A DNA stretch of 64,000 nucleotides from Planctomycetota bacterium (GTDB lineage Bacteria > Planctomycetota > Phycisphaerae > Phycisphaerales > Phycisphaeraceae), in the NCBI GenBank assembly GCA_024276075.1, contig JAJRXX010000037.1:1-64000 (forward strand). The letters run 5' to 3'. Both the position numbers and the translations under genes were made by a program. The notes beneath the pieces are model-generated. The model was not told the DNA's origin. It searched no databases and saw nothing but the letters and a program-made list of their open reading frames with translations. Of this stretch, positions 1 to 64,000 are shown piece after piece. How positions within the stretch are numbered: the first letter of the stretch is position 1; the number at the start of each line of letters is the position of its first letter.

Positions 1-3000
1 GAGAACGAACGCATCGACCGCCAGTTGATGATCATCTCCGAAAAGCTCGCCTCGCGCCCCGCTATTCCTACGCCTACTGCCCCCACATCAACCACTACCG
101 CACAACAACAACAACCCGTCGAGCCGCCCACACCGACAACGCCCCGGCAAACACCCCAGGTCTTAACTCGGCAACAACAGCGTGAAATGGCACAACGCGA
201 ACGCGAATTGGCTCTGCGTCAGCTACGACAAGATCAAGCTCAACAGCAGCAAGCCCAACCACCACAGCCACAGCCGCCAGCGCCGACGACACCTCCCGAT
301 CAAGCCCAACGCGAGCTCGACCAGGCGCGTCAGCTTGAACAACTATTAGCCCGTCGCACTCGCGAATTGGCCCAACAGGAACGCGCCATCGCAAGGCAGG
401 AACAAGATTTCGCTCAGCGACAAATGGCACAACGTAAACAGCAAACCCAACCGCAACCCCCCACACCCCCGCAACAACCCGCACAGCGACAGGCAACCGA
501 ACGCGAACGCCAACTCGCGCAACGCGAAGCCCAACTCAAACAACGTCAACAACAACTCGCCCAACAGGAGCGGGCTCGCCAAGAACAAGCTCGGCGAGAA
601 GAGCAACTCCGCCAACAGCAACTCGCCCAGCAACAACAGCAGCATCGCCTCCAAGCACAGCGACAAATCGCCGAACGCGAACGCCAGCTCGCCCAACGCG
701 AAGCCCAACTCAAACAACAGCAACAACAACTCGCTCAGCAAGAGCAAGCCCGTCAAGAACAAGCTCGACGAGAAGAAGAGCTTCGCCAACGGCAACTCGC
801 CCAACAACAACGTCAACAGGCTCAGCAACTCCAGCAACAGATCGCCGAACGCGAACGCCAACTCGCCCAACGTGAAGCCCAACTCAAACAACAGCAAAAA
901 CTTGCTCAGCAGGAACAGGCTCGCCAAGAACAAGCTCGGCGAGCAGCACAACAACGCCAACAACAACTCGCTCAGCAAAAACAAGCACAACAAGAGCAGG
1001 CCCGGCTAGAAGAACAACGACGCCAACAGCAACTCGCCCAAGCACAGCAGCAACGCAAACAACAGTTGGCACAACAACCCCCACAGGCTCAACCCCGACC
1101 CCAACAGGTCTCGCCTCAAATCGCCCAAAAACAAAGAGAATTAGCCGAGCGAGAACGCCGGCTCGCCCAAATGGAGCAGCAATTGGCGCAACAGCGAACC
1201 GCGTCACAACAACAACCCCTCACCGCTCCACAGCCGTCGCCACCCACAAACGACGCTCTCAACCAAGCCCGATTTTTGCATGCACAGGAAAGACTTTCTC
1301 GTGCGCAAGCCGCCCAGCACTCGCAACAATACCATTTGGCCTCCAAGCTCTACCAGGAGGTCCTCCAACTCGACCCCGCAAACCAGGAAGCTCAAGCCGC
1401 TCTGGCGATACTACAGGCACAACTCCAGCAGCCCACGCTTCCCACCGGCGTGCTCGAAACCGAGATACGGGCACGCACCGTACGCGCCAATGCCGCCGTC
1501 GCTGAGTTCCAGGAACTAATCAACCGTGCCAAGGACCTGCTCGATAAGCAGTCCTTCACTGCCTCACGCGAGTCGGTCCAGCAAGCGAAAATCGTCCTCG
1601 ACCAAAGTCAGCGATTCCTGCCTGTCACGCGATACCGAAGCCTCCGTGACAATGCCGTCAATCTCGACGCACGGATTGCCGACGCCCAGCAGCATTTTCA
1701 AGACATCAAGCGCCGTGAGGTCGAGCTTGCACGCCGGACCGAAGCCCAGAACCGCCGTCAGGAAGCCATCCAGGCCCAACGTGAGGAGACGCAACGGCTG
1801 CTCTACCGCGCCGCCATACTTCGCCGTGAACAGAAGTACGACCAAGCCCTGGAATTGTTAAATCAATCGCTCTTCCTAGACCCCAAAAACATCGCCGCCC
1901 AAGCTATGAAGGAGATGATCCAGGACAGCCAGATATTCCTCGAAGCACGCGAGCACATGCGTGAGCGTGGCTTGGCCGTGGCTCAGCAGTCCAATGAAAA
2001 CATCGACGCCACCATCCCCTACACCGACTTGATGCTCTACCCCGCTGACTGGCCCCAGCTCACCGCTACCAGGCTAGGTGGGCTCGACCCATCGACCACC
2101 GAATCCGAAGCCAACCGCCGTGCTGCGCTAAAGCTAAAAGACTCCGTGCCCGTCAACTTTGAAGCCAACAAACTCGTAAACATCATCGAGTATTTCCGCA
2201 ACACGACCGGGGTCAATTTCTTCGTCAACTGGCCCATCCTTGAAACGGCCGGCGTCGGGAAGGACCTGCCCGTCACACTCCAACTGGTCAACGTCCCAGT
2301 CGACCAGGCACTAGGACTGGTGCTCAAACAGACCTCCGCTAACAACGAGCTTGAGCCAATCACCTTCAGCATCATCGAAGGCATCGTGACCATCTCCACC
2401 GAGCGCGATTTGGCCAAGACCACCGACATCCGCCCCTACGACATCCGCGACCTCCTCGTCCAGGTACCCAACTTCTCCGAAGCCCCCGAGTTCAATCTCA
2501 ACGCGGCCCTAAGCAACACCAACTCCGGCGGCTCCAATTCTGGTAGCGGAGGAGGAGGAGGTAGCGGAGGAGGCAGAGGAAGCGGAGGCCTGTTTTCGGT
2601 TGCGGAGGAATCTGAGGAGCAACCCACACGCAAAGAGTTGATCGACGAGATCATCAACCTGATTCAAAACACCATCGGCAAACTCGACGACTGGGAAGCC
2701 GGCGGCGGCAGCGGCTCCATCCGCGAGCTCAACGGCAACCTCATCGTCAAAAGCACCCCGAAGAACCACCTCCAGATCGCACAATTGCTTAGCCAACTCC
2801 GTGAAACCCGCGCCATCCAGATCGCCGTCGAGGGTCGCTTCCTGCTGGTCGATCAAAACTTCCTCGACGAAGTCGGCTTCGATCTCGATGTTACGCTCCA
2901 AAACGGCAATGCCAACAAGTGGGGGCCTATCGGCATCACGCAGGATTCCACCACACTCGCTAACCGCCAGACTTCTGATATCACACCCTCGGCCTTTCAG

Positions 3001-3750
3001 GCGGATGCAACGACGGGTTTATTCACTCGGTCTCTGGATTTGATGGGCACCTACAACATCCTCGACGACCTCCAGGTCTCGCTGATGATCCGCGCCACCC
3101 AGGCCAGCCGCCGTTCCATCACACTCACCGCGCCCCGGCTGACACTCTTCAACGGCCAGCGAGCATTCGTGATGGTGGCGAGGCAGATAGCCTTTATCAG
3201 CGACCTCGAGCCCATCCCCGACACTTTTGGATTCGACACCACGCTGAGCGTCGTCAACTCCGGCGTCATCCTCGACGTCGAGGCCACCGTTAGCTCCGAC
3301 CGACGCTATGTCACCATGACGGTCCGCCCCAGCTTGGCGTCGCTGGTGGGAAATGAAATCCGAAAAATTAATCAGACCGTCTTGACCGATGTTACCGCCA
3401 CGAATCCAGATACCAACCTACAGGAGCTTGTCCCGCTCAATACCTTCGTCGAAGCACCCGAACTCGAGATCACCACCATCAAGACCAGCGTCAGCGTGCC
3501 CGACCGCGGCACCCTCCTGATAGGCGGGCAGCGTCTCGTGCGTGACACCGAGATCGAGGCTGGCGTACCCATCCTCTCCAAAATCCCCGTGCTCAACCGC
3601 CTATTCACCAACACTTCCAAGGTCAAAGACGAGCGCACGCTCCTGATCCTGATCAAACCCACAATCATCATCCAGAGCGAAGAAGAAGAGCTTAACTTCC
3701 CCGGCTTGCTACAGAATCCGCAGCAGTTCAGCGTCGGCCAGCGGTTCTAG
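1..3750 (+). CDS. Secretin-like type II/III secretion or type IV pilus outer-membrane protein, 5' end outside window
   Basis: The frame is open from the first base; a TTG at 25 and an ATG at 28 are probably internal. The N-terminal third is very rich in Gln, Arg, Glu and Ala with coiled-coil character and a repeat of about 58 residues. TPR-like helices follow near residues 430-465 and 595-630 (numbered from base 25). A secretin N/STN-like domain lies near 705-770, a Gly/Ser linker at about 832-855, a second N-domain near 900, and the secretin core ends with PDRGTLLIGG near 1160 and a hydrophobic LLILIKPTIII. These domains form outer-membrane gates. The likely partner is the PilM/PilN/PilO-like operon at 30341-35524. 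The TAG stop is supplied by the repeat that begins at 3748. The secretin assignment is firm; which machine it serves is inferred. Confidence 0.85.
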   Translation, partial: ENERIDRQLMIISEKLASRPAIPTPTAPTSTTTAQQQQPVEPPTPTTPRQTPQVLTRQQQREMAQRERELALRQLRQDQAQQQQAQPPQPQPPAPTTPPDQAQRELDQARQLEQLLARRTRELAQQERAIARQEQDFAQRQMAQRKQQTQPQPPTPPQQPAQRQATERERQLAQREAQLKQRQQQLAQQERARQEQARREEQLRQQQLAQQQQQHRLQAQRQIAERERQLAQREAQLKQQQQQLAQQEQARQEQARREEELRQRQLAQQQRQQAQQLQQQIAERERQLAQREAQLKQQQKLAQQEQARQEQARRAAQQRQQQLAQQKQAQQEQARLEEQRRQQQLAQAQQQRKQQLAQQPPQAQPRPQQVSPQIAQKQRELAERERRLAQMEQQLAQQRTASQQQPLTAPQPSPPTNDALNQARFLHAQERLSRAQAAQHSQQYHLASKLYQEVLQLDPANQEAQAALAILQAQLQQPTLPTGVLETEIRARTVRANAAVAEFQELINRAKDLLDKQSFTASRESVQQAKIVLDQSQRFLPVTRYRSLRDNAVNLDARIADAQQHFQDIKRREVELARRTEAQNRRQEAIQAQREETQRLLYRAAILRREQKYDQALELLNQSLFLDPKNIAAQAMKEMIQDSQIFLEAREHMRERGLAVAQQSNENIDATIPYTDLMLYPADWPQLTATRLGGLDPSTTESEANRRAALKLKDSVPVNFEANKLVNIIEYFRNTTGVNFFVNWPILETAGVGKDLPVTLQLVNVPVDQALGLVLKQTSANNELEPITFSIIEGIVTISTERDLAKTTDIRPYDIRDLLVQVPNFSEAPEFNLNAALSNTNSGGSNSGSGGGGGSGGGRGSGGLFSVAEESEEQPTRKELIDEIINLIQNTIGKLDDWEAGGGSGSIRELNGNLIVKSTPKNHLQIAQLLSQLRETRAIQIAVEGRFLLVDQNFLDEVGFDLDVTLQNGNANKWGPIGITQDSTTLANRQTSDITPSAFQADATTGLFTRSLDLMGTYNILDDLQVSLMIRATQASRRSITLTAPRLTLFNGQRAFVMVARQIAFISDLEPIPDTFGFDTTLSVVNSGVILDVEATVSSDRRYVTMTVRPSLASLVGNEIRKINQTVLTDVTATNPDTNLQELVPLNTFVEAPELEITTIKTSVSVPDRGTLLIGGQRLVRDTEIEAGVPILSKIPVLNRLFTNTSKVKDERTLLILIKPTIIIQSEEEELNFPGLLQNPQQFSVGQRF
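484..1010 (+). repeat. Intragenic tandem repeat coding for Gln/Arg/Glu-rich coiled coil
   Basis: Three imperfect copies of a unit of about 175 bp begin near 490, 664 and 841. Each encodes a block starting with ERERQLAQREAQLKQ followed by runs of Gln and QARQEQARRE. The DNA copies are closely similar, so the array probably grew by duplication and may vary in number between strains. The unit is in frame and leaves the secretin reading frame intact. Confidence 0.8.
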
Positions 3751-3873
3751 AGCAACTGGCGTCAATATTTTCCATCTTGATTGGATAGTAGGTGTAACAA
3801 ACATCTGTATTTCACGGCTTGCAAGCAAGCCGTGCCACCCGGTCAATGAAGATTATTTACGCCAGTTGCTCTA
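3748..3873. mobile_element. Family A inverted-repeat element (MITE-like), copy A1
   Basis: The termini are inverted repeats: GAGCAACTGGCGT at the left after TA, and its complement before TA at 3872-3873. The interior holds a perfect 10-bp hairpin at 3813-3834 (arms CACGGCTTGC and GCAAGCCGTG) followed by CCACCCGG. The element has no ORF. Bounding TA dinucleotides fit insertion by an IS630/Tc1-type transposase (inference). TA plus the first G of the element forms the TAG stop of the secretin gene. Related copies start at 30142 and 57616. Confidence 0.75.
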
Positions 3874-3960
3874 GAACGTTCCCAACGCATCTGTAGCATT
3901 TGGTTACAACAAATTGACCGCTTCCTCACGGTCGCGGCTCGTTGTGCTATGCACAAGGAT
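3872..3960. repeat. Family B element B1, right end truncated
   Basis: It begins TAGAACGTTCCCAACGCATC directly where A1 ends, sharing the TA. It carries the shared core (GCTTCCTCACGGTCGCGG) at 3918-3943 and then runs into element C1 at 3961 without the usual right terminus. Compare the family B ends at 22873-22997 and 30342. It has no coding potential. Confidence 0.6.
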
Positions 3961-4065
3961 TAGAGCAACTTGCGTAATTATTCTCCATCTCCCCAAGAAG
4001 AAGGCAGGTCAATGACCTGCCCTACTCCAGAACTGACATGGCGATTATTTATGCAAGGTGCTCTA
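3961..4065. mobile_element. Family C inverted-repeat element, copy C1
   Basis: About 105 bp bounded by TA, with termini GAGCAACTTGCGTAATTATT and the imperfect complement of GAGCACCTTGCATAAATAAT. The centre holds a hairpin, GGCAGGTC-AAT-GACCTGCC, followed by CTACTCC. A copy in the opposite orientation at 22770-22874 differs at only one position that I can see, so this family has moved or been copied recently. Confidence 0.8.
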
Positions 4066-4109
4066 ATCTGAAGCGTAGACAGCACCCCGCCTCTGACAAG
4101 ACGTCCAAA

Positions 4110-6725
<2,616 letters not shown>

Positions 6726-6938
6726 TCATTGGAAACTCGGCTGTAGACCGTGATTATGCATCTCCCGTGCTATGCCACGCGGGACGCTACTTGCACATTA
6801 AATTGTACCAGAACCCGCTGTCCACCACCACTATAGGCCGCGGAACAAACCCCATCCAAACTCACCTAAACACCTAGCCAAGACCCCAATTAAATCGACA
6901 CTCTCAGCCCTCCGAACAGCCCAGGTAGATCGACCTGG

Positions 6939-9900
6939 CTAAGGCGATTCGACAGCTTTAGGTTTAGGCTGATCCTCGATGGCCCGCTGACGACGATCGC
7001 CCTGATCGATAATCTCAACGGATGGGTCCGTAGTCGCTTTGCCGAGCGCGCCCGGCCCTTTGGGTGTCGGCTCGCCCACTGCCTGCGGCGCGGCGTCTTT
7101 GTCGGTGTCGTCGGTCCGCTGTTCCTCGAGCTCGGGCGCCTCGGCGATGGGCGGCTTCTGACCCGAGGCAACCGATTGAATTTTTTCTTGTAACTCCTGG
7201 GTCAATCCTTCCAGCTCAGCGTCTTCGCCAGAGTCGAACTTACCTAGACCACCCCGCGCCTGGCGCCAGGTCGTGACAGCGAGCTTGTGACGGCCGACGC
7301 GATAAAGCGCATCGCCCAAGTGGTCGAGAATGACCGGGTACTCGCCTCCCGGCGCGGCGCTGGCACGCTGAAGCCACGTCACCGCGTCGTTGAACTTACC
7401 TCGCTTGTAGAGCACCCACCCCATGGAGTCGAGATAGGCTGCATTATCCGGATCGGCGTCGACCGCCACACGGATCATCTGCTCCGCACGATCTAGGTGC
7501 TTGCCCAAGTCTGCCCATGTATAACCCAATTGATTATTCGCCATCGGGTGCTGGGGATTGGTCTTGAGCAGATCGATCAGTATCCGTTGTGCCTGTGCAC
7601 GTCGGCCTCGACGCTCATGGTGCATTGCCCAGTCGACCGTCAACTCCGCCGCACGATCGGGGAAACGATCAATCGCCTGTTCAAACACGCCGTCGGCCTC
7701 GCCCGGGTCACCCGCCTCAATCCACGCCCGGCTCAACAGACTCACCAGCAGCCTAACGTTCTGTCCCGGTTCAACCACAGCCAGGGCTTCGTCGAGCACG
7801 TTAATGGCCTTACGCGGATGGTCATGACGCATGTACAACGCCGCAAGCTCCTGTGACCGCTGCTGACTAGACGGTTGTGACAAAAGCAGGCGCTCGGTCA
7901 TCTCAAATAATCGGGGCTGGTCATCGGCCCGCTCGTAATGTCGTGCCGCCAACAACAGCAGCGTCCGGTCATCGGGTTGCTCGGAGAGGCGATCCAACAG
8001 TAATTCTTCCGCTTGTTCCCGCTTACCACCCTTCAGCAAGAGGTCTATAAGCGTATCGAGCGCTCCGAGGTTTCGCGGACGCTGAGCGATTAAATCGGCC
8101 AAGAGCTTCAACGCGATCCGGCTCGTCTGATCCGCGTCCTCAATGGTGCGGTAGTACCGCAGCGCCAGTGCCAATAGCTGTCGATCGCCAGGCGTCGCAT
8201 CGAGCCGATCACGTATCAACGCCCGCGCCTCGCCTTCACGCTCAGTACGAGTCAACATCGTCAACATCGGTTCGAGCACCTGGATATCTGTCGGGTCTTC
8301 TTTTTCCAACCGCAGCAGCAGCGGTTCGGCTTGATCGTATTGCCCGGTGGTCACCAGCAGCCGCGCCCGCTCGACACGTGCCACACGCGCATGCGGGATC
8401 GTCTCAAACATGCGGGTAATCAATTGGCGATAATTTTTCTGAGCATCGGAGAACTTCCCAGACCGGTACAGCCGAATCAGTTGCTCATACAGCCGCTGAT
8501 CGTGGGGTTGCTCATCGAGAGCATCCGACAACGTCTGCTGTGCCCCCGCGGCATTGCCCATCGCCTCCTGTATTTTTGCTTTTTCGATAAGCAGACCGAT
8601 CTTGTCAGCGGGATGCCCCGCCAACAGATCATCGAGGAACTGGATCGCTTGTCGCGTCTGCCCACGCGATTGCATCACCTTTATACGCAACTCGACCACC
8701 CGCGCGTCCGTCGAATCAGCCACCACGGCTAACAGTTCATCGGCCCGTTCAAAATCGCCCTGGGTGATCCTGATACTTGCCAATTCAACCCTCGCCGCGA
8801 CCAGATCGGGGTCCGCCTCGATCGCCTTGGCCAACTCGTCCGCCGCGTCGTCGAGACGATCAACGCGAACTAGCGCCTTGCCCGCAATGTAGTGCCCTAC
8901 GGGATGCTGGCGAGACTCTTGGGGCAGCGCGTTTGTCGCATCAAGCATGAGGTCGGGGTCGTCCACGGCGTCGAACAGGAACGACGCATACTCGTCCGCG
9001 GCTGTCGGCAGCACAGCGATCAACGCGATAGTCGTTTCGAGCAGGTGACGCACGCGCTTGGGCGTCTTGGCTACGAATAACTGCCGCGTCACGAGGTGCT
9101 CGAACACCGACCGATCGGCTGGCTGAGACCTCAGATGTGTGTCCAAAAACGTATACGCATCGGCGGGCTCCATGAGGTCCGCGATCGCGATGACCAATAG
9201 CGACGCATGATCACCACGGTCGTACAACTCACGAAGCTGACCTACTAACTGACCCGACTCCACACCCTGCGACCCCAGATAAGACACAAGGCCAAGCGCC
9301 GTTTTGTCGGGCCCAGCGTGACGCATGTACCGCAGCAACGCCCGCGATGCCTGATCTGCCCGCCCCATCCGCAGACCCGTATACACCAACCGACGCGCCA
9401 AGCCTTCGGGCAACTGTTGCTCTAACTCCTGAGCCTCTTCGTAGGCTTTCAAAGCATCGGCGAGTTGCCCCAGCCGGTTGTAAGCATCCCCCACCGTCTG
9501 CCAGGTCGACGCCCGCTGACGCGCCAATACCGCTAGCTCACGCACCATGCGCGTGGTCCGGTCAATTCGTTGAGACAAGTCCAAGTAAGCCGTGAGTTGT
9601 TCGATGGCTGCCTTGTCATAACCCTGTTGCGCCAGTGCGTGCCCAAGAAAGTACTGAATCAATGCTGGCAAAGCCGGGTCGTGCTCCTCCCCTACCCGAT
9701 CGGCGGCATCGGCTAGCGTCACAATTGCTGCTGACCGATCGCCCCGATCACCCGCAAAACGACCCAGCAGGTACAGGCTGTCCACATCACCGGGGTCTTG
9801 TCTGACCGCCCTCTCCAGGTAAACCGCTGCTCGAATCTTGTTACCTGAACGGGTGTAGATGTGTCCCAGCAACCTCAAGACGTGTGCTGATTGAGGATAC

Positions 9901-10328
9901 AGCCGCAACGCAGATTGAAGATGATTAACCGCTTCAAACCGCTGCCCATTGAGCCACGCCATCCGCCCGGCCAAGTAAGCACGCTGGGCCGCGAGGGGTG
10001 GTCCCGGGTCATCCTCTACGACCCTGTCCGCATCGCTATCTTCGATCCGAGATAGGTAATCCGGACGGGGTAGCTCCCGCATGATCTGTGCCAATGACTG
10101 CCGCGACCGTTGTAGCGCCTCGCCGATCCGTGGCGTTACCTGGTCCCGCTCCAAACCGAGCGGAACGGGCAACTGCTCAACGGCACTCGTCTCACGAGCG
10201 CCCTTGCTGACGATGACACCATCGAGATCGGTCACGCTCGTGGTTTGGCAGCCTAGCCAGAGACCGGCCACGGTCGCCAAACCCAGACGCAGGCATACAC
10301 GCATTGTGTTGGGCCATGGGCTGTTCAT
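6939..10328 (-). CDS. Large TPR-repeat protein, probable lipoprotein
   Basis: This is a protein of 1129 residues. The N-terminus has a hydrophobic segment ending LWLGC (Cys27), a weak lipobox, so membrane anchoring by lipidation is likely but not certain. Most of the rest is tandem TPR helices, with typical units near the N-terminus (AVNHLQSALRLYPQSAHVLR) and the C-terminus (NAAYLDSMGWVLYKRGKFND). The last 90 residues are polar and low in complexity. TPR arrays serve as protein-binding scaffolds; the partner is unknown. It lies 37 bp upstream of nothing on its own strand except gyrB, which is 225 bp further on, and it is transcribed after hisG, from which it is separated by about 36 bp. No enzymatic domain is visible. 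Confidence 0.8.
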   Translation of the reverse strand: MNSPWPNTMRVCLRLGLATVAGLWLGCQTTSVTDLDGVIVSKGARETSAVEQLPVPLGLERDQVTPRIGEALQRSRQSLAQIMRELPRPDYLSRIEDSDADRVVEDDPGPPLAAQRAYLAGRMAWLNGQRFEAVNHLQSALRLYPQSAHVLRLLGHIYTRSGNKIRAAVYLERAVRQDPGDVDSLYLLGRFAGDRGDRSAAIVTLADAADRVGEEHDPALPALIQYFLGHALAQQGYDKAAIEQLTAYLDLSQRIDRTTRMVRELAVLARQRASTWQTVGDAYNRLGQLADALKAYEEAQELEQQLPEGLARRLVYTGLRMGRADQASRALLRYMRHAGPDKTALGLVSYLGSQGVESGQLVGQLRELYDRGDHASLLVIAIADLMEPADAYTFLDTHLRSQPADRSVFEHLVTRQLFVAKTPKRVRHLLETTIALIAVLPTAADEYASFLFDAVDDPDLMLDATNALPQESRQHPVGHYIAGKALVRVDRLDDAADELAKAIEADPDLVAARVELASIRITQGDFERADELLAVVADSTDARVVELRIKVMQSRGQTRQAIQFLDDLLAGHPADKIGLLIEKAKIQEAMGNAAGAQQTLSDALDEQPHDQRLYEQLIRLYRSGKFSDAQKNYRQLITRMFETIPHARVARVERARLLVTTGQYDQAEPLLLRLEKEDPTDIQVLEPMLTMLTRTEREGEARALIRDRLDATPGDRQLLALALRYYRTIEDADQTSRIALKLLADLIAQRPRNLGALDTLIDLLLKGGKREQAEELLLDRLSEQPDDRTLLLLAARHYERADDQPRLFEMTERLLLSQPSSQQRSQELAALYMRHDHPRKAINVLDEALAVVEPGQNVRLLVSLLSRAWIEAGDPGEADGVFEQAIDRFPDRAAELTVDWAMHHERRGRRAQAQRILIDLLKTNPQHPMANNQLGYTWADLGKHLDRAEQMIRVAVDADPDNAAYLDSMGWVLYKRGKFNDAVTWLQRASAAPGGEYPVILDHLGDALYRVGRHKLAVTTWRQARGGLGKFDSGEDAELEGLTQELQEKIQSVASGQKPPIAEAPELEEQRTDDTDKDAAPQAVGEPTPKGPGALGKATTDPSVEIIDQGDRRQRAIEDQPKPKAVESP

Positions 10329-10364
10329 GCTGGTTAATTTTAACCTGGATGCGTGGCGGGTGTG

Positions 10365-11264
10365 TTAAGCGATGATCTTATTCAGGCTGTAGCTGATAAT
10401 TCCCGTCGCGCCGCACCGCACCAGCTTCGGGATCAGCTCCCGCTCGACTGTGTCCTCGACGATGACCTCAACGGCTACCCAATCGGTATCCGCTAGCGGA
10501 CTAACGGTCGGCGACTTCTCCGCGGGCAACAATGACATAACTTGATCGAGGCCGGCACGGGGTACGTTCATCTTCAAGCCAATTTTTGACTTGGCGGCGA
10601 TCGCACCGTCCAACAACAACGCCAGGTCTTCAATCCGCTGACGCTTGGCGGGGTCCTTCCACGCGCCGTGGTTCACAATTAAGCACGTCGTGCTGGTCAA
10701 TATCGTGTCGATCTCGCGGAGATTGTTGGCTCGCAGACTCGATCCGGTTTCGGTGATATCGACGATCGCATCGACCAGGCGTGCTTTCACTTCGGTCGCG
10801 CCCCAGCTAAATTCCACCTTCTTGACCGAGATACCTCGGTCGGCGAAGTACTTTGTCGTCGCGTTGACCAGCTCGGTCGCGATGATGCCGTCCGCTAGGT
10901 CTTCGGGCTTTTCGATACCCGACTCCGCCGGCACAGCTAATACCCACCGCACAGGCTGGCGGGTCGATTTCGAGTATTGCAGCTCGCAGACTTCGTGGAC
11001 ATCCGACCGATTTTCGACCACCCAATCGCGCCCCGTGATGCCCACGTCGATGACGCCATCCTCGACGTATCGACTCATCTCCTGGGCACGGAACATCACC
11101 ACCTCCAGGCCCGAGTCGTCTATGGCAGGGAAATACGAACGGCCCTCGACGCGGACCCTGTACCCAGCTCGGGCAAATAGGTCGATCGTGGATTCCTGAA
11201 GGCTGCCCTTGGGCAACCCGATCCGCAACACGTCTTTTTGGGGGGCGGTCGAATCTAACGCCAT
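10365..11264 (-). CDS. hisG: ATP phosphoribosyltransferase, long form
   Basis: HisG catalyses the first step of histidine synthesis, joining ATP and PRPP. The 299-residue length and the C-terminal regulatory (ACT-like) domain from about residue 220 (DTDWVAVEVIVEDTVE) identify the long form, which needs no HisZ and is feedback-inhibited by histidine in characterised members. Substrate-binding segments include RIGLPKGSLQEST, DVGITGRDWVVEN and DITETGSSLRANNL. No other his gene is nearby. The gene lies between an HhH protein and a TPR gene on the same strand with short gaps, which suggests cotranscription but no shared function. Confidence 0.95.
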   Translation of the reverse strand: MALDSTAPQKDVLRIGLPKGSLQESTIDLFARAGYRVRVEGRSYFPAIDDSGLEVVMFRAQEMSRYVEDGVIDVGITGRDWVVENRSDVHEVCELQYSKSTRQPVRWVLAVPAESGIEKPEDLADGIIATELVNATTKYFADRGISVKKVEFSWGATEVKARLVDAIVDITETGSSLRANNLREIDTILTSTTCLIVNHGAWKDPAKRQRIEDLALLLDGAIAAKSKIGLKMNVPRAGLDQVMSLLPAEKSPTVSPLADTDWVAVEVIVEDTVERELIPKLVRCGATGIISYSLNKIIA

Positions 11265-11309
11265 CCTAACTGACTCCCAGTATCACAATTCCGACTGATC
11301 CTGGCTGCT

Positions 11310-12110
11310 CTATTTCTTACTCGTGCGGCTGCGCTTTGTCGTCTTCTTGGTCTTTTTCTTGGTGGTCTTCTTTTTTGTCGTCTTCTTGGTTTTCGGGCGT
11401 GTCTTCGTCTTGGCAGTGGTTTTCTTTGTCGTCTTCTTCTTTGTGGTCGTCTTTGTTGTTGCCGTCTTTTTACCCGTCGACCCGCTCGAGCGGCGACCAC
11501 CACGTGCGTCTACCCAAACCCGCAACGCCGCGTGCGCCTTGACCGCGTCGCTGGCACGGATACGCCGTTCAAGAAACGACCCGATCTGCTCGACACTCGC
11601 CTCGGGATCAACCACCCCTTCCTTACGCAGCAATTCAGCCAGCGCCTCATCCGCGGGCACAGCGTGACCGTCGAAACACAGCAAGGTCACCTGAGCCGCG
11701 ACGTAGGGTTTCATCCCAGGCAGGCTGTCGAGATAGGCACGGACCTCTTTCTTAGGCCTGCGGGCGAGCCGTTCGAGCGTCACCGCGTGCTCTCGCAGGT
11801 AGACGCCCTGCAGCGCCGCCAGCAGGTGGCCGGCACGCTCCTTAGCCAACGGGTATTTCACGCCGATCGCCGTCATAATTTCCTGGGGGTGACTCACACG
11901 CAGGTCGTTGTGATCCACCATAGCGGACACCAACCGGTCGTAAGCGGCCTTTGCAGCTTTGGTCGTTGATTCCCATTGCAAAAAGCCCAGCACGATCTGG
12001 TTAATCGGGTCCAGCGGCTCGGGCTGTTCTGCACCAACGGATTTCTTGAGGCGGTTCAATAACGTTGTGAGTTTTTTTGCAAAGCGGGCTTCGTTATTCA
12101 CGTCGACCAT
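11310..12110 (-). CDS. HhH-motif protein related to endonuclease III fold, with lysine-rich tail
   Basis: Residues about 20-205 resemble the all-helical endonuclease III family, including a helix-hairpin-helix LPGMKPYVAAQ at 130-140 and a following AVPADEA in which Asp154 matches the conserved family aspartate. The catalytic lysine of bifunctional Nth enzymes (in GRKTA) is not present at the matching place, and no Fe-S cysteine cluster is seen. The last 50 residues are almost only Lys, Thr and Arg, like histone H1-type tails seen on some bacterial DNA-binding proteins. I infer a DNA-binding protein, possibly without glycosylase activity. The stop of the upstream rbfA lies only 6 bp before its start, so the two genes are probably cotranscribed. 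Confidence 0.7.
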   Translation of the reverse strand: MVDVNNEARFAKKLTTLLNRLKKSVGAEQPEPLDPINQIVLGFLQWESTTKAAKAAYDRLVSAMVDHNDLRVSHPQEIMTAIGVKYPLAKERAGHLLAALQGVYLREHAVTLERLARRPKKEVRAYLDSLPGMKPYVAAQVTLLCFDGHAVPADEALAELLRKEGVVDPEASVEQIGSFLERRIRASDAVKAHAALRVWVDARGGRRSSGSTGKKTATTKTTTKKKTTKKTTAKTKTRPKTKKTTKKKTTKKKTKKTTKRSRTSKK

Positions 12111-12116
12111 CTCTCC

Positions 12117-12524
12117 TTATACATTCAGATCGGTACCGGCTTCGGCGTGCTCCACCTGCTCGCGAGCCAGCCGCTGGGTGTTGTCTTGATCGATACCACG
12201 ACGGATTGCGTCGTACACGTTCTCTTGTTTCTTGAGCGATTTGTCTAGGCGGAACTCCAGCCTGGGCACCATACGCATCGCCACGTGTTTACACACCAGT
12301 GAATAGATGTGGCCCGCAGCGCCGTTGAGCCCCCCCAGCGACCGTTTCTCGTATTTGTCGGGCAGAACCGAAACGTACACAAACGCGTTGCGCCGATCCG
12401 GCGAGACGTCCACATGGGTCACGCTGACCATTCCTACCACGCGCGGGTCCGACAGCCGCCGTGCCAGCACCTGGCAAATCGCTCGTTGGAGCGTCGATTC
12501 GATCTGTTTTTTTCGGTAACTCAT
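12117..12524 (-). CDS. rbfA: Ribosome-binding factor A
   Basis: RbfA binds the 30S subunit and helps late 16S rRNA maturation and cold adaptation. The 135-residue form starting MSYRKKQIESTLQRAI matches the family start; the open frame extends to 12596 but the extra 24 residues do not resemble RbfA. The KH-type fold segment with LSDPRVVGMVSVTHVDVSPD and the motif MVPRLEFRLDKSLKKQENV are typical. It follows nusA and infB in the classical order on the same strand, about 270 bp after infB. No strong Shine-Dalgarno is seen before 12524. Confidence 0.92.
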   Translation of the reverse strand: MSYRKKQIESTLQRAICQVLARRLSDPRVVGMVSVTHVDVSPDRRNAFVYVSVLPDKYEKRSLGGLNGAAGHIYSLVCKHVAMRMVPRLEFRLDKSLKKQENVYDAIRRGIDQDNTQRLAREQVEHAEAGTDLNV

Positions 12525-12796
12525 CTCAAGCCAGTGAAAGGGTTCAATAAATTTACCCGCCAGTGAGTATCGCCGTGCTGTGGTCGGACAGTACACAGTC
12601 CTTTAAGCTCAACACGACCCAGCGCTTGTCCTTGAGCGATTCCGACCACTCGATCATCAATTTAATCTGCCAAATACCCACTACCATGCCCGACCGATCT
12701 GCTGTCACACCGTTTTCCATCTCCAATCGCGTATCGACCGTGCCGAAAGCGGTAATAACTCCTCTAACCCTATGGACAGACCATCATCTATAGGTG
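12525..12796. other. Spacer between infB and rbfA with no gene seen
   Basis: This 272-bp stretch separates infB from rbfA on the minus strand. I see no conserved ORF, tRNA or hairpin terminator in it. The spacing is longer than usual inside a nusA-infB-rbfA operon, so rbfA may have its own promoter. Confidence 0.4.
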
Positions 12797-15559
12797 TCAT
12801 TTAAGCTTCCGAGACACGTTTATCGTGTTGTAACAGACCAGCCTATCATCGACCTTCAGGTCCTCGTAGCCCACCAGCTTGATGCCGCACTCCGTGCCCG
12901 CGCGTACCTCTTTGGCGTCTTCTTTGACACGACGAAGGCTCTCGATCTGACGACCGTCCGCCACCACCACATCGTCGCGGATGACACGCATCTTGGCGCT
13001 ACGCTGGATCATGCCCTCCGCAACCTGGCACCCCGCTACCAGACCGACCTTAGAAACCTTGAATAGCTCGCGGACCTCCGCGACGCCTAATTGTTGCTCC
13101 TTGACCTCCGGCTCCAGCAGGCCTTCGAGCGACTTGGTCAGATCATCGATCAGCTCGTAGATGATCTGGTAAAGTCGAAGCTCGACATTGCGCTGTTCCG
13201 CCAACTCACGTGCCCGCGACGACGCCACGACGTGGAACCCAATGATGATAGCGCCCGACGCCTCAGCCAGCAGTATGTCGCTCTCGTTGATACCGCCCAC
13301 GGCGCTGTGCAGCACCTTGATCACCACCTCGTTGCTGCCGATCTCTTTCAGACTCTTGCGCAGCACGTCGATCGAGCCCTGCACGTCAGCCTTGAGCACG
13401 ACGCGCAGTTCCTTAACCCCGCCAGCGGCAATCTGATCGGCGAAATTATCCAGCGTTAGCTTGCTGCGGTTGGCAAGCTGCTTGTTCCGCTCTTTTTCTC
13501 GGTACTGCTTGGCAACATCCTCGGCCTGCTTAAGCGTCTCGGTGATGTAAAACTTGTCGCCCGCGTCCGGCACCTGATCGATACCCGACATCTCCAGCGG
13601 AGTCGCCGGGCCCGCTTCGGTAATCGCTTGGCCGTGGTCATCGGTCATGTCCCGCACGCGCCCAAAGGCTCGACCGATCACAATAAAGTCGCCAACACTG
13701 AGACTACCCTGCTGCACCAAGGCACGCGCCACCGGGCCACGACCGGGCTGGAGCTGCGACTCGATCACCATCCCCCGCGCCGGGCCGCCGTAGTCGGCTT
13801 TGAGTTCCAGAAGCTCTGCCTGGTAGTCCAGTAGCTCGAGCAGTTCCTTAATCCCTTTGCCCTCGATCGCGCTGACCTTCACGATTTCCGTGTCCCCACC
13901 CCACTCCACGGGGTTGAGACCCTGCTCTGCAAGTTGGCCGTAGATTTTGCGAACGTTCGCCTCGGTGGCTTCGGCCTTATCGATTTTATTCAACACAACG
14001 ACGATCGGAACCTTGGCGGCCTTGGCGTGGTTAACCGATTCGATGGTCTGAGGCATCACGCCGTCGTCAGCCGCCACGACCAGCACGACCAGATCGGTCA
14101 TCTTCGCGCCCCGAGCACGCATACTTGTAAACGCCTCGTGGCCGGGTGTATCCAAAAATACCACGGTCTTATCGTGACCATCGTGGCCCTGAACCGTGAC
14201 ACGGTACGCCCCAACGTGCTGGGTGATCCCGCCTGCCTCGTGCCCCGCCACGTCGGCTGCGCGGATCTTGTCGAGCAGCGTCGTCTTGCCGTGATCGACG
14301 TGCCCCAAAACAGTCACCACCGGCGGACGGGGACGCACGTCTACCTCGTCACGCTTCTCGAACTCTTCGAGCACCAACTGCTCTGCGGTTTGCTGCTCCT
14401 TTACCTCCAGCTCGATGTTGTACTCCAACGCCACTTCCATCGCCGCTTCCACGTCGATGGTGGAGTTGATCGTGGCCATCACACCCTTGTTAAACAGGTA
14501 TTTGATGATGTCGGAACTTTTGATACCGGTCGTGGCCGACATTGTTTTGATGGTGATCGGCTCTGCGATCTCCACCTTGCCGCCGGTGATAGCAGCGCTA
14601 ACCGCAGCCACAGCCTGACCCGGGTGTTTGGTGAACTGGCGTCGGCGCTGCTTCAGGTAGCCGGACGCGCGGTTGAGACGAGCATCAAGCTCAAGCAAGT
14701 CCTGCTCGCTGAACTTGCTGGGCCCAACCGGCAGTGCGTCGCCCGATCGGCCCCGGCGTGTGCTCTGCGACCGCCGCTTACCACCTGCCCGCTTTGCCCC
14801 ATCCTGATCCTGGCCGCCTTCAGACTCACGACCACGACCGGGGGCACCGCCTCCCCCACGCTGACGAACGCCACCGCTACCACTATCGCCACGCGGCTCC
14901 GATAAATTACCCCCACTAGACGGCGCCGTACCCACAGGCCGTCGAGGACGAGGCGGCTGTATAACGTCGGGTTTTTCGATACGCACGACCTTGGGGCCCT
15001 TGAGGGTCGCTTCCATCGGCTTTGCAAGCGGCACACCGGCAGGCTTCGGGGGTGGTGGCGGCTTTTGCGGCTTGGGCGCTTCCTTCTCGACGCGTGGCGC
15101 ACGCTTGGCTGCGGTGTCGGCGGAGGGTTGATCCGTACCGGCCTCGGTGGCGGGTTTGCTCTTTGCAACAGCTTCGGGCGCTGCGGCCTGAACGGTAGTG
15201 GCTGTATCTTCTTTTTTCGGGGCGGGAGTCTCTTTTGCAACCGCTGCGGGCGACAGCGTCTCGGACGCTTTAGCCTCCACGTCGGGAGGCGTTTCGGTCT
15301 TCTTGGTCGTACGGCGACGGCGGGCCTTGGCTTTCTTCAGGTCGACCTTGCTGGCGACCTCCACAGCCGTGTGAGCGTCATCGGCACTGACGGCGGACTC
15401 ACTGAACCACTCTTGGATCGTCTGCACCAGACCGATCTTCACGGTGGACATGTGGTTTGTGATGCCGGGCACAGCCTCGGCGTTACACTTCTCCACGATC
15501 GCCTTGCTGGTCACACCCAGTTCTTTGGCGATCTCAAATATCCGCTTGGCCTTGGCCAA
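12797..15559 (-). CDS. infB: Translation initiation factor IF-2
   Basis: IF-2 is the GTPase that positions fMet-tRNA at the P site and promotes subunit joining. The 920-residue protein has an IF2 N-terminal helix domain (residues 1-50), a long low-complexity linker rich in Pro, Lys, Gly and Arg (about 75-285), a second IF2-N domain, then the G domain with GHVDHGKT at 419-426, DTPGHEAF and NKIDKAE. Domains II-IV follow up to the fMet-tRNA-binding C2 end. The long disordered linker resembles that of other planctomycetes and alpha-proteobacteria. It lies about 80 bp after nusA on the same strand. Confidence 0.96.
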
Positions 15560-15640
15560 ATCGATCTCCTTTTAAACACGCCCCTCGGCTACAAACCAAT
15601 ACCCACGTTAAATCGCTAACCAAAATTTACACATCAACTT

Positions 15641-17179
15641 CTAGGGTGTTTGCTCTTCTTTAACTTTCGGCTGACCCTGTGCATGGATCTCAAGTGTGCT
15701 ATCGGTATCCGCAGCCTCTTGATCCTGTGCCTGTTCGTCTGTGCTCTCGTTTGTGTCCTGGTCTGCCTGCTGGGCACCTTCTTCGGCCACTTCCGACGCG
15801 GGGCTATCCTCAGCCACCTGTTCGTCCGACCCAGCTTCGGGCTGATCGGCTTGGGCCACATCGCCCCCACCCACGTCACCTGTACCCGCATCGCTTGTAC
15901 CCGTATCACCGCCCAGCAAATCGCCCAATACCGCTGCAGCCTGCTGCTCACCCGGCATCGACGCCAGTGCCGCTTGCTCTTCCTTCTTGCGTTGCTCCGC
16001 TTCCTCTTTTGCTTTGGCCTGCTCAACGGCGACTAGCTTGGCACGCTCGGCGGCGACCTCGACCATCTTCTGAGTTTGCTCGGTTTCGCATTCGATCGAC
16101 TGCGCGAGGTACTCCGCCCCGACCTCTTCGATATCAAACACACTGATCAAGCCCAACGCTGCCAAGCGATCGATCTGCTCTTCTGTAATGCCCTCGACTG
16201 CCTTGAGGGCCTCTTCCATCGTGTCCAGGCCCTTGGTGAACTCAGCAGGCGTGAGGATATCGACGTCCCAACTGGTTAGCCGAGCCGCGAGGCGAACGTT
16301 CTGACCACGCTTGCCGATCGCCAATGAGAGTTGGTCTTCGTTCACCACGACCGTAGCGCGGCCAAGCTCAAAGCACAGGCTAATCTCGACCACCTCGGCG
16401 GGCTTCAGCGCGTTCTGGATCAGGATTTGGCTCGACTCGTTCCAACGCACAATGTCGATCTTCTCGCCGCCTAGTTCGTCGACGATGTTTTTGATTCGGC
16501 TGCCTCGCACGCCCACGCAGGCACCCACCGCGTCGACCTTCGAGTCGATCGACGACACCGCGATCTTCGTGCGGTGGCTCGGCTCACGGGCCATCGCCTT
16601 GACCTCGATAATCCGCTCAGCCACTTCGGGCACTTCGACCTCGAACAAGCGACGAATAAAATCGGGGTGCGCCCTGCTGAGCACGATCTTCACTTGATTG
16701 CCCACGTCGCGCACGTCCAAAATGATGCAACGCACGCGCTCTCCGGGCTGGTGCTGCTCGCCGGGGATCTGCTCGCTGCGAGGCATAAAACCCTCCGCCC
16801 GACCGATCGAGACCACCAACGCCCCGCCCTCGTATCGCTGGGCCATGCCCGTAACCAACTCGCCCACGCGATCAATAAATTCGTTGAAAATGCTCGCACG
16901 CTCGTCCTCGCGGAACCGTTGAATCATCACCTGCTTGGCGGTCTGAGCGGGGATTCGGCCTAGCGACTCAAGGGGGATTTCCTCTTGGTTGCGCCACACC
17001 GATATCTTGCCCGTCATCCGGTCGAGCTCAGCGGTAAACTCCTCGGTATCCACAGCATTAAAGTGCTTACGCGCTGCCGAGACCATCGCCTGCTCGATAT
17101 CGCTGTACAGCGACTCCTTATCCACGTTTCGGTCACGGGAGATCGAGTCGATGAGCCTGAGCATTTCTTGGTTATTCAT
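15641..17179 (-). CDS. nusA: Transcription termination/antitermination factor NusA
   Basis: The 512-residue protein has the NusA N-terminal RNA-polymerase-binding domain (MNNQEMLRLIDSISRDRNVD), an S1 domain, then two KH domains (VDAVGACVGVRGSRIKNIV and LAIGKRGQNVRLAARLTSWD). After the KH region comes a helical segment with a helix-hairpin-helix-like IDRLAALGLISVFDIEEVG and a disordered acidic tail of about 110 residues rich in Asp, Glu, Gln and Ala. It modulates pausing, termination and antitermination. rimP, which often precedes nusA, is not seen upstream. This is the first gene of the nusA-infB-rbfA group. Confidence 0.95.
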   Translation of the reverse strand: MNNQEMLRLIDSISRDRNVDKESLYSDIEQAMVSAARKHFNAVDTEEFTAELDRMTGKISVWRNQEEIPLESLGRIPAQTAKQVMIQRFREDERASIFNEFIDRVGELVTGMAQRYEGGALVVSIGRAEGFMPRSEQIPGEQHQPGERVRCIILDVRDVGNQVKIVLSRAHPDFIRRLFEVEVPEVAERIIEVKAMAREPSHRTKIAVSSIDSKVDAVGACVGVRGSRIKNIVDELGGEKIDIVRWNESSQILIQNALKPAEVVEISLCFELGRATVVVNEDQLSLAIGKRGQNVRLAARLTSWDVDILTPAEFTKGLDTMEEALKAVEGITEEQIDRLAALGLISVFDIEEVGAEYLAQSIECETEQTQKMVEVAAERAKLVAVEQAKAKEEAEQRKKEEQAALASMPGEQQAAAVLGDLLGGDTGTSDAGTGDVGGGDVAQADQPEAGSDEQVAEDSPASEVAEEGAQQADQDTNESTDEQAQDQEAADTDSTLEIHAQGQPKVKEEQTP

Positions 17180-17816
17180 AAAATCAAACCTACCTATTTA
17201 GATGTTGCTGACAGCCGCTTGCCGTCGTCTTCAATTGTCGTCGCCGACTTGACCCATTGCGTATCGAGGCGTCTCGTGCAAACCCCGATCACGCGTCATT
17301 CGGCAACCCATACACGTCCCTTCTAAACACAAGACCACGAATCGCTTATGTTAGCGCTCGTGGCCTGGGGCGGCGGCTGGCGGTCAGCCCTCTATCGGGA
17401 CTGACGATGCAGCCGAACTGCGGTTTCGCCGACCTTGCGTTAGGCCATGCTCGTATCCTCCTGAGACGAACCGGGCACCAAAGCCTTCTGCACGAAAGCC
17501 CCATCGAGGCCACCGTCGGTAATCGGCGAGACCCCCATCACAACCGGGACGCCCTCAAGCCTAGATTATCTAACCTTTTATGCATTACAATCCTTTGGCA
17601 AACCACAGGTCAATCCCCCCCATGAACCGATCTTCATTAGCCCCAAATTGTTCAGTATTTAACGGCTATTGTCAAGTTCCTTCCTCAGATAGCAGCTCAA
17701 TTTGAAACCAAGCGTCTCCGCAACGAGCCGCCGACTTGAATTCTTTCGCCCGGTCGCGCAAAATACAGGTCTGCACTAAACGTTCCTACTTTTATAATAG
17801 AGCACTTGAAAAAGAT
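17180..17816. promoter_or_regulatory. Divergent promoter region between nusA and rpsT
   Basis: This 637-bp stretch contains no ORF that I can support. A TATAAT hexamer at 17793-17798 lies about 20 bp before the rpsT start and could be a -10 box; no convincing -35 is visible. The region should hold promoters for both divergent genes. I found no riboswitch or tRNA. Confidence 0.35.
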
Positions 17817-18095
17817 ATGGCTAATTCCCTCAGCGCAAAGAAACGGATCCGTCAAAACGCCACTCGCCGTGCCCTGAACCGCTGGCGTAAAGACCGGTTC
17901 CGCACCGCTATCAAGCAGTACCACGAGACGATCCTCCACGGGTCCGTCGAAGACGCCAAGACGCAGCTAAGCGGCATCTACAAGCTGCTCGACCAAGTTG
18001 CCGACACCGGTGCCATCCACAAGAACACCGCGTCACGCTACAAGTCGCGCTTGACCATCCGGCTAAACACCAAGCAAGCGACCCAGACCGCTTAG
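17817..18095 (+). CDS. rpsT: 30S ribosomal protein S20
   Basis: The 92-residue protein starting MANSLSAKKRIRQNATRRALN is a typical bacterial S20: basic, all-helical, binding 16S rRNA at the bottom of the 30S body. A frame open from 17736 adds 27 residues unlike S20, so the ATG at 17817 is chosen. The only purine-rich sequence upstream is GAAAAAGA, so initiation is weakly SD-dependent or SD-free. The gene stands alone, divergent from nusA, as is common for rpsT. Confidence 0.95.
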   Translation: MANSLSAKKRIRQNATRRALNRWRKDRFRTAIKQYHETILHGSVEDAKTQLSGIYKLLDQVADTGAIHKNTASRYKSRLTIRLNTKQATQTA

Positions 18096-19316
18096 GGCCG
18101 ACGTCTACCTAGAGCATTCTTAATTTACTTGTGACGTACACAACGCCCCGCGCTTCGGTTGCGGGCTTTTGTTGCGCACGCCGCGGTGCCGGTAACATAA
18201 AAGTATGCGAGCACACTTGATCGCTGTGATCGGTAGCGGAGATTGCACGCCAAACTCCAAGACTTTTAGCAACGCACAGTGTGTGCAATCGTTGGCCTGG
18301 GTACATGGGACCTAGCTGAGTGTCAACGCCTGAGGAAGCTGTGCAGCACATCACAGAACAACTCGGATAAAACAATCCCGGACCTACAACACCATTTATG
18401 AATGGTGTATTGAAAAAAAGAAACGCCGGGGCGATGTGCGAGGGCTGTAGTCATGCCCTGGGCGCAGCGCGGCCGGCGTTTTTAGGTAACACAAAATGTA
18501 AACCGTCCGCGGCGTGTTGTCGGCGTTCTTGGCCCCAAATCGCTCTTGCCGGGAGAGGTCGGCCGATCGCGCAGAGTCGCTGGTGTCGGGGTGGGTCACA
18601 CAACTTGCGTATAAGCAAGTCGTGCGGCCCGACCCACGCATTGGAATGCGTGGGCTTCGAATCATCCGTGTGGTCGAGAAGAGGACCGCTTGCTAACGCG
18701 CGCGGCTCGTCGCGGTGACGCACGGATTGATCTGGTCCCGACGGGGCTCGGTTCACGAAGAGTTCTTAGGCTCAACAGCTTCCGGCCCGTGCCCAGAGCA
18801 ACCAAGTTTGCTGACCCGCTTTTTTTTGTCCCGCTCGCAGCTCGTTGGTCCTCTCCGAAGGCTACCCATCCGAGGTTGTTGAGCGGAAACATTGCGGAGC
18901 CGTCAAACGGCCCCCGGTAGATCGTGGTGATCCGTTCGGGGCTTTCGTATAGGGGTGGGTGGCCGTGTTTGTGCGCACGAACGTGTCCGGGCGGGGGCGG
19001 AACTACAAGACACTGGTTGCAAGCAACCAGTGCCACCCGGCGGACCTACACACTGGCGGGCGAGCTGTCAGTGGCACCCGACGGCCCCCGGGTGTGTTCA
19101 CCCGGGGCTAAATGGGAGTGGGTGGGGGGGTGGGTTTGTGCGCGATTGGCACGGCTTACCCGCCTACGGCGCGTGAAGCCGTGGCACCCGACGGAAGCGG
19201 GGGTTGTACAGTTGGGTACATGATGGTTTTAAGGCAAGATCAATCGGAGCGGTCCGCACAACGGACCCTACACGGCTCAATATGCCCGGCATCATGCCGG
19301 GCCTACCCACTAGAAG
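18096..19316. repeat. Gene-free region filled with hairpin modules and repeat fragments
   Basis: No conserved ORF is present. A family B end (TAGAGCATTCTTAATTTAC) starts at about 18111. A hairpin ACACCATT-TATG-AATGGTGT lies at 18389-18408, and a 64-bp terminator-like structure at 18421-18484. A shared-core copy is at 18685-18710. A series of hairpins follows: 19011-19032 (arms CACTGGTTGC/GCAACCAGTG, then CCACCCGG), a CCCCGGGTG/CACCCGGGG hairpin near 19087-19108, 19251-19267 (GGTCCG/CGGACC, then CTACAC) and 19284-19302 (GCCCGGCAT/ATGCCGGGC, then CTACCC). It looks like a landing zone for repeat modules. Confidence 0.6.
18421..18484. terminator. Possible bidirectional terminator or structured element
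   Basis: An outer stem AAACGCCGG (18421-18429) pairs with CCGGCGTTT (18473-18481). It is preceded by an A-rich run and followed by T residues, so it could work on both strands. An inner hairpin AGGGC/GCCCT lies within. It sits between the convergent rpsT and dnaK-side transcripts but is 325 bp past rpsT, so a role in termination is only inferred. Confidence 0.4.
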
Positions 19317-19649
19317 TTATGACCATGTGTCTTCAATACCGATTTCGAACTGTATCCGATGCACCAATTCGTTACCGACTGACGTTTGCGTGCCAGCACC
19401 TCCTCCGATACTTGCAAGTGCGACAAAAAAGCCAGCTTTGTCTTTCTGTCCACTTTCGGCTGTCACCGCAACATCGAATTTGACACCAGGAATTTTTGCG
19501 GCATCTCCTTTATTGCGACGAAGATTAAAAACTGGATAAATATCTGTACGGTCTGGAAAGGTTCTCAATTCTACATTTGCATCATGTACACCTGCCGCGA
19601 TTTGGACAAGTGCGTTGTGAATAAAATCTTTAAGTTCAATTTGTTTCAT
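19317..19649 (-). CDS. Small hypothetical protein, Trypco2-like pattern
   Basis: The 110-residue protein starts MKQIELKDFIHNALVQIAAG. A central VKFDVAVTA strand is followed by a Gly/Ala-rich segment (FFVALASIGGGAG) and HRIQFEIGI. This arrangement (FDVAVT, glycine-rich turn, RI-F-I strand) is that of the trypsin-co-occurring domain 2 family as I remember it; I cannot confirm it by search. There is no signal peptide or membrane segment. The gene lies 64 bp downstream of dnaK on the same strand. Its DNA is visibly more AT-rich than its neighbours, which suggests acquisition by transfer. Confidence 0.6.
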   Translation of the reverse strand: MKQIELKDFIHNALVQIAAGVHDANVELRTFPDRTDIYPVFNLRRNKGDAAKIPGVKFDVAVTAESGQKDKAGFFVALASIGGGAGTQTSVGNELVHRIQFEIGIEDTWS

Positions 19650-19713
19650 ATGGTATTCTTGATCTCTCAGATACTTTCATCCGCATTCATGAAACATATC
19701 ATCGCTGACATTG

Positions 19714-21648
<1,935 letters not shown>

Positions 21649-22265
21649 GATGTTCCACCTTTTTGTAAGTCGCTTCGTTGTGTCGATCCCGCAGGCCTGT
21701 CTGGACCCGCGTCGCGGCACCGGTATCTCAAAGTGGTCCGGCGCCAACTAGGTTACCCCTTCCCCCTGCTGTCAGTCGTGGAGGTGAGGCCCAGCGTTAA
21801 TCATATTGCAAAGCCAATGCCACCCCGAATAGCGACAAAACGCTAAAAAGGCTGAAAAACAGGGCGAAATTGTCTGCCAGTGCCGGACCGGGGTGTCGAA
21901 AAACTGCCAATATGGCAACGCTGGATGCAGGGGTATCTGGCTACCGAACAGGCGATCGCCCGGGTGAAATTGGACACGGCCCGTCACAAACGACGCAGCG
22001 AGCTTGGGTCGACGAACATGGATTTGAAACGCTGTTCACCCAATGGTGAGGCTGCAGATGGTGCCGATGCGGCGCGCTCGACCGACCCCAACGATGAGGA
22101 AAAAACGAATGGGTGTAAATAGACCACAGTGTGTGGCGATTAAAAAAATACACCAATAATGGCAAAATGGCCTACACGCAGCGGATTTTTAGGTATTATC
22201 CAGCCACTTCGTATTGGTTTAAACGTTCAAACTTTCTTATTCACCGTGTTAAGGAGAGTCAGACG
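21649..22265. promoter_or_regulatory. Divergent upstream region of dnaK and the HU-like gene
   Basis: This stretch of about 617 bp holds no supportable gene. It must contain the promoters of dnaK (minus) and the HU-like gene (plus). A TATTAT near 22193 is a possible -10 for the latter. I saw no CIRCE or other classical heat-shock operator. Confidence 0.35.
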
Positions 22266-22589
22266 ATGGCAGCAAGCAAAGCTCCCAAGCCCGCATCCAA
22301 GAGTGAAGTCCTCACCAACATTTCGGAAGCCACCGATCTCACCAAGAAAGACGTGGCGGCTGTGTTTGACTCGCTGAGCAGCGTGATCAAAAAGCAGCTA
22401 GGCAAAAGAGGCCCAGGCGTGTTCACCATACCCGGGCTGTGTAAGCTGGTGGTGCAGCGCAAGCCCGCGACCAAGGCGCGCAAGGGCATCAACCCGTTCA
22501 CCAAGGAAGAGATCATGATCAAGGCCAAGCCCGCGCGCAACGTGGTCAAGATCCGACCCCTGAAGAACCTCAAAGAAATGGTTAAGTAA
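22266..22589 (+). CDS. HU/IHF-family DNA-binding protein
   Basis: The 107-residue protein starts MAASKAPKPASKSEVLTNIS. It has the HU fold: N-terminal helices (TDLTKKDVAAVFDSLSSVI), then the beta arm with GVFTIPGLCKLVVQRKPATK and RKGINPFTKEEIMIKAKPA. The usual RNP or RNPxTG of the arm is replaced by KGINPFT, so it belongs to the divergent HU-like group rather than to canonical HupA/B. It should bind and bend DNA as a nucleoid protein. AAGGAGAG at 22251-22258 is a strong ribosome site eight bases before this ATG and decides the start over the upstream frame. A strong terminator follows. Confidence 0.9.
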   Translation: MAASKAPKPASKSEVLTNISEATDLTKKDVAAVFDSLSSVIKKQLGKRGPGVFTIPGLCKLVVQRKPATKARKGINPFTKEEIMIKAKPARNVVKIRPLKNLKEMVK

Positions 22590-22685
22590 TCGCAGCCGAC
22601 ACGAAGGCACCGCATGGTTACAAAATGTAACCCGTGCGACGCGCCTGTGTCGGACCCGGAAACTTAGCCCAATCGTGCAACGAAG

Positions 22686-22718
22686 ACCCTCGACCGAATC
22701 AGGTCGAGGGTTTTTTTT
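22686..22718 (+). terminator. Rho-independent terminator of the HU-like gene
   Basis: The stem ACCCTCGACC / GGTCGAGGGT has a 6-base loop (GAATCA) and is followed by eight T residues. It lies about 100 bp after the HU-like stop codon and is the clearest intrinsic terminator in the window. Confidence 0.9.
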
Positions 22719-22769
22719 GCGCACCCGGCGCACGTGGAAGTGCGGAGATCGCGCGTGGGCGCACAAAAT

Positions 22770-22874
22770 TAGGGCACCTTGCATAAATAATCGCCATGTC
22801 AGTTCTGGAGTAGGGCAGGTCATTGACCTGCCTTCTTCTTGGGGAGATGGAGAATAATTACGCAAGTTGCTCTA
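22770..22874. mobile_element. Family C inverted-repeat element, copy C2
   Basis: It is the reverse complement of C1 (3961-4065) with one visible difference: its left end reads TAGGGCACC where C1 has TAGAGCACC on the equivalent strand. It is bounded by TA at 22770-22771 and 22873-22874, carries the central GGCAGGTC/GACCTGCC hairpin, and shares its right TA with the adjoining family B element. Confidence 0.8.
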
Positions 22875-22997
22875 GAGCATTTTCTCAATGGGTATAAGGG
22901 TCGCGACCGTGAGAGCGAACCCATTGGAGCCAAAAAACCGCTTGCTGACGCGCGCGGCTCGTTGAGATACCCGTATGTGAAATCAAAAAATGCTCTA
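22873..22997. mobile_element. Family B inverted-repeat element, copy B2
   Basis: The left end TAGAGCATTTTCTCAATGGG and right end AAAAAATGCTCTA are inverted repeats bounded by TA. Inside are a shared-core variant at 22937-22963 (GCTTGCTGACGCGCGCGG) and, upstream of it, a partial copy in the opposite orientation (GTCGCGACCGTGAGAGCG). There is no ORF. It directly abuts C2. Confidence 0.7.
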
Positions 22998-23012
22998 AAC
23001 ACCGCGACGCTG

Positions 23013-23120
23013 TAATACGTATTCAGATAAACCCGTGCGTATTACCATCCAAGAAAAGGTCCGCTCCCTGACGGTCGCGGCTCGTTAAGACCCCGTACGA
23101 ATTAATCTGAATGCGTGTAA
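23013..23120. repeat. Family E inverted-repeat element with shared core
   Basis: The termini TAATACGTATTCAGATAAAC and the complement of TTACACGCATTCAGATTAA are imperfect inverted repeats. The centre holds the shared core at 23061-23086 (GCTCCCTGACGGTCGCGG). A second family E end lies at about 26986-27010 inside a composite element. No coding potential. Confidence 0.6.
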
Positions 23121-23130
23121 CGACTCGTTT

Positions 23131-24186
23131 TTAAGTAGTCGTGAGCTGCGCACTTTGGCGCCAACCAGCCGCGAAGACGAGCGTCATCATCAGCGTGAAG
23201 GCACCAGCGGTTTCGATCTGCACGCCGTGGAGAGGGAGGTCTAGCGCGCGTGGGCCGATGAGCATCAGTATCGTGAATGCGAATACGGGGAGCGTAACCG
23301 ACCAGCCGGGGCTTGTGCGGTTAACCGCTGCGGACGAGATCATCGGCGGCAGCAGCAGCCCGACCGCGACCGCCCCATACCACCCCGCGGTTGCAAAAGT
23401 GATTAACACCAAAATCAGCCACGCGGCGATGAGCCTGCTGAAATGCGCGAGCATCAGATCTGTGCGGCCGGCGAGATAATGCGCAGCACGATGGGTGAGC
23501 CAGCGGGCGAGTATTGCCATTGTGATTGCAATGACCGCAGCGTGGAATATAGGACCGCCGCCGTCGTTGGGTGAACCGAACCAAGGACAATCGACAAAGG
23601 GCATCGACAGCACGCCGACGGCTGAAGGGATGAAAGCGATCGCGATAATCGCGGTGGTGAGCATGTCGATGGTAGCGCGACGGTATCGCATCGCCAATAC
23701 CCCCTGCCAGAGTATGGGCCAACCGGCTGCGACACACAGCCAACCCGTCAGCAGCATTTCGAACAGCCAGGGGTAGAGCATCGACCGCACCTGCACCCCC
23801 CCGCCGGCCAACACCGGGCCCAGATAATGTAGCGCCAACGCGGGCAGGCCGAAGACGATCGCTGTGGCGAAGCGAGATTTGTATTCGTAGGCCACGCGGT
23901 CGCGCAACGCGGGCAGGTCGTTATCTGACTGATAGGTGCTGCAGACACGGTCGCGGATTTCCAGACCAAATCGCCTGGCAATCGACGCGGCGTGCTCGGC
24001 TTGCGGCTCGGACAGCGCTGTGCCGGGATCGCTGCCGGGCGAGTCGCCGGGTGCGGTGGTTAACCACGCGCACTGGCCGGCGGGATCGACAGCATTGTGG
24101 AATCCAGCGCGGGCCCAGTGTGCTGATAACGCTTGCCCCAGCAACGGGTCCTGTAGGCCGTCTAGAATGAAATGGGTACGAGACAA
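23131..24186 (-). CDS. Multi-spanning membrane protein resembling the membrane part of a heavy-metal P-type ATPase
   Basis: The 351-residue protein has a soluble N-terminal region of about 95 residues and then about eight hydrophobic segments. The stretch AGWPILWQGVLAMRYRRATI at the second to third membrane segments recalls the GGWPF..A....LR...NMD region of P1B ATPases, and a hydrophobic pair precedes it as in that family. The phosphorylation motif DKTGT, the TGES actuator and the ATP-binding domain are all absent, so it cannot be a working pump alone. The TTG at 24186 is preceded by GAGG five bases upstream. It stands alone on the minus strand. Function unknown; the ATPase relation is an inference from pattern only. 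Confidence 0.65.
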   Translation of the reverse strand: MSRTHFILDGLQDPLLGQALSAHWARAGFHNAVDPAGQCAWLTTAPGDSPGSDPGTALSEPQAEHAASIARRFGLEIRDRVCSTYQSDNDLPALRDRVAYEYKSRFATAIVFGLPALALHYLGPVLAGGGVQVRSMLYPWLFEMLLTGWLCVAAGWPILWQGVLAMRYRRATIDMLTTAIIAIAFIPSAVGVLSMPFVDCPWFGSPNDGGGPIFHAAVIAITMAILARWLTHRAAHYLAGRTDLMLAHFSRLIAAWLILVLITFATAGWYGAVAVGLLLPPMISSAAVNRTSPGWSVTLPVFAFTILMLIGPRALDLPLHGVQIETAGAFTLMMTLVFAAGWRQSAQLTTT

Positions 24187-24247
24187 ATCAGCCTCGCAGC
24201 GTAATCGAATGGTGATACCGTTGCCAACGGCTAGCCGACAGGCGGTC

Positions 24248-24482
24248 GTAGGTCAGTTTGAATATTTTGTCGGGAATGGTCGTTCGAGATGCCGGTGCTG
24301 GATGCCACGGGTATATTCACCCGTGGGTGAATGGAGTAATGGTTGGAGTTGACGTGACCCTCACCCCAACCCTCTCCCTGACAGGGAGAGGGGGTAGGAG
24401 CGTGAGCTTCGGTTGGAGACAGGCCCGCTCCTTGACGGTCACGGCTCGTTGCGATGATGCTCAGATTTGAACTGCCCCACTA
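24248..24482. repeat. Family D inverted-repeat element D1, enlarged
   Basis: The ends GTAGGTCAGTTTGAATATTT and ATTTGAACTGCCCCACTAG are inverted repeats. The shared core lies at 24425-24450. Extra modules sit inside: a hairpin with arms CCACGGGT/ACCCGTGG at about 24306-24327, and CCCTCTCCCT-GAC-AGGGAGAGGG at 24370-24392, which belongs to a hairpin type seen in many bacterial genomes. No gene. Confidence 0.6.
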
Positions 24483-24562
24483 GCCGACAGGCTTTATCAA
24501 CGCGACGGGGCGTGGTACGTTTGCGTGATTAACACCTTTCGCCCACACACGGGACACACGCG

Positions 24563-25828
24563 ATGCCTCCAACACAATCAACCTTGAGCGACCCGACCAT
24601 CAACCGGCACGATCGGCACATGTGCCTGAACTACCCGCGGTACCCGATCGTGATCGAGCGCGGGCAGGGTTGTCACCTGTACGACACCCAGGGACGGGAA
24701 TACCTGGACCTGTTCGCCGGCTTCGGCGCGGGGCTGCTTGGTCACTGCCACGGGGACTTGGTGCGTGCGGTGCAAGAGCAGGCGAAACGCCTCTGGCACC
24801 CCGGCAATCTCCTGCACAGCGAGCCTCAGACACGGGTAGCGGAAGCGATTGCAAAAAACGGCTTCGGCGGACGCTCGTTTTTCTGTCACAGCGGCGCGGA
24901 CGCGAACGAGGCGGCTTTTAAACTGGCGCGGCTCTACGGCCAGGCGCGGCCGGGGCGCAGCGGACCACGGCACAAGATCATCGCCACGCACCACAGTTTT
25001 CACGGGCGATCGTTCGGCACCATGGTAGCCACAGGCCAACCGGCGGTATCGCAGGGATTCGAACCGTTCCTGACGGGATTCACACACGTGCCTTATGACG
25101 ACCTGGACGCGATGACCCAATCGATCGACGACCAGACCGTGGCCATCATCGTTGAGCCGATCCAGGGCGAGGGCGGCGTGAATGTGCCCGGCGATGACTA
25201 CCTGCCGGGCCTGCGGCGGCTGTGCGATCAGCACGATATGCTTTTGATCTGCGACGAGGTGTGGACGGGGTGCGGCCGGACGGGCAGGTATTTTGCGTAT
25301 CAACACTGGCCGATCGAGCCGGACATGATGACGTTGGCCAAAGGCGTGGGCGGCGGTCTGCCGGTGGGTGTGATGTGCGCCAAGGACAGCGTGGCTCAGT
25401 TATACGATTGGAATACACAAAAGGCGGTCAAACACGCGACGACCCTGGGCGGCAACTGCCTGTCGATGGCGGCGGCGGCGGCGGTTTTCACAACGCTCGA
25501 ACGCGACTCACTGGTAGACCACACCCGGTCACTGGGCGAACACATATTGGATCGTCTGTCGCGGTTCGCGCAGCAGTGCCCGGCAGTCGCACAGGTGCGT
25601 GGCAAGGGGCTGTTCATCGGGATCGAGTTGGCGGGTGAGACCGAAGGGGCTTGGTTCTCGGGCGTCGTGGACGTCGTGAACCGGTGCAGAGAACAAGGCG
25701 TATTGGTCAACGGCACACAGAAGACGGTGCTGCGGATCGCCCCGCCGTTGACGATCACGCAAGAGGAATTGGACCACGGCTTGGACGTCATTGAAACAGT
25801 TATCGCGGGGGAACGGGGTGGTGATTGA
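24563..25828 (+). CDS. argD: Acetylornithine/class-III aminotransferase
   Basis: The 421-residue PLP enzyme has class-III aminotransferase motifs: GREYLDLFAGFGAGLLGHCH, FFCHSGADANEAA for phosphate binding, IIVEPIQGEGGVNVP, LLICDEVWTGCGRTGRYFAY, and TLAKGVGGGLPVGVM carrying the Schiff-base lysine. It fits ArgD, which makes N-acetylornithine from N-acetylglutamate semialdehyde and also serves in lysine synthesis. argJ lies 3 kb away, which supports arginine synthesis, and lysC at 55 kb is compatible with the lysine role. Ornithine or other omega-aminotransferases cannot be excluded. The last bases overlap the next gene. Confidence 0.88.
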   Translation: MPPTQSTLSDPTINRHDRHMCLNYPRYPIVIERGQGCHLYDTQGREYLDLFAGFGAGLLGHCHGDLVRAVQEQAKRLWHPGNLLHSEPQTRVAEAIAKNGFGGRSFFCHSGADANEAAFKLARLYGQARPGRSGPRHKIIATHHSFHGRSFGTMVATGQPAVSQGFEPFLTGFTHVPYDDLDAMTQSIDDQTVAIIVEPIQGEGGVNVPGDDYLPGLRRLCDQHDMLLICDEVWTGCGRTGRYFAYQHWPIEPDMMTLAKGVGGGLPVGVMCAKDSVAQLYDWNTQKAVKHATTLGGNCLSMAAAAAVFTTLERDSLVDHTRSLGEHILDRLSRFAQQCPAVAQVRGKGLFIGIELAGETEGAWFSGVVDVVNRCREQGVLVNGTQKTVLRIAPPLTITQEELDHGLDVIETVIAGERGGD

Positions 25829-26820
25829 AAAAGCGTGGCGTGCTTACGTTTCGGATCGTCTGGAGCGCTGTTGCCTACATGACAGCGACCTCTTGTGTTA
25901 CCCAGGACCAATCGATCGGCCACCGGGGTCTGCCAACCCTAAGTCAAATACGATCGAGGGTGGTGTCACCCCACCCTCGTGACAACCCGCCCAGCGAACA
26001 GCCTGTGGTCTTGGCGCAGGTGACAGCCGTTTATTTCTCCTTACAAAACCGCCTCGCCCGTCGTGTATGGGCATCTATAGATGAGGCTGCACTGGCCTCG
26101 TCTGAAACCCATGCTTGGCGAGACAACGGAATACGTGTCGGGGTGCTCAAAGAGACACGCCTGGGCGCATTTGTTGAAACGTTGCCAACCTCGTCTATAG
26201 CACCGATACGATGGGTCACCATCCCAGCTTCAGCCACCCCTGTGCCCGTGTCACCGGTGGTGAATCGGCCTATCCGGTTTTTCTTGGCGAACCCCGATGG
26301 CCAACATGAAACGGTAAGGCTGACGTCGGGACGCCTACAACTGCTGGCCCGAGCGGTACCGGACGAAGAAACGGGCGGTGTGCTGGAACTGACGCCACAC
26401 GTGTATGAGCCACGCACGACACTTCAGCCACGCACGCCTCAGGAAAAGGCGTTGGACGGGCGCGTCCTAGATTGGTTGACGCTGCATGTGCCGCTACGGC
26501 TCGATGGGCTGCTGGTGATGGGCCTGTACACGCCGAAAACGAACACGGATGACGAAAACGGTTCTGATGACGACGATGATTCTATAGCTAAGGATATACC
26601 CGATCCCATGCAATCCGCAGACACCGTCACAGATCAAGGCCCTGCTACAGACGTTGACTCATCAGCAACGCCGCAGCAGCGACCGATCCCGGATCACCTG
26701 GGCAAGTTTATGTTTACCGCGTCGCGCTTGGGTAAACCCGTGCAGACGATGCTGCTGATTCGCCTAGCGCCCTGGGACGACCTCATTATTGATGAGATCG
26801 AGCCAGCGTTACAAGATTAG
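25825..26820 (+). CDS. Hypothetical secreted or lipid-anchored protein coupled to argD
   Basis: The start is a TTG whose TTGA overlaps the argD stop, which implies translational coupling. The 331-residue product begins with a basic, hydrophobic leader ending ATSC (Cys24), a weak lipobox. The body is mostly beta-prone, with an acidic low-complexity stretch near residue 245 (DENGSDDDDDS) and a conserved-looking end (FMFTASRLGKPVQTMLLIRL). I do not recognise the family. Because argD is biosynthetic, the pairing is probably positional rather than functional. The TAG stop is provided by the repeat element that starts at 26818. Confidence 0.65.
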   Translation: MKKRGVLTFRIVWSAVAYMTATSCVTQDQSIGHRGLPTLSQIRSRVVSPHPRDNPPSEQPVVLAQVTAVYFSLQNRLARRVWASIDEAALASSETHAWRDNGIRVGVLKETRLGAFVETLPTSSIAPIRWVTIPASATPVPVSPVVNRPIRFFLANPDGQHETVRLTSGRLQLLARAVPDEETGGVLELTPHVYEPRTTLQPRTPQEKALDGRVLDWLTLHVPLRLDGLLVMGLYTPKTNTDDENGSDDDDDSIAKDIPDPMQSADTVTDQGPATDVDSSATPQQRPIPDHLGKFMFTASRLGKPVQTMLLIRLAPWDDLIIDEIEPALQD

Positions 26821-27091
26821 AGAATTCTCAACGCATCCGTATCGTTTAGGGCGTTTTTATATTTGATTGCAACTCTGCGTTAATACGCATTGCGTATATT
26901 TTTAGCGCGTTGTAAAGGATATAAGTGATTGTCTGTTTTGCCTTCGCGTTCGCAGATGCCGCGCAAGTATTAATCTTGATTGGTATAATACGCATTCTGA
27001 TTAATCCCCGTGCTTCAATCACAGTAAAGAAGCCCGCTCTCTGACGGTCGCGGCTCGTTGTGGACGCCACAGGTCAATTGGGAATGCTCTA
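26818..27091. repeat. Composite repeat: family B ends with nested F and E elements
   Basis: The left end TAGAGAATTCTCAACGCATC and the right end GGGAATGCTCTA are family B termini. Between them lie a family F copy in reverse orientation (26881-26987, from TAATACGCATTGCGTAT to GATTGGTATA), a family E end (ATACGCATTCTGATTAATCC) and a shared core at 27034-27059. The structure suggests insertion of short elements into one another. The left TA plus G is the stop codon of the preceding gene. Confidence 0.6.
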
Positions 27092-27101
27092 GCAACGCAC
27101 G

Positions 27102-27404
27102 TCAACGACGGGTTGTGGTTGGTGCTCGTGTTGGCTGTGCATTTGCGCGCCCGGTACGGTTGGTGGGCGGTGTTTTCTTCTTGTTCTTGCGCCTTGACGC
27201 TGAGACCCACACCGTTCGGTCCGCAGAGTGCCAAATACCCTTGCCATAAGACTGATGCAGCGGACGTACCTGCACAAAAGCCACATCGGAATCACGACAG
27301 ATGTCGCAGACCGTCCCTGTCACATCACCGCTCAGTGAGGTGACCGTGTCCCCGATGCACAACTCGTGTCCCCCGACGTCACTTGTTTTCTTGATCCGAC
27401 GCAT
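27102..27404 (-). CDS. Small hypothetical protein with SH3-like barrel pattern
   Basis: Residues about 10-65 alternate in a way typical of a small beta barrel (GHELCIGDTVTSLSGDVTG, then CRDSDVAFVQVRPLH and GKGIWHSADRTVWV), like KOW or PRC-type barrels. The remaining 35 residues are basic and low in complexity, and they run toward the repeat element just downstream, so the C-terminus may have been replaced when the element arrived. No partner gene is close. Coding status is moderately likely. Confidence 0.5.
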   Translation of the reverse strand: MRRIKKTSDVGGHELCIGDTVTSLSGDVTGTVCDICRDSDVAFVQVRPLHQSYGKGIWHSADRTVWVSASRRKNKKKTPPTNRTGRANAQPTRAPTTTRR

Positions 27405-27664
27405 TGCTTTCTAAACCCCTAGCTGAACATATCTTATTGATATTTATGTAATTATATGCACGCCGACGGGCAAAGTCGACCCGATTGGCCTGATAATGAT
27501 GAGAATCGTAATGCCATCGACATGCGCGAAAATGGTCTATTCCATTGCGTTGCTTTGGTTTATACGTAGACCAAGAAAGGTATGTTCGACCATTTCAAAC
27601 TATGCCCGCTCCCTCACAGTCGCGGCTCGTATTGACCCGGTACGTTTAACGTGGGAATGCTCTA
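27405..27664. repeat. Spacer ending in a family B element (left end uncertain, near 27537)
   Basis: The right end GTGGGAATGCTCTA and the shared core at 27605-27630 (GCTCCCTCACAGTCGCGG) mark a family B copy. The left end near 27537-27565 (CTATTCCATTGCGTTGCTTT) is diverged. The complement of the right terminus supplies the TAG stop of fba. Nothing else is seen in this stretch. Confidence 0.55.
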
Positions 27665-28669
27665 GCGGTACTGGTTGGGCATGGGTTGGCCAAGCTTCTT
27701 CCAGTGGGCGGCGACTTGGTCGGCTTTGCCTGCGGAATTGAGCATTTTCAGCTTACGCTTGACCATCACCACGATCGCGTCACGCGCCGGGCCGAGGTAC
27801 TTACGCGGGTCGAACTCCTCGGGCTTGGTTGAAAACACTTCACGAATCTTGGCTGTCATGGCGAGCCTCAGGTCCGTGTCGATGTTCACCTTGCACACGC
27901 CATATTTACGCACCGCGTCGGCGATCTGGTCCTCGGGCACGCCCTTGGCGTTGGGCATCTTGCCGCCATACTTGTTGACCAAATTCACGAATTCCTCAGG
28001 GACACTCGATGAGCCGTGCATGACCAACGGCAGACCGGGGCACAGCTTCATGATCTGCTCGATGCGATCGAAAGCGAGCTTGGCCTCATGGACAAACTTA
28101 AATGCCCCGTGGCTGGTGCCGATGGCGACGGCGAGGCTGTCGATGCCGGTGCGCTCGACAAAGTCCTTGGCTTGCTGGGGGTCGGTGAGGAATTGCTCAA
28201 CGTTTTTCTCGTATTCCGCTGCGTCTAGCCCGACGACGTCTTCCTCGATACCGCCGAGCATGCCCAGCTCAGCCTCGACGACCACACCGGCGTCGTGGGA
28301 GACCTTGACAGCCTCAGCGCTGAGGCTGATGTTTTGCTCGTAGGGGTGGTGCGAGCCGTCGATCATGACCGAGGTGTAGCCATCGGCGATACACGCGCGG
28401 ATCAGGTCAACGGTGTCGCCATGGTCGCAGTGGATAGCGATCGGAACGTCGGGGTATTCCTCGACGCAGGCGTCGATGATCTTCCGTAGAAAGCGGATGT
28501 TCGCGTAGGCACGGGCGCCCTTGGATATCTGGAGGATGACGGGGCTTTTCTCCGCTGCACAAGCCTCGACGACCGCTTGGGCGATCTCCATGTTGTTGAC
28601 GTTGAACGCCCCGATGCCGAACCCCCCGTCGTAGGCTAAATCAAACATCGGCTTGGTGGTCATGAGCAT
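27662..28669 (-). CDS. fba: Class II fructose-bisphosphate aldolase
   Basis: The 335-residue zinc enzyme splits fructose 1,6-bisphosphate in glycolysis and condenses trioses in gluconeogenesis. Motifs include AIHCDHGDT with His80, catalytic Asp82 and Zn ligand His83, the loop GLDAAEYEKNVEQF, the second metal-site region AIGTSHGAFKF and LVMHGSSSVPEEF. The sequence fits the longer class IIB-like/type A group starting with a hydrophobic FDLAYDGGFGIGAFNVNN. It is divergent from argJ with about 170 bp between the starts. Its TAG stop lies in a repeat terminus. Confidence 0.95.
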   Translation of the reverse strand: MLMTTKPMFDLAYDGGFGIGAFNVNNMEIAQAVVEACAAEKSPVILQISKGARAYANIRFLRKIIDACVEEYPDVPIAIHCDHGDTVDLIRACIADGYTSVMIDGSHHPYEQNISLSAEAVKVSHDAGVVVEAELGMLGGIEEDVVGLDAAEYEKNVEQFLTDPQQAKDFVERTGIDSLAVAIGTSHGAFKFVHEAKLAFDRIEQIMKLCPGLPLVMHGSSSVPEEFVNLVNKYGGKMPNAKGVPEDQIADAVRKYGVCKVNIDTDLRLAMTAKIREVFSTKPEEFDPRKYLGPARDAIVVMVKRKLKMLNSAGKADQVAAHWKKLGQPMPNQYR

Positions 28670-28837
28670 GGCTATGATTTCCTGATCCTGGCGGCCGCGT
28701 GGGCGGTCGTCGCGTGTGTTTGGTTAGCGGGCGTGGCCGTGCCGCACCCGATCCCCGTTTGGGGGGCGTATTCTATCGAATCGGGCGGGCGGCGTCTCGC
28801 GTTCCAGGCAACGAGACTTTCGGTTAAAACATGGCCC

Positions 28838-30121
28838 ATGGCTATCTCCTCACAAAAAAGCATTACCACCCCGAAAGGCTTCCGCGCCGCTGCGGGTACA
28901 TGCGGGATCAAGCGATCGGGCAAGCCGGACTTGGCACTGATCGTGGCGGATAAACCCTGTACCGGGGCCGGGGTGTTCACGACCAATACGGTCCCCAGCC
29001 CCTCGGTGATCACAGCCAAACAACACCTGCGGTCGGGTACAGCCCAAGCAATCGTGTGCAGCAGCGGAAACGCCAACGCCTCAACCGGACGCAAAGGCAC
29101 CGAAAATACCCTACGCATATGTCAGCAGGTCGCCCGCCAAGCCATGATCCACAGCGACGATCCAGGGCTGGTGCTACCCAGCTCGACAGGGACCATCGGT
29201 CGGCAGTTACCGATCACGAAAATCTCACGCGGGATCGCTGTGCTGGCGTCGGAGCTGTCGCGCGGCCCCGTAGTCGATGCGGCTGTGGCGCGGGCGATCA
29301 TGACCACCGACCTGGTGCCCAAACAGGCGTACCGATCGTTACGCCTCGGAGCAGGCTCGGGCAAGCAAGTACACCTGGCGGGTGTCTGCAAGGGCAGCGG
29401 GATGATCGCGCCCAATATGGCGACCATGCTCGCGTTTATCACCACCGACGCGAACATCAGCCGACAGATGCTCGCCTCGGTGCTGCGCGACGCGGTGTCT
29501 GTGAGCTTCAATCGGATCAGCGTGGATCAACACACCAGCCCCAGCGACAGCGTACAGATTTTGGCCAGCGGCGGTGCAGGCAACCCCAGAATCGCAAAAC
29601 GCGGGCGGGATTTCGACCGATTCAAAGATGCTCTGCTGGACCTGTGCCATGATTTGGCCTACCAGATTGTGTGCGACGGCGAAGGCGCTACAAAAGTGTT
29701 TTGCGTACAGGTGCTGCGAGCCAAAAACGAAAAGGACGCAGACCGAATAGCGTCGGCAGTCGTCAATAGCCCTCTGGTCAAGACCGCTGTGCATGGGGGC
29801 GACCCGAATTGGGGGCGTATCGTGACGGCTGCTGGATACAGCGGCGCGGCACTGGTGCCTGAAAAAATGTCGCTGCGCGTGGGGCCTTGTTCAAAGGGTC
29901 GACCGACGGGCGGAACGAAACTAACGGGTCACGTGTGCGTGCTGCGACGCGGACAACCCGTCGAGTTAGACGCTGCGGCACAGCGACGGCTCAAACAGGT
30001 CATGGCTAAGAAAGAGGTGGCATTTACGCTCGACCTGGGCTTAGGTAAAGGTGAAACCCGCTGGCTGGGGTGCGACCTGTCGAAAGCGTACGTGACGATC
30101 AACGCCGACTACACAACGTAG
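28838..30121 (+). CDS. argJ: Bifunctional glutamate N-acetyltransferase / amino-acid acetyltransferase
   Basis: ArgJ transfers the acetyl group from N-acetylornithine to glutamate and, in bifunctional forms, also uses acetyl-CoA. The sequence is self-cleaving: the motif KGSGMIAPNMATML places the new N-terminal nucleophile at Thr196 (counted from base 28838). Other motifs are CTGAGVFTTNTV and HGGDPNWGRIVTAAGYSG. The frame is open from 28733, but MAISSQKSITTPKGFRAAAG is the family-like start, so 28838 is preferred. It completes the acetyl cycle with argD upstream; other arg genes are not in the window. Confidence 0.94.
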   Translation: MAISSQKSITTPKGFRAAAGTCGIKRSGKPDLALIVADKPCTGAGVFTTNTVPSPSVITAKQHLRSGTAQAIVCSSGNANASTGRKGTENTLRICQQVARQAMIHSDDPGLVLPSSTGTIGRQLPITKISRGIAVLASELSRGPVVDAAVARAIMTTDLVPKQAYRSLRLGAGSGKQVHLAGVCKGSGMIAPNMATMLAFITTDANISRQMLASVLRDAVSVSFNRISVDQHTSPSDSVQILASGGAGNPRIAKRGRDFDRFKDALLDLCHDLAYQIVCDGEGATKVFCVQVLRAKNEKDADRIASAVVNSPLVKTAVHGGDPNWGRIVTAAGYSGAALVPEKMSLRVGPCSKGRPTGGTKLTGHVCVLRRGQPVELDAAAQRRLKQVMAKKEVAFTLDLGLGKGETRWLGCDLSKAYVTINADYTT

Positions 30122-30141
30122 TGGGTGTGAATACGATTGGC

Positions 30142-30343
30142 TAGAGCAGGTGGCGTAAATATTCTCACCCCGTTGGCATGCAGTTGTATCTCACGGCTTG
30201 CAAGCAAGCCGTGCCACCCGATCAATGGAGATTAATTATGCCAGTTGCTCCAACGCATCTGTAGCGTTTGGTTGCAACAAATTGACCGCTCTCACACAGT
30301 CGCGGCTCGTATTGGATGCTACACGTAAATTGAGAATGCTCTA
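30142..30343. repeat. Composite of family A (A2) and family B (B3) elements
   Basis: A2 starts TAGAGCAGGTGGCGTAAATA at 30142, has the same hairpin as A1 at 30192-30213 followed by CCACCCG, and ends GCCAGTTGCTC near 30250. There it fuses with a family B body (CAACGCATCTGTAGCGTTTG) carrying the shared core at 30286-30310 and the right end TGAGAATGCTCTA at 30331-30343. The complement of that end forms the TAG stop of the pilus-like gene. Confidence 0.7.
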
Positions 30344-31966
30344 TTGGCCCGCGAAGGTCGTCTGACCGTTCGCCTCGGCGACCGCTGAAGCCAGTGATGC
30401 CTGCTTGAGAAGCCAAGCCCGTTCGGGTGAGTCACGGTCGACTTCGATGGTACGCTCAATGAGGCTGTTCTGGTCCACGTCAAAAAACAGGACTTTGGTC
30501 GTCGTCGTTCCGATCCCCTGAGTCGAAGGGACCTCCAACAAGTCAACCACAGTGATCCCGATGCCCATGTCGACATCCATCTCGATATCACCGGCTGCGA
30601 TCGTCACGACACCGCCGATAGGGTCCCCGGGCTTGACGCGAAACTCCTTGACGCGAGGCCGACCGTTGAAGACTCGCCACACCTCTACCGTGACTTCGTT
30701 CTCGACACTCGAACCGCCAACGACAAAAAAGCGGTGCTCAGGATCGACCTGAATCGGATCGCTCCATGGGCTGGGCAACGACTGCAGTGCCAGTTTGTGG
30801 AAGTATTCTTCGCGTTGTCGGCCGCTCAGTTGTGACCGCTGAAACAAGGGATTAATCAGCTTCACGCTCAACCGATAACGATACGTTTGCCCTGACTCGA
30901 CCGTCAGGTCGTGAGCCCATACCTTCCGCCGGCCGGCTTGGGCTTCGTCGCTTTGACCGTCGTCGGATTTGCCGTTTGGGTCGGGCTTGGTCCGCGGCTT
31001 ATCCTCCACACGGGTCTGAGAAGCGTCACCCGAAATGAGAGCGTCAAACGGCCCTTTAATTGCTATCTCCTGGGGCTGCGACCAATCGATCGCGGCATCG
31101 GTCATCGGTACAAAAGGCGGATGGGCAATCAAATCCTGACTCTCTTGAATCAATTGGATCGCATCCTTCGCCTCGCTGGCCGACCAACTGTCGTGGACGT
31201 CGGAAAACGTCACTGCTTCGGGCAGCGGTGAGACGATCTGTTGAGACCTCCATTGGCCGGTGGCTTGATCGAGCGTCTGACGTTCGAGCACGACCCCGGT
31301 AAACGCCGTTGAACTGCGGCGCCACTGGTCGGGAATGGCCCGACCCCCTTCGAGCAGTTTCCGCTGCCAAGCACGGATGTCGTAAATCCCCGCTACACTG
31401 ACATAGCGAAAATCGCGAGGCTCAACCTGGGGCACCAACTGAACATACGCTTGAGCGACCTGCTGGCCCGACGTCGTAATTTGGTCAAGGCGGCCGGTAA
31501 AATAATCGGCAAGCTCACGGTCCGGCAACAGCACGCCGAAACCCGCTGCCGCCGCGATTCGGGTCGGAGCGGGAGGCGTCGGTGGAGTTGAAAAAAGACC
31601 CAAATCCGTCTGATCCAGCGGCGCTATCTCACGCGCAAGACCAAGGTCGCCGAGCGGGTCAAGGTGAGCCACCGAGATCGGCACACGGCTCAAACGCTCG
31701 CGAAACATCGCTGTGTAGGCGGGCACGGTCATGTCCGGCAGCGGGCTCCTGGCACCGGGAGATATCTTCTGCTCAAGAAGTCGCACTTGGTTAATAATTT
31801 TTTCTTTAACCTGATCCGGTCTGACGCCTGTTTCTTGCGCAACGGTCGCCGCATACGGATCGCCCAACACGTAGGACCAGACGATCATCAACGAAAGAAT
31901 AACGCTCAACGCGACGATCGCCTTCTCGACATGCAATTCGATAATGTTGACGTTCTTGAGCTTCAT
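30341..31966 (-). CDS. Membrane-anchored protein of the PilM/PilN operon, unknown family
   Basis: The 541-residue product from the ATG at 31966 starts MKLKNVNIIELHVEKAIVAL and has one N-terminal membrane helix (IVALSVILSLMIVWSYVLG) with a large periplasmic part. Proline-rich and charged linker segments flank mixed alpha/beta regions, and the C-terminal 100 residues (SSVENEVTVEVWRVFNGRP, MGIGITVVDLLEV) look like a beta domain such as PilP-type proteins have. A TTG at 32020 would add 18 residues. It is the last gene of a three-gene operon after PilM-PilN and a PilO-like protein, so a role in aligning the inner-membrane platform with the secretin is inferred. Its stop codon is in a repeat terminus. 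Confidence 0.6.
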   Translation of the reverse strand: MKLKNVNIIELHVEKAIVALSVILSLMIVWSYVLGDPYAATVAQETGVRPDQVKEKIINQVRLLEQKISPGARSPLPDMTVPAYTAMFRERLSRVPISVAHLDPLGDLGLAREIAPLDQTDLGLFSTPPTPPAPTRIAAAAGFGVLLPDRELADYFTGRLDQITTSGQQVAQAYVQLVPQVEPRDFRYVSVAGIYDIRAWQRKLLEGGRAIPDQWRRSSTAFTGVVLERQTLDQATGQWRSQQIVSPLPEAVTFSDVHDSWSASEAKDAIQLIQESQDLIAHPPFVPMTDAAIDWSQPQEIAIKGPFDALISGDASQTRVEDKPRTKPDPNGKSDDGQSDEAQAGRRKVWAHDLTVESGQTYRYRLSVKLINPLFQRSQLSGRQREEYFHKLALQSLPSPWSDPIQVDPEHRFFVVGGSSVENEVTVEVWRVFNGRPRVKEFRVKPGDPIGGVVTIAAGDIEMDVDMGIGITVVDLLEVPSTQGIGTTTTKVLFFDVDQNSLIERTIEVDRDSPERAWLLKQASLASAVAEANGQTTFAGQ

Positions 31967-32030
31967 CGCTGATCCAACCCGCCCCAATACATCGGTCGGC
32001 CCTTCCGAAACAATCCACAACTGGGCTTCA

Positions 32031-33389
32031 TCATTGGCCTCCCCTAACGGTAAAGTCGCTATCCACGCCGAGCATCCGCCGCACCAACCGCGGCATCAAC
32101 GGAGTCGTCCAATCCCGCAACCAAATCGTCTCGATGAGCATATCAGCCTGTATCGAGTCACCCGGCCCGTAAACGTATCCCTGACGCAGCGCCTCGTATT
32201 CGTCGATCGCGGTCACGCTCATGTTCAGAACAGTCATAAAATTAACTTGCTGAAGATTCTCAAAAAATTCGGGCATCATCTGTGAATCAATCACCACCGA
32301 TAGAGACACGTGTCGAACATCGTACATGCCGTCGCTGCGACGCCCTGTGGGTGACAAGGAAAAATCGTCGAGGTGAGAGGCCTGGGAATCTCCCGCCGAA
32401 TCCGATCCCTGATCGAGTATCGCAGCCCTGGCTGTGGCACCCGGGGCTGTCTGATTAGCGAATAATCCCCCCTTCGCACCACCCAAACCAACGTAGCCCG
32501 GAACGACACGGATCGAAATGAGCCGTTTGATCGGCACGTTCAAAACGTTGGACTTTGAATCTTCGACACGGTTAGTCCGAGCAATGACTTGGGCAATATC
32601 CTGCTGAATCCACAGCCCCAACTGCCCCTCCCAGATGTCGGACATAGCCGGCCGAAGACCCGATTTACTCCACTGGCCCACATCAAACGGAAAACCAGGC
32701 GAACTTAATTTCGTCTCGGCGTAAAGGTGGATTGACCTGGCATACTCCTGCAAAAAGGTGATCAGTTTCGCTCGTTTGATCGCGTCCAGTTCGGCGGCTT
32801 CCTTGCCGGTGAGTTGATCGACGGACTCTTTGGAAGGAAAGACATCGTGTTCGAGGAAACTCTTTTCAACCTTCTCAAGCAGCGCTTCAAGCTGGTCAGC
32901 CGTCGGCGGGGGCGAGGCGTCGAGACGCGGGTACTTCGCGCTCGACGAATATTTATCGAGCATCCCCACAAGAATGCTCCGATAGACGTCCTTGACCTCG
33001 AACGGCGCAGCGGGATCGTTCGCCTCGGGAAACAGCCCGTTGAGCATGGGCGTGTGACCGGCACGGTTCCGAGCAATCGCCAGTTTTGATATCTCGGCGT
33101 ACTCCTGACCAATCCGTGTGTATACGCGGGATAGTTGATCGATCGCGGCCTGATTGACGGTGATCTGAAGCTGACGTTCGGGGTCGTCGGGCCTAGCTGG
33201 AGGCACGCGCACCGATGTACGCTGCAATGATTTAATGCGGTTGATCTCGCTGCTGTGCTGGCTCATTTGTTTCATAAACGATCCGCCGTTCGACCGTATG
33301 ACGAACAGCATCGCCACAGCCACCAACGCCAACACCGCCGAGCCGACACTAATGGGATTCGCTTTTGCCCAAGCTACGATTTTCTTCAT
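32031..33389 (-). CDS. PilO-like single-pass membrane protein
   Basis: The 452-residue protein has one membrane helix near the N-terminus (VGSAVLALVAVAMLFVI), a coiled-coil segment (HSSEINRIKSLQRT, then QLQITVNQAAIDQL) and a long periplasmic region. The C-terminal part with VSLSVVIDSQMMPEFFENLQ and FMTVLNMSVTAIDEYEA resembles the ferredoxin-like fold of PilO/GspM, where a strand pair is followed by a helix that ends before a conserved hydrophobic strand. Its ATGA start overlaps the PilM-PilN stop, so the genes are coupled. PilO would dimerise with PilN in the alignment complex. The family call is inferred from position and topology. Confidence 0.6.
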   Translation of the reverse strand: MKKIVAWAKANPISVGSAVLALVAVAMLFVIRSNGGSFMKQMSQHSSEINRIKSLQRTSVRVPPARPDDPERQLQITVNQAAIDQLSRVYTRIGQEYAEISKLAIARNRAGHTPMLNGLFPEANDPAAPFEVKDVYRSILVGMLDKYSSSAKYPRLDASPPPTADQLEALLEKVEKSFLEHDVFPSKESVDQLTGKEAAELDAIKRAKLITFLQEYARSIHLYAETKLSSPGFPFDVGQWSKSGLRPAMSDIWEGQLGLWIQQDIAQVIARTNRVEDSKSNVLNVPIKRLISIRVVPGYVGLGGAKGGLFANQTAPGATARAAILDQGSDSAGDSQASHLDDFSLSPTGRRSDGMYDVRHVSLSVVIDSQMMPEFFENLQQVNFMTVLNMSVTAIDEYEALRQGYVYGPGDSIQADMLIETIWLRDWTTPLMPRLVRRMLGVDSDFTVRGGQ

Positions 33390-35524
33390 AGACGCCCCCC
33401 CATCCTCGAATCGGCCACCGCTGGCGATCGGGTCCCAGGTGCAGCAAGGTCATGCTGAGACGTTTTTTCCGCGGAGCGTGCGCCCTCGGCCTGGCGTGCC
33501 TCTTCCGGTCGCAGCAACTGAACCGTCCACTGTATTTCAAAAGACCAGTCTCCGAGGCGCGACTCATCGGCAAGCGGGCGATCAGGAAGCAGGGAATCTA
33601 GGATTTCAGCAATAGATGTACGGCTATTCGCACCGGAGCGTTGCGATGTCCGAGGCTTACCTCTTTGTACGGCCGTTCTCCCATTCCGAGCGAGTCTTGA
33701 TGTCGTGGCACGGCGTGTACGCCCACTGCTCGCGATCTTTTCGATCCGACGCATCGCCTGATTTGACGCGATGATCCGATAGGGACGCCCTTGACGACTG
33801 CTGTTCTCCTGAAGCCAATTGATGAAGTGCTGACCGATCAGCTTCGGCCCATCACGGTAAGGCGTCGACCCTTTGATGGTAATGAGAAAAGACGGGGGTT
33901 GGATGTCGCCGCCGGGAACAGCCGTCTGCGCATCGGTCGCCTCCGCACCGGGATTGGGCTGCTGTTGAGGCCAAATCTGGTCGATCGTGCACAGGACCGA
34001 GGGATCAAAACCGGACGCGGGCATGCCGGGCGCCGCGGCACCAAACTGATACTGAGCCGTGATCGAATCGATATACATCCTCCGCCGATCTTGACGAGGG
34101 ATTTCTTTGATCGCGTTGTAATCCGTAATCATCAGTTGCGGCTGCGCATCCAACGCCCGTGTGGCGAGTGTCAGGTCGTGCATGAGCTTAGGCCAAAGGT
34201 CACGATAATCCAGCAACCGGCGCAGGCCCTCAATCTGGCTACGCGGATCGGAACCGCCCTCGATCTTCCGCCATTGCTGAAGGTATTGATTAGCCTCCTG
34301 CGTCGCCTGTTCGACCAACGGCGCGCTCTGGGCTATGCCTGCCTTGAATTGGCTTTTGTCGACCTCAAGCCTAACCCATGTGGCAGCAGAGGCGACTACC
34401 AAAGCCGCAGCAGCGCCGGCGACCCACGGTTGTTTGGCCTGCCAGAGCCGCTGCTTGATGATCGGCGAAGGCAAAATGTTCGCGTGCACACGCTCGAGCC
34501 CCAGCCCCTGCAGCGCCAAGCCGTAGACCGTAGCCAAATTCAACGCGTGAGACGTAAAGTCGGCAGCATGGCTTCCCTCCACGCCGATGCGCTTAAATTC
34601 TTCAAGCCGGTGCACGTCGATCTGTAGCTGCTGGTGTAAAAACTTTTTGATACCCGGCAACCGAAAACAGGAACCAACGCCGATCAACTGCTCTAGCTTC
34701 GCGTCGCGGTTGATGCTCTGGTAATAGCCCAGCGTACGCTGCATCTCCTGGATCAGGTCGGTGAATACCGGGCGCATGGCTTGGAATATCTGCCGTGAGT
34801 ACTTGCTGGTGGCGGCTTCGCGTTTGAGTTTTTCCGCTTTCGCAAAGCTGAGCTTAAACGCACGAACAATCGCCTCGGTGAAATTGTTGCCCCCTATGGG
34901 CAGCGTGCGTAGCCAGAGGTTGCCGCCCTCGACGATGATGACATCTGTGCTCGTCGTGCCCATATCCATAAAGATCATGCCCGGCGATTCGGGCGTCAGG
35001 TCCATGTCGTATGCCATCGCGTTGTAGACCGCCAGAGCGGAGAGGGTCACTCCGTCGAGGCTCTGGCCGGCGGCGCGGTAGTTCCCGACGAGGCGCATCA
35101 CGCGATCCTTGGTGATAGCGAAGATGCCCACCTCGACATCGGGGCTGTCGGGACGCATGAACACCTGATAGTCCCACTCGACCTGCTCGATCGGGAATGG
35201 GATCTGCTGGACGGCTTCGAACTTGACGATATCGGAGATTTTTTTCGGGTCTATGGGCGGGAGCTTGGCAAACTTCGCAAACGCGGCGCTGCCCGGCACG
35301 GACACGATGACCCTAGCACCGGATGTGTCGTGTCTCGAGAAGAAGCGGCGCAGGTTATCCCGGATCGCCTCGTCCACGTCGAGGTCGGGCGTGGTCAGTA
35401 TTTTTTTGAACGGGAGAATATCGTAATCCGCGACCTCGATCCCATCGCCCTGGCGCACGAGTTGAATCGCTTTGATCGCGTTGGACCCGACTTCGATCCC
35501 CCAGCTATGGCTTCGTTTGGGCAT
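33386..35524 (-). CDS. PilM-PilN fusion, type IV pilus/secretion inner-membrane platform protein
   Basis: Residues about 1-350 form an actin-like PilM ATPase fold: GIEVGSNAIKAIQLVRQG, PFPIEQVEWDYQVF, IFMDMGTTSTDVIIVEGGN, TLGYYQSINRD and a final GVGSCFRLPGIKKFL. PilM normally binds the N-terminal tail of PilN. Here a short ANILPSPIIKQRLWQ peptide, which matches PilN's INLLP start, and a membrane helix (VAGAAAALVVASAATWV) follow in the same chain, then a periplasmic coiled coil and alpha/beta domain to residue 712. So cytoplasmic PilM and PilN appear fused. It heads the operon with the PilO-like and unknown genes; the secretin at the window start may be its outer-membrane partner. Confidence 0.85.
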   Translation of the reverse strand: MPKRSHSWGIEVGSNAIKAIQLVRQGDGIEVADYDILPFKKILTTPDLDVDEAIRDNLRRFFSRHDTSGARVIVSVPGSAAFAKFAKLPPIDPKKISDIVKFEAVQQIPFPIEQVEWDYQVFMRPDSPDVEVGIFAITKDRVMRLVGNYRAAGQSLDGVTLSALAVYNAMAYDMDLTPESPGMIFMDMGTTSTDVIIVEGGNLWLRTLPIGGNNFTEAIVRAFKLSFAKAEKLKREAATSKYSRQIFQAMRPVFTDLIQEMQRTLGYYQSINRDAKLEQLIGVGSCFRLPGIKKFLHQQLQIDVHRLEEFKRIGVEGSHAADFTSHALNLATVYGLALQGLGLERVHANILPSPIIKQRLWQAKQPWVAGAAAALVVASAATWVRLEVDKSQFKAGIAQSAPLVEQATQEANQYLQQWRKIEGGSDPRSQIEGLRRLLDYRDLWPKLMHDLTLATRALDAQPQLMITDYNAIKEIPRQDRRRMYIDSITAQYQFGAAAPGMPASGFDPSVLCTIDQIWPQQQPNPGAEATDAQTAVPGGDIQPPSFLITIKGSTPYRDGPKLIGQHFINWLQENSSRQGRPYRIIASNQAMRRIEKIASSGRTRRATTSRLARNGRTAVQRGKPRTSQRSGANSRTSIAEILDSLLPDRPLADESRLGDWSFEIQWTVQLLRPEEARQAEGARSAEKTSQHDLAAPGTRSPAVADSRMGGRL

Positions 35525-36019
35525 TGGCGTATTCCCGCCTCGACTCTACGTTTACACAAGCGTTCGATACAAACGACGAACACCCGCCTGCATACCACCC
35601 CTCACCGCTGACCTTACGCGTCAGCCAACACCCCCCCACCCCCCAGCCAAGCCCACCTCATGCCCGACAGATCAGCCCCGGTTAATTTCCTAAGTAACAC
35701 ACAGCCGGTCCAACTCATGCCGGGACAGGCCGCATCGTGGGTAAGCGACCGATACATTTCATCTTATTAAACCGCTGGTGGTCAAAACGGTCAAGGACGC
35801 TAGGGGCCTGACCTAAGTTATCCGTGTCAAAAACGGCTACAGGCCAGCTACGACAGGTAGCCCTTAGACACTCACCGCTGGGAATCAGATGGGTGATCCT
35901 GCCAGTTGGCTTTACGCTGCGGGTGATGATCGGGTTCGAGCGGAATCCTATAAACAGTGTTGCCTCGGGGCATGCGAGCCGATATATACAATCCAGATAC
36001 CACCATGCCAGAACAATCC
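35525..36019. other. Gene-free upstream region of the PilM operon and tRNA-Ala
   Basis: I see no conserved ORF in these 495 bp. The region should contain the promoter of the minus-strand pilus operon and of the plus-strand tRNA. A short inverted repeat, CTACAGGCC..., near 35840-35870 is weak and I give it no function. Confidence 0.3.
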
Positions 36020-36092
36020 GGGGCCGTAGCTCAATTGGGAGAGCGCTGCGTTCGCAATGCAGAGGTTGGCGGTTCGATCCCGCTCGGCTCCA
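36020..36092 (+). tRNA. tRNA-Ala (anticodon CGC)
   Basis: The 73-base cloverleaf has the acceptor pair GGGGCCG / CGGCTCC, D-arm AGCTCAATTGGGAGAGC, anticodon stem CTGCG/TGCAG with loop TTCGCAA (anticodon CGC), T-arm GGTTCGATCCC and discriminator A. CCA is not encoded. It reads GCG codons. Confidence 0.95.
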
Positions 36093-36146
36093 CTTTTCCC
36101 CAGTCCATCCCAGGACAATTCGGCCCGACAGCTTGGATCGTGTCCT

Positions 36147-36272
36147 GGTTTGAAACCGAGCGCCACCGCCACGAGCCGCGACTGTGAAGGAGCGGATATC
36201 TTTCTGCTTTCAAAGCCCTTGTTACCAGCATCTCGATTGCCAGACCCTGCCAAACTGTTCAAACTGACACAT
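36147..36272. repeat. Family D inverted-repeat element D4, reverse orientation
   Basis: The end GGTTTGAAACCGAGCGCCAC, the shared core in reverse at 36171-36195 (CCGCGACTGTGAAGGAGC), the middle TTTCTGCTTTCAAAG and the end CTGTTCAAACTGACAC align with the reverse complement of D2 at 41883-42020. It is diverged but collinear. No coding function. Confidence 0.6.
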
Positions 36273-36380
36273 GACCATCGAAGTGGTCGTAGGCGTCAAT
36301 TGCTTGCACGGCGTTTCGGCCACCGCTAGCATCCGCAAAGCGGTTCTAATTACGACGCTTTTCAATTCAACCTCAGTGCC

Positions 36381-36731
36381 ATGCCCGAACCACTACCCTG
36401 CCCTACCAAGCCCGATCTGAACCGACCCGAGGTGCGTGCGGCGTTTAGCCGATACTGGCGCTCGAATGTGCGGATCATGCTCGTGCTGCTGAGTATCTGG
36501 GCCTTTGTGGGACTGGGCTGCGGGGTGCTGTGGGCTGATTGGCTTAACGCGCTGACGATCGGGGGCAAGCCCGTGCGGTTCGGCGGGTTCCCGTTGGGCT
36601 TCTGGTTTGCGCAGCAAGGGAGCATCGCGGTCTTTGTCGTGCTGATCCTTATTTACGCGGTGCTACTAAATCGGCTCGACCAGCGTCATCACCGCGAAAT
36701 CGAACAGCTACGCGAATCATTAAAAGGTTGA
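36381..36731 (+). CDS. Sodium/substrate symporter small subunit (DUF4212 family)
   Basis: The 116-residue protein has two membrane helices (IMLVLLSIWAFVGLGCGVLW and GSIAVFVVLILIYAVLLNRL) separated by a loop with PVRFGGFPLGFWFAQQGS, the signature region of DUF4212. The N-terminus is Pro-rich and charged. This family is always found beside a VC_2705-type sodium/solute symporter, and here the large gene begins 3 bp after its stop. The two probably form one transporter, thought to carry acetate or related carboxylates. Confidence 0.92.
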   Translation: MPEPLPCPTKPDLNRPEVRAAFSRYWRSNVRIMLVLLSIWAFVGLGCGVLWADWLNALTIGGKPVRFGGFPLGFWFAQQGSIAVFVVLILIYAVLLNRLDQRHHREIEQLRESLKG

Positions 36732-36734
36732 GCG

Positions 36735-38576
36735 ATGACCCTGTCGGCGTGGACCTATCTTTTTGTAGGCCTGACTTTTGGTCTGTACCTGCTGATCGCC
36801 TGGCTTAGCAGGGTGCGTGACACGAGGGGTTTCTACGTAGCAGGCCAGGGCGTGCCGGCGCTGGCGAACGGTATGGCGACGGCGGCGGACTGGATGAGTG
36901 CTGCGTCGTTCATCTCCATGGCTGGACTCATCTCGACCATCGGATACGCAGGCGGCGTGTACCTCATGGGCTGGACCGGCGGGTATGTGCTGCTCGCCCT
37001 ATTGCTAGCGCCGTACCTGCGAAAGTTTGGCCAATTCACCGTCCCCGACTTCGTGGGTGATCGGTACGAATCGAACGTGGCACGGTTCGTGGCAGTCGTG
37101 TGCGCGGTGTTTATCAGCTTCACCTACGTGGCGGGGCAAATGAAAGGCGTGGGTGTCGTCTTCTCACGGTTCCTGGAGGTCAGACTCGAAACCGGCGTGG
37201 TCATCGGCATGGTGATCGTGTTCATCTACGCGACACTCGGCGGCATGAAGGGCATCACCTGGACGCAGGTGGCGCAGTACTGGGTTCTGATCACAGCGTT
37301 CCTGATCCCGGCGATCGCGATCAGCATCAAGCTCACCGGCCACGCGATGCCTCAGGTCGGCATGGGTGCCAAGCTCTTGGGCGAGAACATCCACCTGCTC
37401 GACAAGCTCGATCAGATCAATACCGACCTGGGATTCACCAGCTACACCGAAACGTTTACGAGCGGCAAATGGGACAAACTCAACGTGTTTTGCACGACGC
37501 TAGCGCTGATGGTGGGCACTGCTGGGCTACCACACGTGATCGTGCGGTTTTACACGGTCAAGACAGTGCGTGCGGCACGCTGGAGTGCATTCTGGGCGCT
37601 GCTGTTTATCTCGCTGCTGTACCTGACTGCCCCGGCGACGGCGTCGTTTGCACGGTACTACATGATCCAGGAGCTAAACGGCAAGACTGCCCAGGAGTTG
37701 CCTAAGTGGTTTCATAGCTGGGAAAAAACCGGGCTAATCATGTGGCTCGACGACGGCGACGGCCGGGTCGAATACCGCGGCGGGACGCAAAACGACCAAA
37801 ACGAAATCTTCCGGAACAACGCGGCGAAAATCGGCGAGGACGAGCTACTCAAAATACGCCTAGGACACCAAAGTTGGCTCGACAGCAACGGTGTGAAAGG
37901 AACGGACGGACGGGCGGCGATGCGTGCGCACGGGCTGTCGGGGCCCGACCAGGACATCATCGTGCTGGCGACCCCTGAGATGGCGGAACTCGCGGATTGG
38001 ATGATCGCGCTGATCGCGGCGGGCGGGCTGGCGGCGGCGCTGTCCACAGCCAGCGGCTTGCTGCTGGTCATCTCATCGAGCGTGGCGCACGACCTCTACT
38101 ACCGGCTAATCAACCCAAACGCCTCTGAGGCGAAACGGTTGCTCGTGGGCAGAACGGTGATCGGACTATCGGTCGTGGTTGCAGGTATTTTCGGTATCTA
38201 CCCGCCGGGATTCGTCGGTGAGGTGGTGGCGTTCGCGTTCGGGCTGGCAGCGTCGAGCTTCTTCCCGGTGATCGTACTGGGCATCTTCTCGACGCGGGTG
38301 GGCACGGTCCCAGCGGTCAGCGGCATGGTGGCGGGGCTAACATTCACAGCCAGCTACATCATCGGCAACCGATTCTTCGGGATGCCCGCGTGGTGTCTGG
38401 GCATCGGCGCACAGGGCATCGGCACCGTGGGGATGCTCCTGAACTTCGCTGTGACGCTGCTGCTGACCCCTGTGTGCGCAGCACCGAGCGAGAAAATCAA
38501 GCTCATGATCGAATCGATCCGCGAACCCGAAGGCGTTGGCCCAGCGGTAGAAATCGAGACGGCAGCGGAGCATTAA
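36735..38576 (+). CDS. Sodium/solute symporter large subunit (SSS family, VC_2705 type)
   Basis: The 613-residue LeuT-fold symporter has about 13 membrane helices. It begins with FVGLTFGLYLLIAW and the substrate/sodium region NGMATAADWMSAASFISMAG. A large extracytoplasmic loop between about residues 335 and 415 (with VEYRGGTQNDQNEIFRNNAA) is typical of the VC_2705 subgroup and absent from ActP. A later segment GLAAALSTASGLLLVISSSV carries the second sodium-site serines. It pairs with the small subunit upstream. Substrate is probably a short carboxylate such as acetate, but this is not shown by the sequence. Confidence 0.92.
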   Translation: MTLSAWTYLFVGLTFGLYLLIAWLSRVRDTRGFYVAGQGVPALANGMATAADWMSAASFISMAGLISTIGYAGGVYLMGWTGGYVLLALLLAPYLRKFGQFTVPDFVGDRYESNVARFVAVVCAVFISFTYVAGQMKGVGVVFSRFLEVRLETGVVIGMVIVFIYATLGGMKGITWTQVAQYWVLITAFLIPAIAISIKLTGHAMPQVGMGAKLLGENIHLLDKLDQINTDLGFTSYTETFTSGKWDKLNVFCTTLALMVGTAGLPHVIVRFYTVKTVRAARWSAFWALLFISLLYLTAPATASFARYYMIQELNGKTAQELPKWFHSWEKTGLIMWLDDGDGRVEYRGGTQNDQNEIFRNNAAKIGEDELLKIRLGHQSWLDSNGVKGTDGRAAMRAHGLSGPDQDIIVLATPEMAELADWMIALIAAGGLAAALSTASGLLLVISSSVAHDLYYRLINPNASEAKRLLVGRTVIGLSVVVAGIFGIYPPGFVGEVVAFAFGLAASSFFPVIVLGIFSTRVGTVPAVSGMVAGLTFTASYIIGNRFFGMPAWCLGIGAQGIGTVGMLLNFAVTLLLTPVCAAPSEKIKLMIESIREPEGVGPAVEIETAAEH

Positions 38577-38675
38577 GCCTCGTTCAAAAAGCTTATCTAC
38601 TTTATTGTTAGAGGCAAATGGTATCCGTAAGGAAAGAAATCGATACTGGACCATTGAGACCGCTAACTCTGGAGG

Positions 38676-39164
38676 TTAAGTGACAGAATAGAGCAATTCG
38701 CCATGCTTGGTAACATAACTTAAGGACACTTTTGGATTGTTGATATCTTTCCCACCATCAGCGTGCCACTTCTTCTCCCATTTTTGGTAAAAATATTCTA
38801 GCTCTTTCGATGTGAGTCGATAAATTGTCTGAATCTCGATGTTGCGATAGACAGCGAATATCCAATCAACCTTCCGATATTTGCTGATAATCACGGGGTT
38901 CATATGGTGATGTGTAGAGAAGCTTTTCGTAAGCTCAATATTGACTGATTTGAGTTCGTATTCCTTTCCACCCTGATCGATTGCATCATTGCCCTCACGA
39001 CCGGGAATCACCCGAAGCCCTAAAAGTAGTAATACTTGTAGAAGCTTTCCCCCATTATCTTGAAAAATATCGTTGATTCCATGATGGGAGGCGAGCTCTT
39101 GATATTGCCGTATAAACGGGAAGAGCTTCCTGAGTTTCGCTAAATCCGAATGAGACTTTAGCAT
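38676..39164 (-). CDS. pvuIIR: Type II restriction endonuclease, PvuII family (CAGCTG)
   Basis: The 162-residue protein is closely similar along its length to R.PvuII as I remember it: [39 protein letters not shown] and [16 protein letters not shown]. The PD-(D/E)XK catalytic residues correspond to Asp60, Glu70 and Lys72 here (PvuII Asp58, Glu68, Lys70). The HHH segment that contacts bases is intact, so recognition of CAGCTG with blunt cutting is expected. It starts at an ATG overlapping the controller stop (TAATG), so expression depends on the controller. DNA is AT-rich against the surroundings, a sign of horizontal transfer. Confidence 0.95.
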
Positions 39165-39397
39165 TAATCTTTCTCACCCAACAATTTGTTTGGAGCAGTA
39201 CCGAGAGCCTTTGCAAGACGTTCGATATTGTCGATCGAAATGTTGCGCTCGCCCCGCTCAACAGAACTAATATACGTTCGATGGAGGCCCGCCAAATCAG
39301 CTAATTTCTCTTGGGAAACGCCTCGGCGACGACGAAGGTTGCGTAGATTATGACCTAGCAGTATCCGAAGTTGTTGCGAACCTCTGCCTTTCACCAT
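39164..39397 (-). CDS. pvuIIC: Restriction-modification controller protein (C.PvuII type)
   Basis: The 77-residue XRE-family helix-turn-helix protein ([20 protein letters not shown], then [19 protein letters not shown]) matches C proteins of type II systems. In characterised systems the dimer binds C-boxes upstream of its own gene, first activating and then limiting the C-R transcript so that methylation precedes cutting. The operator is visible at 39417-39444. The stop overlaps the endonuclease start. It diverges from the methyltransferase gene. Confidence 0.95.
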
Positions 39398-39416
39398 ACA
39401 GTGAGATTGACGTATT

Positions 39417-39444
39417 GACTTGTTTAAGTCTACAGACTATAAGT
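39417..39444 (-). promoter_or_regulatory. C-box operator of the PvuII-type system
   Basis: Read on the minus strand the region holds ACTTATAGTCTGTAGACTTA followed by AACAAGTC, which matches the C-box consensus (ACTYATAGT, GTCYGTNGAC spacer and a second ACTTATAGT-like half). The left box is perfect and the right one diverges, the same asymmetry as in C.PvuII operators, where the distal site binds better. It lies in the 54-bp gap between the controller start (39397) and the methyltransferase start (39452). Confidence 0.85.
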
Positions 39445-39451
39445 AACATAT

Positions 39452-40483
39452 ATGAGTCGCTTTGGACTTAGCATCAAACCGACATACGTAACAGAAGGCG
39501 GTGCTGCCTTTCGTGGCAACTCGTGTGAATTACTGGAGCAACTGCCAAACGCCTCTATAAACCTTGTTGTAACAAGCCCACCTTTCGCACTTCAACGAAA
39601 AAAAGAATACGGAAATAAAGATCAGCACGAATACATTGATTGGCTCACTGAATTCGCAGAAGTGGTTTATAGAAAACTTAGAGACGATGGAAGTTTCGTC
39701 CTCGATCTCGGTGGCGCTTACAAAAAAGGTATCCCCGTTCGCAGTCTCTATAATTACCGTGTTCTGATTCGGCTATGCGATGAACTTGGATTTCATCTCG
39801 CTGAGGAATTTTTCTGGCATAATCCCTCAAAGCTTCCCAGTCCGATAGAGTGGGTAAATAAACGAAAACTGAGAGCCAAGGATTCGGTTAACACTGTTTG
39901 GTGGTTCAGCAAGACCCCGTGGCCTAAAGCAAATATTACGAAAGTTCTGGTTCCATACAGCGAAAGAATGAAGAAGCTAATTCAAGATCCCAAAAAATTT
40001 TACAAACCGAAATCGCGTCCTTCCGGACATAACATCGGCACTGCTTTCGGCAGAGACAATGGAGGAGCCATACCATCAAACCTCCTACAAATCCCAAATA
40101 GCGAATCAAATAGCGCATACTTGCAAGGCTGCAAAGCTGTCGGGGTTCAGGGACACCCGGCGCGTTTTCCAACACGGCTACCGGAATTTTTTATTCGCCT
40201 CTTGACTGATCCTGGCGATCTCGTAGTCGACATCTTTGCAGGCTCCAATACTACTGGCCAGGTAGCGGAAACAATAGGGAGAAGATGGATCGCTTTCGAT
40301 GATCACCTAGAATATCTTGCCGCCTCTGCCTTTAGATTTCTTAGTAAAAAAAGTACTGCTGCGCAAACTAAAGAAGTTTACGAACGTATTTTAAACGACG
40401 ATTGCGTAGATATACGAAATTATATCTCACAATTACCGCTTGCATTCGCAAATCCAGTTATAGAACCACAGACTATTCACTAG
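39452..40483 (+). CDS. pvuIIM: N4-cytosine DNA methyltransferase, PvuII family
   Basis: The 343-residue enzyme is close to M.PvuII in length and sequence. The catalytic motif IV is SPPF at residues 42-45 (TSPPFALQRKKEYGN), and motif I follows at the C-terminal side, FAGSNTTG at 262-269, the order of the beta class. Target-recognition residues lie between (KLPSPIEWVNKRK, RPSGHNIG). It should methylate the inner cytosine of CAGCTG and protect the host from the endonuclease. It reads divergently from the controller-endonuclease genes; its promoter overlaps the operator. Confidence 0.96.
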   Translation: MSRFGLSIKPTYVTEGGAAFRGNSCELLEQLPNASINLVVTSPPFALQRKKEYGNKDQHEYIDWLTEFAEVVYRKLRDDGSFVLDLGGAYKKGIPVRSLYNYRVLIRLCDELGFHLAEEFFWHNPSKLPSPIEWVNKRKLRAKDSVNTVWWFSKTPWPKANITKVLVPYSERMKKLIQDPKKFYKPKSRPSGHNIGTAFGRDNGGAIPSNLLQIPNSESNSAYLQGCKAVGVQGHPARFPTRLPEFFIRLLTDPGDLVVDIFAGSNTTGQVAETIGRRWIAFDDHLEYLAASAFRFLSKKSTAAQTKEVYERILNDDCVDIRNYISQLPLAFANPVIEPQTIH

Positions 40484-40610
40484 CGTTTCAACGCATGGAA
40501 GCCGTAGATCGTTCATAATGCAGGCTTGTACTATTTTTTTACCCCAAACATAGCTCGGCACATTTTGGCAACGCTTGACCGATTGACCGGGCCAAGCTAT
40601 CAACCTCTCC

Positions 40611-41258
40611 ATGGCTCAACCTGAAACACAACTCGTGATGCGACACGTGATCGCGGCCTTGGTGACGAACGAGCCCGGTGTGCTGGCGCAGGTGGCGGGG
40701 ATGTTCGCTGCGCGGGGGTTCAACATCGACAGCTTGGTGGTCGGGCGAACGGAGAACCCGGAGCTGTCACGCATGACGATCGTGGTCAACGGCGACGGCG
40801 CGGTGCTCGAGCAGGTGCGTAAACAATTGCAAAAACTCGTGCCTGTGGTCAGAGTCGTAGACTACAAGGACGTGGACTTTGTCGAGCGCGACCTGATGCT
40901 CGTACAGGTATCGACGACGGGCTCGGGTGGCACAAGCACGGATAAAGGGAAATCGCCGGTCAATCCCCGAAGCGAATTGATCGAGCTGGTGAACCTGTTC
41001 CGGGCACGGGTGGTGGACGTGAGCCCGGACCAGTTGATCGTCGAGCTATCGGGGACTGAGGAAAAGATCGAAGCGTTTATCCAGATGGTCGAGCCGTTCG
41101 GGATCGTGGAGCTAGCTCGCACGGGCGTGATCGCGATGCCTCGTGGTCAGAGTTCGTCTCGGCCACGCCCCCGGCTCGCAAGGTCAAGAGGGTCTGGCCA
41201 AGGGCCACGAGAGGGTCCCGGGCCGGGTATGGATATCGCCGACCTGCCACCGGGGTAG
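40611..41258 (+). CDS. ilvN: Acetolactate synthase regulatory small subunit
   Basis: The 215-residue protein has an N-terminal ACT domain (RHVIAALVTNEPGVLAQVAG, then FAARGFNIDSLVVGRTENPE) and the ALS small-subunit C-terminal domain (SELIELVNLFRARVVDVSPD, then EEKIEAFIQMVEPFGIVELA). It binds valine-family feedback inhibitors and activates the large subunit IlvB in branched-chain amino acid synthesis. The final 40 residues are a Pro/Arg/Gly-rich extension beyond the family norm. ilvB and ilvC are not in the window. The start follows CAACCTCTCC, with no Shine-Dalgarno sequence. Confidence 0.94.
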   Translation: MAQPETQLVMRHVIAALVTNEPGVLAQVAGMFAARGFNIDSLVVGRTENPELSRMTIVVNGDGAVLEQVRKQLQKLVPVVRVVDYKDVDFVERDLMLVQVSTTGSGGTSTDKGKSPVNPRSELIELVNLFRARVVDVSPDQLIVELSGTEEKIEAFIQMVEPFGIVELARTGVIAMPRGQSSSRPRPRLARSRGSGQGPREGPGPGMDIADLPPG

Positions 41259-41374
41259 CCGGGCTGTTCAACGCCCGAGGCTGCGCGGCTTTACCCTTTT
41301 CACGTTCAAAATCGACCGTTACACTCTGTAAGGCTAGAATATCTCCCCTACCACCCCGACTGATGAGGTGCGCT

Positions 41375-41770
41375 ATGCTGCGGAAAATGCTGCGGAGCAA
41401 GATACACCGCGCGACGGTGACTGAATGCGACCCGGACTACGTGGGGTCGATCACGATCGACGCCGACTTGCTGCGCGCCGCGGACATCCGGCCCAACGAG
41501 GGTGTGCTGGTACTGGATATCGACAACGCGGTACGATTTGAGACGTACGTGATCCGCGGCGAACCGGGGTCGGGCGTGATCGGTATTAACGGTGCAGCCG
41601 CGAAGCTGGTGGAGCCGGGACACAAGGTGATTATCGTGTGCTTCGGGTACCTGGACCCTACTGAGGTGGACGACCACGAGGCTCGTATCGTGCTCGCAGA
41701 CGAGAACAACCGCGTAGCGAGACAGATGCGCTACAGCAGCGAGATCGACGAGCCAGCACCGGTGGCGTGA
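41375..41770 (+). CDS. panD: Aspartate 1-decarboxylase
   Basis: PanD makes beta-alanine from aspartate for pantothenate and CoA. The protein is made as a proenzyme and cleaves itself to create a pyruvoyl group: the site YVGSITID places Gly24-Ser25 exactly where the family cleaves. GVLVLDIDNAVRFETYVIRG, INGAAAKLVEPGHKVIIVCF and the C-terminal strand complete the fold. A start at 41363 adds four residues, but GAGGTG four bases before 41375 and the usual MLR start decide for 41375. It is alone, without panB or panC. Confidence 0.95.
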   Translation: MLRKMLRSKIHRATVTECDPDYVGSITIDADLLRAADIRPNEGVLVLDIDNAVRFETYVIRGEPGSGVIGINGAAAKLVEPGHKVIIVCFGYLDPTEVDDHEARIVLADENNRVARQMRYSSEIDEPAPVA

Positions 41771-41882
41771 GGGGTCTGTCGTGGGATCGGGGCGAAACAG
41801 GTCTACAGCAATATCACTACGGGTGTGCGTCGTAACCAGTCCGTATTGCCAACCCCTGGGCTAACCCGAGACAAAGAGAATC

Positions 41883-42020
41883 GTGGGTCAGTTTGAATAT
41901 TTTGGCAGGAATTATCGTTCGAAACGCCAGTGGTAATAAGAGAGTTTCAAAGCAGAAGAGGCCCGCTCCCTAACGGTCGCGGCTCGTTGCGGTAACACTC
42001 GGATTCAAACTGCCCCACGA
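41883..42020. repeat. Family D inverted-repeat element D2
   Basis: The ends GTGGGTCAGTTTGAAT and ATTCAAACTGCCCCAC are inverted repeats about 135 bp apart. The middle carries the shared core at 41963-41988 (GCTCCCTAACGGTCGCGG). Direct repeats AAAGAGAATC at 41873-41882 and 42025-42034 flank it and may be a target duplication. It stands directly before the histidine kinase start at 42041. Confidence 0.6.
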
Positions 42021-42040
42021 TCATAAAGAGAATCACGCTT

Positions 42041-43678
42041 ATGGCGAAAAGCGTCCGGATCAGCCTGGCCAACAAGTGTCAATTGCTGTTCGGTACGGCG
42101 GTGGTGCTGATCCTGAGCGTGGCGCTGACGGTGGGCGGTCTGCGCATGCAGACACTGGTGGATGAGGGTCAACAGGTCATTGCGCGTGAGCTGTCAAACG
42201 CCTGGCTGGCGGACATGATCCAGCTAGGCGGCGCGTTGGTAGCGGAAACGAGCAGCGAGACGACCGAGCGAGACGGACACGGGCTGGTCATGTCGCTTGT
42301 GGCGAAGGGTAAATTTACGGAATTGGGCGGTCGTGACCCGTTCCTAGCCGAAGCTGTGGCGCAGTTCAAGACGCGTCCGGAATTGAACGAATGGTTCCTG
42401 ACGACCCACGATGACCAGGGCCCCAACCGGTACCTGTATGCCCGTGCGATCCGAGCGTCAGACAAGAAACGCCTACACGGAGACGTGACGGGATTAACCG
42501 AAGCGGTCCCGAAAACCGACCCGCTGGAGATGGTGCTGCTGATCCAACTACGCACGGACCTGGCTCGTCGGCAGTTGGCATTAAACCGGTTGTACCTGAT
42601 CGCGGCGGGGTTGCTGGCGGGGTTGCTGGCGATTGGGGTGTTCTGGTTCATCACGCGGCGGATCATCCTCTCGCCGATCCGGGTGCTACGCGACACCGCG
42701 GCGAAGGTCTCGGAGGGCGACCTGAACATCCGATCGGATATCAATACGGGCGACGAATTCGAGCAATTGTCGGACATGTTCAACACGATGCTCGAAAACC
42801 TCAACAAGAATCAAGAAAAGCTACGGGGCATCAACAAGAGCCTGGACCTGAAGCTCGGGGAGCTAGCGGAGCACAACGTGTCGCTGTACGAAGCGAACGT
42901 GGTGAAGGGAAAGTTCCTGGCCAACGTATCGCACGAGCTGCGCACACCGCTGAACTCGATCACCGGCTTCGCGGAGGTGCTGGGCGAATCGCTCAAGGAC
43001 GGTAAGGACCCGACGGACGATAAGCGCCGCCGATACGTGCAGAACATCATCACGTCGAGTCGGCAGCTCTTGGACCTGATCAACGACCTGTTGGACCTGG
43101 CGAAGATCGAGGCGGGGCGCATGGAGATTCGCGTGACGCCGATGAGCGTAGCGGACTGCGCGGAGGGCCTAATGAATCTGATCCGCCCGCAAGCGGAAAA
43201 ACGCGGGATCGGGTTGGAGCTTCTGCTGGACCGCAGCGTCCCGGTGGTGGCGACGGACGCGGGTAAGTTTCAGCAGATCGTGTTCAATTTTTTGTCAAAC
43301 GCGATCAAGTTCACACCGCCGGGCGGTACGGTGACACTGACGACCGGGATGGATCAGCCGTCTTCGGGAAACGGTGGGACCGACGATAAAGATAAGCTGG
43401 TGCGTATCAGCGTCAGCGATACGGGGCCGGGGATCGCGTTGGATCGGCACGAGATGATCTTCGAAAAGTTTACGCAGTTGGACTCGACCGAGACGCGCGA
43501 GCACGGTGGCACGGGTCTGGGCCTAGCGATCAGCCAAGAGCTTGCGGGGTTGCTGCGGGGTCGGATTGAGCTTGACAGCGACACGGGCCGGGGCGCGACG
43601 TTTAGCCTCATTATCCCGGTGACGCTCGAACCGGATGGCGTGCCAAAGACGACGGGCGTGGGCGGCGAGGCTAATTAG
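42041..43678 (+). CDS. Membrane sensor histidine kinase
   Basis: The 545-residue protein has a membrane helix at about 14-36, a periplasmic sensor region to about 180 without a recognised fold, a second helix at about 184-206 and a HAMP domain (ILSPIRVLRDTAAKVSEGD). The HisKA domain carries the phosphorylated His298 in NVSHELRTPLNSITGFAE. The ATPase domain has the N box NFLSNAIKFTPPGG, DTGPGIA and GGTGLGLAIS. No response regulator lies next to it, so it is an orphan. Its stop (TAG) overlaps the stop of the convergent TPR gene. Confidence 0.93.
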   Translation: MAKSVRISLANKCQLLFGTAVVLILSVALTVGGLRMQTLVDEGQQVIARELSNAWLADMIQLGGALVAETSSETTERDGHGLVMSLVAKGKFTELGGRDPFLAEAVAQFKTRPELNEWFLTTHDDQGPNRYLYARAIRASDKKRLHGDVTGLTEAVPKTDPLEMVLLIQLRTDLARRQLALNRLYLIAAGLLAGLLAIGVFWFITRRIILSPIRVLRDTAAKVSEGDLNIRSDINTGDEFEQLSDMFNTMLENLNKNQEKLRGINKSLDLKLGELAEHNVSLYEANVVKGKFLANVSHELRTPLNSITGFAEVLGESLKDGKDPTDDKRRRYVQNIITSSRQLLDLINDLLDLAKIEAGRMEIRVTPMSVADCAEGLMNLIRPQAEKRGIGLELLLDRSVPVVATDAGKFQQIVFNFLSNAIKFTPPGGTVTLTTGMDQPSSGNGGTDDKDKLVRISVSDTGPGIALDRHEMIFEKFTQLDSTETREHGGTGLGLAISQELAGLLRGRIELDSDTGRGATFSLIIPVTLEPDGVPKTTGVGGEAN

Positions 43679-46600
43679 TGAGTCGTGTCGGTGGTGACCA
43701 GGGGTGTGTCGAGTATTTCGTGGTCGGTGCGACGTTGATGCTCACGTGGTGGGGTGTCGGCGAGGCGTGCTTGTGCGGTATCACCGGTGTAGCTACGGGC
43801 TTGTTTGAGGTGGTATTGCGCCCAGGTGTCGTTGCCAAGTGATTGGTAGACGGCACCGAGGTGTTGATGCGCCTCGGGCACAGCCGCGAGGCCAACGATG
43901 GCGCGGGAGAGGTATTGCAAGGCTTTGTCGTGGTTGCAGCGTAGGTATTCGATCCACCCGACGGTGTCGAGCACGGGTGAGCTGGCGGGTGCAGCCTGTA
44001 GTGCCTGCTGGGCAAGTTCGTAGGCGTCGTCGAGCCTGTGGGGGTGCTGACGTGCGAGCAGGTAGGCGAGATTATTGGCAGCGGGTGCGCGGTAGGGTCC
44101 GTCGTCCTGGACGATTTTTTCGAGCAAGGCAATGGCGTCGTCGATCCGTCCCGATTGCTCGAGGCGGCGAGACAAATCGTAGCGTGCGTGCACGTTGTCA
44201 GGCTCGCGCTCGACGAGCGCCTGGAGGTATTGGGCGGCGACGGCATGGTTTCCCAGTTGTGATTGTTGGTGCGCTTTTAGGTAGATGGTCAATGCGCTGG
44301 TGGGCGCGACCTGATCGACGATAGCTAAGACGGGGTCGAGCGGTTCGTTTATTTCAAGTAACGCTTGTGCATGTAGTGCGTGTGCGGGCACGAACCAAGG
44401 GACTAGGGTGATCGCCTGTCGTGTGTATACATGGGCCAACTCGGGCAGCCCAGCTTGTATCGCTAACGCGGCATGCAGCAGGTCGCGGCAGGCCTGTGCG
44501 GTCTGAGGCGAAGCGATATCCGGATGGTCGAGCGCAGCGATCAGATCGCCACGGTAAATGGTGGGCGTGCCGACGAATTCCTGTGCGACAGCGCGTGCGT
44601 GTGTGGGGTCTTGTTGCGTGAGACCAGCAAGGAATCGGAATAGTGGCGGGCCCGTGACCACCGGGCTAACGTCCTGCCCAATTACAATCGCTAGCGCGGA
44701 GCCTCTCTCACTTTCGGCGAGCTGCGGCCAAAGACGGTACAGGCCTTGGGCGTGCTGAGACATACCGAGGTGGTACACGAGTAAGATGCGCGCGGTTTTC
44801 GCGGCTAGCGAATCGGGATCAAGCTCGCTGATCTGCTCGATCGCGGCGAGCGTGGCGTGCCAATTACTCTCCTGTGCTGCTAAACGTAACCGCAGCTCGA
44901 GCCATTGCCGCTTGGTCTGGGTGCCCAGTTGCTGCACGCTCAGCGCAGCATCGGTCCACCGCACGAGCTGTTGAGTGTGGCTTTGACGCAGGTCTAAAGC
45001 GAGCAGCTCTTGTACGGCGACGGCTGCGGTGGCGCGGTCACGGGCGAGGTCGGCGAGACGTTTTTTGGCCTGAATGATGGCGCCACTACGCTGCTCGATG
45101 CGTGCCAAGAGTATCTGCGCACGGGGATATTGAGGTGCAAACCGGGGCACCTGTGCCAAATGTTTTCGTGCTTGGTCGTCTTGACCAATGGCGCTGAGCG
45201 ACTGCCCCACGGTAAGTGCGACGTAAGGGTCACGAGCGGGTCCGGCTTGTCGGGCTTGCTCGAAGACATCGGCGGCGTGCTGGTTGAGCCCGATGCGTGT
45301 GAACATGCGGCCCAGGACGGTCAGTGCTGCGATCCTGGCGTGGCCGGGACGCTTGGCGGCATCGGACAAAACAGCTTGGGCAGCGGGGTAATCGAAATTA
45401 TCCGCGTGGGCTTCGGCGAGTTGTAACCGGGCGGCGGTGTTTTGCGGGGCCAAATCGACAGCGGTCTGATAGGCTCGTATCGCATCATCGGTGCGGCCTA
45501 ACTCGATGAGCAGATCGCCTCTCCAACGGTGCCAAAGCGGCTGTGACTGCTGCTGGTCGATCCACCTGTTAATCAGACGCAGTGCGCGATCGTTGTGCCC
45601 GAATTTGGCGAGCCGTTGTATGACCTGATGACGCAGGCGTGTCTGATCGCGTCGAATGTTGACGGCTAATTCTTCAAGCTGTTGGGCGAGCTTGTGCGCC
45701 TGTGAGGTCGAGGCTGACAGGTCGATCTGCCGGAGCTTGGCGGTGGTGGTGCGCAGGCCGGCGGCGACGAGCGGGTCGTAGACCTCCTGCGCGGCGACGC
45801 GGTTGCGGTTGTCGATGTGGATCATCGCCATGGCGTCGGCTACCGTCAGTGCTGCGGGCGAACGGGTGCGGATCAGCTCTTGGTAAATCGGGTCTAACCG
45901 ATCCAATGCGTCGCGGAATCGACCTACGCCATGCAGCAGCGACGCTTGGGCAAGTCTGGCTAGTGGTTTGTTGAGTGTCTCGAATTTGGTTAGCTGATCG
46001 AGGCCGGCTTCGACGCTGCCCTGGTCGATGTAAAACCGTGTGAGCAGCGCGTACGCCAAGCGGTTGTTGGGATAAGCGTGCACGAGGTCGATCAGGTGGT
46101 CACGGGCACGATCGGGGTCGTCTTGCTGTGCGGCAATGGCGGCGGCGAGTATGCGGAGGATGGGGTCGGGGTGCCCCCCTGCGATGGCACGGTTACAGAT
46201 CGCCAGTGCGGCTTGGGCGTCGCCTTTTTTTAGCTTGATCTGAGCAAGCAGTGATGGCGAAACGCTTTCGTCGAGGGTGGATTCGTCGATGTGGGTCAGG
46301 TGCTGGTTAGCCAACTCCTGCTGACCGGTGAACTGATAGATATGTGCCGCGAGGATGTGCGCTCGCATGTCGTGCGCGTCCTGATCGAGCACGTGGTCGA
46401 TCTGTTGCAGTGCGTCGTCAATGCGGAGCATGCTGGCCAAGGCTTTGGCATAGTCGAGCCGAACGGGGATATTGTCGGGGTCGCGTTGGACGGCTTGTTC
46501 GAACAACGCCGCTGCTTGGTCGTGCGCGTTTAGCCTCATGTAGAGTTTGCCAAGCAAGTGGGCTGCCTCGGGCGCGTCGCTGAACTGCTCGTGCAGGTCG

Positions 46601-48162
46601 CTGGCCATCTGCTCGACCCGATCACGCTCACCCTGAATTAAGAGCACCTGCGCCAGCCGAAGGTGGTGTTCGAGCGATCGCGGGTACCGATCGACAAGCC
46701 GCTGGGCATAGACCATAGCGCTGCGGGGCTGATCGATCATGAGGTAACCATCAGCAAGTGTCTGGAGCTGGTCATCCGTATGGGGGTGACGCATTGCCAG
46801 ACGATCAAGTAGCTCGGCGGCGGTTTCGGGTCGGCCTTGGGAGGCGTCGAGTTGGACCTTTAACCTGATGGCCTGCGTGTCGGTCGGGTGGTGCTGGAGA
46901 TACCCGTCCAGGTCGGCGCGCATCAGGTCGGCGTCGCCGTGCTGCGCGTGGAGTGTCAGAAGCGCTTTACGCGCTACGGTATCGCTGGGGTCGAGCCGAA
47001 TCGCTTGGCTAAGTGCATCGACCGCGGGCGAGGGGTCCGACCCCGTGCGGGTGAGCACAAGGCCATAGAGGGTGTACACACGCGCGGAAAACGGGGCGAT
47101 GGGCAGTAGTTTTTCCAACACGGTCTTGGCGTGATCGTATTCCCGCATCGCGTAATGGCTCTTGGCGAGCATGTACTGAGCGTCAAGGTTAGCGGGGTCG
47201 GTCCTGACGACTGGGGCGAGTAGTTGACGGGCTTTGTCCCACTGACCCGATGCTTGGTGGAGCCTGGCGTTTGTGGTCTTCCAGGCGGGGGAATTTCGCT
47301 GTGTGGTGATCACTGCTGATTGGACCTGACGCCCCAGTGCCAGGCGGTCGTCACGGGGGTGAAGGTGATCGGGCATGACGATCAGCGCGAGCACGAGTTT
47401 TTCGGCGGTGGACGCGGGCAAGAACCCGATTTGTTGCGCCTGTTGGGCCAGGTCCCAGAGCTTGCCCCATTCGCCGTCACGCGCGAGCAGGTCAGCGTAC
47501 ATCTCACGGGCTTGATAGTGACGGGGGTCGGCGACGAGTGCGTCGTGCAGGTACTGCTTAGCGCTTTGCCAGCGTTCCGCAGCGGTGTCGGAGGCGACTG
47601 TCGGTGCCACTTGATCGGGCCCGATGTATGACGGGTCAGCATTTGTGCCAAATGCCAGCAGGGTGAGGCGCTGCGCGTCGAGGACAGCGTACCGGGCTTG
47701 GTAGTAACGGACATTCGCAGCGTGATCGGGGTGGTCGGCAAGCCGGCGTACCTGAGCGTTCCCTGCGGCTAAGATCCGATCGAAACGATCTTGCAATTGA
47801 TCGTCCGTTTTAAAACCTGGCTGTTTAATCAAATCGCTTGCAAATAACCATGCCCACTCGATGACCTGGAGGCGTGCGTCGGCGCTGTCGGGGTGTGCGA
47901 CGAGCAACACGGCAAAGGTCTGCTCACAATCCTCAAACCGGCTTAGCAGAATTTGTGCGCGTGCTTTGAGCTGTAGGGCTTGACGTTCGGTAGGCTGTTC
48001 GTCGAGGACTTGTTGGATAATGGCCAATGCGCGGTCGGGCTTTGCGTGTGCAATGGCGATGCGTGCCTGTTGTATACGCAGTTCGGGGGTGTCGCTGCAT
48101 CCGGCCACTGTGGCCAGCGCCAAAACCAGGACTATGTGTACGGTGAAACGTGGTGTGAACAT
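43675..48162 (-). CDS. Giant TPR-repeat lipoprotein of an exosortase locus (PrsT-like)
   Basis: The 1495-residue protein starts with a signal sequence ending in a proper lipobox (ATVAGC, Cys22), so it is an outer- or inner-membrane lipoprotein facing the periplasm. The rest is about 25-30 TPR-type units, for example AQYLQALVEREPDNVHARYD and NLAYLLARQHPHRLDDAYEL. It is the longest gene here. Position directly after the exosortase and total architecture fit the PEP-CTERM-system TPR lipoprotein family, thought to help polysaccharide export or surface assembly. Other TPR lipoproteins cannot be excluded by sequence alone. Confidence 0.85.
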   Translation of the reverse strand: MFTPRFTVHIVLVLALATVAGCSDTPELRIQQARIAIAHAKPDRALAIIQQVLDEQPTERQALQLKARAQILLSRFEDCEQTFAVLLVAHPDSADARLQVIEWAWLFASDLIKQPGFKTDDQLQDRFDRILAAGNAQVRRLADHPDHAANVRYYQARYAVLDAQRLTLLAFGTNADPSYIGPDQVAPTVASDTAAERWQSAKQYLHDALVADPRHYQAREMYADLLARDGEWGKLWDLAQQAQQIGFLPASTAEKLVLALIVMPDHLHPRDDRLALGRQVQSAVITTQRNSPAWKTTNARLHQASGQWDKARQLLAPVVRTDPANLDAQYMLAKSHYAMREYDHAKTVLEKLLPIAPFSARVYTLYGLVLTRTGSDPSPAVDALSQAIRLDPSDTVARKALLTLHAQHGDADLMRADLDGYLQHHPTDTQAIRLKVQLDASQGRPETAAELLDRLAMRHPHTDDQLQTLADGYLMIDQPRSAMVYAQRLVDRYPRSLEHHLRLAQVLLIQGERDRVEQMASDLHEQFSDAPEAAHLLGKLYMRLNAHDQAAALFEQAVQRDPDNIPVRLDYAKALASMLRIDDALQQIDHVLDQDAHDMRAHILAAHIYQFTGQQELANQHLTHIDESTLDESVSPSLLAQIKLKKGDAQAALAICNRAIAGGHPDPILRILAAAIAAQQDDPDRARDHLIDLVHAYPNNRLAYALLTRFYIDQGSVEAGLDQLTKFETLNKPLARLAQASLLHGVGRFRDALDRLDPIYQELIRTRSPAALTVADAMAMIHIDNRNRVAAQEVYDPLVAAGLRTTTAKLRQIDLSASTSQAHKLAQQLEELAVNIRRDQTRLRHQVIQRLAKFGHNDRALRLINRWIDQQQSQPLWHRWRGDLLIELGRTDDAIRAYQTAVDLAPQNTAARLQLAEAHADNFDYPAAQAVLSDAAKRPGHARIAALTVLGRMFTRIGLNQHAADVFEQARQAGPARDPYVALTVGQSLSAIGQDDQARKHLAQVPRFAPQYPRAQILLARIEQRSGAIIQAKKRLADLARDRATAAVAVQELLALDLRQSHTQQLVRWTDAALSVQQLGTQTKRQWLELRLRLAAQESNWHATLAAIEQISELDPDSLAAKTARILLVYHLGMSQHAQGLYRLWPQLAESERGSALAIVIGQDVSPVVTGPPLFRFLAGLTQQDPTHARAVAQEFVGTPTIYRGDLIAALDHPDIASPQTAQACRDLLHAALAIQAGLPELAHVYTRQAITLVPWFVPAHALHAQALLEINEPLDPVLAIVDQVAPTSALTIYLKAHQQSQLGNHAVAAQYLQALVEREPDNVHARYDLSRRLEQSGRIDDAIALLEKIVQDDGPYRAPAANNLAYLLARQHPHRLDDAYELAQQALQAAPASSPVLDTVGWIEYLRCNHDKALQYLSRAIVGLAAVPEAHQHLGAVYQSLGNDTWAQYHLKQARSYTGDTAQARLADTPPREHQRRTDHEILDTPLVTTDTTH

Positions 48163-48430
48163 GTGTGTTGTTCGATCCCCTGCCCGTGGTGCGATGGGCT
48201 ACCTTGTGGGTTGGCCAAAAGGTAACTGGAACCCATCTCAAAACCCAAATAATAGACCACCGACAGATGATCCACCGGTGTAAACCCTCGTCATTTACAC
48301 TGGCTGACAAGCAGCCAGTGGCACCCGATTCAACCCCCATTGGGGGTTTGGGGATGGGTTCTGCTTAATTGATATCGAACCGTGAGACGGTTGAACTGGC
48401 GTGAAGCCGGGGCTTTGGTGTTATGACGTG
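48163..48430. repeat. Spacer with a CACTGGCTG hairpin and GCACCCG tag
   Basis: Between the exosortase and the TPR gene lies a hairpin at 48298-48320, arms CACTGGCTG and CAGCCAGTG, followed by GCACCCG. It belongs to the class of hairpins at 3813, 19011, 30192, 54533 and 57680. A second short palindrome, CCCCCATTGGGGG, follows at about 48335. No gene is seen in the 268 bp. Confidence 0.55.
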
Positions 48431-50221
48431 TTATCGGTCGAGTGCGACGGGGGTCGTGGTGATTGAAGCGATGGATCCGGGTTGGTTTAGGCTACGGTGG
48501 ATTTGGGGCAACAGGGCCTGTGCGGCTTGGCGAACGAATTGCCGGGAGGTCTCGATGCCTTGGGGTCCAGCCTGGACGTAGAACCGGATCATGGCAGCGG
48601 AGGCGTCGCGTCCGAGCAGACCATTAATAAACACGCTGGCCTGCTGGCTAAAAAAACTTGCGGTGTATCGGTCCTCGCACTTGTAGGTGTAGAGGAAACA
48701 ATTCGATTTGCCGCCCTGCTGCGTGATCAGCTCGCGCACGGGCAGGTCGCCCAGTCCGGGGACGGGGATGAGGTATTGATTTTTTGCGGTGATATTGTGC
48801 CCGCTGCCCTCGATACAGACCTCGGGCGGGTGGGTGGCTTTGCGGTTGTCCTGGCTGAAGACGACGAGCAGGTCGACGAAGCGGGCGCTGTCGGGATCGG
48901 TGAAGCGTTGTTGTAAATAGAGCGGGTTCTCGAGCACGGCGAGCGTGCGTGCGTCGAGTTCGTGGTCGTGGCCTGTAAAGGTTGTGTTGTCGATCGTGAC
49001 GGTCGCGGGGACGGTCAGCGTAAGAATGCCGCCGATCACCCTTGAAGGGGTGTAAGCACTCCAATAGACGCAGGCGGCGGCGGCGAGGGCGAGGGCGACG
49101 AGCGGGTATCGAGGCCAATCACCGGGTTTGGCCAGTGGAAACCGTCGTAGCCCAGCAAGAAACCCAAGCAAACGCGGGTCGACCCACGGCCGTTTAAAGG
49201 TATTGGCGAACAGGATAATCGCTTGCTCAATGGCGAACAGTGTTGCCAGCGCCAGCGCGAAGACGAGCAGGCCTGTTAGCTGGTGTACCCAGCCTCTGGG
49301 CGCAGCGGCCTCGACGGAAAAGTGGTGCGCCACGAGGTTGAGCACGGTAATACGTGCGACGTTGCAGGCCATGGCGACGGGTACGGCCATGGCGAGCATG
49401 AGCCATCGCCAAACACCACAGACACGACAAATGACAGCAAATAGCGAGGCGAACCAAACCAGTGAAATAAGGCTGCGCAAGCCGCTACAGACGTTTTCGA
49501 TGACCAGCGTCTTGGGGTAGCCAAGGTCGTCGGGTGGGAGGTAGATATAGCTGCCATCCATGACGGCGGGGACGGCGAATACGTGATGGGTGACCCATAT
49601 CGCGGCGCGTCCCGCGAGGAACTTGAGTTGAAAATTCAGATCGACAATGGCGACCTGGGGCAGGGGCACCATGAAGACCAGCAGCGCGACGGGTACGCCG
49701 TAGGCGCGGAGCAAGGGCCAACCGCCGTAGATCAGCAGCAAACCTGTAATCACGCCGATCAACGCAAAGCCCGAGACGAACATGACCCTGGCACCGGGCG
49801 AAGCGCTCAAGAGGTGCATGGCGAGTGAAAAAACAAATATCGCAACCCCGATCAGTGAAGCGGTACGTGTGCGTACGGAGGGGAGTCCGACACAACGGTG
49901 TATAAAAATAGCAAGAATTAAGCTAACCAGGGGCACCAGTGGGCCATGCGTGTAGTAGGACTCGCCCTGGGTGAACCGGTCGGAAAAAGTCAGGGCGTGC
50001 TTGTGCCAAGCGGGGAACCAGCGCATCCACATGTCGATCAGTGTGCGGTGCCAACCAAGTATCAGTAGCGCAAACATGATCAGGAGGTGTGCCTTGGTCC
50101 GCAACGATATGACAATGTGTGGTGTGGCATCGCGTGTGACGTTGAAAGTCGCGCCGGGCCTGGATTGCCTTGGGCTCGACGAGGCGGATGATCGGGGCAG
50201 GCTCGGGTCGAGGGTGTTCAT
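48431..50221 (-). CDS. Exosortase with C-terminal EpsI domain
   Basis: The 596-residue membrane protein has about nine membrane helices and the exosortase catalytic triad: Cys245 in IENVCSGLRS, Arg290 in CNVARITVLN and His313 in GWVHQLTGLL. Exosortases cut PEP-CTERM-type sorting signals at the membrane. From about residue 380 a soluble EpsI (DUF3485) domain follows, with NCFLYTYKCEDRYTASFF. The open frame continues to 50530, but the ATG at 50221 overlaps the stop of the FemAB gene (ATGA) and gives a normal length. No PEP-CTERM substrate is encoded in the window. Confidence 0.9.
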   Translation of the reverse strand: MNTLDPSLPRSSASSSPRQSRPGATFNVTRDATPHIVISLRTKAHLLIMFALLILGWHRTLIDMWMRWFPAWHKHALTFSDRFTQGESYYTHGPLVPLVSLILAIFIHRCVGLPSVRTRTASLIGVAIFVFSLAMHLLSASPGARVMFVSGFALIGVITGLLLIYGGWPLLRAYGVPVALLVFMVPLPQVAIVDLNFQLKFLAGRAAIWVTHHVFAVPAVMDGSYIYLPPDDLGYPKTLVIENVCSGLRSLISLVWFASLFAVICRVCGVWRWLMLAMAVPVAMACNVARITVLNLVAHHFSVEAAAPRGWVHQLTGLLVFALALATLFAIEQAIILFANTFKRPWVDPRLLGFLAGLRRFPLAKPGDWPRYPLVALALAAAACVYWSAYTPSRVIGGILTLTVPATVTIDNTTFTGHDHELDARTLAVLENPLYLQQRFTDPDSARFVDLLVVFSQDNRKATHPPEVCIEGSGHNITAKNQYLIPVPGLGDLPVRELITQQGGKSNCFLYTYKCEDRYTASFFSQQASVFINGLLGRDASAAMIRFYVQAGPQGIETSRQFVRQAAQALLPQIHRSLNQPGSIASITTTPVALDR

Positions 50222-51330
50222 GGGATACCCCGGACGATCATGGGCCCGATCTGGCGAGTAAGCCAAACGGGGAGTTTTTTCCAGGTCTCGACGCGCCAGC
50301 GGTTGCGTGGGCTGTCGGGTCTCATGCTGGAAAAGTCGCCACGACGAAGGTGGTACTGCCAACAGGTGGGCTGAGGGCGGGCCCCCCACTGCTTCTTGAA
50401 CCGGTAGGTGCCTGAATCCTTGCTGGAGCGCCCGAAGTCGAATTGGTGGCTGCCACACTCGATCGATCGCAGCAGCAATTGGTGGTACATCCACATATTG
50501 GCATTGGTGTGATTGAATTGACGCAGGCAACTGGCGGAGGGCACCTGCGTGGACCCGAGCGCGTGGATGAGTAGTGCCGTTGCTACGGTATCTTGCTGAT
50601 GGCGGACCACGGCTAGCTCTGCTTGGCCGGGGAATTGCTCAAGGATCGCGGCGAATAGCTTGCGGGGGTATACGGGCGTGCCTAGGTCGCGCATGTTGAC
50701 AGCGAAGACAGCGTAGAAATCGTCGAGCAGTTCGGTACCACCCCATTGGATGGATAGTTCGGCCTTGTCGCCTTTGCGGACTTGGTTACGCACCTTGGCG
50801 GTGAGCTGTTTCCAGAGTGCGTCGGGTGAGCTGGGCAGGTCGAGCACCATGCGGGACTTCGAGGTGAGGGTGGCGTTCAGTGATGGGTGGTCGGGCGTGG
50901 CCGAGCCGTGGTGGCGCAGCTCGAGGTAGCGGACGTTTTTCTGCTGTGCTAACTCAACGGCACGATAGAGTAATTGAGTGGCGACCTGAGGCGAATCGGC
51001 GACGATCCCGGCGCGATTCAGGTACGGCAGGCTCACGAGAAATCGGCCAAATAGCGGGCTGGCGACGAGCATCAGGGGCAGGTAGCCGCAGATGTCGGTG
51101 GTGTTTGACTGATTAGAGGTGGCTAACGGTGCATCGGATACAGCAGTGTCGGCGTGGCCGTTACGACGAGCAATTAAGAGGCAGGGTTGGTGTCCTAGTC
51201 CGTGGCGCAACACGTCGAGCCAGCGTGGGTCGTGCTCGGCGCAGCTGCCCGAGTCGGGCTGACAGTGTGCAAGGTAGTCGCTGACCTGTCGCAGGAGGTC
51301 GGCGTCGGGTTGTTGTACGACTTGGATCAT
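50218..51330 (-). CDS. FemAB/GNAT-family protein of a PEP-CTERM system
   Basis: The 370-residue protein has two GNAT-like halves. The second half carries the motifs LWKQLTAKVRNQVRKGDKAE, LRQFNHTNANMWMYHQLLLR and FDFGRSSKDSGTYRFKKQWG, which recur in FemAB-type proteins that attach amino acids or acyl groups to cell-surface sugars. In exosortase gene clusters this kind of gene is often labelled FemAB-related, PEP-CTERM-associated. The acceptor is unknown. It lies between an acyltransferase and the exosortase with an ATGA overlap on the downstream side. Confidence 0.85.
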   Translation of the reverse strand: MIQVVQQPDADLLRQVSDYLAHCQPDSGSCAEHDPRWLDVLRHGLGHQPCLLIARRNGHADTAVSDAPLATSNQSNTTDICGYLPLMLVASPLFGRFLVSLPYLNRAGIVADSPQVATQLLYRAVELAQQKNVRYLELRHHGSATPDHPSLNATLTSKSRMVLDLPSSPDALWKQLTAKVRNQVRKGDKAELSIQWGGTELLDDFYAVFAVNMRDLGTPVYPRKLFAAILEQFPGQAELAVVRHQQDTVATALLIHALGSTQVPSASCLRQFNHTNANMWMYHQLLLRSIECGSHQFDFGRSSKDSGTYRFKKQWGARPQPTCWQYHLRRGDFSSMRPDSPRNRWRVETWKKLPVWLTRQIGPMIVRGIP

Positions 51331-51384
51331 AGGGTTACGTCCGGTGCGTGTCGGGTGCGTGTCGAATGCTGTGCGGCACCACGG

Positions 51385-51984
51385 CTACGCCGATCTGGCG
51401 AGCTTGGGTGTGTGATTTTCGTTCAACGGCTTGGCGGGTACGCCGGCGACCTTGGCACCGGGAGGTATGGGCTTCACCACGACAGCGCCTGCCCCGACGA
51501 CGGCGCGAGGCCCGACGTCTGCCATGACGATTGCGCCCGCCCCGATCCAGGCGCCCTGACCTATGGTGACTTTGACGTAGCGGTGAGCGTTCTCGCGCAG
51601 CGGACGCCCGTCGTGCGAGTCCGAACCGTGCTGGTGCCGACCGCTGAGGACCTGCACGGAGTCGGCGAGCATGACGTCGTCGCCGATATGGGCACGACCG
51701 ATAATGCAGAACCTGCCGATGTAGACGCGATCACCGATGATGGCCTCGGGTCGGCTAAACAGGCTCATGAACCCGAAATGCACATCGCGACCAACGGTGG
51801 CGAGCGTACGGCGATAGAAGGCTTGACGGGTGTAGACGCCAATCAGACCCGGGACCCGAGCGACGGACTCACTGGTCATCGCTAGCGCTCGCTGAGCGCC
51901 CAGCAGACCGCGACCCAGGTGGTACCCGATCAGGTACGGTCCGGCGAATAAGCGCCCCATACATCCGGCGAGAAATTTAAGCAT
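51385..51984 (-). CDS. Left-handed beta-helix acyltransferase
   Basis: The 199-residue protein consists of hexapeptide repeats from about residue 70 (AIIGDRVYIGRFCIIGRAHI, VTIGQGAWIGAGAIVMADVG) that form the parallel beta-helix of O-acetyltransferases. An internal loop with GRHQHGSDSHDGR follows the first coil group, where such enzymes keep the catalytic His. The end AGVPAKPL is typical. It probably decorates the exopolysaccharide made by this locus. It stands 20 bp after the glycosyltransferase stop on the same strand. Confidence 0.9.
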   Translation of the reverse strand: MLKFLAGCMGRLFAGPYLIGYHLGRGLLGAQRALAMTSESVARVPGLIGVYTRQAFYRRTLATVGRDVHFGFMSLFSRPEAIIGDRVYIGRFCIIGRAHIGDDVMLADSVQVLSGRHQHGSDSHDGRPLRENAHRYVKVTIGQGAWIGAGAIVMADVGPRAVVGAGAVVVKPIPPGAKVAGVPAKPLNENHTPKLARSA

Positions 51985-52004
51985 CGCATACGCCGACTAG
52001 GCTT

Positions 52005-53261
52005 CTAGGCGGAGGCTGCGGTTTGATGGTCCTCGTCGCGGCTGGTGCGTCGATCCAGCCCTAAGACGTGGTCGTAAACCGCTTTAACCTTTGCCACCCG
52101 CTTACCGAAGCTGAACTCCTGCTCGACCAGTACCCGGCCGTTCCGGGCGAGGTCTTGACGCAGAGGTTCATCGGCCAATAGGCGTCCCACGGCATCAGCT
52201 AATCGATCGATATGACCTATCGGGCATAGGAGACCCGCGTTGGATTTTTCGATAAGTTTTTTCAATGACATCACTTGCGTAGAAACAAGCGGGACATCCA
52301 TCGCCATGGCTTCTAGCACGGGGATGGGTAATGTGTCGCCGACGCCGCAGTGAACGAACAGGTCCAAGGCCTGGTAAAACTCGACGGGATCGGGGCCAGC
52401 TTCCAACAGTCTCACCCGATCACGCAGGCCCAAATGGTCAACCAAGACCTGAAGCTCGTCGCGGCTGGGGCCTTTGCCCAGGAGCCACACCTCCAGGTCC
52501 ACGCCTTGGCGGATCAGGGAATGAGCGGCACGGATCAGATTGCCAAACCCCATATCGGGTGTGAGCGGACCGTGGGCGCCGATGACCACGCGGCCATCGG
52601 GGACAGGTGGGTGGCCTTGACCGGGGCCTTGCGTGCGCAGCGAGGATTGTTTGGGCGGGCAGGTGCGGGTAAAAGTTTTGTCGTCGATGGCGTTGTAAAT
52701 CAGCGAGAGACGATCGGGCTGAACACCTATCTTGGTGATGCGCTGGGACAAATCTTCTGACATACACAAGACGTGGTGGTAATACGGCAGGCACCAGCGA
52801 TCGACGACGCTGTACAGGGGCGTGCGCGTGGCTTGATCGAGTTGATCGTGAACGGTGGAGACTAAATTCATTGCCCAAAAAGGACGGAGGGTCAGTCCTA
52901 ATAGATTCGACTTGTGGTCGTGACTGTGCCAGATGCGGACTTTGTAGTGCTTACATATCTTGAGCAACCGGCGTATGAGACTCTGATCCAGTGGCCCGCG
53001 GTCGGGGAGGGTGATGACCGGTAATTTGCTGTGTTCAGCGCGGCGTACCAATTGCTCGACACCGTCGTGATCCTGTGGGTGGATGTAGGCGGCGGAGAGC
53101 CAATAGTCTGAGTCGGCAAGATACGCTGCGGAAAGGAGGATGCAGTGCTCGGCGTCGGAGTGCGCTCCGTTGAGAACGCGCGCGTGCAGGACCACGTGGC
53201 GGCCGTCTGGGCGTGCGGGCCAATCGGTGTCGATCTTGGAATTTAGCTTTTTCCGAGTCAA
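52005..53261 (-). CDS. Glycosyltransferase, GT4 family
   Basis: The 418-residue enzyme has two Rossmann domains of GT-B type. The C-terminal half shows VIGAHGPLTPDMGFGNLIRA, EVWLLGKGPSRDEL and the acidic motif PVLEAMAMDVPLVST, with the final LCPIGHIDRLADAVGRLL. These are hallmarks of retaining GT4 enzymes that use sugar nucleotides. It is the first gene of the exopolysaccharide/exosortase operon running to 43675. Substrate not recognisable. Confidence 0.92.
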   Translation of the reverse strand: MTRKKLNSKIDTDWPARPDGRHVVLHARVLNGAHSDAEHCILLSAAYLADSDYWLSAAYIHPQDHDGVEQLVRRAEHSKLPVITLPDRGPLDQSLIRRLLKICKHYKVRIWHSHDHKSNLLGLTLRPFWAMNLVSTVHDQLDQATRTPLYSVVDRWCLPYYHHVLCMSEDLSQRITKIGVQPDRLSLIYNAIDDKTFTRTCPPKQSSLRTQGPGQGHPPVPDGRVVIGAHGPLTPDMGFGNLIRAAHSLIRQGVDLEVWLLGKGPSRDELQVLVDHLGLRDRVRLLEAGPDPVEFYQALDLFVHCGVGDTLPIPVLEAMAMDVPLVSTQVMSLKKLIEKSNAGLLCPIGHIDRLADAVGRLLADEPLRQDLARNGRVLVEQEFSFGKRVAKVKAVYDHVLGLDRRTSRDEDHQTAASA

Positions 53262-53922
53262 CCTATACCAATCCCACTTGAAACTTGTGCCTGTTTACGA
53301 ACGCCCGAGCATGACCAGCAATCACTTACGACACCTCCGACGCGCTAAAACATATGCAATGCGTATTAATCCCTGGAATCGTCAGCCCCATAACCCTAGC
53401 ACTGGACTAGGATCACGCGGGTGGTGCCTCGCCTCGACGCGGTATCAATCAGGCTCATCGGCGTGCGGGGGAACAAGCGTCACCGGAGGCTGGTCTTAGG
53501 GCATCATTCGGGACGGTAGCGGTTCGTTTCGGATCGGGGCTAACGGTTGTATGGGCGAACATTGACAGGGTTGGCCGAAGTGTAGCGTGGGTTGAGACGT
53601 GTTCCGATAAGGCGTGGGCGGCGGAAGGTGGGGGTGAGGCGCGCATGCGAGCGATGAGGTAATCGACCGAGTCGGTGAAATCGAGGCGGCGAACGAGCGT
53701 GTCGCGGTTACTCGGTGTGGATGTGGGTCTAATACCAATCCGGACAAATGCATACGCCATCGCTCTATCATGGGCATTGATGATACAACGACTTACCAAT
53801 TCTCCGACGCGCACAAAATATATGCAATGCGTATAAGATGTGTGCGTCGCGTGAACAGATGCCGAATCGAAAGCCGATGAGAGTGGGCAGCCGATAGGCC
53901 ACAAAGAGGACACCGATTAGCC
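53262..53922. repeat. Gene-free region with two family F elements
   Basis: F2 lies at 53264-53367 and F3 at 53730-53836. Both start TA-TACCAATC or AATACCAATC and end with the block CCGACGCGC...AAAA..TATGCAATGCGTAT. A third copy in reverse orientation is at 26881-26987. Each is about 105 bp and has no ORF. Between them lies GC-rich DNA (53370-53730) with no gene that I can support. The region also contains the divergent promoters of the glycosyltransferase operon and nuoB. Confidence 0.6.
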
Positions 53923-54489
53923 ATGGGATACGAAGCGGCATTGCCTACGGATAATTTCCTGACGACGCAGCTACAGCAGGTGGTGAACTGGTGCCGACGA
54001 TCGAGCCTGTGGCCGATGCCGTTTGCGACAGCGTGCTGCGGGATCGAGCTGATGGCCACGGCGAGCAGCCGATACGATTTGTCGCGATTCGGCGCTGAGG
54101 TGATGCGGTTCAGCCCGCGTCAGAGCGACCTGTTAATAGTGGCGGGGCGCGTGGCGATCAAGATGCTGCCTGTGCTGCAACGCATTTATCTGCAGATGAC
54201 CGAGCCGAAGTGGGTGATCTCGATGGGCGCGTGCGCGTCGACGGGGGGTGTGTTCGACACGTACGCGGTGGTGCAGGGCATCGATCAGTTCATCCCGGTA
54301 GACGTGTACGTGCCCGGCTGCCCGCCTCGGCCCGAGATGCTCATCGAAGGTGTGATGGCGATCCAACGGATTGTCGACCAAGACGGCCTACCACCGACGG
54401 GCGGTAAGCGTCACGCATTGAACGTAGCAATCGAGCCAACGCATACGGTCCAAGCGCAGCCGGTGGAGCTGACGGTCGGACGGTCGTAG
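53923..54489 (+). CDS. nuoB: NADH-quinone oxidoreductase subunit B
   Basis: The 188-residue protein carries the four ligands of the N2 [4Fe-4S] cluster of complex I: Cys38-Cys39 ([11 protein letters not shown]), Cys104 ([10 protein letters not shown]) and Cys133 ([12 protein letters not shown]). It is the subunit that passes electrons to quinone. In most genomes it lies in a nuoABCD run; here no other nuo gene is near, so it stands isolated. A second copy elsewhere, or a related hydrogenase small subunit, is possible, but the sequence is clearly NuoB-like. Confidence 0.93.
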
Positions 54490-54499
54490 GTTTTTCAGG

Positions 54500-54600
54500 T
54501 GGCCGATCCGCACAGTGGCCCCTACACCTTCTCACGGGTTGCTAGCAACCCGTGCCACCCGAATGTACAAATCTGTCCGGGCAGGGGCGGACCTACAAGA
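54500..54600. repeat. Tandem hairpin modules with CTAC and CCACCCG tags
   Basis: Three modules follow each other: GTGGCC-like arms then CCTACACC (about 54500-54528), a perfect hairpin at 54533-54554 with arms CACGGGTTGC/GCAACCCGTG and the tag CCACCCG, and GTCCG/CGGAC arms then CTACAAGAC (about 54572-54600). The order resembles the array at 18985-19045. No gene. Confidence 0.6.
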
Positions 54601-54635
54601 CTATTTGAGTGATCCACCTATCGCTGCTTAATTGT

Positions 54636-54848
54636 CTATCTATTTGCACCAGGTTTTTTGGGCTTGTGGTGTCGGCAGACGCCGCATTTGCCGCCGTCCT
54701 TGGCGCAGTGCTTGCAGCCTTTGCAGGTCTTGCATGCTTTGCAGTTGTTTGCGCCTGTGCACTTGGCGAGGTTGATCGTCGAGTGCACAGCCGACGCGGG
54801 GCACGCCAGGGCGGCTACGAGCAGTGCGATTGATATCCGAGTGTTCAT
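54636..54848 (-). CDS. Secreted cysteine-rich peptide
   Basis: The 70-residue product starts with a clear signal peptide (MNTRISIALLVAALACPASA) with cleavage expected after ASA. The mature part of about 50 residues has eight cysteines, most spaced CxxC (CKACKTCKGCKHC, later KCGVC), and ends in a basic HHKPKK tail. A perfect AAGGAGGTG lies eight bases before the ATG, the strongest ribosome site in the window, so it is well expressed. The pattern suggests metal binding or disulfide-rich structure, acting outside the cytoplasm. I do not know a named family for it. Confidence 0.8.
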   Translation of the reverse strand: MNTRISIALLVAALACPASAVHSTINLAKCTGANNCKACKTCKGCKHCAKDGGKCGVCRHHKPKKPGANR

Positions 54849-54912
54849 CGCGGAGCACCTCCTTCAAGATGTCCACCCGGAAATGGTGTATTACGGTCGT
54901 CTGAAATGACAA

Positions 54913-54998
54913 TGCCCGGGACAGGAGTCGAACCTGCAAGCGGTGTAACCCGCACCAGCACCTCAAGCTGGCGTGTCTGCCAATTCCACCACCCGGGC
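54913..54998 (-). tRNA. tRNA-Leu (anticodon GAG)
   Basis: The 86-base class II tRNA has the acceptor GCCCGGG, a long variable arm (GTGCGGGTTACACCGCT), anticodon stem CCAGC/GCTGG with loop TTGAGGT (anticodon GAG), T-arm GGTTCGACTCC and discriminator A. CCA is not encoded. It reads CUC and CUU codons. Confidence 0.95.
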
Positions 54999-55059
54999 GA
55001 AGCGGCTGTCAACCGGTATCAAGTATATCAAAGGTGATCAGCGGCTGAGAAGGCGTCGG

Positions 55060-55170
55060 CAAGGGTGTGCGGGACACGGTCATGGCAGATGCCGATGATA
55101 AGGGAGGTCCGCTCCCTGACGATCGCGCGCTCGTCGCAGTGACGGACGGATTCAAACTGACCCACAACCC
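55060..55170. repeat. Partial family D element D3 with shared core
   Basis: The core at 55109-55134 (GCTCCCTGACGATCGCGC) and the right end GGATTCAAACTGACCCAC match D2, but the left terminus CAGTTTGAAT is missing. The remnant lies between tRNA-Leu and lysC. Confidence 0.55.
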
Positions 55171-55272
55171 GGGGCAGGTGCGTGGTGATGCTATATTGCC
55201 AGCACGGTGTCACGGCGGGTACATTGTCTGGCTCGCAAATGAAACAAGGACGACTTCACACAGCGTAGAAGC

Positions 55273-56592
55273 ATGGGCACAAAGGTCTGTAAATTCGGGG
55301 GCACGTCGCTGGCGGACGGCAAGCAGCTACGCAAGGTGCAGGCGATCGTGCAGAACGACGGCGATCGTCGGTACGTGGTGCCTTCGGCGCCGGGCAAGCG
55401 CGGACCCGACGACCGCAAGATCACCGACCTGCTGTACCTGTGCCACGACCACGCGAAGCAGAACATCCCGTTCGACCAGGTGTTTAACCTGGTGGCTGAC
55501 CGGTATCGTCAGATCTTGGTTGAGCTGGACATGTGGTTCGACATCGCACCGCACCTGGAAAAGATTAAGGATGAGATCGCCGACGGTGCCAGCCGCGACT
55601 ATGCAGCGAGCCGGGGTGAGTACCTGTGCGGGCTGATCTTGGCTGAGCTGTTGGGGTACACGTTTATCGACGCGGCGGATGTGATCCGGTTCGACACGCG
55701 AGGACAATTTGATACAACGGCGACGGGACAGGCGCTGGGGCCGACGCTTCTCAAAACCGAGCCGGTGGTCATCCCAGGGTTTTACGGCGGTCTGCCGGAC
55801 GGTAGCGTCAAAACGTTTCCACGGGGTGGATCGGATATCACCGGCGCGGTCATCGCCCGTGCGATCGGGGCGGACGTATACGAAAACTGGACAGACGTGA
55901 ACGGGCTACTGATGGCAGACCCCTGCGTCGTAGACAACCCCAAGACGATCGAGACGATCACGTATCGTGAGTTGCGCGAGTTAGCCTACATGGGCGCGAC
56001 GGTGCTGCACGACGAGGCTGTTTTTCCGGTGCGCGACACGGGTATCCCGGTCAATATCCGTAACACCAACCAGCCCAACCACCCAGGAACGATGATCATT
56101 TCGTCACGGACGAAACCGATAACGCACGGTGGGACGATCACGGGCATCGCGGGCCGCAAAGACTTCACGGTCATCGCGGTGGAAAAGGCGCTGATGAACA
56201 AGGAACTGGGCTTTGGCAGACGCTTGCTGAACGTGCTGGAGGTGCACGGCGTGAGTTTCGAGCACATGCCCAGCGGGATCGACACGATGAGCGTGGTGGT
56301 CGCGGACGCTCAATTGAAGGGCAAGCTCGACACGATCCTCGAAGATATCCGCCACGAATGTCACCCCGACGTGCTGGAGGCGAACCCGCACATGGCGGTG
56401 ATCGCGACGGTGGGCCGAGGGATGGCGCACATTCCGGGTATGGCGGCGAAGCTGTTCACAGCACTGGCTGATGCGGGGGTGAATATCCGCATGATCGATC
56501 AGGGGTCAAGCGAAATTAATATCATCGTGGGCGTGGAGACGGCGGACTTTGAGGCGGCGGTGCGCGCGATCTACCGGGCGTTTGTCGAATAG
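55273..56592 (+). CDS. lysC: Aspartate kinase
   Basis: The 439-residue enzyme phosphorylates aspartate, the entry to lysine, threonine and methionine. It has the kinase start MGTKVCKFGGTSLADGKQ, SRGEYLCGLILAE, FPRGGSDITGAVIARAIGAD with the ENWTDVNGLLMADP segment, and two C-terminal ACT domains (FTVIAVEKALMNKELGFGRR and IATVGRGMAHIPGMAAKLF), the site of lysine or threonine feedback. It is a single-function kinase; homoserine dehydrogenase is not fused. It has no adjacent partner gene in the pathway. Confidence 0.96.
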   Translation: MGTKVCKFGGTSLADGKQLRKVQAIVQNDGDRRYVVPSAPGKRGPDDRKITDLLYLCHDHAKQNIPFDQVFNLVADRYRQILVELDMWFDIAPHLEKIKDEIADGASRDYAASRGEYLCGLILAELLGYTFIDAADVIRFDTRGQFDTTATGQALGPTLLKTEPVVIPGFYGGLPDGSVKTFPRGGSDITGAVIARAIGADVYENWTDVNGLLMADPCVVDNPKTIETITYRELRELAYMGATVLHDEAVFPVRDTGIPVNIRNTNQPNHPGTMIISSRTKPITHGGTITGIAGRKDFTVIAVEKALMNKELGFGRRLLNVLEVHGVSFEHMPSGIDTMSVVVADAQLKGKLDTILEDIRHECHPDVLEANPHMAVIATVGRGMAHIPGMAAKLFTALADAGVNIRMIDQGSSEINIIVGVETADFEAAVRAIYRAFVE

Positions 56593-56643
56593 CTTTCTCC
56601 CCTTCTTTCTCCTGCTTTACCCCCCTACCACCACCCCGCACAC

Positions 56644-57618
56644 ATGTCGCCACACACGAGCCAATTTTTTTTCTTTAGCCTGTTCGGGCTGGCGTCGCTG
56701 TGCGCGGGCTACACAGCCCGACGGCGTGGCTGGGTGAACGAAGACGTTAGCAGAGCGATCCACTTCCACACGATCGTGTGGGTGTGGTCGACGGTGCTGT
56801 TGCTGAGTCTATGGCGGCTGCCGCCTGAGGCGACGAACCTGTGGCTGGCGTTGATTCAGCCTGTGATGATGGCGGTGGGTGCGTACGGGATGATCCCGGT
56901 GGCGAAGCTGCTGGGCTGCAAGGGTAAACAAATCGGGGTGATGGCGATCGCGGGTGGCTTGGGCAATAACGGTTTTACGCTGGGGTCGTACCTGTGCTAC
57001 AGCCTGCTGAAGCCCGCGGAGGAGGCGCTGGCATACGGGTTGACGTTTGTGTTCCTGACGACGGTGTCGGTGGTGCCGTTGATCTTCCCGCTGGCCAGAC
57101 GGTACGGGGATGGGGACGGCAGTGATGAGCCGTTTGCGAAATTGGTAGTACGTAGCTATCTGGACCTGCGTGCGCTACCCATGTACGCGTCGCTGGTGGG
57201 TATCGCGCTGGCGGTGTGGGCGGTGCCATACCCGACAAAAGTATCGCAATGGGGGATCGTCGACGTGCTGATGTACGTGGGGGCGTTTGGCGGTTACTTC
57301 GGAATCGGTCTTCGGCTTCGGCTGGGTGATTCGGCGGCATACATTAAACAACACACGACGCTGGCGATGGTGAAATTTATCGTGCTGCCGTGCGTGGCGG
57401 GTGTCCTGCTGTGGGCGGTGTGCCTGACGCCTTGGCCGCTGGGCGATCTGGCGCAGCGAGTCGTTTGGGTGCAGTCGACGGTGCCCGCAGCGATCATCAC
57501 GGTAATGCTGGCGAACCTGTTCCACCTGGACGTGCGCATGGCAAGCGTGCTATGGGTGTGGAATACGCTGGTGTTTGTGCTGGTGGTCCTGCCGGTGTTG
57601 TTCTGGATGTGGGGATAG
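56644..57618 (+). CDS. AEC-type permease (auxin efflux carrier family)
   Basis: The 324-residue protein has about ten hydrophobic segments in two inverted halves, with a central charged loop near residue 150 (ARRYGDGDGSDEPFAK). Features that fit the family are AIAGGLGNNGFTLGSYLCYS in the first half, which carries the conserved polar unwound helix, and QSTVPAAIITVMLANLF in the second. AEC proteins export organic acids or amino-acid derivatives; the substrate is unknown. It starts 51 bp after lysC, possibly cotranscribed. Its TAG stop is in the family A element at 57616. Confidence 0.8.
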   Translation: MSPHTSQFFFFSLFGLASLCAGYTARRRGWVNEDVSRAIHFHTIVWVWSTVLLLSLWRLPPEATNLWLALIQPVMMAVGAYGMIPVAKLLGCKGKQIGVMAIAGGLGNNGFTLGSYLCYSLLKPAEEALAYGLTFVFLTTVSVVPLIFPLARRYGDGDGSDEPFAKLVVRSYLDLRALPMYASLVGIALAVWAVPYPTKVSQWGIVDVLMYVGAFGGYFGIGLRLRLGDSAAYIKQHTTLAMVKFIVLPCVAGVLLWAVCLTPWPLGDLAQRVVWVQSTVPAAIITVMLANLFHLDVRMASVLWVWNTLVFVLVVLPVLFWMWG

Positions 57619-57739
57619 AGCAACTAGCAGAAATATTCTCCATCCCGTTGGATCGTAGATATTACTTGCATTTGTATCTCACGGCTTGCAAGCAAGCCGT
57701 GCCACCCGGCTAACGGAATTTAATGACGCCAGTTGCCTA
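57616..57739. mobile_element. Family A inverted-repeat element, copy A3, between two convergent genes
   Basis: It starts TAGAGCAACTAGCAGAAATA and ends ACGCCAGTTGCCTA, bounded by TA at 57616-57617 and 57738-57739. The hairpin at 57680-57701 with CCACCCGG is identical in its arms to A1 and A2. The left end is the stop codon of the AEC-type gene and the complement of the right end is the stop of the DUF1802 gene, so both genes stop inside one element. Confidence 0.75.
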
Positions 57740-58300
57740 ATCCGCTACCGCAGCGCTGATGCGGTCTACGATCTGCCCGAACGCTGTGTCGTCGAGGACG
57801 GGCGTGGCCCCCGCGTCGTCAACCTCGTCGCCGGGGCGCAGCGGGACCCAACTCTTGCAGCCGGCGTACTGGGCGTGGTAATTGATGGTCTTGGGCGTGG
57901 ATAGGCGGTAGCAGCGTACAGCGATCAGGTAGAGCGGCCGATCGGGCTTGTAATTAAACCGCATATCAATGTGGGCAGCCGTCCAGGGATGCAGGTCGTC
58001 GAGCTGATCGAACGCGCGCCGGTCGGTGACGTGCCAAATGTGTGCGGCGTGACCCAGGCTGTGGAAGGTAATCTGGGCTGGCTCGTCGAGCGGTTCGACG
58101 AGGTGGCGGAATGGTTCCTTGACCATCTCAGGTTTTTGGTGCGCCCAGGAGGGAAACAACGCGAATCGCGGGTGTTCGAGCTCGAAGACGCCCGGCCCAC
58201 CTGTCTCGGCGATCCCCCCCTTGCGCAATAGTATGGCAAGCTTACCTTGTAGCAACAGGTCACAGACGACTGCCCATTCTTTGAGTGCGGTGTCGAGCAT
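57737..58300 (-). CDS. DUF1802 family protein
   Basis: The 187-residue protein begins MLDTALKEWAVVCDLLLQGK and contains the family motifs LRKGGIAETGG, ALFPSWAHQKPEMVKE and HIDMRFNYKPDRPLYLIAVR. DUF1802 proteins are small soluble proteins in cyanobacteria and planctomycetes, of unknown biochemical role, sometimes linked to restriction-like contexts. No such context is visible here. Its TAG stop comes from element A3; without the element the frame would run on. Confidence 0.85.
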   Translation of the reverse strand: MLDTALKEWAVVCDLLLQGKLAILLRKGGIAETGGPGVFELEHPRFALFPSWAHQKPEMVKEPFRHLVEPLDEPAQITFHSLGHAAHIWHVTDRRAFDQLDDLHPWTAAHIDMRFNYKPDRPLYLIAVRCYRLSTPKTINYHAQYAGCKSWVPLRPGDEVDDAGATPVLDDTAFGQIVDRISAAVAD

Positions 58301-58311
58301 GGTGTAATCTC

Positions 58312-58335
58312 ATTCCCTCACGATCGCGGCTCGCT
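58312..58335. repeat. Isolated copy of the shared core
   Basis: CATTCCCTCACGATCGCGGC followed by TCGCT matches the core that is present in elements B, D and E. No terminal repeats are evident around it. It sits between the DUF1802 gene and argS. Confidence 0.5.
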
Positions 58336-58354
58336 AAGAGGATACGGGTCTAAT

Positions 58355-60106
58355 TTACATCTGCTCGATCACCTGGATGCCCAGGAGGTCAAGGCCACGC
58401 TGTAGTGTTCGAGCGGTCAATTCGCACAATGCCAATCGGCTGTCGCGCGTCGACTCGTCGGGTGCAATCAGAACGGGACAATGCTCGTAGAACTGATGAA
58501 ACGCCGAGGCTAACTCGTAGAGATAGGTGCACAGCCGATGCGGCTCGAGGCTGTCGGCGACGGCGTCGATGACGGCGGGCAGTTGCAGCAGCTTAACGGC
58601 TAAGGCACGCTCGGCGGGATCGCGGACCGATATGGCGCCATGGTCGAGGGTGCTCGAATCGACACCCCCCTTGCGAAAAATCGACCGGATGCGCACGTAG
58701 GCGTTTTGCAGGTACGGAGCGGTGTTGCCATCGAAAGCGAGCATGCGGTCCCAATCAAAGACGTAGTCCTTGATGCGATCGTTGGATAGGTCGGCGTACT
58801 TGAGCGCGCCGATGCCGACGGCGTGAGCGATCGCGTCACGCTGATCGGCGGACAAGTCGGGGTTCTTCTGGTCGATGACGGTGGCGGCGCGTTTCTCGGC
58901 TTCGTCGAGCAGGTCGATGAGCTTAACGGTGCCGCCCTGGCGGGTCTTGAAGGGTTTGTTGTCCTTGCCCAAAACCGTGCCGAACGGGACGTGGTCGAGG
59001 CGCACGCGGTCAGACGCCCAGTGTGCCTGGCGGAGCGTGGCGAAGATCATGGCGAAGTGCTGGCTCTGACGCGCATCGGTCACATAAACGATCCGGTCGG
59101 CGTGAAGTTCGTCGATGCGGTAGCGGGCTGCGGCGAGGTCGGTGGTGGCGTAGAGGTACCCGCCATCGGACTTCTGAACGATCATGGCCTGCGGGTCGCC
59201 GTCGCGGTTCTTGAACCCGGCTGGGAAAACCACCTGGGCGCCTTGGCTGTCTTGGAGCAGGCCAGCTTTTTGTAGGCCTTCGAGCACAGTGGGGAGTTTG
59301 TCGTTGTAGAAGCTCTCGCCACGGACGTCGTCTTCGGTGAGCAGGACGTTCATGCGGCGGTAAACGTCACGAAAATGACGGTAGCTTTCAGATTGGAGTT
59401 GTGCCCAGAGGTTTCCGGTATCTACATCGCGCCCCTGCAACAACACCACACGCTTCCGCGCCCGGTCTGCAAAGGCAGGGGCTGCGTCGAACTTCTTCTT
59501 GGCGTCCTGGTAGAGCGCGTTGAGGTCGCTTACCTCGAAAGAGGTCTGGCGGGGATCGGCACCGCAATCGAGCATGTGCTCGATGAGCATGCCGAACTGC
59601 GTGCCCCAGTCGCCCAAGTGGTTCTGACGTTTCACATCGTGGCCCTGGAACTCGAGCACACGCGCGATGCAATCGCCAATGACGGTGGACCGCAGGTGCC
59701 CGACGTGCATCTCCTTGGCGACGTTGGGCCCGGAGTAGTCGACGACGACGCGCTGCTTTGGTTGTGCGGGCGCGACGCCGAGACGGTCGGTGTCGGCCAA
59801 AGCGGCGGCGGCTTGCTCGTTGAGAAAATCAGCACCCAGGTGCAGGTTAATGAACCCGGGACCGGCGACGGTGGCTTTATCGCAGACGTTTTCCAAATCA
59901 ATTTTTTCGACGACTTGTTGCGCCAGGTCTCGCGGTTTTTGGCCCAGCTTCTTGGCTAGGCCCATGGCGAAGTTGGCTTGGTAGTCGCCGAACTTGGGGT
60001 TATTCGACGGTCGTATCTGCGGGTCGGTGTGGGCGTGCTGATCGCCGAGCGCGGCGTGGATCGCGCGGGTTAATTTTTCTGTGAGGATGTGCAGGACATC
60101 GGGCAC
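58355..60106 (-). CDS. argS: Arginyl-tRNA synthetase
   Basis: The 583-residue class I enzyme charges tRNA-Arg. It has an N-terminal additional domain (NPKFGDYQANFAMGLAKKLG), the HIGH-like HVGH at residues 134-137 in SGPNVAKEMHVGHLRSTVIG, the Rossmann core with YATTDLAAARYRIDELHADR, and a DALR anticodon-binding C-terminus ending LQRGLDLLGIQVIEQM. As in many ArgRS, no standard KMSKS is seen. The initiator at 60106 fits family length. Confidence 0.95.
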   Translation of the reverse strand: MPDVLHILTEKLTRAIHAALGDQHAHTDPQIRPSNNPKFGDYQANFAMGLAKKLGQKPRDLAQQVVEKIDLENVCDKATVAGPGFINLHLGADFLNEQAAAALADTDRLGVAPAQPKQRVVVDYSGPNVAKEMHVGHLRSTVIGDCIARVLEFQGHDVKRQNHLGDWGTQFGMLIEHMLDCGADPRQTSFEVSDLNALYQDAKKKFDAAPAFADRARKRVVLLQGRDVDTGNLWAQLQSESYRHFRDVYRRMNVLLTEDDVRGESFYNDKLPTVLEGLQKAGLLQDSQGAQVVFPAGFKNRDGDPQAMIVQKSDGGYLYATTDLAAARYRIDELHADRIVYVTDARQSQHFAMIFATLRQAHWASDRVRLDHVPFGTVLGKDNKPFKTRQGGTVKLIDLLDEAEKRAATVIDQKNPDLSADQRDAIAHAVGIGALKYADLSNDRIKDYVFDWDRMLAFDGNTAPYLQNAYVRIRSIFRKGGVDSSTLDHGAISVRDPAERALAVKLLQLPAVIDAVADSLEPHRLCTYLYELASAFHQFYEHCPVLIAPDESTRDSRLALCELTARTLQRGLDLLGIQVIEQM

Positions 60107-60227
60107 GGACCAACCTCAGCGAAGGATCGGGGCGGTCATCGTCGGCAGATGAGCGGTGTGCGTCAAGCAACCACGAACTGAACGGGATGGCAAATGAGAC
60201 ACAGGACCCGCAGCCACGCGGCGAGGG

Positions 60228-61043
60228 TTACTTCCTGCTCTCTTCCTGGAGTTCCTTGGTGCGGTGCTGGAGCTGGGCTTTGAGCCTGGCGAGGATGGAG
60301 CTGTGCATCTGGCTGACGCGGGATTCGGACAGATCGAGTGTGACGCCGATCTCCTTCATGGTCATCTCCTCGTAGTAGTAGAGGATGACGATCAGGCGTT
60401 CGGCGCGTGAGAGGCCCTTGGTGATCATGTCCTTGAGGTCACGGCGTTGTACGGATGAGACGGGGTTGACCTGCTTGGGGTCCTCGAGGACGTCGATCTC
60501 GCGGACGTCCTTGTTGGAGTCGGTCTCGAACCACTTTCTGCTGAGGCTCACGACGCCTACGGCGCCGGCGTCTTTGCGGATCTTGGAGAACTCGTCCTTG
60601 GAGATTTTCATCTTCTTATACAGCTCTTCGTCGGTGGGCTTACGTCCCAGCTGCATCTCCAGGCTCTTCTTGGCGGTCTCGACCTGGCTGGTGCGTGACC
60701 GAACCAGTCGCGGCACCCAGTCCATAGACCGCAACTCGTCGAGGATGGCCCCGCGGATACGCGGTGCGCAGTACGTCTCGAACTTGATGCCACGCTCCAT
60801 GTCAAACGCGTCGATCGTGTCCATGAGCCCGAAGATGCCTGCGCTCATAAGGTCTTCGATGTCGACCTCCTCGGGCAGCTTGGCGTGGATGCGCTCGGCG
60901 TTGTACTTGACCAGCGAGAGGTAGTTCTCCATGAGGCGGTTGCGCAGCTGCTCGGTGCCGGTGCGTTTGTACTCGACCCATATCTCTGAAATGGGTCGGT
61001 CGTCGGGTGGTGCGGGGGTCTCGATCATTTTGACTTTCGCCAT
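60228..61043 (-). CDS. fliA: Flagellar sigma factor FliA (sigma-28 / WhiG type)
   Basis: The 271-residue sigma has region 2 (ENYLSLVKYNAERIHAKLPE, DLMSAGIFGLMDTIDAFDME, FETYCAPRIRGAILDELRSM), region 3 (EMQLGRKPTDEELYKKMKIS) and region 4 (EMTMKEIGVTLDLSESRVSQ). The RIRGAILDELR segment is characteristic of FliA/WhiG proteins. It recruits polymerase to late flagellar promoters. The gene is in a flagellar block with flhA, flhF and flhG upstream on the same strand. No flgM is visible. Confidence 0.95.
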   Translation of the reverse strand: MAKVKMIETPAPPDDRPISEIWVEYKRTGTEQLRNRLMENYLSLVKYNAERIHAKLPEEVDIEDLMSAGIFGLMDTIDAFDMERGIKFETYCAPRIRGAILDELRSMDWVPRLVRSRTSQVETAKKSLEMQLGRKPTDEELYKKMKISKDEFSKIRKDAGAVGVVSLSRKWFETDSNKDVREIDVLEDPKQVNPVSSVQRRDLKDMITKGLSRAERLIVILYYYEEMTMKEIGVTLDLSESRVSQMHSSILARLKAQLQHRTKELQEESRK

Positions 61044-61126
61044 CGTCTGCTCCTTGACCGGCTAATTCCGCTGAGGGGTCCTTCCGTGGACAGCGGTTCG
61101 GGTCTAGCGATACGCGGATTACGGGT

Positions 61127-61429
61127 TCATACTTGTGTTACCGTTTCGTCTTCAACAATATCGACCGAGTTCTCTTCGTCCTCATCGGCTTGCTGGCCCT
61201 GGGGCTCAAGGGACGGCAGCGGGTGTTCTTGTATGTATTCTTTTATCTGGACTTCAACGACCCGGTCGGCGACGGTGCCGATGGCTTGCCCGACAAACCA
61301 ACACACCAGCATGACAACCAGTGCGCGTAGGATAATGGTGCCGGCTGCCAGATCGGCTGCCAGACCTACAGCAAGCGCAGCGACAAAGCTGACAATCGCG
61401 AAACAGGCTGCAAGAACTTTTCCTGAAAT
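61127..61429 (-). CDS. Small two-helix membrane protein in the flagellar block, AUU start proposed
   Basis: The frame between 61127 and a stop about 30 bases above 61429 encodes two hydrophobic helices (VLAACFAIVSFVAALAVGLA and IILRALVVMLVCWFVGQAI) and then an acidic C-terminal tail (ADEDEENSVDIVEDE). The only ATG is inside the second helix at 61312, which would cut the first helix. Upstream, AAAGGAG lies about nine bases before an ATT at 61429, so an AUU start is the best fit; ACG just before is an alternative. It lies between flhG and fliA on the same strand and is probably cotranscribed. Function unknown. Confidence 0.6.
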   Translation of the reverse strand: MSGKVLAACFAIVSFVAALAVGLAADLAAGTIILRALVVMLVCWFVGQAIGTVADRVVEVQIKEYIQEHPLPSLEPQGQQADEDEENSVDIVEDETVTQV

Positions 61430-61564
61430 CGTAGAGCACTCCTTTGCTCAACGAGGGCAATCCGTTGGGGTGCTATTGTAATCAACCCATTCAATGCGTG
61501 GGGGGACAAACCCAAAAAATGTGAAAAAAATATCAAGTACCGTGCCGAGGGCGGTACAACCGGT

Positions 61565-62416
61565 TCAGTTTACAAACCAAGCAGCCATCCGACGGAAAAA
61601 CCCTTCATCGCCGGGATCGACCGCATCGCGGTTCATCCTGTGAGCGAGTTGGTTAATACAGACGCTGGCGGGGCTATTGGGGCTGTCGAGGACAAACGGC
61701 TTGCGGCGGCGGACGGCCACGGACACCCGCGAGTCGGTGGTGACATGGCCGGCGTAGTGTGTAACCAACCCCAAAAACCTGCGGCACACAGCGTCGATCC
61801 GCTTGAAGACGTTGCGGCCCTCCTCGGCATCCTTAACCATGTTCACCAGGATGTGCATGCCCAAGTCCCGCCGTTGGCGGGCGACGATCTTGATCACGGC
61901 GTAGGCGTCCGTGATGGCGGTAGGCTCAGGTGTGGTCACGATAAGCAGTTGGTCCGCGTTTAACGCAAAGCTCAGGACGTTTGGGCTCACGCCGGCTCCG
62001 GTATCGATCAGAATCAGATCGTGTTCGTCCTCGAGTTGGGCGACCTGCTGAACAAGGTGTGTACGCTCAAATTCACCCAGTGCCGCCATCTTCGCCAAGC
62101 CCGATGCGCCCGGGATGAGACGAAACCCGCCGGGGGCTGGGATCATGGCTTCTGCGAGCGTCTGCCGACCCGCAACGACGTGCGCCAAATCGGCACCGGG
62201 AGCGATATTGCACAAGACGTCCGCGTTTGCTGTGCCTAGGTCGGCGTCGAGCAGGACGACCTTTTGGCCCATGCTCGATAGCCTGATCGCGAGGTTGACC
62301 GCGATATTGCTCTTGCCGACCCCGCCCTTGCCACTGACAATGGCGACGACACGCGCCCGGCTGTGGTCGGTCTGAACGACCAAGTCTCGAAGCGCCTGGG
62401 CCTGGTCTGTCAGCAT
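61565..62416 (-). CDS. flhG: Flagellar number regulator FlhG (YlxH, MinD-like ATPase)
   Basis: The 283-residue ATPase has the deviant Walker [33 protein letters not shown] and [17 protein letters not shown], and the MinD-like core. FlhG controls flagellar number by acting on FlhF and, in some bacteria, on FliM/FliN. A short N-terminal part ([15 protein letters not shown]) matches the DQAxxLR element that stimulates the FlhF GTPase. The gene overlaps flhF by seven bases, so the two are coupled. Confidence 0.94.
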
Positions 62417-63747
62417 GGTCTGCCGTCTCCCAAAACAAGCTGCGCCAGCCTGTCTGGACAGCTCGGCTCGATCTGATGGGGAACTTCCTGCCCGGTGGTA
62501 ATATAGCTTAACCGCTTATTGACCATCCTGGCTACATTTAACAAGACGCCGAAGCTGACCGCCTCGTCGAGCTTGGTGAATATGATCCGGTCGGCCTTGA
62601 TGGCGGAAAACCGTTCCACCACGTCCAGCAACACCGACTGGGCAGAGGTAGATGATAGCACAAGGTGCACTTCATGGGGGTCGGCGACGGCAACGAGTGA
62701 CTTGAGCTGCTCGAGGCGAGGGTCGTCGCGTTGGCTTCGCCCAGCGGTGTCGATTAAGACCACATCGCAGCCTGCACACAAGCGCAATGCGCCTCGCAAC
62801 TCGTCGGGGCTGGTCACGACGTGCAGGGGTATGCCGATGATATTCGCGTAAGTACGTAGCTGATCGACCGCGGCGATACGGTAGGTGTCGAGTGTGATCA
62901 GTCCGACGTGTTTGCCTTGTTTAATTTTAAATGTCGCGGCGAGCTTAGCGACTGTGGTGGTCTTGCCCACGCCTGTGGGCCCGACCAGTGCGATGGTCCG
63001 CGGTCGGCCGTCCTGTGTGGGGTGCAGCTTGCCGGCTGACTCGTCTGTGAGGATTTGCCCAGCGATGACCCCCAGAACCGCTTGGCGTATGGCGTCGCTG
63101 TCTTCGAGCTTGGAGCCGTCGATGTTGTCACGCACCTGCTGGATGACCTCTTCGGCTAGCTCTTCGGTGACTTGCTGCTCCAATAGGTGCAAATACTGGT
63201 CAAAGAGCTTGTCGGGGATGTCGGGCTTGAAGCTGCTACCCCCACCGGTTGCTACGGGGACCTCTCGGCGGCGCTGCTTGAGCATCTGCTTGACCATCCG
63301 CTTGACGGCTCGCAATTCGTCGGCCAAGTGCTCGTCGGGGGGAGTTGGCGGCGGCGAATACGGGGCTTGTTGAGGCACGGGCCGCGGCGCGACCGGGGGT
63401 ATGACCGGCGAGGCGACAACAGGGATGTCGGTCTGATTTTTGGCCAACTGGGTCTGTGCAGCAGCGTAGGTGCGACGGATCAGGTCGCCGGCGAGTTGAT
63501 CTGTAGGCGGCGGGCCTTGAGGTGCTTGGGCCTGTTTGGCTCGCTTGGTGCGGTCGGGTGTACGACGCCGACCCAAACGGGCGTCGTCGGTGGCGGTGAT
63601 CTCGACAACGGTACGGGCGCCGAAGCCGAGTACCCCGCCGCGACGGTAGGTCCTGGTGTGCAAGATCACCGCTTCGATACCCAAGTCGCGTTTGACCAGC
63701 GCAAGCGCCCCGGCCATGGTGTCAGCAGTAAACGTTTTAACTTTCAA
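62410..63747 (-). CDS. flhF: Flagellar GTPase FlhF
   Basis: The 445-residue SRP-type GTPase has a basic N-terminal domain ([20 protein letters not shown]), a Pro/Gln-rich linker to about residue 165, an N-domain and the G-domain. G1 is [19 protein letters not shown], followed by [31 protein letters not shown] and [11 protein letters not shown]. FlhF sets the location of new flagella. It overlaps flhA at its start (ATGA) and flhG at its end. Confidence 0.95.
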
Positions 63748-64000
63748 GACGCGGCCCCTTGTAACTCTTCTGCGGGTTGGTCAGCACCGATCCCGACCAT
63801 ACCTACGGATTCGACTTCAACACCTTTTGAAACTTCGTTGTAGCCTAACACAGCTGCGTTAGGCACGTGCGCCTCAAGTAGCCTGCGCACCTGAGCGCGG
63901 ACCTGCGGAGACGCGAGCACCACGGGGTGGTGTCCCGCTTGGGTGAGCTGCTGTATCTGATTGGTAATCGCGGCGGTGATTTTATTAGCCACAGCCGGCG
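63744..64000 (-). CDS. flhA: Flagellar export component FlhA, C-terminal end only
   Basis: The frame is open to the right edge, so the gene begins outside the window. The visible 85 residues end in the FlhA C-terminal domain: HPVVLASPQVRAQVRRLLEA, then VPNAAVLGYNEVSKGVEVES. The part belongs to the cytoplasmic ring that receives export cargo. It overlaps the start of flhF (ATGA), forming the flhA-flhF-flhG-fliA order found in many flagellar clusters. Confidence 0.9.
   Translation of the reverse strand, partial: PAVANKITAAITNQIQQLTQAGHHPVVLASPQVRAQVRRLLEAHVPNAAVLGYNEVSKGVEVESVGMVGIGADQPAEELQGAAS

Follow-up and report, generated by a model that had tools for sequence, protein, structure and literature searches.

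A short gene beside tRNA-Leu in a Planctomycetota genome encodes a predicted exported peptide that carries a small domain with eight invariant cysteines. We rate this domain as a new family, although small exported cysteine-rich modules are already a known kind. Its distribution is rare and patchy, and it extends across phyla and into phages. Tentatively, we favor a function in binding at the cell envelope. The stretch of DNA analyzed, 64,000 nucleotides in all, is called the window below.

The peptide gene and its surroundings

The gene (positions 54636 to 54848, minus strand) is a 70-amino-acid open reading frame (ORF) with an ATG start, RHHKPKKPGANR. Its product is laid out as a Sec-type signal peptide, the eight-cysteine domain, and a basic tail with an extra HH. 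The predicted signal peptide, MNTRISIALLVAALACPASA (residues 1 to 20; 54789 to 54848, minus strand), was called from hydropathy, with cleavage placed by the A-x-A rule; a 9-residue stretch at the N terminus has a mean hydropathy of 3.0, which 0 of 200 shuffles reached. The mature peptide would have about 50 residues and be essentially a single copy of a lysine-rich mini-domain. Eight of the nine cysteines lie in this mature part and one in the signal peptide. An alignment of 44 distinct cores delimits the eight-cysteine core, CTGANNCKACKTCKGCKHCAKDGGKCGVC (54675 to 54761, minus strand), as 29 residues with the pattern C-x5-C-x2-C-x2-C-x2-C-x2-C-x6-C-x2-C, including CxHC and GxCGVC. Since the same spacing occurs in homologues from other phyla, the ORF goes beyond chance, and judging from the sequence we take it to be a real gene. 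It is short and other frames are also open there, but with in-frame homologues, signs of purifying selection, and a strong ribosome site, a chance ORF has a negligible probability, and the conserved homologues rule it out. The initial annotation had proposed a real secreted peptide rich in Cys and Lys, and the homologues, the export-type start, and the eight mature cysteines bear this out.

The Shine-Dalgarno site, AAGGAGGTG (54856 to 54864, minus strand), was read directly from the sequence. It ends seven bases ahead of the ATG, with CTCCGCG as the spacer. AAGGAGG followed after 4 to 11 bases by ATG has a single occurrence on the two strands of the window, and AAGGAGG is found within 22 bases upstream of 0 of 30 window ORFs of at least 200 amino acids, a rough comparison in which ORF starts were taken mechanically. 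The motif is thus rare in the window, which makes the ribosome site of the peptide unusual there; it had been described as perfect, and the direct reading agrees. From this site, the peptide may be abundant.

As had also been stated, tRNA-Leu(GAG) is adjacent (54913 to 54998, minus strand), 64 bases upstream of the gene and on the same strand. A promoter-like match lies upstream of the tRNA, and no terminator-like site was found on the peptide strand. This arrangement allows joint transcription, so read-through from the tRNA into the peptide gene is possible. On the other side, a perfect 22-bp palindrome (54533 to 54554) separates the convergent nuoB and peptide genes and is possibly a two-way transcription end. 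Five related 22-bp palindromes are dispersed through the window (at 3813, 19011, 30192, 54533, and 57680; expected number, 0.00), each with at most three mismatches from CACGGGTTGCTAGCAACCCGTG; three of the five are identical, and all five possibly mark transcription ends. For the one at 54533 to 54554 we counted one exact copy in the genome. The "hairpin array" reported beside the gene was not confirmed: the region from 53400 to 55300 shows only four inverted pairs, among them this one perfect palindrome and a pair inside the peptide gene.

The eight-cysteine domain recurs across phyla

A single-sequence search of 101 genomes (the peptide's own and 100 relatives) returned one strong relative, in genome G012 (E = 2.2e-15); the other two matches were weak and without the motif. 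A contig scan gave six loci, whose record titles read Bacteroidetes, Cytophagales, Betaproteobacteria, Phycisphaeraceae, Chthoniobacterales, and Parafilimonas; these taxa come from the titles, those of metagenome bins may err, and around the Betaproteobacteria copy the neighbors looked rather acidobacterial. Homologues with the same spacing lie at L006, L007, L008, L010, L011, and G012/L009; the Phycisphaeraceae locus L009 and G012 encode one and the same peptide. Among sampled genomes, the domain was present in 16 of 345 in the phylum of L006, Bacteroidota (one of them, G635, with a divergent form), in 4 of 297 in the phylum of L008, and in 3 of 240 in that of L010. For the peptide's own phylum, Planctomycetota, the count was 3 of 392, one without the motif, which leaves 2 motif-bearing genomes; its own class gave 2 of 327 sampled genomes. 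Small proteins with this spacing thus do exist in other planctomycetes, where the initial annotation would have looked for them, but they are rare there and commoner in the sampled Bacteroidota, and to think of it as a planctomycete peptide is therefore too narrow. Far from lacking conserved homologues, the peptide shares its eight-cysteine spacing with several phyla and with IMG/VR contigs.

The eight cysteines are invariant across the 44 distinct cores, which were collected with a pattern that demanded eight Cys with CxxC steps and left two loops free (x3-6 and x3-12). Among 29 members, the spacing is x5,2,2,2,2,6,2 in 20 and x5,2,2,2,2,5,2 in 9. This gives C-x5-C-x2-C-x2-C-x2-C-x2-C-x5/6-C-x2-C after an exported N terminus as the family definition, and the window peptide has this form. 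The histidine of CxHC is kept in 41 of the 44 cores (the exceptions are L039, L095, and L107). Core net charge is positive in every one (44 of 44; +1 to +8), many Bacteroidota members being only weakly positive (+1 or +2). The N terminus is strongly hydrophobic in 28 of 29 members, a count biased by the choice of starts partly on hydrophobicity. We obtained dN/dS values of 0.13 for the window core against that of L009 and, over the full gene of the phage pair L042/L043, about 0.08; they are rough, with dS near saturation, and L008/L041 had diverged too far over the whole gene to yield a value. These ratios are signs that the domain may be under purifying selection. A divergent eight-cysteine version with an insertion (L038/L061, from G635) was left out of the alignments, and the weak matches L002, L004, L005, L015, L023, and L024 were dropped because they are without the eight-Cys motif. 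AlphaFold2 gave no usable fold, either for the full peptide (28 rows; pLDDT 61, pTM 0.22) or for the core only (44 rows; pLDDT 52, pTM 0.18), and we regard this failure of the model on a 29-residue Cys knot as uninformative.

The statement that the peptide has no recognized family stands. Pfam and NCBIfam returned 0 families for it up to an E value of 1, and PHROGs had no match for it or, singly, for L042, L045, and L046. Phrog_1794 aligns to L012 at residues 82 to 184, most of which follow the Cys core; phrog_15341 matches four members, at positions within the proteins that were not located. Neither metallothionein nor Excalibur is among the best 25 of the 27 Pfam families for the 29 members. 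Matches to insect antifreeze protein (PF02420; 5 members, best E value of 0.0078) and FeoB_associated (1 member, E = 0.011) were judged compositional. When alignment A2 was searched against PDB sequences, SH3-type or chance matches appeared at C-terminal profile positions and none in the Cys part. A description of the domain was not found in the literature by peptide string or topic, in a coverage of mainly freely available papers.

Phage copies and origin in this genome

Three scans of IMG/VR combined gave 19 distinct contigs with the domain, an upper bound for phages because the peptide of L040 is identical to that of the Betaproteobacteria locus L008 and several other contigs are unchecked for viral genes. 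Mu-like phage genes are present in L042 (Portal_Mu and Phage_Mu_F) and L045 (Phage_Mu_F). In L042, L043, L044, and L045 the next gene also encodes a small exported protein, and these four proteins are homologous to one another; by eye L107 has the same arrangement. This second protein has no Pfam match in the Mu-like Bacteroidota phages L042 and L045. Both of these contigs also carry a reverse transcriptase (RVT_1 and PHROG matches in L042; by homology in L045), in the order reverse transcriptase, Cys peptide, second exported protein (L042:3726-5774 and L045:3191-5701). We suspect that this reverse transcriptase is of the diversity-generating type. In another genome of the same phylum (G460), a reverse transcriptase gene (L047:1109-2170) lies about 4.5 kb away from the gene of the Cys peptide; its product shares about 36% identity with the phage enzyme. 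A tblastn search of plasmids and phages gave one plasmid match and nothing beyond it, the BLAST low-complexity filter being able to hide such sequence.

We compared the window with other aspartate-kinase loci (30 fetched and 25 scanned, window included). Nine, the window among them, have tRNA-Leu(GAG) close to the kinase gene. The eight-Cys motif is absent from the other eight, seven of which are informative (L076 is not, as the locus ends just past the tRNA). In L068, L083, and L087 a stem and T-run directly follow the tRNA, by eye. The G012 copy sits elsewhere, beside PEMT/ICMT and PCMT genes. Because the seven informative relatives are without the peptide, the window gene is probably a laterally acquired accessory gene. 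Gain at the tRNA-Leu site is the simplest reading, and loss in the other relatives is possible instead. No duplication of the tRNA 3′ end that could serve as an att site was found in the window.

Fusions and gene neighborhoods

Most members stand alone or have a short tail. SH3_3 is present in 8 of 29 members and also in L111; in the window peptide, Pfam finds none. In L117 a proline-rich linker connects the Cys domain with a nuclease of the SNase type (E = 1.9e-25); this gene lies at L117:3932-4672 on IMG/VR contig 3300042994_000012, which is metagenomic and viral. In L130 (G1393, of the same class), a 388-codon open frame on the minus strand runs from the Cys domain through a charged, coiled-coil-like linker to PLDc_2 (E = 4.7e-23). 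The SNase and PLD fusions are single cases, and the window peptide has neither domain. In the SH3b, SNase-type, and PLD-type proteins alike, the Cys domain is at the N terminus and the starts are of the export type. In the Hymenobacter monticola plasmid NZ_CP094535.1 (L012:5869-6435), the annotated SH3 gene MTP16_RS23570 (6220 to 6435) begins 351 bases downstream of a better ATG in the same frame, so that neither the signal peptide nor the eight-Cys domain is included.

In the 15 Bacteroidota stretches (L048 to L062), a sensor kinase/response regulator pair is near in 9, HSDR_N in 7, and TerB-like in 6, and this neighborhood looks like one recurring module. A TPR sensor kinase with a response regulator recurs in L050, L051, L052, L054, L056, L057, L058, L059, and L060; the module often also has HSDR_N, TerB-like, and DUF1508 proteins, a lipoprotein, and a coiled-coil membrane protein, and the Cys-domain gene lies within it or close by. 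PADLOC gave only weak matches for the module neighbors and no clear system. Across 101 neighboring proteins of cellular loci, HSDR_N tops the Pfam list with 6. Endonuclease/exonuclease/phosphatase-family genes lie a few genes away in L094 and L057, and one plasmid copy is near Qat genes. No partner gene is common to all loci.

Discussion

The reading that we prefer, though we hold it with less than even confidence, is that the domain is a cysteine-cross-linked basic binding module of the envelope, an adaptor rather than a metal sponge. The eight cysteines and the usual CxHC histidine would hold the 29 residues of the core together as a compact knot, through either a zinc-type metal-thiolate site or disulfides. 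The basic surface may then make the domain a binding head, with an anionic cell-surface partner such as an envelope polymer or nucleic acid. In the multidomain relatives, the Cys head would position the catalytic or SH3b domain, and the stand-alone window peptide would coat or shield the anionic partner. Its gene, probably an acquired accessory gene, would be expressed from its strong ribosome site behind tRNA-Leu. The adaptor reading is extrapolated from a minority, since most members stand alone or are short tailed. The SH3b fusions lend indirect support to one earlier proposal, that of a structural or cell-wall peptide.

The other earlier proposal, metal capture, we consider unlikely, though it deserves to be taken seriously. 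An exported metallothionein-like buffer would protect the cell by binding Cu, Zn, or Cd to reduced thiolates, either in the periplasm or outside. Several features would suit this: the 29 residues of the core include eight Cys, five of them in succession at CxxC spacing, and a nearly constant histidine, and the window tail adds an HH. However, a metallothionein Pfam match is absent, metal-resistance and transport families are missing from the 25 most frequent of 114 Pfam families for the 101 neighboring proteins, and fusions to nucleases and SH3b would be odd for a sponge. Exported thiols also face oxidation. A disulfide-rich conflict peptide, either antibacterial or a phage-borne factor of the surface or of superinfection, moved by phages and islands, strikes us as improbable. 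Carriage on the IMG/VR contigs fits it, as do the homologous second exported protein in the four Mu-like contigs tested, HSDR_N near Bacteroidota copies, and the plasmid copy near Qat genes. But no immunity, exporter, or processing gene was recognized beside the window copy, the PADLOC matches to neighbors are weak, and a generic module is what the fusions to SH3b and nuclease domains point to. It is because of these fusions and the lack of recognized metal genes nearby that we favor the binding head over both the metal buffer and the conflict peptide.

Quite improbable, in our estimate, is a more specific idea, that bacteria and phages have in this domain a common exported knot which binds nucleic acid or a polymer, is linked to nucleases, and acts at the surface on incoming or extracellular DNA. 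Its nuclease link is based on the SNase and PLD fusions, HSDR_N nearby in Bacteroidota, and the endonuclease/exonuclease/phosphatase genes in two loci, all taken as raw counts. If it were true, the window peptide, standing alone, would be a surface factor in minimal form that captures or shields DNA. Very unlikely is a bufferin-like RiPP route, in which an MNIO enzyme would modify the cysteines of the peptide as precursor. Bufferin precursors likewise have a Sec signal peptide and conserved Cys (PMC12452194), but MNIO (PF05114) is absent from the peptide's own genome; it is present in 5 of the 29 carrier genomes (own included), always on another contig than the peptide, and absent in 24, and DUF2282 is absent among the Pfam matches listed.

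This small domain has no Pfam, NCBIfam, or PHROGs model and keeps a rigid eight-Cys pattern across several phyla and phages. The SH3b, SNase, and PLD domains with which it is combined offer a concrete lead to the binding partner, and its size, 29 residues, puts its chemistry within direct reach. Annotation can cut such domains off, as in the Hymenobacter monticola plasmid SH3 gene.

Several known systems invite comparison. Conserved cysteines number four in Buf1 and six or twelve in Buf2, according to a paper on bufferins (PMC12452194). The window peptide resembles bufferins and other MNIO-modified exported RiPPs in joining a predicted Sec signal peptide, a trait necessary for such a precursor and not sufficient, to conserved Cys, and differs in its eight-Cys CxxC ladder and in having no MNIO on the same contig. 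SH3b envelope proteins are represented among the members that carry SH3_3, whereas the window peptide itself is without SH3b. Bacterial metallothioneins (SmtA/BmtA; Pfam Metallothio_Pro) are very small and Cys rich, with CxxC motifs and histidine. The window peptide is similar in all these respects, but it has a signal peptide, another spacing, and no Pfam match, and its relatives are fused to SH3b, SNase, or PLD domains. Excalibur, a small extracellular module that occurs with SNase-type nucleases, binds Ca through an acidic DxDxDG site. By this description, the eight-Cys domain is like Excalibur in being short and in lying beside a secreted nuclease or a surface domain; where Excalibur is acidic, the eight-Cys domain is basic.
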